DNA from: Craspedostauros australis
Taxonomy: Eukaryota; Bacillariophyta; Bacillariophyceae; Mastogloiales; Achnanthaceae
Assembly (NCBI GenBank): GCA_026770025.1
Contig: JAMXDE010000008.1
Location: forward strand, 62,001-126,000
DNA: 64,000 nt
Direction of reading: 5' to 3'
This document shows positions 1-64,000 of the stretch, in pieces (positions within the stretch are counted from its first letter, which is position 1; each line of letters begins with the position of its first letter). Both the position numbers and the translations under genes were made by a program. The notes beneath the pieces were generated by a model. The model was given only the letters and a program-made list of their open reading frames with translations. It did not search any database and had not been told where the DNA came from.

Positions 1-577
1 GTCAGATGGGCGTCACCGACGGCAACCCCGGGCCGTGCCAGTGCTGGAAGTGCAAGCAAAAGGAGATGAATTAAGTTATGATGGATTGAGACCATGCAAA
101 GGCATGGTATGGACAAGCCGCCGTGGCTTGTTAGGGTGCCTGTGATGGAGGTAGCAGCGAGGCATGGATGAAGATGCAGATTCAGAGACACTCTATCAAT
201 TCAACAACTGAATAATCTGGACAGGTTAGTTTAGAATCGCTCTGTCGGTACCAATACAGTGACTCTGCGTACCCAACCCATCCTCTTGTTCTGCGCATCA
301 TGTACACTAAAGTCTACAGAACGAAACTAGAATGCGAAGCACGTTCTTCAAGAGCGCCAAAGATCGGCACAATTTGTGAGGTTCTCTCGCGCCACGCAAC
401 AACCCGCATCAGGGATCTCGTTTCTGCGCGTTTTTCCTTGTTGGAGCCACAAAGTGTAACATTCAGCGGGAATCTATTACCATACATCGAACAGCAATAG
501 CAATCGCAATCGCAATAGCAACACAGTACAACATACAGCAATATACAGCAACAGAGTGCACTGCTGTCCCAGCCAGA
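1..577. other. upstream region, no gene seen
   Basis: I see no coding region or RNA gene here. The last 85 bases before the next start are rich in CAA/CAATCG units, typical of the low-structure 5' leaders of other genes in this window, so the leader of the 578 gene probably lies here. Confidence 0.5.
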
Positions 578-2722
578 ATGACAGAAACGAAAGACCAAGA
601 GCAGGAGCTGCGCATCGCGTGTCTGGAGCCATCGGCCACGGCCATCTGCCTCGCGTTGGGACTGAGACAATACATCGTTGGCATCACCCACGAATGCCAT
701 GAGCTGGTGGGAGAGGAAGTGCTGTTCGGTGATGGTGCCAAAGATGGCGAGGAGGCGATCCGCACGTTGACGAAGAATGGATTGACGGCCGAGCAGATGG
801 AATCGCAGAGCGCCATCCACGATGCCGTGACGGAGACCTCCAAGGCCCGCAGGGAATACGACCTGGCCAACAAGGTCTGCGATCTGCCAGGTGATGCGGA
901 CAAGGAACCGCCACTGCGAGAACTGGATGACATTCCAACGCTGTACGGATTGGTCAAGGAGGAGTTCGTGCTGGCCAGACCCACCGTCGTCTTCACGCAG
1001 GATCTGTGCAGCGTCTGCGCGCCGACGACCACCGACGTCTACCGCGTCATGGGACAGACGAAAGACGGCAAAGCGACGGACATTCATGTCGTCTCCCTGA
1101 CACCCACCACGATGGACGATGTGGCGGACAGCTACGTGACTGTCGCCAAGGCCTGCGGCGTGGAACAGCGCGGAATCAACATGCGCAGGGACTTCGTGGC
1201 CGATCTGGAGCGCATCCAGTCCGTAGTGCGCAAGTACCGCGGAGCTGAGGTTGTCGACAACACCAGCAACGATGATGACAATCAACACGACAAACGGCCC
1301 AGCATGCTCATCCTGGAATGGCTTGCACCACCCTTCGACGGCGGACACTGGACCTACCAGATGATGGACTACGCCGGCATCCAGCTTGCCCGCAAGGACA
1401 AGGATCCCCAGCGCGATCCAAAGTCCCATCAGCTTACGTGGGACACGGTCTACAAGACCGATCCCGACTGCATCCTCGTGGGATGCTGTGGCTTTGATCT
1501 GCAGCGCAACATTCGTGACACGTGGTTGTCGCGCCGGCAGCTGCTGCCGCTGCGTTCGTGCCAGCAGAGCAACCTCTACGCCTGCAACGGCAACATCTAC
1601 ATCGCCCAGCCGGGGCCGCATCTCCTGGCCGGCACGGCCATCATGGCGGCGTGCGCGCATGGCCAGGCGCATCCCGGCGTCATTCAGGACCTCACGAAGC
1701 TTGGGTTTCTGCCACCGCGCGAGGACAATTGGGACATCGTCGATCTGCTGCAGGAGAAGCCATCCAGGATTATCGGCACGGCGATCGCCGACATAGAGGA
1801 CATTGCCGGGTTTGCGGAGATCCACAAGGAAGCCTGTGACAAGGGAGAGCTCAGCTACAAAGATCCCGCGACGGGATTCTCCGTCATGACTGAGCTGGCC
1901 CACACGAATCGCGGCAAGTGCTGTGGTTCCGGCTGTCGGCATTGTCCGTACAGTCACGAGAACGTCAGGCCCGGATCGAAAGCATCTCGCATCCAGCAGC
2001 CGGCGTGGTTGGTGCACGATGAGCTCGATTCGGAGGAAGCCTCCTCCTTCCTACACCCTGCCGCGCATGACAAGATCACTATCCTCTCCTTCAGCGGTGG
2101 CAAGGATTCCTTCCTCACCATCCGTTCGCTCGCCAAGACGTATCAGCAGTGTGAGCCATCGCAACGATTCGGTCTCGTTCTCCTCACCTCCTTCGATGCC
2201 AGGGACCGCATCATTGCCAACCAGGACATTCCCATCGACAAGGTCGTGGAACAGGCCAAACATCTCAAGCTCTCCCTCGTCGGCGTCCCCCTGCGCCGTT
2301 CGAGCGGCGAAACCTACCCCGAACGCATCGCGCAAGGCCTCGCCGTCGTGCGCAAGGCCTACCCCGACGTTCCCATCACCATGGCCTTTGGCGATCTGCA
2401 TCTCGACCACATCAAGGCATGGAGGGATTCCGAGATGGGCAAATTTCAATGTCCCCTGCAGTATCCCATCTGGAAAATCCCATATCCCGACCTTCTCGAT
2501 GATCTCGATGCCTCCGGTGTGCCATGCGAGGTCTCCGCATCGACGGTGGAGATTCCGTTCATCACACCCGGTGTTCAATTCACACGCGACTTTTACACCA
2601 AGGCCGTCGAGGCGGGCGTCGATGGATTTGGTGAGAATGGTGAATTCCACAGTCTCGTCAAGGTGTGGGAAGTCTCTCGCGAGCAGGCGCTTGGCATTCA
2701 CTCGGAGGCCAAAACGAACTAG
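578..2722 (+). CDS. three-domain protein: cobalamin-binding-like (BtuF fold), DUF5522, PP-loop ATPase
   Basis: Intronless, 714 residues, ATG after a CAA-rich leader. Residues about 10-440 resemble COG0614 periplasmic-type cobalamin/siderophore-binding proteins: an N-terminal LEPSATAICLALGL block, the QDLCSVCAP motif typical of the cyanobacterial-type subgroup, and a GGHWTYQMMDYAG block. There is no signal peptide, so export or classical transport is unlikely and the protein is probably cytosolic. Residues about 443-462 hold a compact Cys cluster (CCGSGCRHCPYS) matching DUF5522. Residues about 500-710 form a PP-loop nucleotide-alpha-hydrolase domain with SGGKDS near residue 506 and GDLHLDHIKAWR near 605, as in diphthine-ammonia-ligase-like proteins. 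The substrate is unknown. All visible key motifs are intact. It is convergent with the next gene, 114 bp away. Domain calls are confident; the joint function is not known to me. Confidence 0.9.
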   Translation: MTETKDQEQELRIACLEPSATAICLALGLRQYIVGITHECHELVGEEVLFGDGAKDGEEAIRTLTKNGLTAEQMESQSAIHDAVTETSKARREYDLANKVCDLPGDADKEPPLRELDDIPTLYGLVKEEFVLARPTVVFTQDLCSVCAPTTTDVYRVMGQTKDGKATDIHVVSLTPTTMDDVADSYVTVAKACGVEQRGINMRRDFVADLERIQSVVRKYRGAEVVDNTSNDDDNQHDKRPSMLILEWLAPPFDGGHWTYQMMDYAGIQLARKDKDPQRDPKSHQLTWDTVYKTDPDCILVGCCGFDLQRNIRDTWLSRRQLLPLRSCQQSNLYACNGNIYIAQPGPHLLAGTAIMAACAHGQAHPGVIQDLTKLGFLPPREDNWDIVDLLQEKPSRIIGTAIADIEDIAGFAEIHKEACDKGELSYKDPATGFSVMTELAHTNRGKCCGSGCRHCPYSHENVRPGSKASRIQQPAWLVHDELDSEEASSFLHPAAHDKITILSFSGGKDSFLTIRSLAKTYQQCEPSQRFGLVLLTSFDARDRIIANQDIPIDKVVEQAKHLKLSLVGVPLRRSSGETYPERIAQGLAVVRKAYPDVPITMAFGDLHLDHIKAWRDSEMGKFQCPLQYPIWKIPYPDLLDDLDASGVPCEVSASTVEIPFITPGVQFTRDFYTKAVEAGVDGFGENGEFHSLVKVWEVSREQALGIHSEAKTN

Positions 2723-2836
2723 CGGGCGCTGCAAAGCACATGGTACACTCTCATTGAGTTTCTAGGGAGAGAGAGGGCGGACTGCATCATTTTCGGTCAA
2801 TTCTAAACTTATCACTCATTCTACTTTTACGAGACT

Positions 2837-5572
2837 TTACAGGACTTCGCAAGCGTTTGGGTTTGGCCCAGGGCAGTCATCGCTTGCGTCGTCGATCACG
2901 TACGTCTTTGCCACATCTCCACCACACAGCTCTGCCTGTGCACAACTATTACATCCGTTGCTTGCTGTGCAGGTATCCTTCTTGATAAGGATATCATTGA
3001 CTGCGGCGTCATTTTGGGCAAGGTATCTGCACGCTTCTTCTCCGTTACATGCATCCTCCTCAACGATCAAATTTCCTGCGGTTTTTGAACTAACCCCGGG
3101 CGCTGTATGCAACCCATTGCAAGCGAAAAACGCTTGGCATGCATTCTTTCCAATGAAGATATTTGCCACGATCGGTGACGTGGTAGCCCCTTGGCTGGCG
3201 CGGGAACCCACATCGTTGCATGCGCTTTCATCAATGCATGCTCCTTCTTCCACTCGTATGTTGCCAAAGACATTCTTTCCAACCCCGATGCAAGCATGCA
3301 ATGCATTGTTGCAGGCTCGTGGTCCAATCACCCTGTATCCGACTTCGACATCAGCAGCTGGCTCTATCGGGTCAAACCAGCCTAGTGCCTCACAAGGTCG
3401 ATTGCCACTGCAGCTTTCGAGTATGATTGTGTCGGGGCGCATCACGCCGCAGGCACGGGAGCCATTGCAAGACCCGTCGCTCACCGTCATCACGCCAGTT
3501 GTAGGCAAGGTGGTGCACACATTGCTACCGTCACAGCATGAGCCATTGCAAGCTGCACTCACCGCAGGCCCACTTCCAGTGTAGAGCTTCATGGTCGCCA
3601 CTGTGTCCAACAACGCATTGGTCACACCCGCATCGTTCTTGATCTTGTTGAAGCGTTTCTGAGCCACATCCAACGTCACGATGTTGGGAGTTGCTTCATC
3701 GTTGCATCCAAAGATGCTCTTGATCATCTTCCCCTTGTCACCAAGACTGTCGATTGCGGCCACAAACTCTGCACATGTGCCCGTTGTACCATCGCAGAAG
3801 ACCTCACCAGTGGTAATGGTATTGAACGTCGATCCTGTATCTCCCGGACCGGCGAGACATCCAACTTCCAAAGAGGTTCGGGGGGACGATTGGCTGGGCG
3901 CTTGGCACAGCAGATGCCAAATTGGTGGGGCTACTCGTTGGACTGGATGTGAGAGGTGTTGGAAAAGGAGTGGGGGAAAAAGTCGGACAGTCTGTGGGCA
4001 AGGTATCCTTGCCAACACAGTACTCATCCACCTTGTCTCCTGTTGGATTGTAGTTGGTGTCGCTTCCTCCCTTGGGACAGGCACCATCAACGTCACTGAT
4101 CAGGTACACCTCATCAATAGCGCATTCAGTGTTCGTCATGCATCCTCTGCAGCTCTCAACAGCGCCGCATCCATCAGGAGGGACAATGATGTCCGTTTTC
4201 ATCCTGTCGTTGAAACCCATCTTCTCGCATGACCCATCAGCGGTGCAGCCACCATCGCCGATGGTCAAGCTACCTGCAAGCTTGCCACCAGCGCCGTGAT
4301 TCACGCTTGAATGGGCATCCTTGCAGGCGTTGCTGCCAACACAAGCATTCGAGCCAATGTGGATGTGGCTGCGGAAGCGGAAGGACGAGCCTGATTGTTC
4401 CACACGGCGTCCAGCTGAGTTACATGCTTCGGATCCGATGCATGCGCCAGTCTGGATGGTCACATCACCATGGGATCGACGTCCCACTCCCTCGCAAGAT
4501 CGAGGGCTGATGCACGCCATCTCGCCAACGAAGGTGACTCCTGTGATGAAGGGATTGATCTCGTTCTCATTCATCAATTCACATGCACTCACGCCAGTGC
4601 AGGAGGAATCGAGAATGAGAGGATTGGGGCCCATGTCCTTGCAAGCGCTGTCGCCGGTACATGCAGTGACTGCGATGGTCATGAATGGAGGAGAGTCGGA
4701 GGCAGAACCGGTGACAGAGGTGCATCCCGAAGATCCTTGGCAGCATGGATCGATTGCGGGTGGCGACTGGGCCATCCCGATGGCCATGCAGGTCGCCTGC
4801 ATTGCGTCCGGTCGCTCGGTGATGAGGGTCGGCTTGGTGGCAGCGATCAACGCCAATTGACCAGCGAGCATGTCATTGGATGCGTATTGGTTGAAGAGCT
4901 TGCGTGCGGCTCCTTCGCCGAGGTCTCCTGCGCATCCGAAGAAGTTCTGCAAATCTGCGGACTCCTTGACGGCGGTGACGGCCTCGCGGCAGGATGGCTT
5001 GGCGGCATTGCAGATGATGGTCTTGGTACTGGCTTCTTCTGGCGTGAGAGCGGTGTCGCCATCTGGTTGGCAAGAGACTTCGATGGTGGAGTCGAAGGTG
5101 ATTGCGATTGGGGCAGCTGATGGCTTGGATGTTGGCATGAGAGTGGGCTGGGAGGTGGGAGAAGAGACTGTTTGGGTGGCCGGTGGCATCGAGGGCATCT
5201 CGGTTGGCGAGGTGGTCGGTGGGCCTGTTGGTGACGCGCCCGCCTCATCTATGGGAGATGAGGTCGGGGGACCCGTGGAGCTGGTAGTGGTCGGGCTGGC
5301 GGTTGGTGGTCCAGTCGGCGATGAGGTTAGTTCGGACAACTCTGTGTCAGTCGGCTGAGCCGATGGTGACTCGTGGTTGAACTTGTTGTTTTCCCAGTCT
5401 TGATGTTGCCGACGTCGAGATCAGTCCTGAGCTTGCGGGTGGCTCGCAATGCCAGGTGCATTTCATCAGCTGCATCTGTAATCTTGCGTCCATTGAGGCG
5501 AGCTTCGGTCATTGCCATGAAGATGACAAGGAGAGTAGCGGTGGTTGCGATTGTCTTGGTGCTGATCATCAT
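2837..5572 (-). CDS. secreted PT-linker/Cys-repeat protein with two tandem modules; reading frame broken twice
   Basis: The ATG at 5572 opens a signal peptide (hydrophobic TLLVIFMAM then TEA). The reading frame changes near 5385 (GGGAAAAC) into a Pro-Thr-rich linker and a first Cys-rich module of about 330 residues. It changes again at a six-C run near 3875, from which a second PT stretch leads into a second module homologous to the first. Each module opens with a Cys/Gly-rich head (EVSCQPDG / EVGCLAGPG), contains an F-F/I-G-C segment, then several C-x-G-x-x-A/S-C units (for example SCNGSRAC), and ends near a DDCPG/GACPK tail. One added base at the first site and one removed at the second would give a single protein of about 900 residues. 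This could be a recent pseudogene, a gene with homopolymer errors, or, for the first break only, an unseen intron. Probably a surface or wall protein. Confidence 0.65.
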
Positions 5573-6649
5573 GATTGCAGTGATGGATTATTTGTCGTTG
5601 AATGGTGCAGTGGTGGAGTTTGCTGGTGCTGTCGTTTTCAATTCGAATTGGAGCTTGTTGATTTTGTGAGGAGAGCGATGATGATGGTGCTCCTTCCTCC
5701 CGTCCCACCTTCAAACGATGCCAAAAGCCAAGGGACCCCGCAGGTTGGAGTTGTGGAGCGCATACTGTTGGTGCTGTGCGCCATGCCGTACCTGGCTGGC
5801 TGGTTGGCTTGAGTTCAGTTGAGTTCAGGTGTGTCTCCACTCATCGTGGAATCCATTCTGCGACGTCTTGAAATGCATGGTCAAGGTCAGCCACGAGGAC
5901 GATCGACATCTACGAGTTTGCGCGTTGATGCTCACAGAGAGTTGGTAGAGAGAGTTAGTTGACAGAGAGACATTTCACTTCACATCAGAGAGGATGCTCC
6001 TCTGCTTCCCCACACTCGCATCCCTCTCTGTTCTGTCATTTCATTTCCTTTGATCTTGTTTCGTGAGTTTCGCACTTTCTCATGTTTCCTCATAGAGCTG
6101 TATCATCTCTGACGATCATGTCACGCCGACATCATTGGACCTTGCGGTGCTCTTCAAGTTTGGGATTCCCAAACGAAGGAAAGTGATCGTGGGAGAACAA
6201 GATAACGGAGTTGCGGTGATTACTCATTATTTTCAGTTAGTCGACTTAATTGCATGTTGTAGTCCATCTAGTCGAATTCGCATCTTTTCTCTCTCTCCTC
6301 GCGGCTATCGTCCTGCTTTCCGCAGCCATGAGAGTATGGTCATCCAATCTCCGTGTGATTCTCACTACATCTTTCATTACACTTCATTGGTTACTTCATG
6401 TGTTACCTTACTCGTTGTTTCATTTGTTGCTTCGGTACTTCATTGCGTCATTCGTACGCTGCCTCGTCAGGTGGTCCGTTCATCCAATCGTTCATTTCAT
6501 CCTTCATGAATGCACATGAACTTGCAGGAGCACTTCGTTCACTGCCTTGTGCACATCTACTTCCTATTCAATCCATTTGGTGTGGAATAAGGTCCTGAAT
6601 ACTCACATGCAATGCTTGCGGTCCACCTGTGCCTTCAATTCATTGCAGC
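5573..6649. other. intergenic, nothing recognised
   Basis: Contains the CA-rich leader of the preceding minus-strand gene close to 5573-5640. The rest is mixed sequence without a supported reading frame, RNA gene or repeat that I could identify. Confidence 0.4.
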
Positions 6650-7224
6650 TTAGCGCATCTGACCGCGGGCAGGGTAGTAGTTGGAACGGGCCCACAAGAG
6701 ACCACCAACAAACTCCTCAATGTTTGGATGGCTGAACAGCACCAACTGAGTCACCCCAAGAATTGATTCTTGTTGCAATCCACCACAAACAGACTTGGTT
6801 CTGAAAATGTGCTGGGCTTGGCAGTATCAGGACAACCAACCAACATCTACAGTCCCCATTCCTTGGCCTTCTCCATGGCAAGACTATATTCTGATGGAAG
6901 CTTCAGCTTTGCCCTGCTCTTGCTGATGATTTCTTCCTTCATGGCAATCGCTGTCTCCTTTGTGTCCATGGAGATGGCAACGATAGTCATGTTGGCCTTG
7001 AGGAGATCAGAGTAGTAGGCCTCGATCTGCTTGAGTTGAGTGATGCAGATGGGGTGGTGAATGCCACAGTAGAAGACAAAGAGGGTGTAGTTGTGGTTGG
7101 CAGTGTCCGAGTTGGATGTGGCCTTGGCATCGTTCTTTGTGATGGTCTCATGTAGGTTGAATGTGCCACCAGAGATGGTTGGGATAGTGAGGGCTGGGAT
7201 GGTTTGGTTTGGGAAGACTGTCAT
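6650..7224 (-). pseudogene. peroxiredoxin-like (AhpC/TSA, thioredoxin fold) pseudogene
   Basis: The start at 7224 follows a CAAC-rich leader. The frame reads as the peroxiredoxin-like family: a PALTIPTISGG entry strand, FVFYCGIHHPIC where the family has HCPxC, VAISMDTKE, then PSEYSLAMEKAKEWGL matching the family's GYGLSIExAREWGL. Three lesions are visible. The first active-site Cys (peroxidatic position) is His. An in-frame TAG at 6847-6849 sits where the family usually has an aromatic residue. A one-base frame loss follows at a GGGG run near 6748. Homology continues past both breaks: FSEPSLFVV (family FSEPGLFLV), then HPNIEEFVGGLLWAR and NYYPARG before a TAA at 6650. Full length would be about 190 residues. 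Cytosolic peroxide or thiol chemistry is the family role; this copy looks dead. Confidence 0.8.
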
Positions 7225-8197
7225 GTTGGAAGTGGGTAGTTGGTTGTGTGTGTATGGGTATATATTGGTTTTGTTGTTTGATGAATTGGATGCGATTTGA
7301 TTTTGTGAGATGGAAGGGAGAGGGAATGGAATCTGCACATCTCCATGTACAATCCGCCCATCACCCATCCCCGATCACCACTATCATGATTGGTTGCACC
7401 GGTACCACAAAACAGCACAGATCAACTTGAATGGGCTGGTGCAGGATGACATGGAGTGGTGCTTGTTGTTGCTGATCCTTGAAGTTCGAGGAACGCACTG
7501 GAGTAGAAGTAGGAGTACTTTTTGCAATTGACCAAATGCGCTGGTGTTTGATCTTCGTTGAAGATACTCCGATCCTGTTCAGACTGGATGCTAGATAGTG
7601 GGTACTGCTAAATGATTCCACTCAGCTCTGCCTGTCTCTTCCTGTCTCGGCTCTGCTCCACTGGCATGTATCTGTGATACCATTGCCAAGTGCCCCATGC
7701 ACTTCTTGGAACCAAGTGGAAAGTGTGGGGCAATGGCGGAGAGTGTGTGCCAAGATGAGAGATATAGCTCACTTTGTTCATAGATCGATTTTTGGCGACC
7801 TGTTTTGCCTTTTGCGGCTTGGTGTGAGTTGTCTCGACTTGGGACAACAAGTGGACATTGGGCGCACAATACGTACTATACGGGACCAAACCATGAGTGT
7901 GCGATATTTGTAGCTATGTCGCTCCACGATTTTGGGACAAACTGACGCCACAATTTCAACACATCACATCACGTGACATCACTCACACCCACACCCACAC
8001 CCGCGCCTGTCTGTTTCTGTGTGTCGTTGCTCTCAGCACTCCTGTCCATACCGTACACGCACACGTACGTATCATGTTGTGCCAATACTCATAGCTCGCA
8101 AGCTTACCATACATTGATTCTATTATTATATTCGCACTTCAATCCCCGTCCCTATCTTCGTCCGTGGCGTTGCCACACCATCCGCTGTCCCCACCGT
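7225..8197. other. intergenic, nothing recognised
   Basis: The first 60 bases, read on the minus strand, form the CAAC-rich leader of the peroxiredoxin-like pseudogene. A CACGTG E-box core lies near 7970 beside short CATCAC and CACACC repeats. No convincing gene. Confidence 0.35.
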
Positions 8198-10537
8198 CTA
8201 AACAGCCGCCGCGGTTGCGCTGGCCTCGGTTGTGGCAGCCGGGCGTGCTTCTCCCATGCATACAGCCCAACCATTGCAGGCGTTGTCCTCGATTGGAATG
8301 TCGCTGTACATGCAGCTGTACACACCGTAGTAGTACTTCGCGAGGTCGTTGTCGACGTAGTTGCACGAGTTGTCCCCAACGTCGTAATCAACCTCGAAGC
8401 AATTCGAACCACCCGTGATCTGCCCGTTGCACGAGTTCGTCCCGATGTTACCATACGCCTTACCGCAGGCCCATCGAGCGTTGCACGAGTCGGGACCGAT
8501 CGTGATGGGCTTCGCTAGTTTGGAACACGACATGTACCCGTTGCAAGAGTCGGCACGGATGACATTGCCAGTGGCCATGCGGTCGCAGGCGAAGTTGCCG
8601 TTGCAGGAGTTCACTGCGATATCGACGCCCGGTTCGACGTAGTAGCATGAGTAATCACCGTTGCATGTGTTGTCGCAGACGCTGATGCTGCCTTCGAAGT
8701 AGCATGCCAGCTTGCCGGTGCAGCAGTCGTGCGTTTTGCACCAGTCGTTCACGACGTAGTAGTCGCCTGTGATGCAGTCGCCGCCGCCGCTGCCTTGATC
8801 GGAGGGAATCAAGCCCGTCGTGGGTTCCAACGTTGTCACGAAGGTCGGGATGGCCGTGGGTCTCGGCGTTGGATTCCAGGTTGGGGCGCTTGTTGGTATG
8901 TGAGTCGGACTGGCTGTGGGGTGACTCGTTGGAGTCATCGTCGGGTGAGACGTGGGATGGTCCGTGGGCCTTGCAGTTGGATGGCTCGTTGGACTCATCG
9001 TTGGATTTAGTGTCGGCCTGGGTGTGGGATACGGCACCGGTTGCCCCGTCGGCCTTGCTGTAGGTGATATGGTTGGGCTTCTCGTCGGCCTTGATGTGGG
9101 CATGTGCGTCGGTCTGGATGTCGGCGAAGCCGTGGGGCGCCTTGTGGGCCACATGGTGGGCTGTTTTGTTTGCATCGTTGGCATTGCCGTATCAGGTACA
9201 GGGTCAACTTGATCAGGGGTCGAAGCAATAGTTGTTGCTGCGGTGGTTGTGGTCGTCGTCGTGGTGGAAGTAGTAGTTGGAGGGGGAGGCTGCGTCGTTG
9301 TCGTCGTGGTGGTGGTGGTCGCAGTCGTCGTCGTCGGAGGAGGCTGCGTTGTCGTGGCAGTGGTCGTAGTAATCCTCACATCGCCGCTTTCACTGTCCGG
9401 CCGATCATGGTCGAAGATGTTATCATTCCAATCTTCCACTGGCTGGAGGCCGGAGGTTGCGTTCACAGTGCTGTTCGTGTCAGTTCCATTTACCTCAACG
9501 AGTATCAACGTTGGCACAGCACTTAGCGATGGTGCCGAGCTCATCGATGGAGCTTCGCTGGCGGTTGCATTGACACCCATATCATCGCTCTCATCTGTCG
9601 GGCAGTCCACTGGAGCTTCTTTCATTTTCTTGCTCGACTTCGATCCCTTCATGGTCTTCGCGGAAGAAGATGAACTTGAGCCCTTCATATTCTTTGGAGA
9701 CTTTGTGGATCCGGAGGATGTTGTTGTCTTTGGAGATTTGGTTGATCGAGGCGACTTCGTAGACCTAGGAGACTTCGTGGATTTGGGCGACTTCGTGCTA
9801 CGAGTGCGCTTCTTTGTTGCTGTGGTCTTCTTTTTCTTCGTGGCAAACGGCGCTTGCTCTCGTACGGTCTCATCTTCCTCATCGTCACTGTCGCTTTCGC
9901 TGCCCGATGGCGAGTTCGCCTTCTTCTTTGTGCCACCAGCACCTTTTGGTGAACCGCTGCGTGTGGTGCCGGCCTTGGTCAGCTTGCGATTTCCGCTTGT
10001 GGGAGCACACGCAGGTTGTTGCCGCCGGGTGGCCGTAGTTTTCTTTTTCGTCTGTCGTCGTGATACGGTGGCAGTCTCAAACTGCGTACTACCTCTCAAC
10101 CTGCCGAGGTTCTTCGTCGTTCTTCGAGGTTGCAATATGCCAATATCGACGAGCGGTGCGTCAACGCTGTCCCTCTCGCGGCTCCTGCTGCCATCCGCAC
10201 TGCCTGTAGTCTCATCTTCGGCGTCGTTGTGGTCGCCATCCAGTGAATCGATGCGTGTGCGTACCAGCCCAGGATCACTCCTATGAAGTATTGACGTATT
10301 GATGATGTCTCGTTCTTTGACCAAGGGAGCAGTCGCAGCGCCAACATTGGGCATGATCATGGTGTTGCCGCTGGCGCCTACCTGCATGGTGGCCATGTGC
10401 TGCTCCTTTTGCTGGGAATAAGCGGATGCGTAGCTGTCGTCGTACTCATCATCTTCACTCCTTCGTTGTGACGCCGCGGCCAACGCTGTGTTGGACAGCA
10501 GCAGAGTCAGCAGACTCGATTGGAATTGCAGCTTCAT
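8198..10537 (-). CDS. secreted silaffin-like Lys/Ser- and PT-rich protein with C-terminal Cys repeats
   Basis: 779 residues, intronless. I start at the ATG at 10537 (MKLQFQSSLLTLLL), which gives a clear signal peptide ending near ALAAA. Residues about 240-305 are Lys/Ser/Thr/Pro-rich with basic residues held at every third position, the K-x-x-K spacing of silaffin pentalysine clusters. Residues about 395-440 are Thr/Pro runs, and about 450-575 are PTxxPT repeats as in diatom frustule-associated proteins. From about 580 to the end is a Cys-rich domain with C-N-G-x-x-x-C units (SCNGNFAC, SCNGYMSC, SCNARWAC, ACNGWAVC), related to those of the 2837-5572 gene on the same strand. Inferred role: secreted wall or silica-associated protein. 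No direct evidence of silica binding. Confidence 0.85.
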   Translation of the reverse strand: MKLQFQSSLLTLLLSNTALAAASQRRSEDDEYDDSYASAYSQQKEQHMATMQVGASGNTMIMPNVGAATAPLVKERDIINTSILHRSDPGLVRTRIDSLDGDHNDAEDETTGSADGSRSRERDSVDAPLVDIGILQPRRTTKNLGRLRGSTQFETATVSRRQTKKKTTATRRQQPACAPTSGNRKLTKAGTTRSGSPKGAGGTKKKANSPSGSESDSDDEEDETVREQAPFATKKKKTTATKKRTRSTKSPKSTKSPRSTKSPRSTKSPKTTTSSGSTKSPKNMKGSSSSSSAKTMKGSKSSKKMKEAPVDCPTDESDDMGVNATASEAPSMSSAPSLSAVPTLILVEVNGTDTNSTVNATSGLQPVEDWNDNIFDHDRPDSESGDVRITTTTATTTQPPPTTTTATTTTTTTTTQPPPPTTTSTTTTTTTTAATTIASTPDQVDPVPDTAMPTMQTKQPTMWPTRRPTASPTSRPTHMPTSRPTRSPTISPTARPTGQPVPYPTPRPTLNPTMSPTSHPTARPTDHPTSHPTMTPTSHPTASPTHIPTSAPTWNPTPRPTAIPTFVTTLEPTTGLIPSDQGSGGGDCITGDYYVVNDWCKTHDCCTGKLACYFEGSISVCDNTCNGDYSCYYVEPGVDIAVNSCNGNFACDRMATGNVIRADSCNGYMSCSKLAKPITIGPDSCNARWACGKAYGNIGTNSCNGQITGGSNCFEVDYDVGDNSCNYVDNDLAKYYYGVYSCMYSDIPIEDNACNGWAVCMGEARPAATTEASATAAAV

Positions 10538-11566
10538 GCTCTGCTTCACGACTCTCTCTGTGTCTCGTCTTCTCGTGATGTGTTGCGTTATGATGATGGA
10601 TCAGATGCGATGTGATGCAATATGATGCAGTTCAATGGACTTGATATTGTTAGTGTTGCTGATGCTGGTACTTGTGGATGTGGATTGTAAGTGCGGATGC
10701 TTGTGTATGTGAAGGATGCGCGTTGTTTCTGGTATAGATATGTAGTTGTGTGTTGGCAGTGTTGTTGGTGTTGGTATGGAGGCCTGAGTTCGAGCACAGG
10801 AATGAGTATTTCCTTGGAACGAAGGCAACCCTCGTTTAGTGATTGAGTGAACACAGTGATCGAACGATTGCAACTGCGAGTACAAGTCTGGTGTGTGGTG
10901 GCGTCGTACGGGTATGGTCTTGTATTGATCGTGATCACGGAAACGTTGTCTCCCTTCTCTCCGCTCTTCTTCTTTGACTGTGTCCACGACGTTCAATCCG
11001 GCGCAACCAAGCTCCGCTGAGGCGAGATGGTGTAGCTTGGATTGAATTGGACGGAATCCAGCTCACCCCTTCACTAAACTCATCAAATCGAATAGCGCCA
11101 CACCCACTTCGCGATGGGGTTGTCAACGGCACGCAATTAAAAAAAAGCAAAAATTGGCGTTGGTGTGGGCGACCCCATTCGCCATGTGAAAATCGTCGAA
11201 CCAAATTGTGACCAACCGACGAGCTGCGCAGTAAACGTGTGTGTGACAACCGATGCGACATGATATCTCGCACCTCAACGGCCCGGAGTCGAAAAATAGC
11301 GCTTCCAACGACTATTTTCGACTCAATAGATCAATCAGTGTCTTGATTCAGTCGACTCAACCATAGGCTTCGACGAACATCAAAGAAGATCTCAGGTCGA
11401 CTTCACGAAAAGATTCCTTTCTCGAAAGTCAAGAGGGGAAAACGGAATCTTGCGCAAGCAGCAACGATTCCTCACGAACAACAAGGACATCGACACCAGC
11501 AATGCCTCTGCGCACGCACCAGCACGAGCTATTTGTGTGCATGTTGGAGGTTTGAAGTGTTTGGAA
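10538..11566. promoter_or_regulatory. shared upstream region of two divergent genes
   Basis: About 1 kb separates the start of the silaffin-like gene (minus) from that of the MFS transporter (plus), so it must hold both promoters. The left part carries GATG/TGATG-type short repeats near 10570-10640. I could not identify a TATA box or a specific operator with confidence. Confidence 0.5.
11502..11555 (+). other. upstream ORF in the MFS transporter leader
   Basis: An ATG after a CA-rich leader (11472-11501) opens a 17-codon frame that stops with TGA at 11553-11555, eleven bases before the first in-frame ATG of the transporter. If the leader is transcribed as drawn, ribosomes would meet this frame first. 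No conserved peptide is recognised. Confidence 0.4.
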
Positions 11567-13327
11567 ATGACCATGGCAACTTCGTGGTACTCGGAAACAA
11601 CCAGCATCGCCATGCATACTGAGGCTGCTGCACAAGGCGATGCCCCATCCTCCTCATCTTCTGCGTTGCCATCGTCGTCGACATTGCCATTGATACGAGT
11701 GAGCACTGTGTCTGCGGGTGGCATTGATGGGAACACAAAGCAGAGGACGATCAAAGACATCAGAACAAGCACGAACACGCAGCATCGGGAACAACTGCCA
11801 TTGCATCGAGAACAAGTAGAGGGGAAGCAAGCAAGTGAAGCGCCGATGATGGAGGACACGAGGCAACAACCGTCGACCACGTTTATGCTGTCATGCGCTC
11901 GTTTCGCATCGGCCGTCGCGAGGCTGTCGTTGGGTCCACTGCTGCCCCTGCTGACGGCGTCGCTCAAGTTCTCTGAGCATGACACGCCGGCCTTGCTGTC
12001 TGCCTTCTCCTCGGGTTACGTCCTCACGCAAGTGGCCGGTGGGTACTTCGCGGATCGATTCGGATACCGATCCGTGATCTCCGCGTCGCTAATCGTGTCC
12101 TCCCTGCTGGTGTTCTGTCTCACGCTGCCGATGGCATTCGCCACAGCTGCCTCGACGTGGATTCAGATCTACTTCCTGCTGGGCTTGGTGTCGGGGCCGC
12201 TCTTTCCGGCAGGATCGACCGCCATCACCCTCGAGGTGCGGCGTGAGGATCGTGCGACGGCCGCGGCCATCGTGGATGCGGCTGCTGCTGCAGGAACGAC
12301 CGTGGCTGCGATGACGCCGTTGATGGCCACCTACTTTGGCGGATGGCGCCCGATCTTTCAGTGCACGTCCGCGGGCCTGCTCATGATCGCCTACATGCTT
12401 TGGAATTCAAACGGCAAGCAGCGCCTGGATGATGCGGCGCTCGTTGCTGCAAAGAAGCTCGATTCGACAACGGGAATGGAGAGTCATCATCAGTCTCCGC
12501 ATCGTCCAGAACAGTCTCAACCAAGTCATCAACAACATCAACAGCTGCAGCAACAAAAACGTCACAATCGACAATCACCCAACCCAGTTGATGTGGCGGG
12601 ATCTTCGTCTTCCTGGGAATTGCTCTCAGCGTTGATGCACCCGATGGCGCTGGGCACGTACCTGTGCCACGGATGCGATAACTTCACCAAGTACTCCCTC
12701 AGTTCATGGTCAGCCACCATGCTGGTGCAGCATCATGGCGTGTCACCGAGCTGGGTGGGCATCTTGCTGGGCATGCAGGAGGCGATCGGTTTCTTCTCCA
12801 GAATCTTCCTCAGCGTCCACATGTCCGGCAGGGAGCTCAAATCCAAGCGCGCCATGGGCATCTATCGGGCCACGGTCTCCGTGACCAGCTTCGTCGTCCA
12901 GGCCATGGCGCTGAAGTTCGCGTTCGGCGCTAGTGCCGCCATATGGCAGACCGTGGCTGGTTTCATGATCAGCGCCCTGGCGAGCGGCGGTCATTCCATC
13001 GGGTACCGCCCATTCTACCTCGAGATGAACGACAAGCACTCGGGTTCCATCAGCGGGTTCGGCAACACGTTGGCGAGCATGGCGTCCATCGCCGGTCCCG
13101 TCCTGCTGGGCATCGCGGTTGCGAACGCGTCTGGTGACGGCGATGCAACCATCCAACCTGGCAGTCAGTGGGCCGGCGTCGGCTCCATGCTTCTGCTGGT
13201 TAACTGCGTCGGTGCTGGCACCAGCGCTGCCATGTTGGTCGCAACCACGAAGCGAGACAGACAGTATGGTCTGGCATGGTACGTATTATGGATTGCGTAC
13301 AGGATGGGGACGCATCTGGTTGCCTGA
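11567..13327 (+). CDS. major facilitator superfamily transporter, SLC17/anion-type
   Basis: 586 residues from the first in-frame ATG; residue 16 (ATG at 11612) is an alternative that follows a CA-rich stretch. After a hydrophilic N-terminus of about 105 residues, twelve hydrophobic segments follow in the usual 6+6 layout. Motif A between TM2 and TM3 reads GGYFADRFGYRS near residue 160. The central cytoplasmic loop (about 285-345) is expanded and rich in Gln/His/Ser. The C-terminal half keeps the family's Gly-rich helices (SGFGNTLASMASIAGP). The best resemblance is to SLC17/PHT4-type organic-anion or phosphate transporters, but the substrate cannot be read from sequence. Intronless. A short upstream ORF precedes it. 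Confidence 0.85.
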   Translation: MTMATSWYSETTSIAMHTEAAAQGDAPSSSSSALPSSSTLPLIRVSTVSAGGIDGNTKQRTIKDIRTSTNTQHREQLPLHREQVEGKQASEAPMMEDTRQQPSTTFMLSCARFASAVARLSLGPLLPLLTASLKFSEHDTPALLSAFSSGYVLTQVAGGYFADRFGYRSVISASLIVSSLLVFCLTLPMAFATAASTWIQIYFLLGLVSGPLFPAGSTAITLEVRREDRATAAAIVDAAAAAGTTVAAMTPLMATYFGGWRPIFQCTSAGLLMIAYMLWNSNGKQRLDDAALVAAKKLDSTTGMESHHQSPHRPEQSQPSHQQHQQLQQQKRHNRQSPNPVDVAGSSSSWELLSALMHPMALGTYLCHGCDNFTKYSLSSWSATMLVQHHGVSPSWVGILLGMQEAIGFFSRIFLSVHMSGRELKSKRAMGIYRATVSVTSFVVQAMALKFAFGASAAIWQTVAGFMISALASGGHSIGYRPFYLEMNDKHSGSISGFGNTLASMASIAGPVLLGIAVANASGDGDATIQPGSQWAGVGSMLLLVNCVGAGTSAAMLVATTKRDRQYGLAWYVLWIAYRMGTHLVA

Positions 13328-13601
13328 ATAGAATATCACCTTGGCGGAAAGCGGCAGGCAACGATCAATTAGACCAGGCTGCATTCAACAATACTCTCTT
13401 CTCAAACGAATAGCAGTCTGTGATGCTATCTAAACTACAACGATGAGTCCAGTTAGCGAGTCGACCAACTGTTTGGAATGAGCATTCTGCCTTTTCACGG
13501 ATTTCCAAACTATTCACATATTCAAAATCCCCTTTGTCTTTTCGATGTGGGTTATCTTTCAGCTGTTAATTTGGTTGTATGGACCGATCAATGTGTTCAT
13601 T
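13328..13601. other. 3' flank of the MFS gene
   Basis: Probable 3' untranslated region. It contains the start of an open frame (13478) that runs into the dispersed repeat that follows. Nothing else recognised. Confidence 0.3.
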
Positions 13602-13823
13602 CTAGTGGCTATTGGCTAATTTCCGATTATTGGGCACTTTTTGGTAATTATTGGTATCCATTGGCCTATCGCCGACAGCACAAGCTGCCATTCGATGAGT
13701 TGATGGCCGTTGACTGACATCTACATATCATTGGAAAGAGGAGAGTGAGAGCTCTCTGATGATGTGTTCATTGTCGGCAAACGGTCTCCGCTTCCTGTTC
13801 ATCTCGATGCCTCTTTTGACCCT
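13602..13823 (+). repeat. dispersed repeat family 1, copy a (carries the end of a conserved open frame)
   Basis: Closely matches 30656-30878 in the same orientation. Both copies keep an open frame of identical length ending in a stop at the same place (13634-13717 here). It encodes ALFGNYWYPLAYR followed by HKLPFDEL, against ALFGNFWYPLVYR and HKQPFDEL in the other copy. A conserved non-coding tail with GGAGAGTGAGAGCTCTC follows. It looks like the 3' end of a mobile element's coding region. Family unknown. Confidence 0.7.
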
Positions 13824-14371
13824 ATGACCCCATTCAGCGAAGTCGTGTAGTATCCTGCGGATTTCACAGCGTAAAACGTGATATTTTGAGAACATGATTT
13901 TCGTATTGTTCACTAGCGTTTGATAGATTTAGCTAGCTTCTACGACACAAAAGCATGGCTGGCTTGTCCTCCCGCGGACGAAAATGATGACGTCATTGAC
14001 GGTTGATGTGAGACTGAGATGGTACCCAACAGTGTTGATGGTGAAGTTGCGGCAGGTTCGGTGTCGTGTTGGTTCCTCACGTTGTTGGTGATTTGGCTCG
14101 GTTGGGTGTTTCCTCCTTTGTGCGTGTTGTGTCAAACAGCACAGTGTTGGTAGTGGCATCCCTGCGCATCCACGGCAACAGCGACACTTGCGAATATCAC
14201 ACAACACTTGTAATGTATTGGAGCACAGTGACTTATCCTTTGTTATGTAAAATATAATATTATTCACCACTGAACTTAGTTTGTTCATACAAAGTCCTGC
14301 GCAACCTGCTTTGCTCCCCTTGGACATGGGATGCCGAGGTCTTCTGTTGAGCTGTTGGCATGGTGCGGAAA
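13821..14371 (+). repeat. dispersed repeat family 2, copy a
   Basis: Matches 63436-64000, where the window ends, so the true element end is not visible. Long identical blocks include the stretch around 14080-14150 and the last 90 bases. Both copies hold a TGACGTCA palindrome just after CCTCCCGCGGACGAAAATGA. It directly abuts family 1 here, suggesting the two form one composite element whose parts are elsewhere separated. No transposase is visible in it. Confidence 0.75.
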
Positions 14372-17190
14372 GAGACTGGTGGCAGCGGTGTTGTTTTCCT
14401 TGTTGTTTCTCCTGTTGTGCTTCAAGTGCTTGCAGGTTCATTGACACCAAAACAAGAAACCAACAGGAGAGCAGATGAACAACAGCCAGAAGCCAACAAT
14501 GGCTGTTGTTGATGACAAGCAGAGAGGAGACCCAAATACACAGGCAGGGAATAGACCTGAAACTAGGATGAGACTGCAGAATAGAGTGGGAGGTAGTGTG
14601 TGCTGATTGGGAAGTGGACAAAGCTCAACCTGTCCAGCCATGAACAGCAGCAGAACTGAGAACAACACAGAGTGCAGGTCAAGTTAAGGTGAGGGTAAAG
14701 GCTATATTGGGGTGTACCACCCATGGGTAGCATGGAGCATGCAGCCTGCCAACCAATGCATTCACAGCTCTCCACATGCCTTCCACTGATCCAAGGCCTA
14801 GACGAGGCAGCATCCTCATCATGTCTTCCACCACTGCACGATCCTTGACATTGTTTTGCAGCCAACCGCCCCACCCACACGAAATGTGAGTGTGTCAATG
14901 ATGGACACGACTGGACACAAGTTGAAGCAAGACTGGAGATTCGTATCTTCAGTTGCCTCTCTGCATCCGCATGCTCGGCGTGTGTAGTCCTAGACGAATG
15001 CGAAAACATGCACTCATTAACGACATGGATCAGGATCTTGTAACTTCACACATGTACTCTAAGAATCAATAGTATGGTCAAAGTTCTTTTCGTAATAATC
15101 CGCATGATCGTACTTGCGAACCCTGAATCGGTTTACAAACCGAGTTTCTGGTCAGCTGATTCACATCGATCAGGTGAGTCGACTTCCGAAGCAAAACGTC
15201 CTACCTGTCATAGCCGTCTAGATAGAGAATGATACTCCAGACAACCACACTAACAAACGCGCAGAACTCCACAATCTTGGCCCGAGTTGAGTGAAAGCAC
15301 GGGACGCCAATGCCGGTGATAAATCCACACGGAATTTTCAGAGACGTCTAGATCAGGGCTTTGTGGGCAAGAACAAGACTCCAGAGAGAGAGAGAGAGCA
15401 TCGGAGCGGAGCGGAGCGCGAACAAGAGTACGCCCGAGTTTCATCTTGGTTCTTGGTGGTAGCACACAATTTATCCAAAAGTCCGTCCGTATTGCTTCCG
15501 TCTCACACAAAAGGCTTAAATCTGATTCCAATTGGCCTATTAGAGTATTCCGCTGGATTTCGATTTCGATGGAACAGAAATGGCATTTATGACTACAAGG
15601 AAGGACACAATACAGGTGAGTCTGAAACGAAACCGCTGGCTCCGCGATGGTGCTACACGGCGTGAACCGTGAAGAGTGGTTCGTCAACGTGTGTGCGTTA
15701 TTGTCAGAGACTTCCGCAAGGCGACGATTCCCAGGCGCAAGCCCTCGTGGAGAGACAGCACCAACCTTTTCGGTGTGGAGGTAATGGATGTCACCAAATC
15801 CAAGACCAAACCGAACAAAGAGTACCAGCATACACTGTGCTCGGATAAATACACACACACCGCCAGTTCTTTTTCTGCCTCTTTGCAGGGATGTGTTGTT
15901 CGCTGAGATACTTGACTCTATGCAAAGCGCATTGGTAGTTTGGAGATCAAGCACCGAGATCTCTGCCGTGCTCGCACATACGTACATATAATACATACGT
16001 GCCACAAAACAGATCACGCTTTTGCAATCACGAGCATTGTCCCATCATCGGAGTAAGCCTCCTGGTCGTAAAGAAACGTGCTTGTGCCAAAGTGGAGTAC
16101 ATCCTCACGGGAAGCGCGGTAAAGACACCACATGTGTCGATTTGTACTTTATTCACGCTTGAAGCGTGTTGTGCCGTGCTTTGTTCGTTCGGATCATCGA
16201 CTCATGCGACTACTAGAGCACGCCTTTCCCGTGTCGGCGTGATGTTGCGCTTATTGATGTGCGTGCCCTGGGCGTTGTCCAGCACCATGTGAACGTGCCA
16301 ATGACGTCCGCTTTGCTCTCCTTCCATCCCCTCGTGTCTGCTCCAAGACATCCCCATTCCCATACACGCGACGTCACATTGCCTCCTTTCCGCCGTGACA
16401 GCCCTTCGGCTCAATCGCCCCTTGCTTTTCAAGAGGGTCCTTGCTTCGCATTCGTTGTTCGTGCTGGTGCGTGCCTTCGTGCCGGAACAACTCTCGAACG
16501 TGTGGGTGTTTTTTTTTTTTCGCGCCACAATTCATTGCTGCGCAGCACTCCAACAAACATGCATCGTCTCATCATACTCTTGCCCAGTGTACTTCGGTTC
16601 TTCACTCGTCACTCTCCACACCCGTGACGAAAGTGAGCATGTTCGTTCGCAGGGGGGTAGGCAGCATCATGTCCTCCCTTTCCTGTCCTGATAGGCACGC
16701 GTCGTTGCGTGATGAACCCTGCTCGTGTCGCTCCCCTGCTCGTGTCGCTCTCATCGTCGGCTGTTGCTGTCAACATCCTCCCACCCCTCCGCTCAACGTG
16801 CGTGTGATTGCACAGTCCAGATGCTTCCCTGGTGTTTTCGTTCGTTTCATTAGGACACACTCGGATTGTTTTGCGCAAGCAACAGTGTCTGGTTGCCTAG
16901 TCCATCCTCTTGTGATCCAGGAAGGATGTCACCCCACGTGGACGAAGCTCCTTCGTCGTTTTTTTCCACAACAGCTTTCCAGTGGGTCCGAGATGCATCG
17001 TTGGCAAATAGTGTTCCCCACAGTAAAGCAGAGCACTTACACGATGAACCAGTCAGCGCGATGCTGTGCTTGCCTTTTTCAAACCAGGACACCAAACACG
17101 AACTCACTACTACAGACAAGGGAGGACATCAACAATTAACATTTTATGCTTGTTAAATTCTGGCTATTTGTTACTGCTACTTGGGACGGC
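14372..17190. other. intergenic, no supported gene
   Basis: Several unrelated open frames of 90-255 codons occur on both strands (for example 15250-16017 minus and 16441-17139 plus). They lack recognisable domains, leaders or splice structure. A (GA)n tract lies near 15375 and a T11 run near 16510. The right part probably includes the 3' flank of the transposase gene. Confidence 0.4.
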
Positions 17191-18220
17191 CTAATTAGTA
17201 GTGTTTGTGTGTTGTGCATCTGCTTGGGCGATGGCACGTTCGCGTGCTTCTTGCATGGCGACAACAACGTCAAACGAGGGGAAGCCGTTGCTCAGTTCAA
17301 TTTGGGTGAGGATGGCAACCGCGTTGAATGCAAGGCGATGCTTGTCCACGTGGTGCCGCCACTTCAGGTGCATGCATTGCCAGTGCTTGATTCGCCTGTT
17401 GACCGTTTCGTGGCGGCACCGCATGATCCCATCTGCACGAAATGTTGGGGGAAAGACACACGGGTCCCCACGGTATCCGGCATCTGCAACGACGACTTCG
17501 TGCTGCACTAATTTCGGTTTTAGTCCCAGACGGAAGATCGAAAGATCGTTCAACAGGCCACACGGGAAAGGCCCATTCGCCCAAACAATCTCGCCAGTAG
17601 AGATCGCAACAGCCAACTCATAGCGCACACCAGCAGCGCGAAACTTGAACGAGTACCACTTCTGGCTAAACGGTTTCGGTTCGGTGATTCGCATGTCGGT
17701 CCCGTCAACAGTGACAAGAGCTTTTGCATCGTGACTTGCGCCAACGAAACGACGGTTCCAGACAATCTGTCAATTGGAGCGGTACCACGAGGAAGAAAAA
17801 ATTAGAAGCTTGTGTGAGTGAATGGAGTGAAAATAATTTTGTGTCGCAGTTCGGTTTTGAGATTTATTTAGTACTTACGATTCGATCTTTAACGGTTTCA
17901 ACGGCTGCCATCATAAGCCACATCCATTTGCGAAGTGTTTTTGCCGAACACTTGCACACAGCGGCTAACGCAGTCTCAGACACGTACAGACGAAGAAACG
18001 CGCACGTCCAAAGGAGATGTTTTGGTTCGGCCGCGCGTGGCAGAGCTCGAGCGTCTGCGAGCTCGTTCCACAAGATGTGCACGATGTCAGGATGCGTCCC
18101 AAACACAGACGCGAACTGTCGCAATGACTCCATGGAAAGATTGTTTGTAAGCATGCCTCTTGGGCGAGACCCAATCAGCCCGAAACCAACAGTCGCGAAC
18201 GTTCCATGAGGGAGTAACAT
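17191..18220 (-). CDS. PIF/Harbinger-type transposase (DDE_Tnp_4, HARBI1-like), two exons
   Basis: Exon 1 is 18220-17879 and exon 2 is 17766-17191. The 112-bp intron starts GTAAGT and ends GACAG, phase 0, joining KDRI to IVWNRRF; 305 residues. Exon 1 is a helical N-terminus of the type found in HARBI1-like nucleases (CKCSAKTLRKWMW). Exon 2 holds the nuclease, and all three catalytic acids are visible: Asp in TVDGTDM, Asp in VVADAGYRGDP, and Glu in RHETVNRRIKHW. The start follows a CAACAATACAAAC leader. It is divergent from the gene at 20182, as in two-gene Harbinger elements. I could not find convincing terminal inverted repeats or target duplications, so element ends are undefined. Integrity suggests recent or ongoing activity. 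Confidence 0.85.
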
Positions 18221-18925
18221 GTTTGTATTGTTGCGAATTGTGAGCTCTTGCGCCTCCTTGAATTATCAAAATGAAGCGAAAACCAACAATGTCAACGTTG
18301 TAACCGTTGAAATAGTAGACATAGTGCGCAAATAAACTGCAACTTGGTAAGGAGGAACCAGCGTTTCTCCGCGAACTCTGCGTGTCTCCTGGTAGACCAG
18401 TTGTTGTCGCCCTGTCGCTGTTGGGGAGCTGATCACGCGCTGTGTTCACCAGGGCGTGCAAGTCGCAGAGAAGGCAAGACAAGCGTTTCGTTGTCCCGCA
18501 ACGTCACTGTCAATTGCGCTTCGTCGCGCCCAAGGGCACCAAACAAGCCACAACCCAACGGAAAGCAAGGACACATTCTTGTATCCGTTGCCGAATAAAA
18601 CATCATCATCTTGTGTGTATCCACGACTTCTTGGAGGAGGGCGCGTGCGCGGTTCTGTTCGTCCTCCACTGTAACCAAGGAGCACTAAGCGCAGAGACAT
18701 GTTGTTTGAAGCGGTTGGTCATCCTGCGCGATGGCTCATCCCTGACTGCGCGGTGCTGTCCTCCTATTTACGGATCCCAGCAAACAGTTGTGCGCGGTAT
18801 GATGAATGATTGACCTTCATTCATGAGTATACAATTATGGACAGCAGGCTTCACCTTGAGATCCAACACATGTCGTGTCTAGGTCTTGTGCAAGTCGCGC
18901 TCCCGTCGAGCTCGTGTCCATGTCG

Positions 18926-19076
18926 GTTGCTCGTCGACTCCCCTCGTTTGCTCGTCGACTCCCCTCGTTTGCTCGTCGGACGCGCCTCGTTTGCTCGTCG
19001 ACTCCCCCTCGTTTGCTCGTCGATTCCCCAAGTTTGCTCGTCGATTCCCCAAGTTTGCTCGTCGATTCCCCTCAAG
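18926..19076 (+). repeat. 21-bp minisatellite array 1
   Basis: Seven units of about 21 bp built on TTTGCTCGTCGACTCCCC, with variants GTCGATTCCCC and GTCGGACGCGCC. The order of variants is partly shared with the second array, in the same orientation. Confidence 0.9.
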
Positions 19077-19390
19077 TGTGGACTATTTCTGTACTTTCGA
19101 CACGTCCCATACGACAAAATCATTTACAGCAACATGTCGCAGTATCGTAGATGACAAGGTTGCGATGCAAAACTCTCATGTCAATTGTGTTTCCGAACGC
19201 AGCTTTCAATCAACATCAACCACTTAAGCTGAACAACACAAGCTGCATGTCTCATCTGTCTTATCAATTTTTCATTTCTGCATCATACTGCAGGTAAAAA
19301 GACAACTATACCCGATGCATTAGCTTGATCAACTATCACCCCCATGTCGCAGTGCCAAATCCGCGGTATTTTGGGCTGATTTAGTGTCCT

Positions 19391-19528
19391 TTGCTCGTCG
19401 ATTCCCCAAGTTTGCTCGTCGATTCCCCTCGTTTGCTCGTCGACTCCCCTCGTTTGCTCGTCGGACGCGCCTCGTTTGCTCGTCGACTCCCCCTCGTTTG
19501 CTCGTCGATTCCCCAAGTTTGCTCGTCT
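19391..19528 (+). repeat. 21-bp minisatellite array 2
   Basis: Six full units plus a partial one of the same 21-bp family as at 18926. The run of variants GACTCCCC, GGACGCGCC, GACTCCCCC, GATTCCCC occurs in both arrays, so one array is probably a copy of the other rather than an independent expansion. Confidence 0.9.
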
Positions 19529-20181
19529 ACGCTGATCCTGTCTCATGCGTGTCGCACATACATGTCGTGTCGTTGTCTATCCAAACACATTCCACTTAGA
19601 GGCACATGGTGACAAGCACGCGAACCTCACATCATTGTCTCAACGGATCGAAGCACATGGTGAAGAGCCAAAGCGTCAAAGTGGTAGTGACACGTGCATG
19701 CTCCGAGCGAGTGCGGCGCACGCAAAGAGAACCATGTGTATCCCAAAATTTCGACTCATAGGAGCCGTCCCAAACCGTACGTTGTGCGTTGGGTCTAGCC
19801 TAGTATTGTATATACACTCATCTTCGAAGGTGTATATTTATGTAACGTACACTTAGACATGTACATATTGTTATAAAATATATATTCCTTTTATAAGATA
19901 TAATCATTCCTTCTCGAACGCGGGATCGACTAGGCTTGTAGCATGCGTTGGACGCTAGTGGAGGGGAGTAGCTCCACATGGGATGATCACGCTGCAACAC
20001 GGTGATGGATAGTGCGGATGCTGTGCATGACAAGCTTGTTGATCACCACATGATGAAAACGAACACAGGAGGAAGCCTCGGAATGCAGCAACACTCTTCG
20101 TTTCATAAAACGCATCCAGATAGCATTCGCATAACTGTCTCAAACGCTCCCCCACCATTCGCCAGTAAGTAACAGTCAAAC

Positions 20182-22152
20182 ATGCCGAGGAAGGCCGGTG
20201 TCGCGAAGCTGGATGACGGCGATGGAGCCGAATGGAACGAGCGACTGTATTCGCAGATCCGTGACCTGCGGGCGAAGATCGAGAGCGGGGCGATCCCCAT
20301 GACAACACCGGCAAGAGTCGTTTGGGAGGAAAACTCGGAGTTGCGGTTCTTGTCCAAGCGCAATTTTCCACGCAACCTTCGGAACCTCCGGAACTCTGTG
20401 AAGAGGAATCGCGCGAAGAAGGCCACCAACGACGGTACGTGTCTGGGTGGTATCGCCATGCAGAATGTCAACCCATGAAGCAGGAGTTCTCATCACCCGT
20501 CACTCACCTTTCTCAGTGCGCATGGACACGAAATTCTCCCCCAACGTTTCCGATCTTGTTGCCAACGCCACTGAATTCAAACAACGATTCGACGAAACCA
20601 TCACGAAAGTCGCAAAGCAAAAGCCGGAAGAAGCGAAGGAAACGATGAGCGCTTTCTCTCGTATGGCTTATGGCCGGGAACCATCCAACGAAATCCCGAT
20701 GGCGACAACTGTCTTGCCGCCCGCCCCGCCGATCGCGGCGCACATCCCCACCCATCCGTCCCCAGCCCTCAGACCCGTGTACAATGCAGTGAACAGGATG
20801 ACTGCTGCTCCTCCTGAGCCCTCATCTGTTCCTGTTCTTCCGCCACCCGTGCCTTCTCCCCATGCTGCTGCTCTTCCCGCCTCTGCTGCAGGTCGCATGC
20901 TCGTGAACAACGCCGCCACTGGGACACCCTTGCAAGAGGGTCCCAGTCGTGGGCACGCGATTTCAGCTTGGATGAACAGAAACAGTGACATTTTCTTGCC
21001 TGCTGTACGTCATGCCTACTGCCCAGAAGGACTTGGTGAGGTCTTCGAAATCACTTTCGAACTCCCAGGAGGGACATGCTACGGTGACGTAGACGTGGCA
21101 ATCAAGGAGCGCGGGCGAGTGCTGGAGGTCAGGATCCGTCAGAACCAAGAACTTGGGTCATCCAGGGCTATTGACAAGGAGCTGGTTGACCTCCTAAATG
21201 AGTCGCGTCCCTCCCTTGCTCTTGTCCGGTCTTTTCGCGGGCAACGCGAGCGGAGCGAGTCGTACGCGCTTGCCGTCCGCAACATGTGCCGCGGATGCTC
21301 GCAGCCTGTTCGCGTACACAAGGAGCTCCTCCCCATCCAAGTGAGCGACAGATTTGAGATGACCCCCGACAATGCCATGCACGGGATCGACTTTCTGAAC
21401 CCATCATTGAACATCAACGACCGCGAAAGCGAGGTGCGCACTGATGCGCCTCTGCTCATTGTTCGCTTGGTGCCGGTGTACAGCACAAATCCTGTGACAC
21501 ACACAGCAAAAAACTTGGCACGCTACAGACGCAAACAAACAATGAACCATAACGTAGGAGTCGCGAAGAGCGACGATGGCTTTTCTTCATCTGACGAGGA
21601 CGAGTTGTTGTTGATCCCCTCTTCTGCTCGTGTGCCATTGGCTCGTGCGCCAACTGCTCGTGCACCACCTGCTCGTGCTCGCCGAGGAACCCGTTTCGGA
21701 AGGTCTGGAAACGTAAGCAAGTCCCTGCGAAAACAAGATCGTTTGTTGTTCATGACTCGATCATTTTGACTCACACATCTGTTTTCTTTTCCACCGCACA
21801 GTTCCCTCGCAAAAAATCCACTCATGTGGCTGTGGACATGACGAAGACGGCTGCTCGTGCTTCGCGCCGTTCTGTTTCTCGCGGACGCGCTCGTCGCGCT
21901 CCAGAACGCCCTGTTCCTTCCATCCCGACTTCTTTCCAGATTCCCGCACCTGTTCCCTCAGCTGTTCCCTCCAGCGCCCGCCAACCGCGAATCGCAAAAA
22001 CCAAACGCCGCAGACGTGCTCCAGAATTGATTGACCTGATCGCCGCTAGCGACAGCGACAGCGAAAGCGAGGACGAATACGACTACGAAGAAGAGGAGAA
22101 CTTCGACGAAGACGAAGACGAAGACGAAGACGAAAGCACACAGACCGAGTAG
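20182..22152 (+). CDS. transposon-associated protein of unknown function, three exons
   Basis: Exons 20182-20434, 20517-21712 and 21802-22152; introns begin GTACGT and GTAAGC and end CTCAG and CACAG; 599 residues. Residues about 15-80 are a basic helical region (WNERLYSQIRDLRAKI, then FPRNLRNLRNSVKRNR) that could bind DNA, analogous to the Myb-like partner of Harbinger transposases, though I do not recognise a Myb fold. A Pro/Ala linker follows. Around residues 265-300 is a beta-strand pattern (FEITFELPGG, GRVLEVRIR) resembling an Hsp20/p23-like sandwich. Then come Arg-Ala-Pro repeats and a strongly acidic tail (EEENFDEDEDEDEDES). It is divergent from the transposase, which suggests it belongs to the same element. 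Splicing keeps frame exactly; function is inference. Confidence 0.7.
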
Positions 22153-23157
22153 ATGACCCCCAAAACACACACAAACAACAATAACACATTTAGCGAATAC
22201 ATGGATTAGCCGTGATCAAACAATGCTGATGGGATGACTATGGTAGTACGTTGTAGACAATCGACGTGTCCGACACGGACTACTTGGACTACTGATGGAG
22301 TCCCATAGGAAAACGACGCCTATAACGTATTTACCGCGCTTCCCACGAGGACCTACGAAGAGGGAGGACTTAGATCGTTCGACGAGGAAGAAGAGAAGAG
22401 CGTTGAGTAGAGAAGAGGCGAGAGAGTTGCATTTGTTTGCCGAGGATTGCTTCCTGTGAGAAGGAGGCGTGAAGGATGTTGGGCTTCTTTGACGGCAGCG
22501 CCAACTCTGGTTCGTGACTCGCGATGCTTGAACTCTGCACGCGTGCATGCATGGTGGTCACTGCGAAACTCCTCGCACGAGCATCATGCGTCCAGCGTAA
22601 CACGGCATCCCGAAAATGGGTATTGGCGAGAATGTGCAATCGTGTGCCTCGCCAGGAACTCCACTGTTCATTGTACGAGGATCGAATGCGGGAGAGGCGC
22701 CTCTCTCTACCAATACCTACAAACTCATACACAATGAGAGACAAACAGAGTCCTCTCCAGAGGAGAATACTCTACGAAAGAGTGCACACTTGGCACGTCA
22801 TGTGCTGTCCCGAATGGATCTCGCCAGGGAGTGAGTTGCCATCCTCCGGCGATCATCTTCTGGGAGAGATGCCAATCCCAGGAGCATCGGAAAGGGCGGG
22901 CATGTCGATTCGCACCCATGAAGCAGTACCGCAGACTCCCAAGAGTGCGAAAGATGGAGCACAGTCATTTGCATTTGCATTTGCATTGCGTTTGCAATGT
23001 TCGTGCCTTTGCTGACTTTCTTGGACCCTGTCGGAGACATGAGCAGTTCACGAGTAGATACATGCCCTGAGACGTATAGTATCACAGTGTTCAAGAGCAG
23101 GGGTATCACAGAGCACACGACAAGAGCTTGCTTTACTTTTATCTGTTCTGTTTGTTT

Positions 23158-23158
23158 C

Positions 23159-23191
<33 letters not shown>
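23158..23191. repeat. (GA)n microsatellite
   Basis: An uninterrupted run of about 16 GA units. Confidence 0.95.
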
Positions 23192-23194
<3 letters not shown>

Positions 23195-24445
23195 AATACC
23201 TGCACTCTGAGGTGGGGCATTGCTCTTTTGGTTGGAATAGTCATGCCCCCGGGCTTCACCATCAGCGTTCGTCTTGTTCCGTTTCGCAAATCGCCCATCA
23301 CGTGTCGCAAAAATGTGAGAGCCAAATGGCGACCCCACAGCAGTTTCGATGTTTGTTTGGGAGGAGGAAGAAGGGTGAAGAGTTGAATAGTGGTACACTT
23401 CCCAAAGGGAGCGTGTCGTGCGCTTTGGCGCACATGGACTATTAGTTCATCGATCACAGCACCTTCGTGAATCAGGAACAGAGAATGTCGGTATCGCGCA
23501 ACACATACTCGCTCGCTGTAGAACTCCACAAAAGAGGCCCAAAGCGATTTGTCATTGATCGGCATCGTGATCGATCCGTGAATCCAGCATTGATGGAACA
23601 GACGCAGAGAGTGCGCTCATCGAATGGTATTTCACGCTCGCCCATGCACAACCGACATTCTTGTGGTGATTCAATCGCGTTTGGGCGCTTCACATCACAG
23701 CGCAAAGAACTGGTGATTCTTCGTGTCGCGAGCAATCCACGCACGATCTCTGATTACAATGCATCAACAATCAGAACCACCCCACTATTCACGTGTCGAA
23801 TTGCCGATTCGCCTCGAGCATTGCATTCACACCAAACGCCCATGGGAAATCAGAATCCAATACTTAGGGCATCGCCGCTTTATATCCTCATCCATGACGG
23901 AGGAATCCTATAAATCTGGAGCAAAGCATGCACCCGTTTTCCAGAAACGCTCCGATCACAGATCGTGAAGTTCCCAAACATTGGCTGCGTACACGGAGAT
24001 ACAGGAAATACGAGTGCTGATCTCCCTCAGGTTGGGTGCAGACTGGGCTGTAGGGTACCGTAGCGTGGAGTACTGGCTTGTATATTCCGCGCTCTGTCTG
24101 CCCAAAAAGTATGTGGTCTTGGATCAACTCACGACACCTGCCACTGCTTATGCGCTGGTGGGAACTCATGGCCAACAAACGATCACGTTGCGCTTTGTGG
24201 TTGAAGCTTGGGGGTGGCTTCGTGTCCCACCTCGACAATATGCAGCGATGTCGATGCAAGAAAATCGTGATTGATCGGTCTTGTTGGGTGCAAACACCAA
24301 TTTCTGTTCTTTTGTCTCGTCCACTTCCTCTTTGCTCACAATTTCTTCACTCGACCAAAGTGCAAAAGCCAAACTCGAGTGGTAAGTTTGCCGCGTTGGA
24401 ATCCTCGGTTTCCGCCGTGCCTTCGTATTGCGATGCACTCGCACC

Positions 24446-24502
24446 GACTCTACTCTACTCTGCTCTACTCTACTCTACTCTACTCTACTCTACTCTACTC
24501 TA
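24446..24502. repeat. (CTACT)n pentamer microsatellite
   Basis: About eleven CTACT units with one CTGCT variant, roughly 240-300 bases upstream of the ATG at 24744. The same pentamer occurs at 59575-59617 upstream of another gene. Confidence 0.95.
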
Positions 24503-24743
24503 TGTCACCCCACCTCACCTCACTCACCATGCATCCACCCTGCTCGTCGCCCAACGCAAACCAATACGCCTGCCGTTGCTTTCATGATCAGATCTTCCGC
24601 TTAGCGTCTCCAAAGTGCCGCCAAGCCACTTCTCTTCCAACAGACTCATTGCGACTTCGACATACAACGCGTCGACCAACAACAAATCAAACCAACAGCT
24701 ACGAACAAGCCAACAAACCAAACCAAACCAAACAACCATCACG

Positions 24744-27700
24744 ATGAAGTTTGCAAGGAAGGGTGCTGTCTGGGCGTTGCTCGTATCCGCCCTTGCCGCC
24801 ATTCCCGCTGTGTACGCCCAAGGCGACGCGGTCGCGAACAGCGATGAACCCGCAACTGGCAGCGAGGTCTGTCCGTTGGACTATGAGCTCCTCCATTCCA
24901 CGGAAGGTGCCAGCTACGATCTTCCTCCCATCGAGATCATCAGCCAAAACAAGACCTTCGTCGAGTTCAAGGTCTACAACGTGTTTTCCACGGCTGGATC
25001 CATCAAGGAGATCTACACCGAGTACCAGGAGAACAACCTCGATAGAGCCACGTGCACCTTGGACGCCGATCTGGAGCCCGGGCAGCCTGCCGATGAGGTC
25101 TTCCGCGCGGAATGCCTCTGCCTCAAGCCCGTTGCCGTCGTCTCCCTCTACGTCCGAGACCCAACCATCGACGCAACCATTGGTACTGGCAAGACCCCAG
25201 AGTGCTGCCATGCCGATTTGACCAACGGATATCCAACCATCAAGTTCACCTTCCTCCTCGACTGTGTGCCAACCTGTGACCCCACCCCGTTCGCAGTCTG
25301 TGGCAACGGAAAGCTCGAAACAGGCGAGCTGTGTGACGACGGCAACGACGTCAACGACGACGGGTGCACCAACGAGTGCCTCCTCCCGAAGTGCGGAGAT
25401 GGCATTGTGCAAGACGACGAAGAGTGCGACATGGGCGCAGCCAACTCCAACAACGTGGACGCCGCCTGCACCGAAAGCTGCACAATCCCGAAGTGCGGGG
25501 ATGGCATCCTCCAAGGCAACGAGGAGTGTGACGATGGCAACACAATCAACGACGACGGCTGCTCGAACTCGTGCATCACCGAACTTTGCGGTGACGGCAT
25601 CAAGCAAGAAGGCGAAGAATGCGACGATGGCAACGACATCAACAACGATGATTGCACCAACAAATGCAAATTGCCAATCTGCGGCGATGGCATCAAGCAA
25701 GAAGACGAAGAATGTGACGATGGTAATTCCGACGACGAGGATGGTTGCACATCTCAATGCAAGATCCTTGTTTGCGGTGACGGCATCCTGCAGGGAGACG
25801 AAGAATGTGACGATGGAAACAAGGTCAACAACGATGGATGCAGCGAAACCTGCAAATTGGAGGTATGCGGCGACAGCATCAAGCAGGACGACGAGGAATG
25901 CGATCGCGGATCGCAGAACTCCGACGGCCCCAACGCCCAGTGCACGAAGGATTGCAAGTTCCCGGTGTGCGGAGACGGCATCCTGCAAGGCGACGAAGAA
26001 TGCGATGACGGCAACGATGTGAACGACGATGAATGCACCGGCGAATGTAAGTTGCCACGGTGCGGCGACGGCATCAAGCACAAGGGTGAGGAATGCGACG
26101 ACGGAAACAACGACAACAGTGACGGCTGCACCAACCAATGCAAGAAGGCAGTCTGCGGCGATGGCATCGTCGGACCAAACGAAGAATGCGATCACGGATC
26201 GCAGAACTCCGACGGCCCCAACGCCCAGTGCACGAAGGATTGCAAGCTCCCGGCGTGCGGAGACGGCATCCGCCAAAATGGAGAGGAGTGCGATGACGGA
26301 AACAAGATCAGCGGCGACGCCTGCACCAACCAATGCAAGAAGGCACGATGTGGGGACGGCATTGTCGGACCTAATGAACAGTGTGATCTCGGATCCCAGA
26401 ACTCCAACGGACCTAACGCCCGCTGCACTCTCGAATGTACCCGCCCCAAGTGTGGCGACGGCATCAAGCAGCAAGGCGAGCAGTGCGATCTTGGACCAAA
26501 CAACTCCGACGCGACCAACAGCAAGTGCTCCACCACCTGCGAGCTCCCGCGCTGCGGTGACGAGATTCTCCACCCATCCAGAAACGAGGAATGCGATCTC
26601 GGCGAAAACAACTCCAACGGACCCAACACCAGATGCAACGCCAACTGCAAGACCCCCAAGTGTGGTGACGGCATCATCAACAAGCGACTGGGTGAAGAAT
26701 GCGACAAGGGCAGCAACAACTCCGATGGCCCCAACGCGCAGTGCACCACCACGTGCACCCTGCCCACTTGTGGCGATGGCATCGTTCAAGGTGGCGAGGA
26801 ATGCGACGATGGCAACGACGTCAACAATGACAGCTGCACCAACCAATGCAAGAAAGCAAACTGCGGTGACGGAATCATTCAGCCAGGTGAGGAATGCGAC
26901 AAGGGTCCAAGCAATTCGAATGGACCTAACGCCCAGTGCACCACCACATGCAACATCCCCAAGTGTGGCGACGGCATCAAGCACAAGAACGAAGAATGTG
27001 ACGATGGCAACAACGTCAACAATGACAGCTGCACCAACACCTGCAAGAAGCCACGATGTGGCGACGGAATCAAGCAGGCCAATGAAGAATGCGACATGGG
27101 GCGGCACAACTCGAACGCAGCAAACGCCCAGTGCACCGCAGACTGTACCATCCCCAAGTGTGGTGACGGCATCAAGCACATCGGTGAACAATGCGACGAT
27201 GGAGACAAGGTCAACAACGACGAGTGCACTAACAACTGCAAGGTCCCAACTTGCGGTGACGGCATCAAGCAGAGCGGAGAGCAGTGCGACGACGGCAACA
27301 AGAACAACGCCGATGGTTGCACCAACAACTGCAGACTCCCACGCTGTGGTGATGGCATCAAGCAAGCCAACGAGCAGTGCGACGATGGAAACAAGGACAA
27401 CACCGATGGCTGCACCAACCAATGCAAGCTGGCTCGATGCGGCGATGGCATCAAGCAAGACAACGAACAGTGCGATCTCGGACCAAACAACAACAACGGT
27501 CCAAACACCAGCTGCTACACCGACTGCAAGGTCCCACGCTGTGGTGACAACCGTCTCAACAACAAAGCGGGTGAGCAGTGCGATCTCGGAGGACAGAACT
27601 CCGACGGTGCAAACACCAGATGCAACAAGAACTGCAAGCTTCCGCGCTGCGGCGATGGCCTTGTCAACAAGAGGCTCGGCGAGCAGTGCGATCGTGGAGC

Positions 27701-30404
27701 ACAGAACTCCGACGGCCCCAACGCCCAGTGCACGAAGGATTGCAAGCTCCCAGTGTGCGGAGACGGTATCCAACACAAGGATGAAGAATGCGACGACGGC
27801 AACCAAGTCAACAACGACAACTGCACCAACGAATGCACGAAAGTGCGATGTGGTGATGGCATCCGCCAAAATGGAGAGGAGTGCGACGATGGCAACAAGA
27901 ACAACAACGACAGCTGCACCAACGGATGCAAGAAGGCACGATGTGGCGATGGGTTCAAAGCACCCAACGAAGAGTGCGACGACGGCAACACCAACAACAG
28001 CGACGACTGCACCAACCAATGCAAGAAAGCACGATGTGGTGATGGGTTCAAAGCACCCAACGAAGAGTGCGACGATGGCAACAACGTCAACACCGACAGC
28101 TGCACCAACCAATGCAAGAAAGCACGATGTGGCGACGGCATCGTCGGACCTCATGAACAGTGTGATCTCGGACCTCACAACTCCAATTCCGCCGGTTCAC
28201 AGTGCACAACCAAGTGCCAGAAACCAAGATGTGGTGATGGCATCCGCCATAATGGAGAGGAGTGTGACGATGGCAACAATAACAACAACGACAGCTGCAC
28301 CAACCAATGCAAGAAAGCACGATGTGGCGACGGCATCGTCGGACCTCATGAACAGTGTGATCTCGGACCTCACAACTCCAATTCCCCCGGTTCACGGTGC
28401 ACAACCAAGTGCCAGAAGCCAAGATGCGGTGATGGCATCCGCCAAAATGGAGAGGAGTGCGACGATGGCAACAACATCAACAATGACAGCTGCACCAACC
28501 AATGCAAGCGCGCAAAATGCGGTGACGGCATCGTCGGACCTCATGAACAGTGTGATCTCGGACCTCACAACTCCAATTCCGCCGGTTCACAGTGCACAAC
28601 CAAGTGCCAGAAGCCAAGATGTGGTGATGGAATCCGCCAAAATGGAGAGGAGTGCGACGATGGCAACACGAGGAACACCGACAGCTGCACCAACAACTGC
28701 AAGAAGGCACGATGTGGGGACGGCATCGTCGGACCTCATGAACAGTGTGATCTCGGACCTCACAACTCCAATTCCCCCGGTTCACAGTGCACAACCAAGT
28801 GCCAGAAACCAAGATGTGGTGATGGAATCCGCCAACATGGAGAGGAATGCGACGATGGCAACAACATCAACACCGACAGCTGCACCAACCAATGCAAGAA
28901 GGCACGATGTGGCGACGGCATCGTCGGACCTCATGAACAGTGTGATCGCGGCTATCACAACTCCAATTCCGCCGGTTCACAGTGCACAACCAAGTGCCAG
29001 AAACCAAGATGTGGTGATGGAATCCGCCAAAATGGAGAGGAGTGTGACGATGGCAACAACATCAACACCGACAGCTGCACCAACAACTGCAAGAAGGCAC
29101 GATGTGGGGACGGCATCGTCGGACCTCATGAACAGTGTGATCGCGGCTATCACAACTCCAATTCCGCCGGTTCACAGTGCACAACCAAGTGCCAGAAACC
29201 AAGATGTGGTGATGGTATCCGTCAAAATGGAGAGGAGTGCGACGACGGCAACACGAAGAACACGGACAGCTGCAGGAACGACTGCAAGAAGGCACGATGT
29301 GGTGATGGGATCGTTTCAACTGGCGAAGAGTGCGACGACGGCAACAATAACAACAATGACAGCTGCACCAACGAATGCAAGAAGCGTGATACCGTATGCC
29401 CGGAGGTGAAGCTCGACTTCAACGACTATCCCAGTACAGGATTCATCTATGACGAGTGGTGGGGACCCAAGGGCGTCAAGGTGATCGCGAAGGCCAACAA
29501 CAGGAACGCCGGATACACCCCCCGACCACGATCAGGATGCCGATCTGGATCACTCAACTGCTACTGCAAGGACTGGAGGAGCAGCCGCCCTACAAGCTGC
29601 CCACACTGGCAGAGCACCAACAACGGCGGAGGAGCTGCCCGTGTGTTCGACACATGGAAACCAAGAGGATACAAGCGCGGTACGTACGAGGAGCGCAAGG
29701 GATGGAACAACCCACTCTGCGATGCCGACGACGAGTACGCTGGAGATGACGACTTGGGCACACCCAACAGATCCTGCGGTGGCCCTGGTGTCGGCAACGG
29801 AGGCAAGAAGGGCAGGAAGTACCAGAACTGCCAAAAGCTCGGCAGAGTCCTCATCATCCAGGAGGGCAAGAAGACCTGCCCAGACGACGTTGGCTCCCCA
29901 GGAGGAACCATCTCTTTCGAATTCGACACCGCCAGGCACGGTGGAGTCGAGGTCACACTGGGCAAGTTCATCGACATCGATGACGGATACACGAACCCGA
30001 TCGTCGATTTCACAGAGGTCGGCAGGTCAAGCCCAACTCCCGGGCTCCGGAAGTACACCCAGCTCACAGGAGGCAACGGAGTTTTCGACCTCAGGGTCTC
30101 CGTCAAGAACGTCAGACGCGTGCAGATCAGCTACAGAGGATCCGGCTGCATCGCCGAGGTGCGCTTCCGCCCCAGCAAGTGCCCACGACGTATGCTGCGT
30201 GTTGAGGAGGACGGATCGTTCAACCTTGGCAACTACACCAGCACCGAAGAGTATGACGACTTCCAGGACGACTACGAATCGGAATTCATCCAGTTCGGCG
30301 GCGCAGCGCAGGGTCATCAGTACGAAGAGACTGAGCCAGCCATTGACACCGACCACGTCGTCTACCCCGAGGAGGCTGAGGACATGTTCCCCATGGATGC
30401 ATAA
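24744..30404 (+). CDS. secreted giant Cys-repeat protein (DUF4215-type units)
   Basis: 1886 residues, intronless. ATG after a CCAAA/CAAC-rich leader gives a signal peptide (KGAVWALLVSALAAIPAVYA, then Q). Residues about 25-170 are a non-repetitive head. From about 185 to 1550 there are some 42 units in two alternating lengths: a 31-residue form (CGDGIRQNGEECDDGN...CTNQCKKAR) and a 34-residue form (CGDGIVGPHEQCDLG...CTTKCQKPR), each with four conserved Cys and an Asp/Asn-rich loop, the signature of DUF4215/Myxococcus Cys-rich repeats. A C-terminal globular region (about 1552-1815) with its own Cys ends in a beta-rich part (VQISYRGSGCIAEVRF) before an acidic tail. Asp-rich units suggest Ca2+ binding or adhesion at the cell surface; that is inference. 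No frame lesion despite the length. Confidence 0.9.
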   Translation: MKFARKGAVWALLVSALAAIPAVYAQGDAVANSDEPATGSEVCPLDYELLHSTEGASYDLPPIEIISQNKTFVEFKVYNVFSTAGSIKEIYTEYQENNLDRATCTLDADLEPGQPADEVFRAECLCLKPVAVVSLYVRDPTIDATIGTGKTPECCHADLTNGYPTIKFTFLLDCVPTCDPTPFAVCGNGKLETGELCDDGNDVNDDGCTNECLLPKCGDGIVQDDEECDMGAANSNNVDAACTESCTIPKCGDGILQGNEECDDGNTINDDGCSNSCITELCGDGIKQEGEECDDGNDINNDDCTNKCKLPICGDGIKQEDEECDDGNSDDEDGCTSQCKILVCGDGILQGDEECDDGNKVNNDGCSETCKLEVCGDSIKQDDEECDRGSQNSDGPNAQCTKDCKFPVCGDGILQGDEECDDGNDVNDDECTGECKLPRCGDGIKHKGEECDDGNNDNSDGCTNQCKKAVCGDGIVGPNEECDHGSQNSDGPNAQCTKDCKLPACGDGIRQNGEECDDGNKISGDACTNQCKKARCGDGIVGPNEQCDLGSQNSNGPNARCTLECTRPKCGDGIKQQGEQCDLGPNNSDATNSKCSTTCELPRCGDEILHPSRNEECDLGENNSNGPNTRCNANCKTPKCGDGIINKRLGEECDKGSNNSDGPNAQCTTTCTLPTCGDGIVQGGEECDDGNDVNNDSCTNQCKKANCGDGIIQPGEECDKGPSNSNGPNAQCTTTCNIPKCGDGIKHKNEECDDGNNVNNDSCTNTCKKPRCGDGIKQANEECDMGRHNSNAANAQCTADCTIPKCGDGIKHIGEQCDDGDKVNNDECTNNCKVPTCGDGIKQSGEQCDDGNKNNADGCTNNCRLPRCGDGIKQANEQCDDGNKDNTDGCTNQCKLARCGDGIKQDNEQCDLGPNNNNGPNTSCYTDCKVPRCGDNRLNNKAGEQCDLGGQNSDGANTRCNKNCKLPRCGDGLVNKRLGEQCDRGAQNSDGPNAQCTKDCKLPVCGDGIQHKDEECDDGNQVNNDNCTNECTKVRCGDGIRQNGEECDDGNKNNNDSCTNGCKKARCGDGFKAPNEECDDGNTNNSDDCTNQCKKARCGDGFKAPNEECDDGNNVNTDSCTNQCKKARCGDGIVGPHEQCDLGPHNSNSAGSQCTTKCQKPRCGDGIRHNGEECDDGNNNNNDSCTNQCKKARCGDGIVGPHEQCDLGPHNSNSPGSRCTTKCQKPRCGDGIRQNGEECDDGNNINNDSCTNQCKRAKCGDGIVGPHEQCDLGPHNSNSAGSQCTTKCQKPRCGDGIRQNGEECDDGNTRNTDSCTNNCKKARCGDGIVGPHEQCDLGPHNSNSPGSQCTTKCQKPRCGDGIRQHGEECDDGNNINTDSCTNQCKKARCGDGIVGPHEQCDRGYHNSNSAGSQCTTKCQKPRCGDGIRQNGEECDDGNNINTDSCTNNCKKARCGDGIVGPHEQCDRGYHNSNSAGSQCTTKCQKPRCGDGIRQNGEECDDGNTKNTDSCRNDCKKARCGDGIVSTGEECDDGNNNNNDSCTNECKKRDTVCPEVKLDFNDYPSTGFIYDEWWGPKGVKVIAKANNRNAGYTPRPRSGCRSGSLNCYCKDWRSSRPTSCPHWQSTNNGGGAARVFDTWKPRGYKRGTYEERKGWNNPLCDADDEYAGDDDLGTPNRSCGGPGVGNGGKKGRKYQNCQKLGRVLIIQEGKKTCPDDVGSPGGTISFEFDTARHGGVEVTLGKFIDIDDGYTNPIVDFTEVGRSSPTPGLRKYTQLTGGNGVFDLRVSVKNVRRVQISYRGSGCIAEVRFRPSKCPRRMLRVEEDGSFNLGNYTSTEEYDDFQDDYESEFIQFGGAAQGHQYEETEPAIDTDHVVYPEEAEDMFPMDA
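28128..29297 (+). repeat. six tandem 195-bp coding dimers
   Basis: Within the DUF4215-type gene, 34-residue and 31-residue units alternate strictly for 1170 bp, exactly six copies of a 195-bp dimer, with very high nucleotide identity including synonymous sites. Earlier units are mixed in order and more diverged, so this block is a recent expansion. Confidence 0.9.
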
Positions 30405-30655
30405 ACACAAGGTATTCTCCAAAACACGAAGTAATGCGAAGCTCATAGTAACCAACGAACCAACCAACCAACAAACCAACAAACAAACGAGAATTGACTC
30501 TCGAGAGCCAGGCTCCGTCGTGCGCGCGAGTACTCTACTCCACTTGACTCGATTTTCGTGATCCTCCCAAATTCATCAGCTGCAGAATTGACGATGGCGA
30601 CACTCCAACATCATCACGGTATGCCCTCTACGGGTCCAGTGTGGCACTCTACTCT

Positions 30656-30878
30656 CTGGTGGCTAGAGACTAATTTCTGGTTTCTTGGGCACTTTTTGGT
30701 AATTTTTGGTACCCATTGGTCTATCGCGGATGGCACAAGCAACCATTCGATGAGTTGACGGCCGTTGCCTGATATCTTTGCATTATTAGAAAGAGGAGAG
30801 TGAGAGCTCTCTATTGATGTGCTCATTGTAGGCAAACGGTCTCCGCTTTCCGTTCATCTCGATGCCTCTTTTTACCCT
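30656..30878 (+). repeat. dispersed repeat family 1, copy b
   Basis: Second copy of the 13602-13823 repeat. The open frame 30689-30772 has the same length and stop as in copy a. Upstream of it this copy has a TAA and an indel, so it is a fossil. It is not followed by family 2. Confidence 0.7.
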
Positions 30879-33404
30879 TTATCGGCCTTTTTCGCACGGA
30901 CGACGTACGGACGTGATTTCGGAATTTTTTCGTTGGTAACCATTGGTAACTACGTAGAGTCTACGACGTTCTGGTACAGAAATTTGTTGCTTCTTCGTCC
31001 AATCTCGACCGACTGCCTCCCAAAGACCCGCATCCAATTCTGTTTCGTCTATTGGTCAAGTGAATGACATGGCTGTATTCGTCACTTCATTCTGCTTCGG
31101 GTGATGTGCTGGTCAGCGGTCCGGAATGCGTTTGTGTGTTGCATTGGGTGTTTGAAGTTAGTCACTAATGCTCGTGACAGCCATGATCATCAATCCGTGA
31201 ACGCACAAAAGTTCGCGCCAAAAAATATCGCGCGTTTTTACGTGTTGTTGATTCGAACTGTTTTGTTCGCAGGAGTCTCTTTACTTTATGCAAGGTTGTG
31301 CATCGCCCTGACGTCGGATCATCGTTCCGTTGCTTTCAGGTGACACAGAATCCTCTCTTGCACCTGCCCATGTAGCCTTGGTCTTCGAATCTCACTTCCT
31401 CCAAAGATATACCAATTGCAAGTTTTTCGTCACTTTTATCGTGTACTATCCTCGCGAGGAAACATCGCTTCCTGATCAGGCGCCACAGCTGTCTTCATTG
31501 ACGCTGGTTGTTACACCCTGGCAAAGACTAGCCATTTATTTCATGCTCACGCGATGGGTGGGGTCGTCGACACAGTCGCTGCTCGAGCTCTATCAAACCG
31601 CATTCGAATCGTTCTGTGGAGGTAGCCTGATGTTCTACACTGGTCTTGAGCGCTGATAAGGCCAATCGAACACTGGCATCTACATTGCGCATGCGATAGA
31701 TGCTAAAATGTGCTCACACCGCGTGGAAATTGTGCGCGGCGCAGTTGCACATGCTCAGCGATGCGGAAGATCCAAAGAAGAGCGATCAGAGCATGGCAAG
31801 ATTGGACTCCTCGGTGTGAAACAGTCAGCTCTGCTCTATTCTGGACTGCTCTTGTGCGCTAATGCTAACCAAGGGATCAAATAAAGAAATAGTGCATGGG
31901 TTAGATTACCTCTATGGCATCTGCGCCGTCGACGCTGTTCTCCGCCTCTTTTCAACTTCCTGCCATTCGGGAAGAGAGCATGGACTCCATGTTGCTTGGT
32001 TGATATGCATATCAACGCTGGGCCTGCAACCTGTGCAGACCAGTTAAGCATCCCTGGGATCTGGTCGAACTTGCTGCTTGTACCGTAGCCATTGGCTCAG
32101 CATGCCATTGGCAGCTGGCTCGCCTAGCAGTCTCGCTTTTTGCTCCAACCAAACTGCGGCTTTGCTGTACCGATGCTGCGCTTCCTGGAGTTTGCAGATG
32201 ATCCGCTCGTGGCTGGGATGGGCTTCTAACTAACCAAGGGATCATTGCTCCCCCAAGCAGGATGAATACAATGATATGTATCAGCGCAACGCTATATATC
32301 TCTAACAGTAGTGACACCCGTCGACCAATCAGAAATTTCCACATTTCTTACTTTTTCCGTTCCGAACGGAAATTCTGGTCAAAATTCCGTTGTGTCAATT
32401 TTGTGTCGCATTTCGCGTCGCAAGAACCGTTTTCCCGTCAATCCCAGTTCCAACATGTCGCGGAAATGAATTTCTTGCCAAGATGAACCACTCTGTCCAA
32501 TCAGGACAGACTTCGGTCTTGGGTCCAATAAATACGGAACCGTCCCCATCCTTCTCAAGTGAATACGATCAATCGTGTGATCATTCTACTCGCAACATCG
32601 TGAAGAGTTGCACCCTACAACACGGTGTATCGCGGTGTTTGTTTTCTGACTTTTGCAAATCTGAACCCATGCAGTAACACGCATATTTGTCGTGTTGTCT
32701 CCGTGTTATATTCCATCTGCAATTGCATGAGACCTGCAAGTTGCCTCTCATGCTCACAGTTCCAAGATCTCAATCTTTGGAGCTCGTCAACATACTACCA
32801 TACGAATAATCACAATAACCAACAACTACCTCACCAACAACAACGATCTGATCTCTCTGCGTTTTCGGTGCGGTACCCTACGACCCATCTTTGATTTCGT
32901 TCTAACAATATGCATGCATCCAAGTTGCTGTTGCAAAGACAGTTGCTGGTGTACGGTATTTCGGAGTAGAACTGAAATGCTATTGTAGAAAGTAGCAACC
33001 ATATCATCAACTACAATGTTATACGATGAACGAAGTCACAATGGATGATATCAGGATATACGGGACTGATCATATGATAGCATGTGAAGAACACATCGGT
33101 TGGCACCACATTGTTTGTGATCTTCTCAACTGCTTGTTAAAACGCTAATAGAGCCCAAACAGAATGGCTGAGTTCTTGTTGACTTTGTTGTTAGATGTGT
33201 GCAGAGGCTTGATTGGCAAGCAGGCCTGAATATTAGCACAATGCTTTATTCACCTGATTCGTTTTCTGATTAGTCTGTTCTGGTATGTGCTGAAACGATG
33301 CTTTCCTCAGGCACATGATTTTTTGGAATAAGGGACACACTAGAGAGAACATCAGAGATTCGGTCTGGCCACCACCCGACAAACATGTGATGTTCAATTC
33401 GACC

Positions 33405-33590
33405 TGATATACTTCCCAACTAAACCTGAAATGACACCTCCCTCGACAACCTCAAGCATCATCAATGGAATGTGGAATCGACAGAGCCATGGAATGGTGA
33501 TGAGTGACATTGACACAGGAGACATCATCGCCACATCATGGGTCATCTCCACAGAACAAGATTGCAGAGGTGCAATGACCGAGAGCTATC
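33405..33590 (+). repeat. dispersed repeat family 3, copy a
   Basis: Similar to 34950-35125 in the same orientation, with scattered substitutions and small indels. Shared blocks include ACTTCCCAACTAAACCT, CATCATC(A)(A/G)TGGAAT and TGACATTGACA. Indels are not in threes, so it looks non-coding. Confidence 0.6.
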
Positions 33591-34740
33591 CTTGAACACA
33601 GCAACACGAGATACATCTCAGTGAAGATAAAATAGAAACAGAAGTCACTCAACCCAATCAGTGTCTTCACTACACCAGCTCATCACCATCGTCCTGGAAG
33701 ACTTGATCTCTCTTGAAGGACTTGTGTGATTTCGCTGTGTACAATACGAGACAACGCAACTCGACTCTGCCTTACTATTCTTTGCTTTGCTTGACACAGC
33801 CACTCCCTCCGCAAGTAGAATAGAATAGAGTTCCATAACTTGTACAGATTTAGCGAGAAATGCAGTACCAGCTCTTCCAGAACTTCACGAAGATTGCGAG
33901 AACGGGAGATCTTGTTCGCATGACCTGCCACAAGAGTGACATCAACACTGTATAACCTATGCCTGCTCCTCCGCACATGTTAGACTTGAGGAATTGATTG
34001 TAACGTAGGAAGAACACACCCTTCTGCGATTGATCAGGTCAAAAAGGTGGCGTTCACTGGAAGGCTGTTGGACACTCGAATGCTATTACAAACTTAGGAG
34101 TTGTGAGCTTACTCTCTGACCTCTGTTCATGTCCTTGCCTCTGCTCTTGCATTCCTCTGCTCTGCAAGCATCAGATAGGATCTTTACATCTCTTCAGGTT
34201 CAACTTGTTTGGGTCAGTAGCTATCTCACAGTATCATTCTTGTTTCATGGTACCTTGTCTCTGGTACATCTTCATTTTCGTTTCTCTTCGAGCTATTCGC
34301 TTGTAATCTGACCATTGCATGGTTTGTATTGGTTCAGGATATGGTTCATACACACAACTAAGCTGGAACACGAGAGAGAGCTGTGCGGAATAAAGCATAA
34401 TGCTAATAGCACAGAAACCAACCGCTGCCTCTCTTTCTGCTGGTCCCATGGCCAATGATGCGCTGTGGTTGAGTTGGGCAGGTCCACAAGTGTATATTTG
34501 TCACAATGTGCATATGTGTAAGTGCATCACTCACCCATTATTCTCCTATACTCTACGCGCAGACGGCGCAACTACATTCGTATCAATAGTGAACTGTGAT
34601 TGAACAAAATCACATCACGAAATCGAACACACAAAAACAGCCAGAATTTCTATCAGCACAAAATCGAATAGTGCTAAGTACGTTACTCCCGTAGCCCCCA
34701 CTATCTATAAATTTCACTTGTGTTCGGATCAGCAATCGCA

Positions 34741-34811
34741 TCGCCTGTAGCTCAACGGTAGAGCACCAGTAATTCTAACTGAGGTTCCGGGTTCGAATCC
34801 CGGCATGGTAC
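34741..34811 (+). tRNA. tRNA-like gene or tRNA pseudogene, anticodon uncertain
   Basis: Strong internal promoter matches: TAGCTCAACGGTAGAGC forms a D arm/A box, and GGTTCGAATCC is a perfect B box inside a 5-bp T arm (CCGGG/CCCGG). TTTT follows a few bases downstream. The anticodon stem pairs CAGT with ACTG around a 7-base loop AATTCTA, which puts TTC at 34-36 but breaks the U33 rule; reading by U33/A37 gives TCT. The acceptor stem pairs only four of seven positions, or better with one bulged T. So either a degenerate tRNA or a tRNA-derived element. It lies between the two family 3 repeats. Confidence 0.5.
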
Positions 34812-37800
34812 TTTGCTTTTGCTCTCCCCTCGTGATTTTTTGATAGTGCTCTAATAATTTCAAAGGAAACTTGTGAACAAGCATTTCTGAGAGCATCAGG
34901 AATCCAGTCTGTCCATCAACTGACAGAAATACATGATATCAAGCAAGGATCAATGTACTTCCCAACTAAACCTCAAATGATAACACCCTTGCCAGACCTC
35001 TGCATCATCAGTGGAATATGAAATCTGAAGAACCATGGAAGACAACAGCTGACATTGACAAGATGTCATCATGTCACCATGCCAGCAGCTGTCTCCACAT
35101 CAGATCAAGAAGGCAAAGCTTCAATGACTGAGCAACATCAAGATCATGGATATACAAGGAGGAGTTTGGACAAGACATTGGCAATTACTTGTGGAGTAGT
35201 GGGCCAATAGATGTCAGGAATTGGGTGTTCTGAAACAACGAATTGCCGCACCTCCCAAGAGTAGAGATTCTAATGTCGAGAAGCTATATATTACCGCATC
35301 TCTCACCTGGATCTTTGTGACAGAAAATGTGAGCTACACACGTCCTGTGGCGGAGAACGCCATGTGCCGAATGCGAACCGGTCCATGACGTTCATGGCCT
35401 CAATACAGGAATGTGAATCACGCGTGCATGTCGCAGGGGGAAGAGATGTTGGATTCGTGAAGCATCACACAATACACGTGACTACGGCCCCCATGTGACA
35501 ACGAATGAGAAAAGAGTACTCGAGACAGACCTATGTCACAAAGTGTGAGATGGCCTGTGAACAAATCACTCATGACAAACCGGCAAAGGATCGGTGAAGC
35601 ATCAATGAAGTGATTGGAGAGGTATTGGAGAAGTATCGGAGAAGTGCAATGATGAGAAGCTGAGATAGCAATCATCCCAGCTGTCCCTGCAATGAATAGG
35701 AGGCTGCAATCCAATCAAATGGAAGGAGCCAAGTGAGACCTGTGATCCAGTGATGTCTAAGCCAACAACACTATTGGAGGGAAGACAATGTGATGAGTGC
35801 ATGGACATGGGGCACTCAGTGGTGCATGCATGTCCATGATGAATTCATGACAAATTGAAGATGAATGCATGCTAGACCAACAAATGAACCCGTGGAGATC
35901 TCAGGAGAAGATTGAACTTTGAAATTGAGAGCAATGAAGAGCTCACAGTTCAGAGAAGTAGATTCTAACAAACAATTAGCTTTCTACTATCACCACCACC
36001 CTGGATTTCCAACAAATAGAGGACAAGAAGACAGAGTATGTATTGTATATGGAGTACATATTGAGTATGGAATATTGCGTAGTACGAACATGCAATATTG
36101 AGAGAGAGAGAGAGAGAGAATATGAGCAATAGTGAGAGAGCATCTTGCATGCCAACTCATAGTCAGGAGACTCTGAGACAGAATCGGATTAGCAACGCAT
36201 TGAACTAGCAAACAGACTTGTAACCACCACCACCAACACCGTCGTACACAATCGCAAGAGCATCCGTGAGCAGGACTTACCAACACCAGTGCGCGAATTT
36301 CACCCAAGTTCCCCCAGGTCATGGTCGTGTGTGGACCGATTCACTGCAAATTACAGGATCATGGGAGTGAAGGAGAACATACCGGGACATGACACAGACA
36401 GCGACGAAAAGAGGGTTGGACGCAACCATGGTACCAACTACGATGGTCTCGCATGAACTCTACAATCTCAAAGCGCGTACTATCAGGGTCCGTCGGGCGT
36501 GCTTCTTTTTGACCAGCACTTGATTGTTTAATTTTGTATTTATACCGCAGCTTCTGATCTGGGCTGAACGACAGTAACAGAGCGTGCCGTGCCAGTGTTC
36601 GGGATGTAACTTTTCCGATCGGAGTATTATGATTGCACAATAGATTCCTCCAAGGCGATTGTGATGGGTGCTGGTAGGAATACTGAAGTCCAGCCAGTCG
36701 GTTGTATCTTTTGCACCCGCAAGTGTTCTGGCGGAGTCCAGAGCAGTTCGACATCGAGCCGATGCAACTTGCCTCCCTTGTTCTGCTTGAGCATTCTCTG
36801 TCGTGCAATCGATCAGGTCTTCACATGGCGTTTGCTCCACACGATCGACGTGCTTCATTCAACCTATCCCTCTGCTTGTAGCCTGACGGTGCGAATCCAA
36901 CGATGTTGAAGCGTCGCGCCATGCGCGTACGCACCTCCCCCTCCATTCATCGACGTCTGCCACCAAGGACTCATTTGCGCAAGGTTCGAGAATCGCGAAG
37001 ATTCTGTGCTTCTTCCATCTGCGAGTAGTCTGCAGAGAGGCTTCAACATGTGGCGCCCCTCTCCGACATGCACGTCCCAGGAGCCACGAGCAGAGATGTG
37101 GGGAGTAGCTCGTGTACTTGGATCGGGATGATTGTATCATTGGAAAACACCGGCCTGCCAAAGCGTTGCCTTCCTGCCTTCCTTCCCCGATCGTTGGTCC
37201 ATTCGCTCGCAAGCTGAACTTCGGTCTTGGTCGACTGGCCGACGATCTGCCAATACTCCAGAGATTGCCTTATGCCAGCAGACGGAGGTGTTGCCGTAGC
37301 GAACGCATGATTGGAGAGGAGCGATCCATAGTCACGTCAGGATCACTGATCGGGCTCCTATTGATCTTGGATGCAGTTTGGCAAGGGCGACGAAGGCCGA
37401 AGTAAACTACGGGCACGAGTATCATGGGGTCTTGGAGCAACCCAGCACCAAGTCTGGTATCGAGTCCAGCGTCATTTTCGGCCTTTCAAGAACAAAGACA
37501 GGACAAGCCAAGCGAAGGGTAGAGTGCGCACTCGGCAAGACTGGACGGATACGAGTATGGTGAACCCATCACATGGGGAAATGCAGAGGAGAGAGTGTGC
37601 GACTTTGTGCTCGTCGATCGTATTAAGGCAGTCTGGTGAACGAGCGAATGAGCGATCAACAAGCGAAAACCGAGATGGTAGCGACAGCTGACACCGACGC
37701 ACCCCTTCATCGAAACAATCACACACTGGCCACTGCAAGGAATGGCGAGTGATTGAGCCAGAGAGCATCAGAGTCCAAGTTGAGTACAGCTACGAGTAGA

Positions 37801-38185
37801 GTAATTTGAGTTACTTTGCGAGTGCACGGTTCTCTCGCGCTCTCTCTCGACACGGCTCAAAACAAGTCTTGCTCATCCGAGGTGCCTGATTCTTTGGCTC
37901 CGCTGCGCTTCTTCACTGTTGTGTTGTTTCGTGGTTGGTATGCGTCTCCCATTGTTGCAGGCAGGCCGTGGAGTGATGTGCTGGCAACTATCCGTCCTCG
38001 TGAGTCAGAGAGGTTTCGGCAGAAGCGAGCAGCGTGTTCTTTTTGTGTCCATCCATTCCAACAAAGTCACAAACAAGCAAAAACATGACAAACGTTAAGC
38101 AAAACTGACACCGTGAAAGAAGCCTGCACGCGACATTTGTGAATCCTACGAAAGGACCAAAACGTTGGCAAACAGCATCATTGTC
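34812..38185. other. gene-poor region
   Basis: Contains family 3 copy b and a (GA)n tract near 36101-36118. Many short open frames with no recognisable domain. The last 120 bases before 38186 are A/CA-rich and could be a leader. Confidence 0.4.
34950..35125 (+). repeat. dispersed repeat family 3, copy b
   Basis: Partner of 33405-33590; see that entry for shared blocks. The two copies lie about 1.5 kb apart, flanking the tRNA-like gene. Confidence 0.6.
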
Positions 38186-39156
38186 ATGGCCGAAGGACGA
38201 TTTAGCGGTCCTTCAGAAACGTCGTTCGCGTCGGAACATCAATTGCGAGCGATGTTTGTGCCTCTCAGAATTCGGAAGGAGCAAGCCGAGATGGCTTTTC
38301 GTCACAAACACTTTTTCTATTTCGCCGACAACGACTTTGTGGATGGAAGCGGATTTTGGTCACAACACGAACAGTCGCAGAGAAGTGTGTGGGACATCCG
38401 GCCACAGCGACGATTGGCGCAGAAGGGCCACGCCAACTGCATCGAAGAACGGAGGCAGTTTCGACACTTCCAGTCAGCGCCAATTGGTGCGTCGACGAGC
38501 TATCATCTGCCCAACTCTCCGCGCGTCTCGACAGCGGATGTTGATGGCGGTGGGAGCATTGATGACAACGACGATGGCGACGATGACGATGACGGAGAGG
38601 GGCAGATGATGGGCTTTGGTTGCAGGTAAGTGGAATGCGCTGCGTTGTTCGCAATTGAGGGACAAATGATTTCACGGCCAAGAAACGCCCGGTGTGAAGC
38701 AGGACGCACAAGCGCCCAAACGGCCTGAACATTACTTTTTCGAGCTATCGTATTCGTACTACTAGCAGAGTGCTTCACGCTCTGGTGGCCGGTGTGGAAC
38801 AGCACCATCCGCAAGAGCGATACCCCGCCGTTGTCATGTACTGCGTGATCTCTCACCAGAAGGATCAGTCCAACACATCATGCGCTGTTGTGGGCGATAC
38901 AGAGATGGCGCCCTTCGGGCCAGCGAAGGAACAACGAACTCTCTGTGAGGAATCTCTGTGCGGCAACATTGCTCCTGCCAGTTTGTTCTCTTATCCAGTG
39001 TTCTTCGTATCCAAACGACCGCAAGTGAGACGAGCACTGTTCCTGTTGTCCATCATCCATGGGCGATGGCTCTTGCTTCGTGATCATCCATCACATGGAA
39101 ATGAATGCCACAGCGTGCATTGTCTCCACACCACCAAGAGCGAGAGGAAGAGCTGA
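38186..39156 (+). CDS. possible two-exon gene of unknown function
   Basis: Exon 1 (38186-38625) opens with ATG after an A/CA-rich leader and encodes MAEGRFSGPSETSF followed by a mixed region (FRHKHFFYFADNDFVDGSGFW) and an Asp-rich stretch. It reaches a perfect donor, CAG|GTAAGT; without splicing the donor's own TAA stops the frame at once. A plausible acceptor (TACTACTAGCAG) at 38768 joins in frame to an open 388-bp exon ending with TGA at 39156, 275 residues in all. No domain is recognised in either half, and the second exon has little protein-like character. The splice choice is inference; only exon 1 has some independent support. Confidence 0.3.
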
Positions 39157-40681
39157 CCAAGGCCGCCGCGAGTTTGCGTTGCTATCCTCCTCTCCAGCGT
39201 CGAATAGGTCCCCAGAAGACACCAGCCAAGGCCATCACCTCCGTGGCGCCACTTTCTCCTCCTCGCGTTGAAACGGATTGATCCATCGCAGCTGCACTGA
39301 TGTATCTACCAATTCGACGGCATCAGAAAGGTGGAAACACGGAGTAATGGGACAGGAGAATCGAAACCTCCCAAGAAATCATCTCTCAACAGTGGATGCT
39401 GGAATGGAACAGTACGCATGGGAAAGAATAGTTTCAATGGTGCAGTTTGTACTGCTTCATTAGTTGTGCTCGAAGCCATTACGGGCATTATAGCCTGTGA
39501 AGCTGGTGCGGTTCCGCACTATTTGTCATGTTTTCTGATGCCTCATCTATACCAGCCCGTTGGATGTTTGGATGGCGCACAATCGTGTTTGTGCTTTGAT
39601 GAGGTCGAGGCAACAAGAATGTGCAAATCCACGATAGTTGGGCACGCAGCATCGGCCATACCAACAACAGCATCAGCATCAGAGCCAGCATCAGCCAGGG
39701 GTGCGAACATGATGCAGAGAGAGAGAGAGGCAGAATGAAGGGAGAGGCAGAAATTGCCTTCGCTGTTTCTCCTTCCTTCTTTCTCCCTCTTCCTTTCTCT
39801 TTGCGTCCTCCTTCGCTGCTTCAATTCCTACTTGTCGGCCTTCTTTCCCATTGTCCCTCGTTCACTGTCTCGCCTACCATGACCACGAAGCACATCGCGT
39901 TCCTCCAGCATTCCTGCGCAAGCCTGTACGTACGATGGAGCATGGCGCATACAGTACATCTCACTGCCTAGCACATCGTACACAGATACGGACTCGTCCT
40001 ACCTCTGTTGGCACGATTTTCCGGCTTCCGTTGGACGTTTTGATGTGTTCTGAGTGCGTAACGTCGTCCGATTTTGTCGCTGAAAGTACCAAAAGACAGG
40101 GGGGGAGGATAATCCGTCCACCTAAGCAGCATTACGGGACTGTTGGGCCGAATGCGCACCTCGATTGGTAGTACCGATCGGTGCTGCCCCATTTGGTGTC
40201 CTGGCACGTGTGCGTCGTCTTCTGCAACGGTGCGGACGGAAGGGATGCGGAAGCCCCGTGGAGGAAAGCAACAACGATCATGCTCTGATACCAATAGAGA
40301 GTAAGCAAGATGCGCCGTGCCTGGATGGGAAGGTTGCGCTTTGCCGAAGACCTCCAACGAAGAGGAGAGGACGAGCGCGACAAGCAACGAGCCGCGTATA
40401 GTACCACGCTGCTTGCTAGCGCTTCTTTGAGCTCGACAAGATTGCTGCATTGAGTACGATCAATGTGTTACTTCCTATTGGTAGCACTCGCGTAGTAATG
40501 ATAATGGGTATGGCACTGTATTTCATGTTAATGGTATGGTTGGGCAGGTTATGGTACTGGTATGTGTCTATTGGGGTCTTCTGTGAGCGTACTTCCCGAT
40601 CTTCCTTTCGCTCTCCCCTTGATTGGGTTGGTCGTTGGTTGTTGATTGTTGGGCTGTCGCTTTCAACCAACAAGCACGGCT
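39157..40681. other. intergenic with retroelement fossil
   Basis: No supported gene. A (GA)-rich tract lies near 39717-39732. The initiator-tRNA primer-binding site at 40279-40293 marks a decayed LTR element; matching LTRs or reverse-transcriptase coding were not found. Confidence 0.4.
40279..40293 (-). mobile_element. primer-binding site of an LTR retrotransposon (initiator tRNA-Met type)
   Basis: The plus strand reads CATGCTCTGATACCA, identical to the 3' end of plant-type initiator tRNA-Met including CCA. The minus strand is therefore a 15-base PBS of the Ty1/copia kind (TGGTATCAGAGC core). The element would have read leftward, with its 5' LTR at higher coordinates. Only this fossil is identifiable. 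Confidence 0.6.
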
Positions 40682-41992
40682 TCATCTTCGCAGCGGCTTC
40701 ATGGAGTAAAAGTCGGGTTCCTGCCTTCGCGATCCGAGCTTGAGCTTGCGGCGATCGTCGCCCTGCGGGACGCCGACGCGTCGCATGTGGATGCAGAGCT
40801 GCGGACGGCCCTTGAGGAAGAGCTCGTGGTAGTATCCGCCCGTGTCCGGTCCGCTGGAGATGCGGGTGAAGCCGTAGAGGTTGAGCTGACGCTGGAAGCT
40901 GCTGAGACGGGATTGCTTGAAGTACTTTGGCAGGACCTCCTCGACGAAGCGAGTTGGGTCGTGAACGCCAAAGGCCCGGCCATGGGCATGCCACGAGACG
41001 ATGTCGCTGTTGCCCTTCTCCTCGACCTCGGAGAGCATGCGGTGGAGACGCTCGGGGAATGGTTCGGTGACGCCTCCTCTGGTGCGTCGTCTCTTGGTGC
41101 CTGGGCTGTTGCTGGCGGCGCTGACCGCAGTCGCATCGGCGGCAGCCTGGGCGTCGGCAATGGAGCTCGCGTCGATGTACGGCGAGTTCTTCTTGCGGAT
41201 GGAGTTGCCCAGAGCCGCAAGCGTGGCATCAGGGTTGGGCACGTTGTGGGGCTGCAGACCGATGGTGAGCGGGCTGTTGCGTGCCGCCTGCTGTGGTCTT
41301 GCGCCCTGAGAGAGGACCGATGCCGCGGTTGGCGCCGTTCTGGCTGCTGCTGCCGCATGCTGTGACATCATGCTGGCGGCGCTTGCTGGCGTCTGCGCGG
41401 TGAGGCCGGAGAACGGGTTGGCGGCTGCGTGGCCGAGCAGGGCTGCCGTTCCAAGCGGGTTGGAGACCTGGCGACGCAGGTTGGCGGCAGCAACTGCGCC
41501 GGCGAAGGGCGACATGTCGTCGGCCAGGGCGAGGGCCTGAGCCTGCTGCTGGATTGCCTGCGCTCGGTTGATTCGGAGACGCTGTTGGATGGCGGCGTCC
41601 AAGGCGCTTCGGCGAGCGGCCAGAGCTGCGCCCGTGGGTCCTGCCGTGGCGATGCCGTACACGTCGCGCAGGATGTCTTGGGTGGGCGTTGGAGTTGTGA
41701 GGTCCGATCCGAAGAGGGAGGTCTGCTGGGTCAGGGAGAGCTGGGCCGCGGCGTTGTTGGCGTTGGCGAGGAGCTGGGAGGCCCTGGCGTTGCCGAAGAG
41801 GCCAGCGGCCGTTGCGGGGGAGGGGTGCCCGAAGGCAGACCTGCTTCCACGCAGCGCTGTTGCCAGAAGGGCCTCACGTGCGGAGATCTGCTCGAGCGGA
41901 GCAGTGCCGAGCTTGCGAGAGAGGCCGAGGGCGGCAGCAGGAGCTTCGGACGCTGCGCTGCTGGAGCCGGCCATGTTCAAGAGTGGGTTCAT
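40682..41992 (-). CDS. heat-shock-factor-type transcription factor (diatom HSF group)
   Basis: 436 residues, intronless; ATG preceded on the minus strand by a CAAC-rich leader. Residues 1-295 are low-complexity Ala/Gln/Ser-rich, a likely activation or interaction region. Near 300-309 a basic patch (GTKRRRTRGG) is a probable nuclear signal. The HSF DNA-binding domain spans about 310-405: FPERLHRMLSEVE, SWHAHGRAFGVHDP, the recognition helix region FKQSRLSSFQRQLNLYGF, then YYHELFLKGRP. The C-terminal tail ends EPDFYSMKPLRR, a tail I associate with diatom HSFs. The domain sits at the C-terminus rather than the N-terminus as in animal HSF1, and no heptad trimerisation region is obvious after it. 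Target genes unknown. Confidence 0.9.
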   Translation of the reverse strand: MNPLLNMAGSSSAASEAPAAALGLSRKLGTAPLEQISAREALLATALRGSRSAFGHPSPATAAGLFGNARASQLLANANNAAAQLSLTQQTSLFGSDLTTPTPTQDILRDVYGIATAGPTGAALAARRSALDAAIQQRLRINRAQAIQQQAQALALADDMSPFAGAVAAANLRRQVSNPLGTAALLGHAAANPFSGLTAQTPASAASMMSQHAAAAARTAPTAASVLSQGARPQQAARNSPLTIGLQPHNVPNPDATLAALGNSIRKKNSPYIDASSIADAQAAADATAVSAASNSPGTKRRRTRGGVTEPFPERLHRMLSEVEEKGNSDIVSWHAHGRAFGVHDPTRFVEEVLPKYFKQSRLSSFQRQLNLYGFTRISSGPDTGGYYHELFLKGRPQLCIHMRRVGVPQGDDRRKLKLGSRRQEPDFYSMKPLRR

Positions 41993-44900
41993 GGTGCTGT
42001 TGTTGGCTTGTGAGAGTGTTGGTTTGTGAAGGTGGGATGTGATGCAACTGGGCGGTTCCTGTTTTCAGTTTGGCGCTTTTGATTTTTATGATTGGAGTTG
42101 TGTGGGGATTTGTGATTTGTGTGGTTTGTGCTGTTGTACCCCTTTTCGTGGGCATTTGGTGGTATTTGGTGGTATTTGGCGCGACTTGTGTGGTTTAGCA
42201 CGGCCTCGTTACCGTATTTCTTGCTGCTGTTTTCTTTGGTGGAGATGTTCGCGTCTGCCATTTGCGCCTCTCTGTGGTAGTGCCACCAATGGTGTTTTTC
42301 TTTGCGGTGACTTGTTGCCGCTGTTGCGGTTGCGGTTGCTGTTGGATTGGGCGTGACTGATACTCGCACGAGACAACGACGTGATCTTCGTGGTCGTTCG
42401 GCGAAATTGTGGACGCAAACACGAAGACTCATGGATGCTGGTAGAAATCTACGAGGGGCTTGCACGTGGTCTTGGTACTGAGAAAGAGTGTTCCGCTCCG
42501 CAGCTGTGCGCGTTCGTGGATTTGTGCGCTTCGAGGTACCAATAGGTGCGTTCGCGGAAGGACCACGAGGTAAGTGAAAGAATGGTGGCGGACCTGTACT
42601 GTGAACGTAGAAGCCAGTAGTGGAAGCTACGCCACAACTGCGCGCTTCGTGTGTTGCCAGGGGCGATAAGCCCTCATCACAACAGGCAATAGTCAAGGTG
42701 CCTGAGCGCGCTCGCGAAGATACGTTGCGTTAGGGACTCGCGATCGACAATCGACCACAAAGCAATGTTCTTCGCCCATGATCACAACCACGCACAAACG
42801 CGGCAGCGCCCATCTCTGCTGAACGGGGCTTCGTTGTGACACTGGGCGGAACTTGTTGGGGCGTTCTGTTCTCTTCCGCGTCAACAAGGAGGGAGATGTT
42901 GGACGAAGGCGATGTTGCGCAGATGGAGTGGCAGCGTAAGAGGTACTTCCGGTTAACAGTGGCACAAGGATGACAAACCCGCCAAGCGACACCCGACACA
43001 TAATCTGCCCATCAACATGAATGTCCACAGAGACAATTGCTTGGTCGTGAAGCGTTGAATGCCAAGGTCTTCGTTCCTCATGAACCGAAGAACGGAAAAA
43101 CACAAGTCCGCTGCGCTGTGGCATGCTGGAGGAGGATGCCCCATGTTGTTTGTATCCGCATGGTGCTTGCCAACACAGCGGCATCGTCTGACAAGAGGGC
43201 TGGCCCAATGCCGGCTCTTGCTTGCTGCTCCTTCTGCTGCCGCTGTTGCCGCTGCTTTGTTTTGCTATGTTGCACTTGACTGCAATTCTCGTCTCGAGAC
43301 TCTGCACTGCCAGAAACACCGTAGCGATCGAGTGCTCTACATCATCCTCCAAAGTATTGTCGCTCCGGCGTGGGGATCTGCTGGATTTGGGCATCTGCCT
43401 TGGCGTCCTGGTTGCTGCGGAAGCGAGGGCTGCGCTCGAGTTCACGACTGGTGCCTGGGCCATTCTTCGTCCTTCAGTTGACTTCATCTTGCTATTTCCA
43501 TGTAGAAGCTTCGGGGATGCATTTGGATGAAGATGCCTGTGGCAGAAAGGAGCCTCCCGACCTCCTACCTCTCCGCCCATCGCTTTTCTGGCTTCTGTCT
43601 CTGGGTCCGGACAAGTATAGTATTTAGGCCTCTTCGTCCACAGCCGCCACTGTTCCGGCCATCAATCTGACACTCCCGTGATCGAGGGTGGTCCGATAAA
43701 CGAGCATTCTGCGGACGCTCACACACAGCGCCATCACCATCTTGTGCTTGCACCTCTTCGTGCCAAACCTTCATCACAGGCACACGTTCCGCCAACAACA
43801 GCATCAGAGCAGGTGACGACATCGACGCTTCCGGCACAAACAACATTGACAAAGCGCATCAGATTGAAAGATATTCCAGCCTCGGTCATTAGTGTGGTTG
43901 CCAAATGCAGTATGAAGGACAAAATGGTTGCGCTGCGCAAAGTTTGTCAGCGAGAGAAAAGAATGCTGGACCCTCATTGAAGTTGTCCTCGACGAACCAC
44001 ATCTTTTCGCAAAAAACGCCACACCAGCCAACACACCATTAAAGACGAATGGCAACCCCGCCACCCTTCGTCCTTGATACAGCTCCACGTTCCTGTTTTC
44101 GCTGGATCAGCGAAGGCGGGGACATGAGAAAAGAGCTCCTCGCTCTTACGCACGCAGTTGCCCTCCTTTGTTCCCATGTTCATGACACAATCGTCGAGTC
44201 TGGTGGTGTTCTTGGGTGACGCGCTGCATTGACAAGTACTAGTTGTTGTACATATGGATCGAATAGGGAGCGAAAGGGCAATGCCAAGAAGTCGGCGTGA
44301 CGTGGAAGGTGTCCATCGTGCGTTGACTGCGGACTTCGCAGGAATAGCGGAGACACGAGTGCCTAACACGAACGTGACACAAGAGAAACCCTTTTTGGTG
44401 GCATGATTAAGAACACGATCGACTCAAACACGAGTACGTTTATCCCGTGCATGTTTCGGTGTTCTGCTCGGTGAAGTTGCGACCAACTTGCGAACCTCTT
44501 GATACAATGTGCCAAGTGACTCATGTCCGCGATCTCACATCTTTCCTTTCTCGCGCACCACCACCTCCCAACCTCGCGGCCTCACAAAACGAGTGGCACA
44601 TCTTCGCAATCGCAATTTGCGGCGTATGCTCTGCTCTACGACATGGTATTGCAGTTGATCTGGTCCATTCCGCAACCCGGCGAGTATTCCAGGGAGCGAA
44701 CACTTTTGGTTCGAGGAGAGCGGAGGATGGTATAATACGTGTATTCGCAAGGGTTAGCATTCTTACAGGGGGAGAGAACCAGGTCCGCTGATCGTGCTTT
44801 TCCATGTTCCATCTCCCATCCGACGAAAGTCTTTGGTTTCATGCAGAGAGTAGAGCTTGCATCATAAATGGACTCTGTTTCATTCGAAGGTGTGTACTTG

Positions 44901-47900
44901 TGAAATAGAATAGAATAGATGGGAGGGCAAATACGAGCAGGAATACAACATGGTCGAGTCTGCACCAATGGTGCAGCGATCTCGGTGAAGCGCGCAACAT
45001 CGCGATGCCGCGCTGGTGCATGCGATTTCGCTTGTTCGTGATGCCAATCTCCTTTTGCTTGTGTTTGTGCCAGTCGCGACGCATGGTACATACGACCGTA
45101 TCTACCTACCTTTGGGACCTACCTGCTTCGACTACGCGTGTCATCCCGACAAACCTCCGGCCCTTGTTTGCGATCCTTCTGGGTTGGGTGCTGTCCATGG
45201 TCCAGAAGTAACGAACCGGTCTCGTTTTCTGTGCTGGAAATGGGAATGCGTATTGGTAGGGTAGAGTAGGGGTAGAGTAGGGTGGTATAGTAGAGTGGTA
45301 TGGTAGAGTGGTAGGGAGGGCAGGGATGTGGAGCGCAGCACATTCGATGAGATACTCGCGCCAGTACCGATACTCGCACAAAGGAGAGCAGGACGGCTGA
45401 CCAAATTGTGTCACGATTCAAGGAGACACTCTTCGCTGTGGGACTTGATCCCGTAATACGGTGTCCTCGTGACTGCTGGCGAAATGCTCAGACATGCGAT
45501 CGAACCAAAAGCGGTCATGGACGAAGGGGGACGAACAGAGACGTGCAGAGCGTTCAGCAGGGCAGCACGCACGCACGCACGTGCTGGTGGTTGGTGGGCT
45601 TGGGTCAAGCCCGCCATAGCCGCCTGGTGCTGGCGTGCAACCTGGGCAGCGTGTCTGGACTTCGATGGAAGAGTTGAAGGTACGAGGAGGGTCTGGGGTG
45701 AGTGACACGGTGTTGCACTGGACAACAACCCCCTCGCGACTTGAATCGTTGTTGGTACGACAGCTCCTCTGGTGATGTGGTTGCGGCCGTGGTTGCTGCT
45801 GCCGTTGTCTTCAACCCAAGACCAATTCATGCGTGCCATCCGCGAGGTCATGGCAGTGACTATCATCGTGGATCGCGCTTGCCGGAGCCAAATGGCACAG
45901 ACCAAGATGAGCAGCAAGTCGAGCTGGCGTATGGGGATTGATAGCTCGCATAGTAGAGTAGAACGTGGAGCAGCGACGACTGCGATCCCGACTGTGCGCG
46001 CTCTGCACCAACTCGATTGGCCATCACGCCTATTCCTGCGAGGTACTCGGGCGGGGTCACCAACAGTCGTGACGGCCAAAGAGCTGAGGAGGATGGGCGA
46101 GTTCATTGCCAATGAGAAAGAAGCCACTCCTGCCCTTCGGTGTTGTGATGGGGCGGGTTGCAAGAGACACACACTCGGGGAGAGAGAGAGGAAGAGAGAA
46201 AGGTGCGCTCACGTACTCGCGAGGTATTGACATTGTGAAGGAGAGCGGCTGAGAAGGCACAAACCAGCAAGAAGAGTTCTGAATACGGACTCTTCTGATA
46301 AAGTCCTCTGCCTCTTTCCGGGCGCAGATGTTGTTGGAACCGAATGTGAGGCGAGAGATCGGAGTGGAAACTGCCATACTCGCGCCGTACTTGTTGAAGT
46401 ATGGTGGTTATCGATCGCTCCAGGAACCGGTTGGCGGCACCAAATTGGGACCACCACACGATGCGGATGTCGACAGCGCCCTGCTCCATCTATGCGACGG
46501 CATGCGAGCAAAACCCCATCAAGAACAATGACCTTCGGCCAAAATCACAGAAGCCCCGCCTTTCTTCACGCAAAGGCAAGAGAGCCCCACGGTGTGCCAT
46601 AGGTACGCATCATTGATGGAAGCCATCACCATCCGGACAGAGGCGAGAAGGAAAGGGCCGATGCGCATCACGCCGAAGGAGGACCGAAGCATCCCGGCAA
46701 CCACAAAGCGTCAAATGGCAGAGACAAGAAGGCCGGAGCGAAGGAATCGCATCGCGGCTGTTCGCTTGTTCTTACAACTATGTCAATGGCAGAGCCTCAT
46801 CAGCGGTTCCGAACATTTGGGCCAAGACGGTCGAAACTGCAACAATCAGGACTGTACCGGTAATCGTACCTCGTCACGAACCTTGTCGTGATGCGCACCT
46901 CCTGGCGCCTCCGAAGAGAGAGAGAGAGCCGCTATGGTGGATGGCAACAGCACCGGTGGCAGTATCTATCCCTGCAATCAAATCCTCCGGCATCGATAAG
47001 ACCGAGGTATGTGCGAGCTGCGAGTAGCGTAGTACAGCGTAGAGAACAGTAGCAGCGCGTTCCTATCGTGCACGAACCATGTCAACTTGACCGACATGCA
47101 CTTCCAACAAAGTGCCCAAAGTACAGTGCCAATACCGCAGGGAGTACGACCCGCTCGTGTGGCAATAGGCAGAAGCGCAGCTCGTGGGCATGCAACGATG
47201 CATCATGCATTTGCCGGTTCCTTCCCTCAAATGCATCTCGGTCTCCGTTTGTGGGGGATGCTCTTGCCTTCGTTGTTCGTGATCAAGGCATCCAGTCATG
47301 ATGCCATGTGTGCCTCCATTTGTTTTCGCATCCTGGCATGTTCCGTGTTGGTGGCGAAAAGAGCTGCGGAACACGCGGGAGGACGAAGAAGGCCCCACCG
47401 AAGCGTATTGGATGTCCGAATGTCATCTTTGTCGCCAGGCCTTTCCATTCACCCTCTTTGGTTGATGCTAACCGGAGTATTGTGGGTAGAGGACGAGTAG
47501 TTGTACTCTTGCTCCACCGAAGTGTTCCCCAAAAGGCAGGCGGCTCCGACTATGGTCCCAGGTTCAATGGAAGGCGAAAGTGAGCCGTTGTGAGAACGTC
47601 ATTTGTCTCTCGTCTTTATCATTCATTCTTCACACAGATCCATGGACAACATCAAGTGTCGATGATACTGTTACTGCGACCGAAGCTGTGATCATTTATC
47701 TTTGCTCGGCATCACAATGGCACCACGATGCCATCACATTGCCAGCTGAGGCAGGACACGAAGTCGTGGCAGGAGCGCGGGTATCCAAGTGCTCCGCCGC
47801 CCCACGACCTCCGCGCGTTTTGCGTAACGATCCACTCTCCCGCTCTTCCCGCGCTCGGATGTTGGCGCGATCTACCAACAACAGGAATGGAGACCAACGA

Positions 47901-50900
47901 TGGTGACTTCCGCACTGCATCATCTGCCTGTCTGGTGAGTCTCTGGTCACTGGTGGCCGTGCCACAGACGACGGTACTAGCTCGTGGCATGGATACCTGA
48001 AGATGAACGAGCTTTTCGAACAGAGGCAGGGAATGTCTACTCGCGCAGTGCTATACTGTACTCTTCACACTATCCGAAGGACCCGAGATCGTGCCCGCAC
48101 ACACATGCTATTTCTCCAGGTCGTGCTCTACTTGGTTTCCTCGTCTCTCTCTCTCTCCATACCTCGTACGACTACAAGTGCCGGCCTGGCCCTCCCGTGC
48201 CGCATGGTCATGGCACGAAGACGATGCATTTTGCAGTCAAGCCTCAGATCAGGATGTGTCCATTAGGCGTCTTCGGGCTTTCTTCCGCGCGACAACTCGG
48301 ACCATGTGGTCAGAAACGATGGCCGCCATCGCGACACTTTACTTTGCCATGTATAATCGGCATACTCTGCTCCGTGCATCATCTGCTCCTTATGCATTCG
48401 CAAGAACAGCTGTCGATACCATCCGCTGTTCGGCAGAATCAGCTCTCCCCAACAGCACAGACACATCACTTGCACATGAGAAGAATCCATGCGCGGATGG
48501 CCAAAGCATAGAGTGCTCGTACTCCGCGTACGAGATTGGGAGGAGGGAGATCCCATGTGCACATCGATCACGAATGCGAGCTGGATGTGCTGGCCATGAT
48601 AATGTGCTTGCAGAGTATTCCCTGCATTCTCCGAGTATCCAGTATAACACGTACGAACATGGTCCATCATGCGGTTTGGTCCACCATGCGGTTTGGTCCA
48701 CCATACGGTTGCTCTTCCATCACTCTTCCAATACTCATGCTCTACTTTGCTCTACTCATGCCATGATCTTTCTCGATGAGCGAATGGACGAATGCATCAC
48801 GATGGATCTTGGGAGATGTGGTTGAGGAAGCAAAGTGCCCGACCGCAACAGATTGATGGTATCAACCGTCCTGAAGACGAAGATTGCCCTTGATGCTCAG
48901 AAACGATGCTTCCTTCAATAGCTCGTATTGCACTCGCCTCGAATAATACCTATTATACTCAAGAGCATTATGGTTACATTCATTTACTCTTGAGTGCGAT
49001 GAGTATACTGTCTTCGCACGAACTAACTATGCTTGCATCTGTAGTCGTGCGTGTACTCCAGAGAGAGAGAGAGAGAGAGGAGGATGGCAGAATCTTTTTT
49101 GCAGCGTCGCTGGCGTGGATGTGTGTTCCTGTTGAAGGCGTCTTGCGTTGGACGCGTCTCTTGTGTTGCGCGCGTCTCTCTCCCGATACGACGAGGCAGA
49201 GTGGCGTTGCCGTTCGCCCTCTTCGTTGTCATTGGGTTCAAGCGGTTGCATCTCCATTGGTACTCGTAGGCAGGCAAGGGCGCAAAGCCTCTTCGATTCG
49301 TCACGCCGGACACTGTCCAGCTTGTCGCTCGCAACGTTCCAACACAGGGGTCATCAACATACATACGAGAAGGTTGTATGGTACCATGGGTCGTACCCAT
49401 GCCTGGAATGTACTCGTAGGTCGCATGTATCCCGAATCATCGTCGGGAAGCCACGCAAAGAAGGTGCCTCCCACGGCGACGAACGCACAGCCAAACGTGT
49501 CATCCATCCCCCCGCTTTCAACGGCGCAGAGGGGCACGTTGCCATGCTGACCAAAGCATGTCATGAATGGCACATGCCGCGTAGCGATGACGCAAAATGA
49601 ATGGTCACAAGCGTCTCCGACCGTATGCCTCATGACAAAGGCTTGAGCAGCGCATGTGGCTGAGAATTACGTCGGTTGGAGATGACTGCGAAGCCTCATC
49701 TCACGAGTAGTCGTAAGAGCAGACGATAATGGACAGACATGTTGTTCTCAGAGATCTCTCAATCGCTCGCCCACCTGCCCATGTGATGTCGTGACTTTGG
49801 CTGATTCTGCTCCCTCTTCTTGGTGGCAGAATGGTGCACTCGTTCGCAATGAGATAGCGTGGCCATTCCTGGCTCGGCGAAGTTTGAACTGTTCACAAAG
49901 CAGAACTCTCATTTGAGTAGAGAAGTGGGACATACTAGTATCTTGTTCGTATTCGGCACAGAATCTCTTTTTAATCATGGTTATTAGCATGACTCAATTC
50001 GTGATTGACTGATGAACGGTCGACGTGCATGCTGATCGACGATTCGGAGAACAATCCCGAGTTCGAACGGAAATGCACAAACAGCAACACGTCAACATCA
50101 TCTCCACCTCAAATGCATCTGCGCATTATTTCGGATACCATCTATCAGAGTCTCAACACCTTTGATTGCTGCTCTTCCTGCGGCGGACATGCCACTTGAT
50201 GATGACGCACACTGAGAATGGAGGAAGGGGTAGACGGATGATCTCAATGGTCTATGACATGAATTGCAGAAATCGTGGGAAGCATAGACTGCCGTGTTGT
50301 GAGGACAACAAAGCGAAGCCATCAAGTTGACGACGGGACGACACATGATCCTCTGACGTACGCATCAATGCTTCACAGGTGGTGAAGCTGCTCTCCTACA
50401 TCCAGAAGAAGGTGTAGATATGCGGTATGCGAGTGCTTTACGTAAACTACGCTGCCCATGTTTGAAGCAAGCACTATCCCCGACATCATCGTGTGTCGTG
50501 GAGCAACACAAGAACCTTCATCCAAGCAAAGATTCAATTTCTCACTCAATCACTCACTCACCCGCTCGCTTGATCGACTGACCAATCAACGAGCACGTCA
50601 TTGAGCACAAGACGATGGAGACACTTCGTGGGAGTCGTACCCACCAACACACAATTACAACGCCTCGCTGAGGTGGCCATTTCCGCAGTGTTACTGCCTC
50701 CTTTCCCATCACGCATTTGCGACAATCTGACAATCACCTGTGCCTTGCATGGCCCGTCGTGGAGAATTGTGATGTGCGTGCGCTCTGGGAATGATGTCGA
50801 CAAGGAACGTGGAGAATGGAAGCGAAATACGTGAACGCGGTTGGGACGATCGCACGATGACGATGTCCTTTTTTAGGACTGGAATCTTCTCTCGCAAAGG

Positions 50901-52793
50901 CGTTCGTGGCCACAACCGACATCGCCATCGCCGCCTTGTGCGATCTGATGTGAAGTGAAGTGTCGACGTCGGCAAAAGCATCCATGCGGAGTTTGCACCA
51001 ACAGTGTTTTGAGGACGTCGAAGGAATGCATCCCACACTGATCATGCCATGGTGGCAGTATCGTGGGATGTTTGTGGAAGTGCGTTGTGGATGAGGGGTG
51101 CGGAATGACAACAACGCAGCATCAGATTGCACACTTCACTGGATCTGTCGTGTGATGTGTTGCATGGCACGAACTACTTGCACGTTCGTGGATTGATGGG
51201 ACAACAGACTCAGCAAGAGAGTGGAACGAGCGTTATGCACGGAATCGATGGATGTGAAAGAAAGAAGGAACGAAGGAATCAATGGAAGAGCCGTGTGAAT
51301 GTGAACGAATGTGCATGCGCATTTGCAGCACTGTGACGGATGACTCCGTTCACTCTGTGAGAAGGAATCTGTTCAACTCCACGCTCTGTACTCAGTGGCG
51401 ATGTGTGAACAGGTCATCATGGACAATCGTGTGAATGTGCTGTTGCGTGGGACGACGAATGAGCAAGAAAGGAGTGAGTGGATGAGTCCGACTGAGAGAG
51501 TGGGATGATTGCCACCTCCGCGTCGTTGTTGCCGTTGCCACCGCTGCCGAAGGGCATATAAATGTACGTACGCATTCCACTCAAAACAACAACGCAGTTC
51601 CTGCGCATCATCATCCAGGAGGGTGCAACAGAAGGCAGCATCATCGCTTCGCTGTATTCACGGGAATGGGATCAAACAAGTGCTCTCGTCAGTTGTGAAG
51701 CGATGACGAGCACGAGTACTGCGCGTGCCGTGAGAGAAGAAGATTGAGCAGAGTAAGTACGGGTAGATAGGAATCCTCGCGGGCTGAGCACAAGTGCTGT
51801 ACTGACTATATTCCATGCACGCAAACGTCCGTGGCAACGCACGATCACGCGTAAGTGTTAGTAGACGCTGCCATCGTGGTTGGTGTGCCAACTGGGAACG
51901 ACACCGCAGTCCACCACCTCGACAGACGTGGTGGAAAAGAATGAGAAAGTGAGAACAAAACAGAGGGAGCAGAACGGCTATATGCCCTCCGCGCAGTCGT
52001 GCCCTGCAGATGTACTGCAAGATGGAATTTTGTGGAGCATCAGGGGACATTCACACCGTCAGACAGATTCACCCTTCGCGAACCACGTGGACGTGGACAG
52101 AAAAATGGCTGCGTGTGGCACTGATGCAGTCTGTTTTGCGCCACGTGGGCATGGTTACTTATGGAGCATCGCCCAAGGAGAACTGCGCCTACTTAGCGAT
52201 CCACCAATCATCGCGAACGCCGTTGCTTGACTCATGGCGAAGAAATCGCATTGTTTGCTTTCGCAGCCGCCGTTTGCGACGTCACGAACAGCGCAAGTGC
52301 CGTACAAAGACCAGCAGGCCCGAACGGTTGTTGCCACATCACTCTTCGACTCAGTATTTTTTGGCGCACTCGTGGTTTGGCTGGGAGGTGAGCGGTTTGA
52401 GTTGCGGTTGGTCAGGGATCACCAACCACGCGCGTTGATCGTTCGTATGTACGACTTGTACTACTATCTGTGTCTGTGTTTGTGCCTGGGACGAATCCGC
52501 GAGGAGGAGGGAAAGTCGGCACCTTGTCTCCGTGTTGTTTTCGCGTATGAAATCAAGTCTCCAGCTGGCGATGCCACATACGGGTGTTCTCCACGCTGTC
52601 GTGTCTCGTTCCGGCCAAGTCAAAACGCCCTGTGCGTGTCACTGTGGAAGAGTGTGGCTGTGCCATCACAACAGCTTGCGCAACGCTCTGACCGACAGTT
52701 GCAGCAATCCACTCATAACACCAACCAAAGACACAGACACAAAACAGACACAGACACAGACACGCCCTCTCCCTCTCAGTCGCCAAGACTAGC
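41993..52793. other. long gene-poor region
   Basis: Nearly 11 kb without a gene that I can support. The longest open frames (42693-43580 minus, 295 codons; 45411-46172 minus, 253 codons; 48091-48825 plus, 244 codons) have no domain, leader or splice support and overlap other open frames. GTAGAGTA/GTGGTATAGTAGAG degenerate repeats lie at 45258-45320 and (GA)n tracts near 46916 and 49062. The last 80 bases form a CACAGACA-rich leader for the next gene. Non-coding RNAs or decayed elements cannot be excluded. Confidence 0.4.
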
Positions 52794-53891
52794 ATGGCGC
52801 TGACGGAAAGCACGATGAATCGCAGCATGAACGGCATCAACAAGATGGCGCTGATTCGCGAAGTGGAGACCTTCCTGCAGGCTCAGCAGCAGCAGAAACC
52901 GCTGCCTGCCGCCCAATCGTTTCCACCGCACATCATGCAGAGACTGGCGCAGCAGTACCAGCAGCGGAAGCAGCAGCAGATGCAGCTGCAGCAGCTACGA
53001 CTCCAGCAGCAGCAGCAGCAGCTCGTGCCACTGCAACCGCTGCACCAACATGCCACCTTGCTCGCCCCCAAGCGATCCTACGGCTCCATGATGAGCGCCC
53101 TGTCCACCAACACTCCGCCGCTGCCGCAGCACCTGCTCGCTCCCTCCACCTCCATGCCCATCATCACAGCATCCGCGGCAGCCACGGCCGCTGCTGCAAC
53201 CGTCTCAGGCGCCATGCCACCCAAGAAGCGCAGCCGCAAGGCCGAAGCCAGCAGCCAGAACGCCAGACCGCTCTCTCGCGCCAAGCCACCTGCCGAAAGC
53301 CCCGCCAAATTCGTGCTGCGGACCTTCGTGGAGCACGGATGCGACCTGGAACAGCACACGGCCACGCAGGAGAAGCTGCAGGTGCAGCCCTCGCAGTCCC
53401 TGATCGAGAACTACACGCAGGACAAGCTCAACGCCGTGCGCCACAACAACATGGAGGAGCTCGAGCGCCTGCACAGAGACGGCGTGCAGCTGGGCTGCTG
53501 CAACAAGTTCGGCGAGAGCATCGTGCATCTGGCGTGCCGCAGGGGCCTCACCAAGATACTCCACTTCCTCATCCACAAGGCCGGCGTCTCGCTGCATCAC
53601 GCCGACGATTACAAGCGCACGCCCATGCACGATGCCTGCTGGACGCCGGAGCCAAACTTCGACCTGCTGGATCTCCTCCTCAAGGAGGCGCCGGATCAGC
53701 TCGTCATGAAGGACGTGCGCGGTTTCACGCCGTTCGACTACGTCCGCAAGTCCGATTGGGCGACGTGGATGGATTTCCTCAAGCAGCGCAAGCATCTGCT
53801 GCGGCCCAAGGCGTCGAGGCCACCATCTCCGCCGTGTCCGCAGTCGCCCTCGTCCGTGACATCACCCACGGACCAGTCGCCCAAGCAGTGA
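52794..53891 (+). CDS. ankyrin-repeat protein with Gln-rich N-terminus
   Basis: 365 residues, intronless, ATG after a long CACAGACA leader. Residues about 25-85 are Gln-rich (runs up to Q6) and likely form a flexible or coiled region. A basic patch PPKKRSRKAE near residue 142 is a probable nuclear signal. From about 210 to 335 are at least three ankyrin-like units: FGESIVHLACRRG, YKRTPMHDACW and RGFTPFDYVRKSDW, each with the helix-turn consensus. The tail is Ser/Pro-rich. Probably a nuclear scaffold or regulator; partner unknown. Confidence 0.85.
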   Translation: MALTESTMNRSMNGINKMALIREVETFLQAQQQQKPLPAAQSFPPHIMQRLAQQYQQRKQQQMQLQQLRLQQQQQQLVPLQPLHQHATLLAPKRSYGSMMSALSTNTPPLPQHLLAPSTSMPIITASAAATAAAATVSGAMPPKKRSRKAEASSQNARPLSRAKPPAESPAKFVLRTFVEHGCDLEQHTATQEKLQVQPSQSLIENYTQDKLNAVRHNNMEELERLHRDGVQLGCCNKFGESIVHLACRRGLTKILHFLIHKAGVSLHHADDYKRTPMHDACWTPEPNFDLLDLLLKEAPDQLVMKDVRGFTPFDYVRKSDWATWMDFLKQRKHLLRPKASRPPSPPCPQSPSSVTSPTDQSPKQ

Positions 53892-54999
53892 GCGCAGCTG
53901 TCACGTTTAAACAGAACAGCCTGCAGATGTTGCCTCAATCTGACGTCCTCTCAAATCGTGTCGCATCCCAAATGACGAACCCGAGTCGCAGACAACTTCA
54001 GTCTGTCGTCATCGAACCATCACAGGAGTATATTACGCCTATACACAACAACGACAACAACAACAACAAAGGATACTCATGCACATGCACAATCAATACA
54101 AGGACGATAACCAACACCCAACCACACCCATGAACAAAATGAACAAAGCCAAACATCACATAGCCCACTATCTATCCAAGCAAGACAAACATATGAAATG
54201 CTGGAGGATGATGTGGGCTATGTAACGTACACTGTAAATAGATCCCCTTTTCTGACGCTAGACAATCCATGACCACTTCTCTTCTTCTACCTTGGCGCAA
54301 CATTGCGTCGTGCAGTGAAGCTCTGCTTCACACAAGATTGAGACTGGTGAACAACAACAAACATGCCAAAAACTATCCCCTGCAGCAGCCTTTTCCAGGT
54401 CGCCACGACCACAAACGGTGTCAGCTCACGTCACTCCATCTGGAATCGTGGTCTTGTGCGTAGGCGCTTCGCCATCTGCCATTTCGGTTCCAGCGTCAAG
54501 TCAAACAGATGCCGATGACATTTGGTGCATCACAACGTCCTACGTGGCCAATTCGAGTTACACCGAATTCGTGGTATGACGTCAACGATGGAGCGGAACA
54601 AGTTCCTTCCATGGCATTTGGAATTCGGAATTTGGCGTTGCTGCCATGCAGAGTTGATGTGAACATCTGCATTATCCACGTCTCGATACGCCCGCCAACC
54701 AACAACTGAGTCGCTTCGATGTGATGGGTTTGCGCCATTTCGTTCAGTATCTTTTTGTGGGTTCGGGAAAGCACAAAACACAGAACAGACAAGAGGCAAC
54801 ATCCAACCCACCAAGCTCTGGAGGATTCATCAACCAGCCCATTCTCTCTCTCTCTCACACACACACACACTCACTCTCTCTGTTGGACACAACCGACACT
54901 GTCGCAACTATTCTATAATAGCCAGCATTACCATAGTCGTACCATAGCCTCAAGGAAATCAGATCTGCATCGCAACAAGGGACATCCAGGAATAACAAC
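53892..54999. other. intergenic with inverted repeat
   Basis: Contains the 3' flank of the ankyrin gene, a perfect 11-bp inverted repeat at 54158-54223, a CT/CA dinucleotide tract at 54843-54880, and the AACAAC-type leader of the next gene. No other gene recognised. Confidence 0.4.
54158..54223 (+). repeat. inverted repeat, possible hairpin downstream of the ankyrin gene
   Basis: Arms ACATAGCCCAC (54158-54168) and GTGGGCTATGT (54213-54223) are perfectly complementary and 44 bases apart, about 270 bases after the stop codon. Could fold in a transcript's 3' untranslated region. Confidence 0.6.
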
Positions 55000-56334
55000 A
55001 TGACGACCTGCAGCGAGAAGCAGCACAGCCGATGTCGGCAGCACAAACGGCAGAGAGCGGGGACCTTGATCATGTTCAACGTCCTCTTCCTGCTGGCGTG
55101 CCAAACAACAGCATTCACGCCGGCCACACGGCACCAACTTCAGCTAGCTTCTTTTCGGCGATCGTCGCTCCGCAGCAGTCGAAGTCCCAGCACCAGCAGC
55201 GGCAATCAGAACAGCAAAGATGATGATGAGGACGATGCCTTCATTGATGCCGACTTTGAGCGCGTCATTCAACAGGAGAATGGCAACATGATCGACGATG
55301 AGGACGGCGACTTCGACTACGATGACGACCTGGATACCTGGAAGTCGCCGTACCAACCCAAGCCGCCCAAGACGCTCATCGATATGTCCCTCGAGGCATC
55401 CAAGGAATGGGCCGAAACGCGCGTCCCCTTCTGCCGCAACGACGAGTACATCGACTGCAAGCTGGCCTTCACGTCCACGATCGACAACCAGCTCTACGGC
55501 ATCGCCGTGCCCTTCGATGATGCCGTCGCCATCGTCTTTGAGGAGCGCGATAAGAAGGACCCCAACAAGGTCACCATCAACTACATCGATCCCGATCAGA
55601 TCTCCAGCGCCGAGACCATCGAGGAGAACCTGGAGCTCATGGAGATCATGGCGGCGCAGGTGCAGGAGCAGCTCGGCAAGAAGTACTTTCTGCGCAAGAC
55701 CCCCAAGGTCCTCACCATCTCGGGCGGCCTCAAGAAATTGACGGACAACTGGGAGACCACCCTGCTGCCGGAACCGATCGGGATGGAGAAGCTCCTGGAG
55801 GAGGTCGGCGACGAGCTCGGCGAGAGCTTCGGAAAGAGCGTCGACATGGATGATGAGGTCAACGAGTTTTTGGACTTCATGAGGGGCGAGCTGGGAGAGA
55901 GGGACGTGGAGCAGATCATGAACGACGATCCCAGCGATCTGGATCAAGAATGGGAGGACCTGTTCACGGTACCTGGATTCGGGACCGAAAAGGACGATAA
56001 GGATGCAATGGACAACATCATAAATGAGATGGTGCAAGATGCCGACGAGGAAACCAGGAAGACGCCCACCAAATACTTGACCATGAGCGACGGCGTTGCT
56101 GCTCTCAAACTCATTTCGTACCGATTCACCAAGAGCGGCAACGCCTACACTCTCGCCAAGTTCATGAAGCCGTTCACAGTCATAGGGCGGTACATGCCAG
56201 CGACCATGAGGGGTGGTGAAGCCAAGGAGATGCTGCGCTTCGAGCTCCTCACCAAGGAAGAAGAAGAGATCGTGGTCCCCAAGCTCGACAAAGTGTGCCG
56301 CGATGATCTGGAGAAGGCTGGATTTAAACTGTAG
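55000..56334 (+). CDS. plastid-targeted DUF3727 protein
   Basis: 444 residues, intronless, start AACAACATG. The N-terminus has the two-part presequence of complex red plastids: a hydrophobic signal peptide (TLIMFNVLFLLACQTTA) ending before Phe in TTA|FTPATR, followed by a Ser/Arg-rich transit-like stretch. An acidic spacer follows (about 65-110). From about 140 the protein resembles DUF3727 proteins of plants and cyanobacteria: YIDCKLAFTSTIDNQLYGIAV, FDDAVAIVFEE, and at the end LLTKEEEEIVVPKLDKV. The middle (about 215-330) is an acidic insertion. Likely soluble in the plastid stroma; molecular function unknown for the family. Confidence 0.85.
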   Translation: MTTCSEKQHSRCRQHKRQRAGTLIMFNVLFLLACQTTAFTPATRHQLQLASFRRSSLRSSRSPSTSSGNQNSKDDDEDDAFIDADFERVIQQENGNMIDDEDGDFDYDDDLDTWKSPYQPKPPKTLIDMSLEASKEWAETRVPFCRNDEYIDCKLAFTSTIDNQLYGIAVPFDDAVAIVFEERDKKDPNKVTINYIDPDQISSAETIEENLELMEIMAAQVQEQLGKKYFLRKTPKVLTISGGLKKLTDNWETTLLPEPIGMEKLLEEVGDELGESFGKSVDMDDEVNEFLDFMRGELGERDVEQIMNDDPSDLDQEWEDLFTVPGFGTEKDDKDAMDNIINEMVQDADEETRKTPTKYLTMSDGVAALKLISYRFTKSGNAYTLAKFMKPFTVIGRYMPATMRGGEAKEMLRFELLTKEEEEIVVPKLDKVCRDDLEKAGFKL

Positions 56335-56903
56335 GTGGACACGAGAGCAATATCGTATCGTATCGTATCGTTTCGGTTCATGTCGTTGGCAGATGTGCTG
56401 AGAAGAAACTGTTGGGCTGGCGATGCAGGCATTCGTTTCACCAGCAAATTGATGAGGCCAAGGCGCTCTGAGGATGCCCACGCACCAAAGGCGAACGCGA
56501 TGCAATCCAATACAAACGCAACGTCAAGGACATGCGAGTCAGAAATGAGAAGGAATACGACGCCAAACACTCCAAAGAAGCCACAATTCCACGTCTCGAG
56601 CTGTAGTATTGGTAATTCGAATAGAGATATCGACTGGTGAACTTTCTATACTCGCTAAGATCGTTACCCCAGCAACACTCTCGTGATCTGAAGTGTTCGC
56701 AGCCTTGAACGCATACGCATACGCATACGCATACGCACACTCTTTGTACATGCGTCTGCAAGGAGGCAACGAATACAATAATGAGGGAACTGGAGTCGAT
56801 CCATGTCCTGATTTAGACCATAATACTCGTAGCATGCTCTTCCAGGGTGCTCTGTGTTATCGAATCCTCTCTCGACATGGATCATTTCGATTGCATTGCA
56901 TCT
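56335..56903. other. region between convergent genes
   Basis: Holds the 3' flanks of two convergent genes, short CGTAT repeats near 56353-56372 and the GCATAC hexamer tract at 56710-56736. No gene. Confidence 0.5.
56710..56736. repeat. (GCATAC)n hexamer microsatellite
   Basis: About four and a half perfect GCATAC units between convergent 3' ends. Confidence 0.9.
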
Positions 56904-59305
56904 CTACATGTCCAGATGCTCATGCCATTCCTGCACCAGCTCCAACCCCTTGTCGTCTTCCATGCCTTGCCATTTGATCAATTGCTGCGTCTCCGCCTTG
57001 CGCTTGATGCGGTACAGCACGGCGCTCAGCACCATCATCAGCCCGATGAAGCCAAGGCCCGTGATCTGATGACCGTACATGAGACAGCTCAGTGCGATGC
57101 TGAGCAATATCCTCGTCGTCATGATGAGCGTGAAGACGACAGCGCCGAAGTTCTTGATGGTGTAAAAGATGAGCAGCTGGCCGATCGTGGAGCAGATGGA
57201 GAACATGAAGAAGTGGAGGTGGATCTCGGAGTGCGCGTAGACGAAGTTGAGCGCCGGCGTGAGTTCGTTGGTGTGCACCAAGGTGATGGCGCTTAGCGCA
57301 GTGGAGAAGGCGGACGTGGCGAACATGAGCTCCACCATGCTGAGATCGGCGTGCCGCTGGAACATGCGCGATTGGAATTGGGACGTGAAGGAATCGAAGA
57401 AGAGGAACAGGAAGAGCAGCATGACGCCCGTCCACGCGGCGCTGGGCTCCGCCCCGTTCGTCATCGCTTGCAAGTTCAGTTCATCCGTGCTGGACATGAA
57501 CATGGTGATTCCCACACCGATCATCACCGCTACGTAGTAATCATACGGTGGATCTGCACATCGTGTTGGTTGGTTCGTTCGTTCGTCCGTTGCGTGATGC
57601 AAAGAGGTCAAGTTGAATGAATGTCTCAGTGTGTGAGAATGAAGACAGCAGCATCCTCCTTCATCATGTGAGCCGCAGCGGTCTCCCCGATACATTCATG
57701 CGTCTCCACATCCACATTCACTTGCCCATGCCATCGTGTTCGCGTATTTGCGCGCGCACAACTGATTCAATCGAAACACCATGACCTGCAACAACAACGA
57801 TCATGAGAACCACGATGAACATCCCACTCACAAGTCTTGTTGCCGAGAATCTTGCCCATCGCCATGACGGGGGCGAGCTTGAAGCTCTTGAAGAGCGTGG
57901 TGGCTGGGAAGCTGACGTATCGCAAGGCCTCGTACTGGCACCAGCTGCTGAGCATGTTGGAGATGGAGGGGAAGGAGTACTCGTAGATGACGGTGGTCTT
58001 GGACATGCGCGGCTTGAGGTAGAAGAGGAGGAAGCCGGACATGATGAGGGTCCAGAATCGGTTGGTGAAGACGAGCGCGTAGCTGTAGGTGAAGTAGTCG
58101 CCCGTGTAACGCGGGTATCGTCGCGTCAGCATGCGTTCCTGCAGGACGCCCCATGCAACGAAGGTGACGTTGAGCATGAAGCTGCAAAAGAGCAAGCGCT
58201 GCACGACCTGCGCCTTGGAGAGGCGATCCTGATCGAACTCCAAGAACTGCGGTTTGTATCCCTTGCGCTTCCTCGATGCTCGTTTGGTGTTCCTGCTGGT
58301 CGCCATCGTTCCTGAAGTTGCTGTCGCTGCTGCAGTGTTGGGCATCGCCAATGGATCGATGTGCTGGGTCTGCTCATGACCTCCCAAGAAGAGCAGATCC
58401 GCATCGTTGTTGTTGCTATTGGCTTGAATGTCGACGTCACCATCATCGTCGTCGTCGTCGTCATAGAAGAGCCCACGCTTGCCGTTATCTGCAAAGTCAT
58501 CAAGATCATCCCCGCTATCCAACACTTCCAACTCATCGCCGCCGTCGTCGTCATCATCATCATCATCGTATTCTTCCTCATCGATATCATAGAACTCCTC
58601 GTCGCTCGTTTCTTCGCCTGCCTTCAGTTGGATGTCACTGCGTCGGAAGGAGTAGCTGCGGGGAGTGCCACGCGTTCGGTCCAAGGAATCCGGAAAGTAG
58701 ATCTTGGCAACGAAGGTGGTGATGATGACCATCACGACGTCTGCGAGTGGAGAAGAGATTTGGAACGCAAAACATATGGCAAGTATGGATGAGTACGGAT
58801 GAAGCATGGGCAGAATCATCTCAAGGGTGAGCGGTGGTGTTTGAAAAAAGAACAACAGACCATGGACCTTTGCTTATGCATGGACAGACACGAATAAATA
58901 TATGCATGAATAGGCGCATGTAATTCATTCATTGACTCCTTGCCTCCTTTCCTTCTGCACATCATCGCCACAAACGAAACATAATGTTATTGACAGGTGT
59001 CATCACATGATAGTACCCCCACATCATAGTAGTAGCACCCCACGATGCCAATACTCACACAACAAAAAGTTGGTCGCCAAGAGATAGAGCTCCGCCTCGG
59101 CCGATTTGGAAAGGAAGGGCCGATTGGAGGTTGAAGATGCCATGCCGCCGCTGTCCGCAACGCCGTCCATCCCTGCAGCATACTCGTGCATGTGCGCGCT
59201 GGAAACGGGCTGTTCCAGATTGACAAAGTCATCGTCGCCCGCGACAGCCGCCAGCGATCGCGACAGGATGTCGTGCGTGGTCGTTGCCAGATCGGTGAAG
59301 TCCAT
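56904..59305 (-). CDS. nucleotide-sugar-type transporter, SLC35B/PAPS-transporter-like, three exons
   Basis: Exons 59305-59059, 58740-57832 and 57553-56904. Introns of 318 and 278 bp both start GTGAGT and end GCAG, both phase 1, giving joins NFLL-YVVMVII and GNKT-YPPYDYY; 601 residues. The start follows an ACACGACACAGACAC leader. Residues 1-75 are hydrophilic, then one hydrophobic helix spans the first join. About 115-250 is a long, very acidic loop with two Asp runs. From about 255 the UAA/SLC35B fold follows: FVAWGVLQERML, the signature block SSWCQYEALRYVSFPATTLFKS with KLAPVMAMGKIL, then further membrane helices. It best resembles Golgi PAPS transporters (SLC35B2/3), which supply sulfate donor for polysaccharide and protein sulfation. 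The acidic insert is unusual. Substrate not proven. Confidence 0.88.
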
Positions 59306-60211
59306 CGTCGTGTGTCTGTGTCGTGTGTCTGTATAGTATTGTTCGAATGGGATCGAATTGAGTTCAACACCGTCAGAATGAAAGGGTGCGATGAATGATG
59401 GGATGGATGATGAGATGAATGATGGGATCAAGTCACGCAACGGTCATCAGGGTCTTCCACTTGCTTTCTTTCTTGAGTACTTTCTTCACTCAGCCTGGTT
59501 GGATGAGGATTCGATCAACTTAGATGCGTCGGAGGCAGAGGATGTCGCAACGCCAATGAATAGCAGCAGAGCGTGCTCTACTCTACTCTACTCTACTCTA
59601 CTCTACTCTACTCTACTTGCATGGATACGCATGCAGATGTGTTCCTCCCTTTGAATGGATGCGATACTGCCTCTCTGTTGCCAATGAAGATGCTGCCGTT
59701 TGCTTTCGGTTGAACATGAACAACCACCACTTTTCTCGTGTGCGCGGTTCTCTCTCTTTTCCGCTTTCGCGACCGTTTGGTGGGAGAAATGTCCACAATG
59801 TGATTGACCCATCCGAACACAATGACTACAGTTTTGGTCTTGGTCAGATCAGTCGACAACGCTCAACGAACCATCTCTGACGAAGGACCTACGTTGTGCG
59901 TGTCATTCAATCACAACACCAAGACGTAGTACGCTTTCTTGCTGACTTCTGCAAAGAGGACGACCTATCATGTACTATTATACCTTCCAACTCCATGTCT
60001 TCATGGAGATTCTTGCATTGATCCTAACGAGTCGACTCCAATGATCAACAACAGGCTCACTGGTTGACGGAGTGCTACCTTGAAAATCATGACATAGAAT
60101 TACATGTTACTTGTTAGGTTTCTTTGGCGTGTGCATTTGCTTCATGGGAAGGAGGCTCTCGTATCTAACTCAGTGGGCGGGAGGGCGCTGCTGTTGGAAC
60201 ACGATGCCACC
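59306..60211. other. intergenic, promoter side of the transporter gene
   Basis: Contains the leader and promoter of the transporter (minus strand), the CTCTA pentamer tract and the 3' flank of the next minus-strand gene. No additional gene. Confidence 0.45.
59575..59617. repeat. (CTCTA)n pentamer microsatellite
   Basis: About eight perfect units of the same pentamer as at 24446-24502, here 270-310 bases upstream of the transporter ATG and on the opposite strand relative to the gene. Confidence 0.95.
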
Positions 60212-62755
60212 CTACTTCTCCTCTTCCTTCACAGTCTGCAAGGTCTCCTCTGACTGTTGCTGCTGGTCTTCCTGCTTGGCGGCATCGTTGGCGGCCTCGT
60301 CGTTCACGAAGTTGCCAGAGATCTTCTCACCTGTCTTCGTGTGGAGGGTTCCGGTGCCCTGCATCTTTCCGTCGTCGAACATACCTGCGTACATACCGCC
60401 AGAGACGAACTTGGCGATTCCCATTCCGTGCGCGACCAGTCGGCCGTCTCCGACCGAGCTTGGGCGCACCTGACCTGTGTAACTGGCGTCCTCGCCACGC
60501 AGGGTGATGGAGAAATTGCGAACGCGTTGGACGGACGCCAATTTCACCTTGATGGGTCCTGATGGGAGTTGGGTGGTCGCGGCAAGGGTTGCGGGAGCCG
60601 GCTCAGTCTTTTCATCTTCCTTGGAGTCTTCCTTCTTGGCATCGTCCACGACTGTTGCCTCTGTGGTCTCCGCTTCGGCCACAGCAGCTTTGGCTGTCTC
60701 AACTTCTTGCTTGGCTTCTGTCGCCTCAGCCGTTTGGGCGGTTTGTTCCTTGACGTCTCCTTCCTTCTCCTTGTCGCCAGTGACCGCTACCTCCATGGTT
60801 TTCACTTCCGCTTCGACCTCTACCACCTTGGCTTTTTCTTGCTCGCCAATGCTCACAACGATTTCCATCTCACCATCGCCCTCGCCAACCGTGGTGCAGG
60901 TGAGCTCCACAGCCTCGACTGTCTCGAATTGCTCCTCTTCGGCTCCAGCAGCTCCCTTGGTCTCTGGTTGGGCCAATTGCTCGTCATCCGATGCGGCTTC
61001 GACGGTTTCGAATTGCTCTTCGTCGCTCTCTGGCTTGTCGGTCGACTTGGCTGTCTCAGCCACGGCATCGGTCATGGCGACAGCTTCATCGCTCTTGATC
61101 TCGGCGGCAGCGCCGTCGGTGACAGGATCAGCTGCCTTGTCGTTGGCCTTCTCCTCGACCTTGCTCTCTGACTCTGTCACTTCGATTCCGGCTTCAGCGA
61201 TGGTGTCCTCGCTCTTGACTGCAACGACTGCGGCAGAGTTGTCCTCAAGCTGACTTTCGGTCTTGGTCACTTCGATTCCGGCTTCAACGATGGTGTCCTC
61301 GCTCTTGACTGCGACGACGGCGGCAGAGTTGTCCTCAAGCTGGCTTTCGGTCTTGATCTCGACGGCAGCGCCATCGGTGACAGGATCAGCTGCCTTGCCG
61401 TTGGCCTTCTCCTCGACCTTGCTCTCTGATTCTGTCACTTCGATTCCGGCTTCAGCGATGGTGTCCTCGCTCTTAACTGCAACGATAGCAGCAGCATCGG
61501 CGACAGGGGCGGCCTCTTCCTTCTTGACCTCCACGACAGCATCGATCGTGGCAGGAACAGCAGGCTTGGTGTCATCCACGGAAGGAGGGGTGGACTTGTC
61601 GGTCGGCTCGCCAGCTGGTTTGTCAGCTTCAGTGACAGGAGTGGCAGACTTATCGGTAGACGCCTCTTCCTCCTTCTTCTGTTCCGCTTCTTCCTTGGTG
61701 ACCGTCGCCTGCTCGTCAACCTTTGCCTCAGCCGCGACATCGACGTAGTCCTTCGCAACATCCGAGTCTTCGTCCTCTCTGATGTCGTCTTCCGGAACAG
61801 GCCTAGCGTTGTGAGCATCGGGATCTGGCCGCTTGCGTCCCTGTTGCTCCAAGAGCGCGGTGGGGTTGTCGGAGGTGGAGTCGTACATGACATCGGCGAT
61901 GCCGCAACCCCAGAACCATCCTGATTTCTCACCCGGGTTGGGCTTAACGAGCTGTGTCTCTTTCGATCGAGGTCGCTCCTCCATTTCGGCTTCGGGCATG
62001 GAGATTCGTGCGGGCTCTTCGGCTGGCTCCGACGCAACGACGACAGCCTCGTCCTCTTCACCGGCAGCCTTAGCCTCCTCAGTGGGCTGGACAGGCTCTG
62101 GTTCTGCCTGCTTAGCGCTCTTGGCTGGCTCAACGGCCGGATCAGGAGCACCAACCTCTCCAGCAGGATCGGCAGATGGTGCAGGCTTGGCGACTGGCTC
62201 CTTCTCGGCCGGATCGATGCTCTTGAGTTGCACCACAGGAGCTTCGCCAGACTCCATGAGCGCGCTGGTGCAGGTCCGCAGATCATCGACTTCGCTCTTG
62301 AGCTTCTGGATGAGCCGGGCCTGATCCACGAGCAGACGCTCACGGATGCGATCGCTCTCGAGCTGCTTCTCCTTGCGCCGCACCTGCTCCATGTCGACGC
62401 CGGCGATGAACTCCTTGGGCTCGGGTGGCGCCACGTCGGCATCCGACGCATCGGGGTCCAAGCGCTGCGACGCAACGTGCTGCATGCGGCGGTTGGACGG
62501 CGGATCGCTGGTTCGGTTCTGGCGGTTGATGGAGTCCTGCAGGTAGCTCGTCGGCGAGGTCGGTTTGGATGCGGCGGCGGCGACGGCAGCGGAAGGATCC
62601 TTCAACCGCTCGACGCGTTCGAGGATGGAGAGGCTGTTGAGGTGGGACATGTTGTCGCCGGTGTTGCTGGTCTGATCAGCGTTCTGCGGAGATTCGGTCG
62701 CCTGAGGATCGTTCGTTGGTGTTGCGAAGAACGGGGTCAACGGAACGGCCAACAT
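60212..62755 (-). CDS. acidic Glu/Val/Ala-rich protein with C-terminal MORN repeats
   Basis: 847 residues, intronless; ATG after a CAACAGCAA leader. Residues about 35-150 include a likely coiled coil (MEQVRRKEKQLESDRIRERL). Residues about 170-740 are low-complexity Glu/Ala/Val/Lys sequence. At about 415-560 a motif around VVAVKSEDTIAEAGIEVTES recurs three times with partial copies of KVEEKANGKAADPVTDGAA, a tandem duplication. Near 755-815 two MORN-like units appear (YTGQVRPSS, YAGMFDDGKMQGTGTLHTK). No signal peptide or membrane segment. MORN units often bind membranes or act as assembly scaffolds; the acidic body suggests a flexible structural protein. Specific role unknown. Confidence 0.8.
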   Translation of the reverse strand: MLAVPLTPFFATPTNDPQATESPQNADQTSNTGDNMSHLNSLSILERVERLKDPSAAVAAAASKPTSPTSYLQDSINRQNRTSDPPSNRRMQHVASQRLDPDASDADVAPPEPKEFIAGVDMEQVRRKEKQLESDRIRERLLVDQARLIQKLKSEVDDLRTCTSALMESGEAPVVQLKSIDPAEKEPVAKPAPSADPAGEVGAPDPAVEPAKSAKQAEPEPVQPTEEAKAAGEEDEAVVVASEPAEEPARISMPEAEMEERPRSKETQLVKPNPGEKSGWFWGCGIADVMYDSTSDNPTALLEQQGRKRPDPDAHNARPVPEDDIREDEDSDVAKDYVDVAAEAKVDEQATVTKEEAEQKKEEEASTDKSATPVTEADKPAGEPTDKSTPPSVDDTKPAVPATIDAVVEVKKEEAAPVADAAAIVAVKSEDTIAEAGIEVTESESKVEEKANGKAADPVTDGAAVEIKTESQLEDNSAAVVAVKSEDTIVEAGIEVTKTESQLEDNSAAVVAVKSEDTIAEAGIEVTESESKVEEKANDKAADPVTDGAAAEIKSDEAVAMTDAVAETAKSTDKPESDEEQFETVEAASDDEQLAQPETKGAAGAEEEQFETVEAVELTCTTVGEGDGEMEIVVSIGEQEKAKVVEVEAEVKTMEVAVTGDKEKEGDVKEQTAQTAEATEAKQEVETAKAAVAEAETTEATVVDDAKKEDSKEDEKTEPAPATLAATTQLPSGPIKVKLASVQRVRNFSITLRGEDASYTGQVRPSSVGDGRLVAHGMGIAKFVSGGMYAGMFDDGKMQGTGTLHTKTGEKISGNFVNDEAANDAAKQEDQQQQSEETLQTVKEEEK

Positions 62756-63435
62756 TGCAAGTTTGCTTCTGCTTCTGATTGCTGTTGCTGTTGCCGTTGG
62801 TTTGAGGCTGCGCTTGATCTTTGACTGTTGTCTGTCTGTTTCTGTTCTTTTGCACCTCTCGTCTGCGGCAACGTGTACGATCTGCTAATACGAATGCGTG
62901 ATGGATGTCTTCACTGCGAGTGGAGTCGACTGAAAAAGTGTGGAGTACGGTTATGATGCGAGATAATTGTGTGCGCAAGGCGCGGAGCAACAACGTGTGT
63001 TCAGCATCTTCTGCGAAGGAAGGCATCATCAAAGTCTTTACGTTGCGTTGGTGGGAGGTGATGATGTCTCGGTTCTGTATCGGAAAGTCAACGGTCCGAT
63101 GACCGGCTTGCGCCACTCAACCGAATTCTTCGCTAAGTAATCGCTGCGCAGGTCCTGTCGTGGGGAGCGATGCGAAAATTTTGACGTCTATGTGCATTGG
63201 CTACGTCGACTGCGAAAATGACATCTCACAAAACCGCAAGAACAAACGCAACGGCTTCGTGTGACACTAAAAATTACGAGCTCGATTGGGATCGGAGCAC
63301 CTGCGACGGTCGAATTTCAGCACGCAGCCGTGTCAGCATCAAGCGAACGCAAACGTGCGGCTATGGTACGAATATAGAGCAGAGTTGAGCTGAGTGGTGG
63401 ACGACTACTCGACGGATGAAGACCCCATCTTGTGT
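62756..63435. other. upstream region of the MORN gene
   Basis: The first 110 bases, read on the minus strand, form a CAA/CAGCAA-rich leader. No other gene recognised up to the dispersed repeat. Confidence 0.4.
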
Positions 63436-64000
63436 CCTATCAACCCCCATTCAGGGTCTGCACGTACGATTCTGAGGATTTGACATAGTAAAACGTGACA
63501 TTACTAGACAACGATACGGCATGTTGTCCATTCGGGTTAGATCTATTTAGCTAGCTTCTAAGACACAACTGCCTGGCTGGCTTTTCCTCCCGCGGACGAA
63601 AATGATGACGTCACGGACGGTCGACGTCAGACTGCGATTGTATCCAACGGTGTGGATGGTGGTGTCGTGGCGGATTTGGCATCGCGTTGATTCCTCACGT
63701 TGTTGGTGATTTGGCTCGGTTGGGTGTTTCCTCCTTTGTGCGTGTTGTGTCGAACAGCACAGCGTTGGTAGTGGCATCCCTGTGCATCCACGGCAACAAG
63801 GACACTTGCGAATGCTACACAACACAACGTCATGTAATGGAGCACAGTGACTTATCCAATGGTATGCAAAATATGGTAGAATGTAACATTATTTCACACT
63901 AAGCTTAGTTGTTCATACAAAGTCCTGCGCAACCTGCTTTGCTCCCCTTGGACATGGCATGCCGAGGTCTTCTGTTGAGCTGTTGGCATGGTGCGGAAAG
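63436..64000 (+). repeat. dispersed repeat family 2, copy b (cut by window edge)
   Basis: Second copy of 13821-14371, same orientation, running to the end of the window. The TGACGTCA palindrome and the last 90 bases are conserved almost unchanged; the middle around 63840-63900 is diverged. Not preceded by family 1 here. Confidence 0.75.

Follow-up and report, generated by a model that had tools for sequence, protein, structure and literature searches.

Architecture of the protein at 8198–10537

The window, a stretch of 64,000 nucleotides from Craspedostauros australis (contig JAMXDE010000008.1, positions 62,001–126,000), carries on its minus strand at 8198–10537 a single open frame with an ATG start, whose ORF translation gives a 779-residue protein of secreted type that joins a basic lattice to PT repeats and a DUF7640 domain. 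The gene has one full-length place in the 74.8-Mb, 90-contig genome, and a second match spans 81 bases. Judged by eye, the N-terminus is likely an ER signal peptide (residues 1–20, MKLQFQSSLLTLLLSNTALAAAS; 10478–10537). Sequence and family comparison pick out a GRL (residues 145–147, within NLGRLRG at 143–149; 10097–10105), which lies 39 residues ahead of RKL (184–186; 9980–9988), the sole R-x-L of the protein and a likely propeptide cleavage site. Beyond it, on the same strand, come an acidic Ser/Asp cluster SESDSDDEEDE (213–223; 9869–9901), the lattice, with 17 Lys/Arg in one period-3 register (246–306; 9620–9802), a Thr-rich tract with QPPP breaks (about 390–435; 9233–9370), PT repeats (about 452–570; 8828–9184) and a Cys-rich repeat region (588–762; 8252–8776). 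A 347-residue open frame runs antisense to this gene (9243–10286, plus strand) and is in our judgement an artefact of its composition. Nine sequences of solved structures match the protein at E values up to 0.1, their best alignments falling in the PT/Thr region and one extending from there into the Cys-rich domain; we take the PT/Thr alignments for composition and reject these matches as homologues.

The Cys-rich region belongs to Pfam DUF7640 (PF24646; E 1.5e-14, 54.7 bits against a curated cut-off of 28.1, best stretch 641–728), a domain shared with the relatives described below and to which Pfam assigns no function. Its N-cap follows the pattern CxTG...C...CC...C...CNG, and an alignment of this part across 11 sequences (alignment A1) has eight invariant columns (G4, C13, C18, C19, C25, C38, G40 and C44 in the numbering of the window sequence). 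The whole protein holds 22 cysteines. In the middle of the domain, Cys pairs recur every 20 residues (625, 645, 665 and 685), and over 44 genes of the family the distance from one C-x5-C pair to the next is 18 residues in 397 of 502 gaps. This periodicity is consistent with a solenoid; a single-sequence AlphaFold model of 8201–8806 has regular strands that suggest a β-solenoid, at a mean pLDDT (43.6) too weak for it to be used.

A neighbouring region at 2837–5587, also on the minus strand, is probably a single gene of at least two exons. It has a signal-peptide-like exon, TRKLR, Cys-rich regions of CNG type and PT repeats. One of its frames matches DUF7640 weakly (E 0.034) and the other does not; no lattice occurs in the frames read. 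Two further features of the window are a plus-strand frame at 24747–30404 (1885 residues, with 32 stretches of the Cys-rich DUF4215) lying over 93/195-base tandem repeats, and two arrays of one 21-base repeat at 18923–19073 and 19390–19527.

A single period-3 register and its recurrence in paralogues

From RSTKSPK to KKMK (residues 246–306), Lys or Arg occupies 17 of 21 phase-0 positions, 1 of 20 phase-1 positions and none of 20 in phase 2, such that 17 of the 18 basic residues share one register (Arg at three of the 17, Lys at the rest). The hypergeometric chance of this register, multiplied by three for the choice of phase, is 5.5e-10, and that of the 36-residue tail beyond the hexapeptide core, with 8 of 9 in the same register, is 1.3e-4; these P values disregard the hexapeptide repeat of the core, which is by itself a source of register. 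On a lattice score whose form and segment end points were our own choice, none of 10,000 shuffles of residues 181–312 reaches the observed 13.6 (shuffle maximum 8.3), and no other among the window's 577 stop-to-stop frames with a length of 60 residues or more exceeds 6.5, the next-best value. The preliminary description had proposed 17 Lys/Arg in one register over about 61 residues, and this holds, beyond shuffling. It had also pointed to the register being kept across Ser-rich gaps of nine residues; this is seen, and by our reckoning the two gaps, taken alone, contribute a factor of only about (1/3)^2. A degenerate K-S-x tripeptide describes the unit best (KSP KST KSP RST ... KNM KGS ... KTM KGS KSS), so that the register over the nine-residue gaps amounts to decayed triplets between intact ones.

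Searching the same genome with the Cys-rich domain finds 51 places, and the PF24646 profile at least 163 matches (150 of 358 candidates scored), which among the matches listed come by hand count to about 55 different open frames; the profile has no match in any of 14 control genomes. Our comparison drew on 44 genes, with the window gene among them: 42 of the roughly 55 DUF7640 frames plus L037 and L046. The 13 frames left out stand mostly low in the list, and the family figures therefore hold for the nearer relatives. Outside this genome, relatives were sought in two collections in which diatoms are not to be expected: 25 stretches of a viral contig collection matched a pattern and no relative was confirmed among them; in a prokaryote contig collection, a single-protein query suited to close relatives only gave four matches, none confirmed.

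The segment that runs from R-x-[LM] to the first Cys of the domain could be parsed in thirty genes, and 28 of these carry a period-3 run of Lys/Arg after R-x-[LM], mostly (K-S-x)n. In 22 the run starts within two residues of RXL, as in RQL-KSSKSAKSAKSSKSSKSAKSSKAFK of L020; it is displaced or broken in six, and two genes (L074 and L079) have no lattice. All 30 belong to one genome as paralogues and do not count as independent cases. Seven entered as loci of a lattice query, their domains being found by the domain or the PF24646 search as well; the other 23 were recruited by domain, and 21 of those have the lattice. Pooled over 27 distinct segments, the best phase of each takes in 181 of 198 Lys/Arg, against a mean of 97 and a maximum of 110 in 5000 shuffles. 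Enrichment is seen at spacings of 3, 6, 9, 12 and 15 and depletion at every other spacing up to 14; of 171 gaps between neighbours, 155 equal exactly 3. In 20 of the 30 relatives the segment keeps all its Lys/Arg in one phase; among the ten that depart from a single phase, five are split at the same place by a one-residue shift (KSEKSSSKGAK or KPEKSSSKGAK).

Fourteen of the 44 genes were left out before this count, for want of a parsable N-cap or RXL or as PT-rich: the window gene, five genes of contig 56, L046, L023, L030, L034, L035, L036, L037 and L080. Of these, L030 has HQLKASKESK and L034 short KxxK runs, and no K..K..K run occurs in L023, L035, L036, L037 or L080, several of which are incomplete. 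The preliminary description had seen a danger to its reading in orthologues without the lattice; within the paralogues, to which our comparison is confined, 28 of the 30 parsed genes keep it, and four KGK/KDN paralogues of contig 56 and some others are without.

The window protein differs from most of these relatives in that its lattice begins about 60 residues after RKL and not directly after it. Composition alone predicts about 1.3 R-x-L in the protein, so that the one found carries no weight by number and the case for RKL rests on its place after GRL and on the relatives. GRL precedes R-x-L/M by 24–47 residues in 33 of the 44 family genes, the window gene included; among the others, L044, L046 and L079 have none. 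It is possibly a second processing or sorting signal within the propeptide.

By domain, the nearest relatives lie on contig 56 (43–48% identical to the window domain in A1), with basic modules of several kinds: RKL-AKSSKSPKASKAFKK in one gene, KKKKGKGKGKGK in two and KDK/KDN repeats in two, KGK or KDN modules replacing the lattice in four of these paralogues. At 328–357 kb of this contig (L041–L044), two DUF7640 genes are duplicated in opposite orientation around a third, and an open frame of 2273 residues, copia-like by eye, lies between the copies. The architecture of the window protein is repeated by L046 on contig 43, with a signal-peptide-like start, RSL directly ahead of ATKSPKSTKSPKSTKTPKSTKAPK, PT repeats and a CNG domain; its STKSPK lattice is the most similar that we found, and its domain is only 31% identical to that of the window protein in A1. 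From sequence, then, the DUF7640 domain seems to be kept amid rapid turnover of the basic modules. As computed, a domain tree of 34 rows does not group these two STKSP genes; its long branches make both positions unsafe, and we draw no evolutionary conclusion from it. Two small proteins, L048 (contig 15, about 967.3–968.0 kb) and L055 (contig 32, about 452.9 kb), have signal-peptide-like starts and otherwise consist almost wholly of (TKSPSA)-type repeats headed by RRL or RAL; they have no Cys domain and are a possible silaffin-like class of their own.

Comparison with biosilica proteins and a proposed role

The preliminary description likened the protein to silaffins, and part of this likeness stands. 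A putative signal peptide, an RXL site and a basic Ser-rich region are shared with silaffins, and PT repeats with TpSil1 (PMC5501833 and PMC4557024). A published composition screen, as excerpted from PMC3478156, requires an ER signal peptide and a 100-residue stretch in which Ser makes up no less than 18% and Lys no less than 10%; the window protein passes its Ser/Lys part in 95 such stretches (the best with 26 Ser and 22 Lys), and of the 43 other family genes, some of them incomplete, only 10 pass it. The genome is also rich in silicon transporters, PF03842 having 88 reported matches that include, by our count, 28 near full-length copies without stops (for example among L003–L010) besides many fragments and stop-bearing copies. 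Excerpts of two sources give one to two such genes in Parmales and three to eight in diatoms (PMC10328945), and up to more than 30 across diatoms and Parmales (PMC13403384); we take the 28, above the three to eight of the former, as a large expansion.

Membership of the silaffin family does not stand. Silaffins, cingulins and silacidins are described in the available text of PMC5525289 as having one Cys or none, and silaffins as random coil; the 22 Cys of the window protein rule out membership of any of the three families as so described. Arg at three of the 17 lattice positions makes the lysine modifications of silaffins impossible at those sites. Silicanin-1 is a biosilica protein with a signal peptide, RXL and a Cys-rich luminal part (18 Cys); it differs in being NQ-rich with a transmembrane helix, and neither a lattice nor PT repeats are described for it in the same excerpt (PMC5525289).

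The combination of lattice, PT repeats and Cys-repeat domain had also been put forward as one not known to be described, and this is supported only in part. KXXK with PT repeats is already on record for 14 proteins including TpSil1 (excerpt of PMC5501833). With KXXK proteins defined by X as S or G and by motifs one to six residues apart, the window protein has only KGSK and KSSK, overlapping at 297–303, most of its spacers containing T or P; two or more K[SG][SG]K occur in 14 of the 43 other genes. The lattice together with DUF7640 was not found in the open-licence literature searched, nor were DUF7640 by name, the lattice sequence strings, KXXK in a cysteine-rich diatom silica protein, or a silaffin with an every-third Lys register or polyproline. 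The pentalysine cluster rule, as other papers give it, asks for five non-consecutive Lys within 12–14 residues. Residues 294–306 (KTMKGSKSSKKMK) come near to it, with Lys at 294, 297, 300, 303 and 306 in 13 residues and K304 adding a consecutive pair; a strict script that forbids KK returns none in the window protein, and it finds the cluster in 26 of the 43 other genes.

The closest published counterparts are lysine-enriched regions (LERs) of the form K(X)2K, which appear to influence frustule targeting (excerpt of PMC9650480). The comparison cases are mostly from Thalassiosira pseudonana. The LERs of CinW2/CinY2 and Tp12162/Tp5357 in that species share with the proteins here a signal peptide (putative in the window protein), K(X)2K clusters and small spacers, though these are mostly S/G in the LERs and S/T/P/A in the lattices here. 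In the eight LERs of Table 1 in that source, the best phase accounts for 31 of 55 Lys (26.9 on average after shuffling, with 138 of 5000 shuffles equal to or above the observed value); the corresponding Lys/Arg figures are 17 of 18 for the window protein and 181 of 198 for its relatives. Their neighbour gaps are mixed (3 in 31 cases, 4 in 10, 5 in five and 2 in one), compared with 155 of 171 equal to 3 in the relatives; the most regular of the longer LERs is that of Tp5357 (6 of 9). Given this weak register and these mixed gaps, the long-range register differs in the data compared. The available text of PMC9650480 does not mention DUF7640 for the LER proteins.

The most likely reading, by analogy, is that the lattice would work like the targeting region of a silaffin or cingulin in a protein outside those families. 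Clustered Lys with phosphoserine target tpSil3, and RXL is proposed as a possible general processing motif of silaffins, frustulins, cingulins and silacidins (both in excerpts of PMC4557024). Up to 2017, biosilica-associated proteins were the only ones on record with RXL cleavage sites, and the N-terminal RXL was called a propeptide cleavage site whose processing role was still to be proven (excerpt of PMC5647440). As judged from sequence, RXL, a period-3 Lys lattice and DUF7640 together are a family signature, and a variant of the known biosilica-targeting lysine regions.

Building on the observed architecture, register and recurrence of RXL with the lattice in paralogues, we favour, with modest confidence, a secreted and RXL-processed protein whose basic Ser-rich lattice would anchor a disulfide-rich repeat domain to silica or its organic matrix. 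After entry into the ER, an RXL protease would cut at RKL (184–186), as the family suggests, leaving a mature chain that would start in a basic, disordered region built around the degenerate (K-S-x)n, in which each third residue is Lys/Arg. Ser/Thr of this region would likely be phosphorylated and its Lys modified, and the lattice may bind silica or a polyamine/phosphate matrix in the silica deposition vesicle; this binding would hold a glycosylated PT stalk and the DUF7640 domain in or on the frustule. A polyproline-II chain has three residues per turn, so that an exact period of 3 would place all charges along one edge of an extended chain of this kind. Several observations weigh against the reading: the distance from RKL to the lattice in the window protein, the contig-56 paralogues and the neighbouring CNG gene in which no lattice is seen, the ten relatives that leave a single phase, the few relatives that pass the Ser/Lys screen, and Arg at three lattice positions. 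Tentatively, and as a more doubtful extension, a large diatom family might use such a strict one-edged comb of charge as its silica or polyamine–phosphate anchor, forming a frustule-matrix class separate from silaffins and cingulins in which the register carries information beyond lysine density.

The strongest alternative, which we hold to be unlikely, places the protein off silica as a cell-surface or mucilage glycoprotein, with O-glycosylated PT/Thr tracts, a lattice bound to acidic coat polysaccharides and a Cys-rich surface or adhesive module. The long Thr and PT tracts suit it, as do the adjoining PT and CNG gene without a lattice and the size and variability of the DUF7640 family, both common among surface proteins. 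Against this, RXL lies directly ahead of the Lys run in 22 of the 30 parsed relatives, which points to processing of the biosilica type, and the listed lattice-bearing DUF7640 relatives except L046 have no more than three PT (0–3), so that lattice and PT stalk are separable.

Anchoring by the lattice, if it holds, would matter since biosilica proteins are hard to find, being disordered and poorly conserved: the succession of RXL, period-3 Lys lattice and conserved Cys-rich domain makes a searchable signature, one that would tie a Pfam domain of unassigned function to frustule assembly. The strict register, weak in the published regions compared, allows a sharp test in which composition is kept and register shifted, and the paralogues with KSx, STKSP, KGK and KDN modules form a natural series on silica targeting by lysine-rich sequence.

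Codons and the origin of the register

A different explanation sees in the lattice a mere low-complexity tripeptide repeat kept by slippage, its register being without function. We consider this improbable, even though the unit is K-S-x, any tandem repeat of which yields a register, and segment length varies between paralogues. In the window lattice, codons for the same residue 3, 6, 9 or 12 residues apart agree at about chance level; at a step of six, Ser codons are identical in 0 of 8 cases (1.6 expected) and Thr codons in 3 of 5 (1.4 expected). Five STKSP[K/R] units give a saturated pS of 0.84 and a pN of 0.12; because the units were picked by their residues, the low pN is partly by construction, and the informative figure is pS. 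Synonymous codons do differ between lattice units, as had been remarked from the sequence at the outset, and with codons thus randomised we reject the idea that the window protein owes its register to recent duplication of DNA.

The relatives give a more divided picture. Their Ser codons six residues apart are identical in 35 of 116 cases (22.6 expected) and those nine apart in 34 of 91 (17.7 expected); this excess over chance, a point in favour of slippage, means that some duplication inside their lattices has occurred. Between adjacent units, on the other hand, Lys codons are identical less often than chance predicts (75 of 158, 104 expected), and for Ser codons the frequency is close to chance (28 of 122, 23.8 expected). 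Lys sites also resist replacement: across 14 close paralogue pairs, changes at Lys sites are synonymous in 13 cases and nonsynonymous in three, two of which stem from mismatched segment ends, compared with 25 and 39 at other sites (Fisher P 0.004, for pairs that are not independent). The randomised units of the window protein and the retention of the lattice in 28 of 30 relatives weigh against slippage as well.

The KSPK/KSPR units, presumably similar to SPKK motifs, might point to a protein that binds nucleic acid in the manner of SPKK/histone H1 and whose signal peptide is spurious; this is hardly credible given the signal-peptide-like N-termini seen by eye in the window gene and many relatives, the 22 Cys with a disulfide-type domain and the PT repeats.

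In the relatives, for example L020, L029 and L064, a switch between the Lys codons AAG and AAA from one unit to the next is commoner than chance predicts, which is perhaps a trace of selection against slippage.
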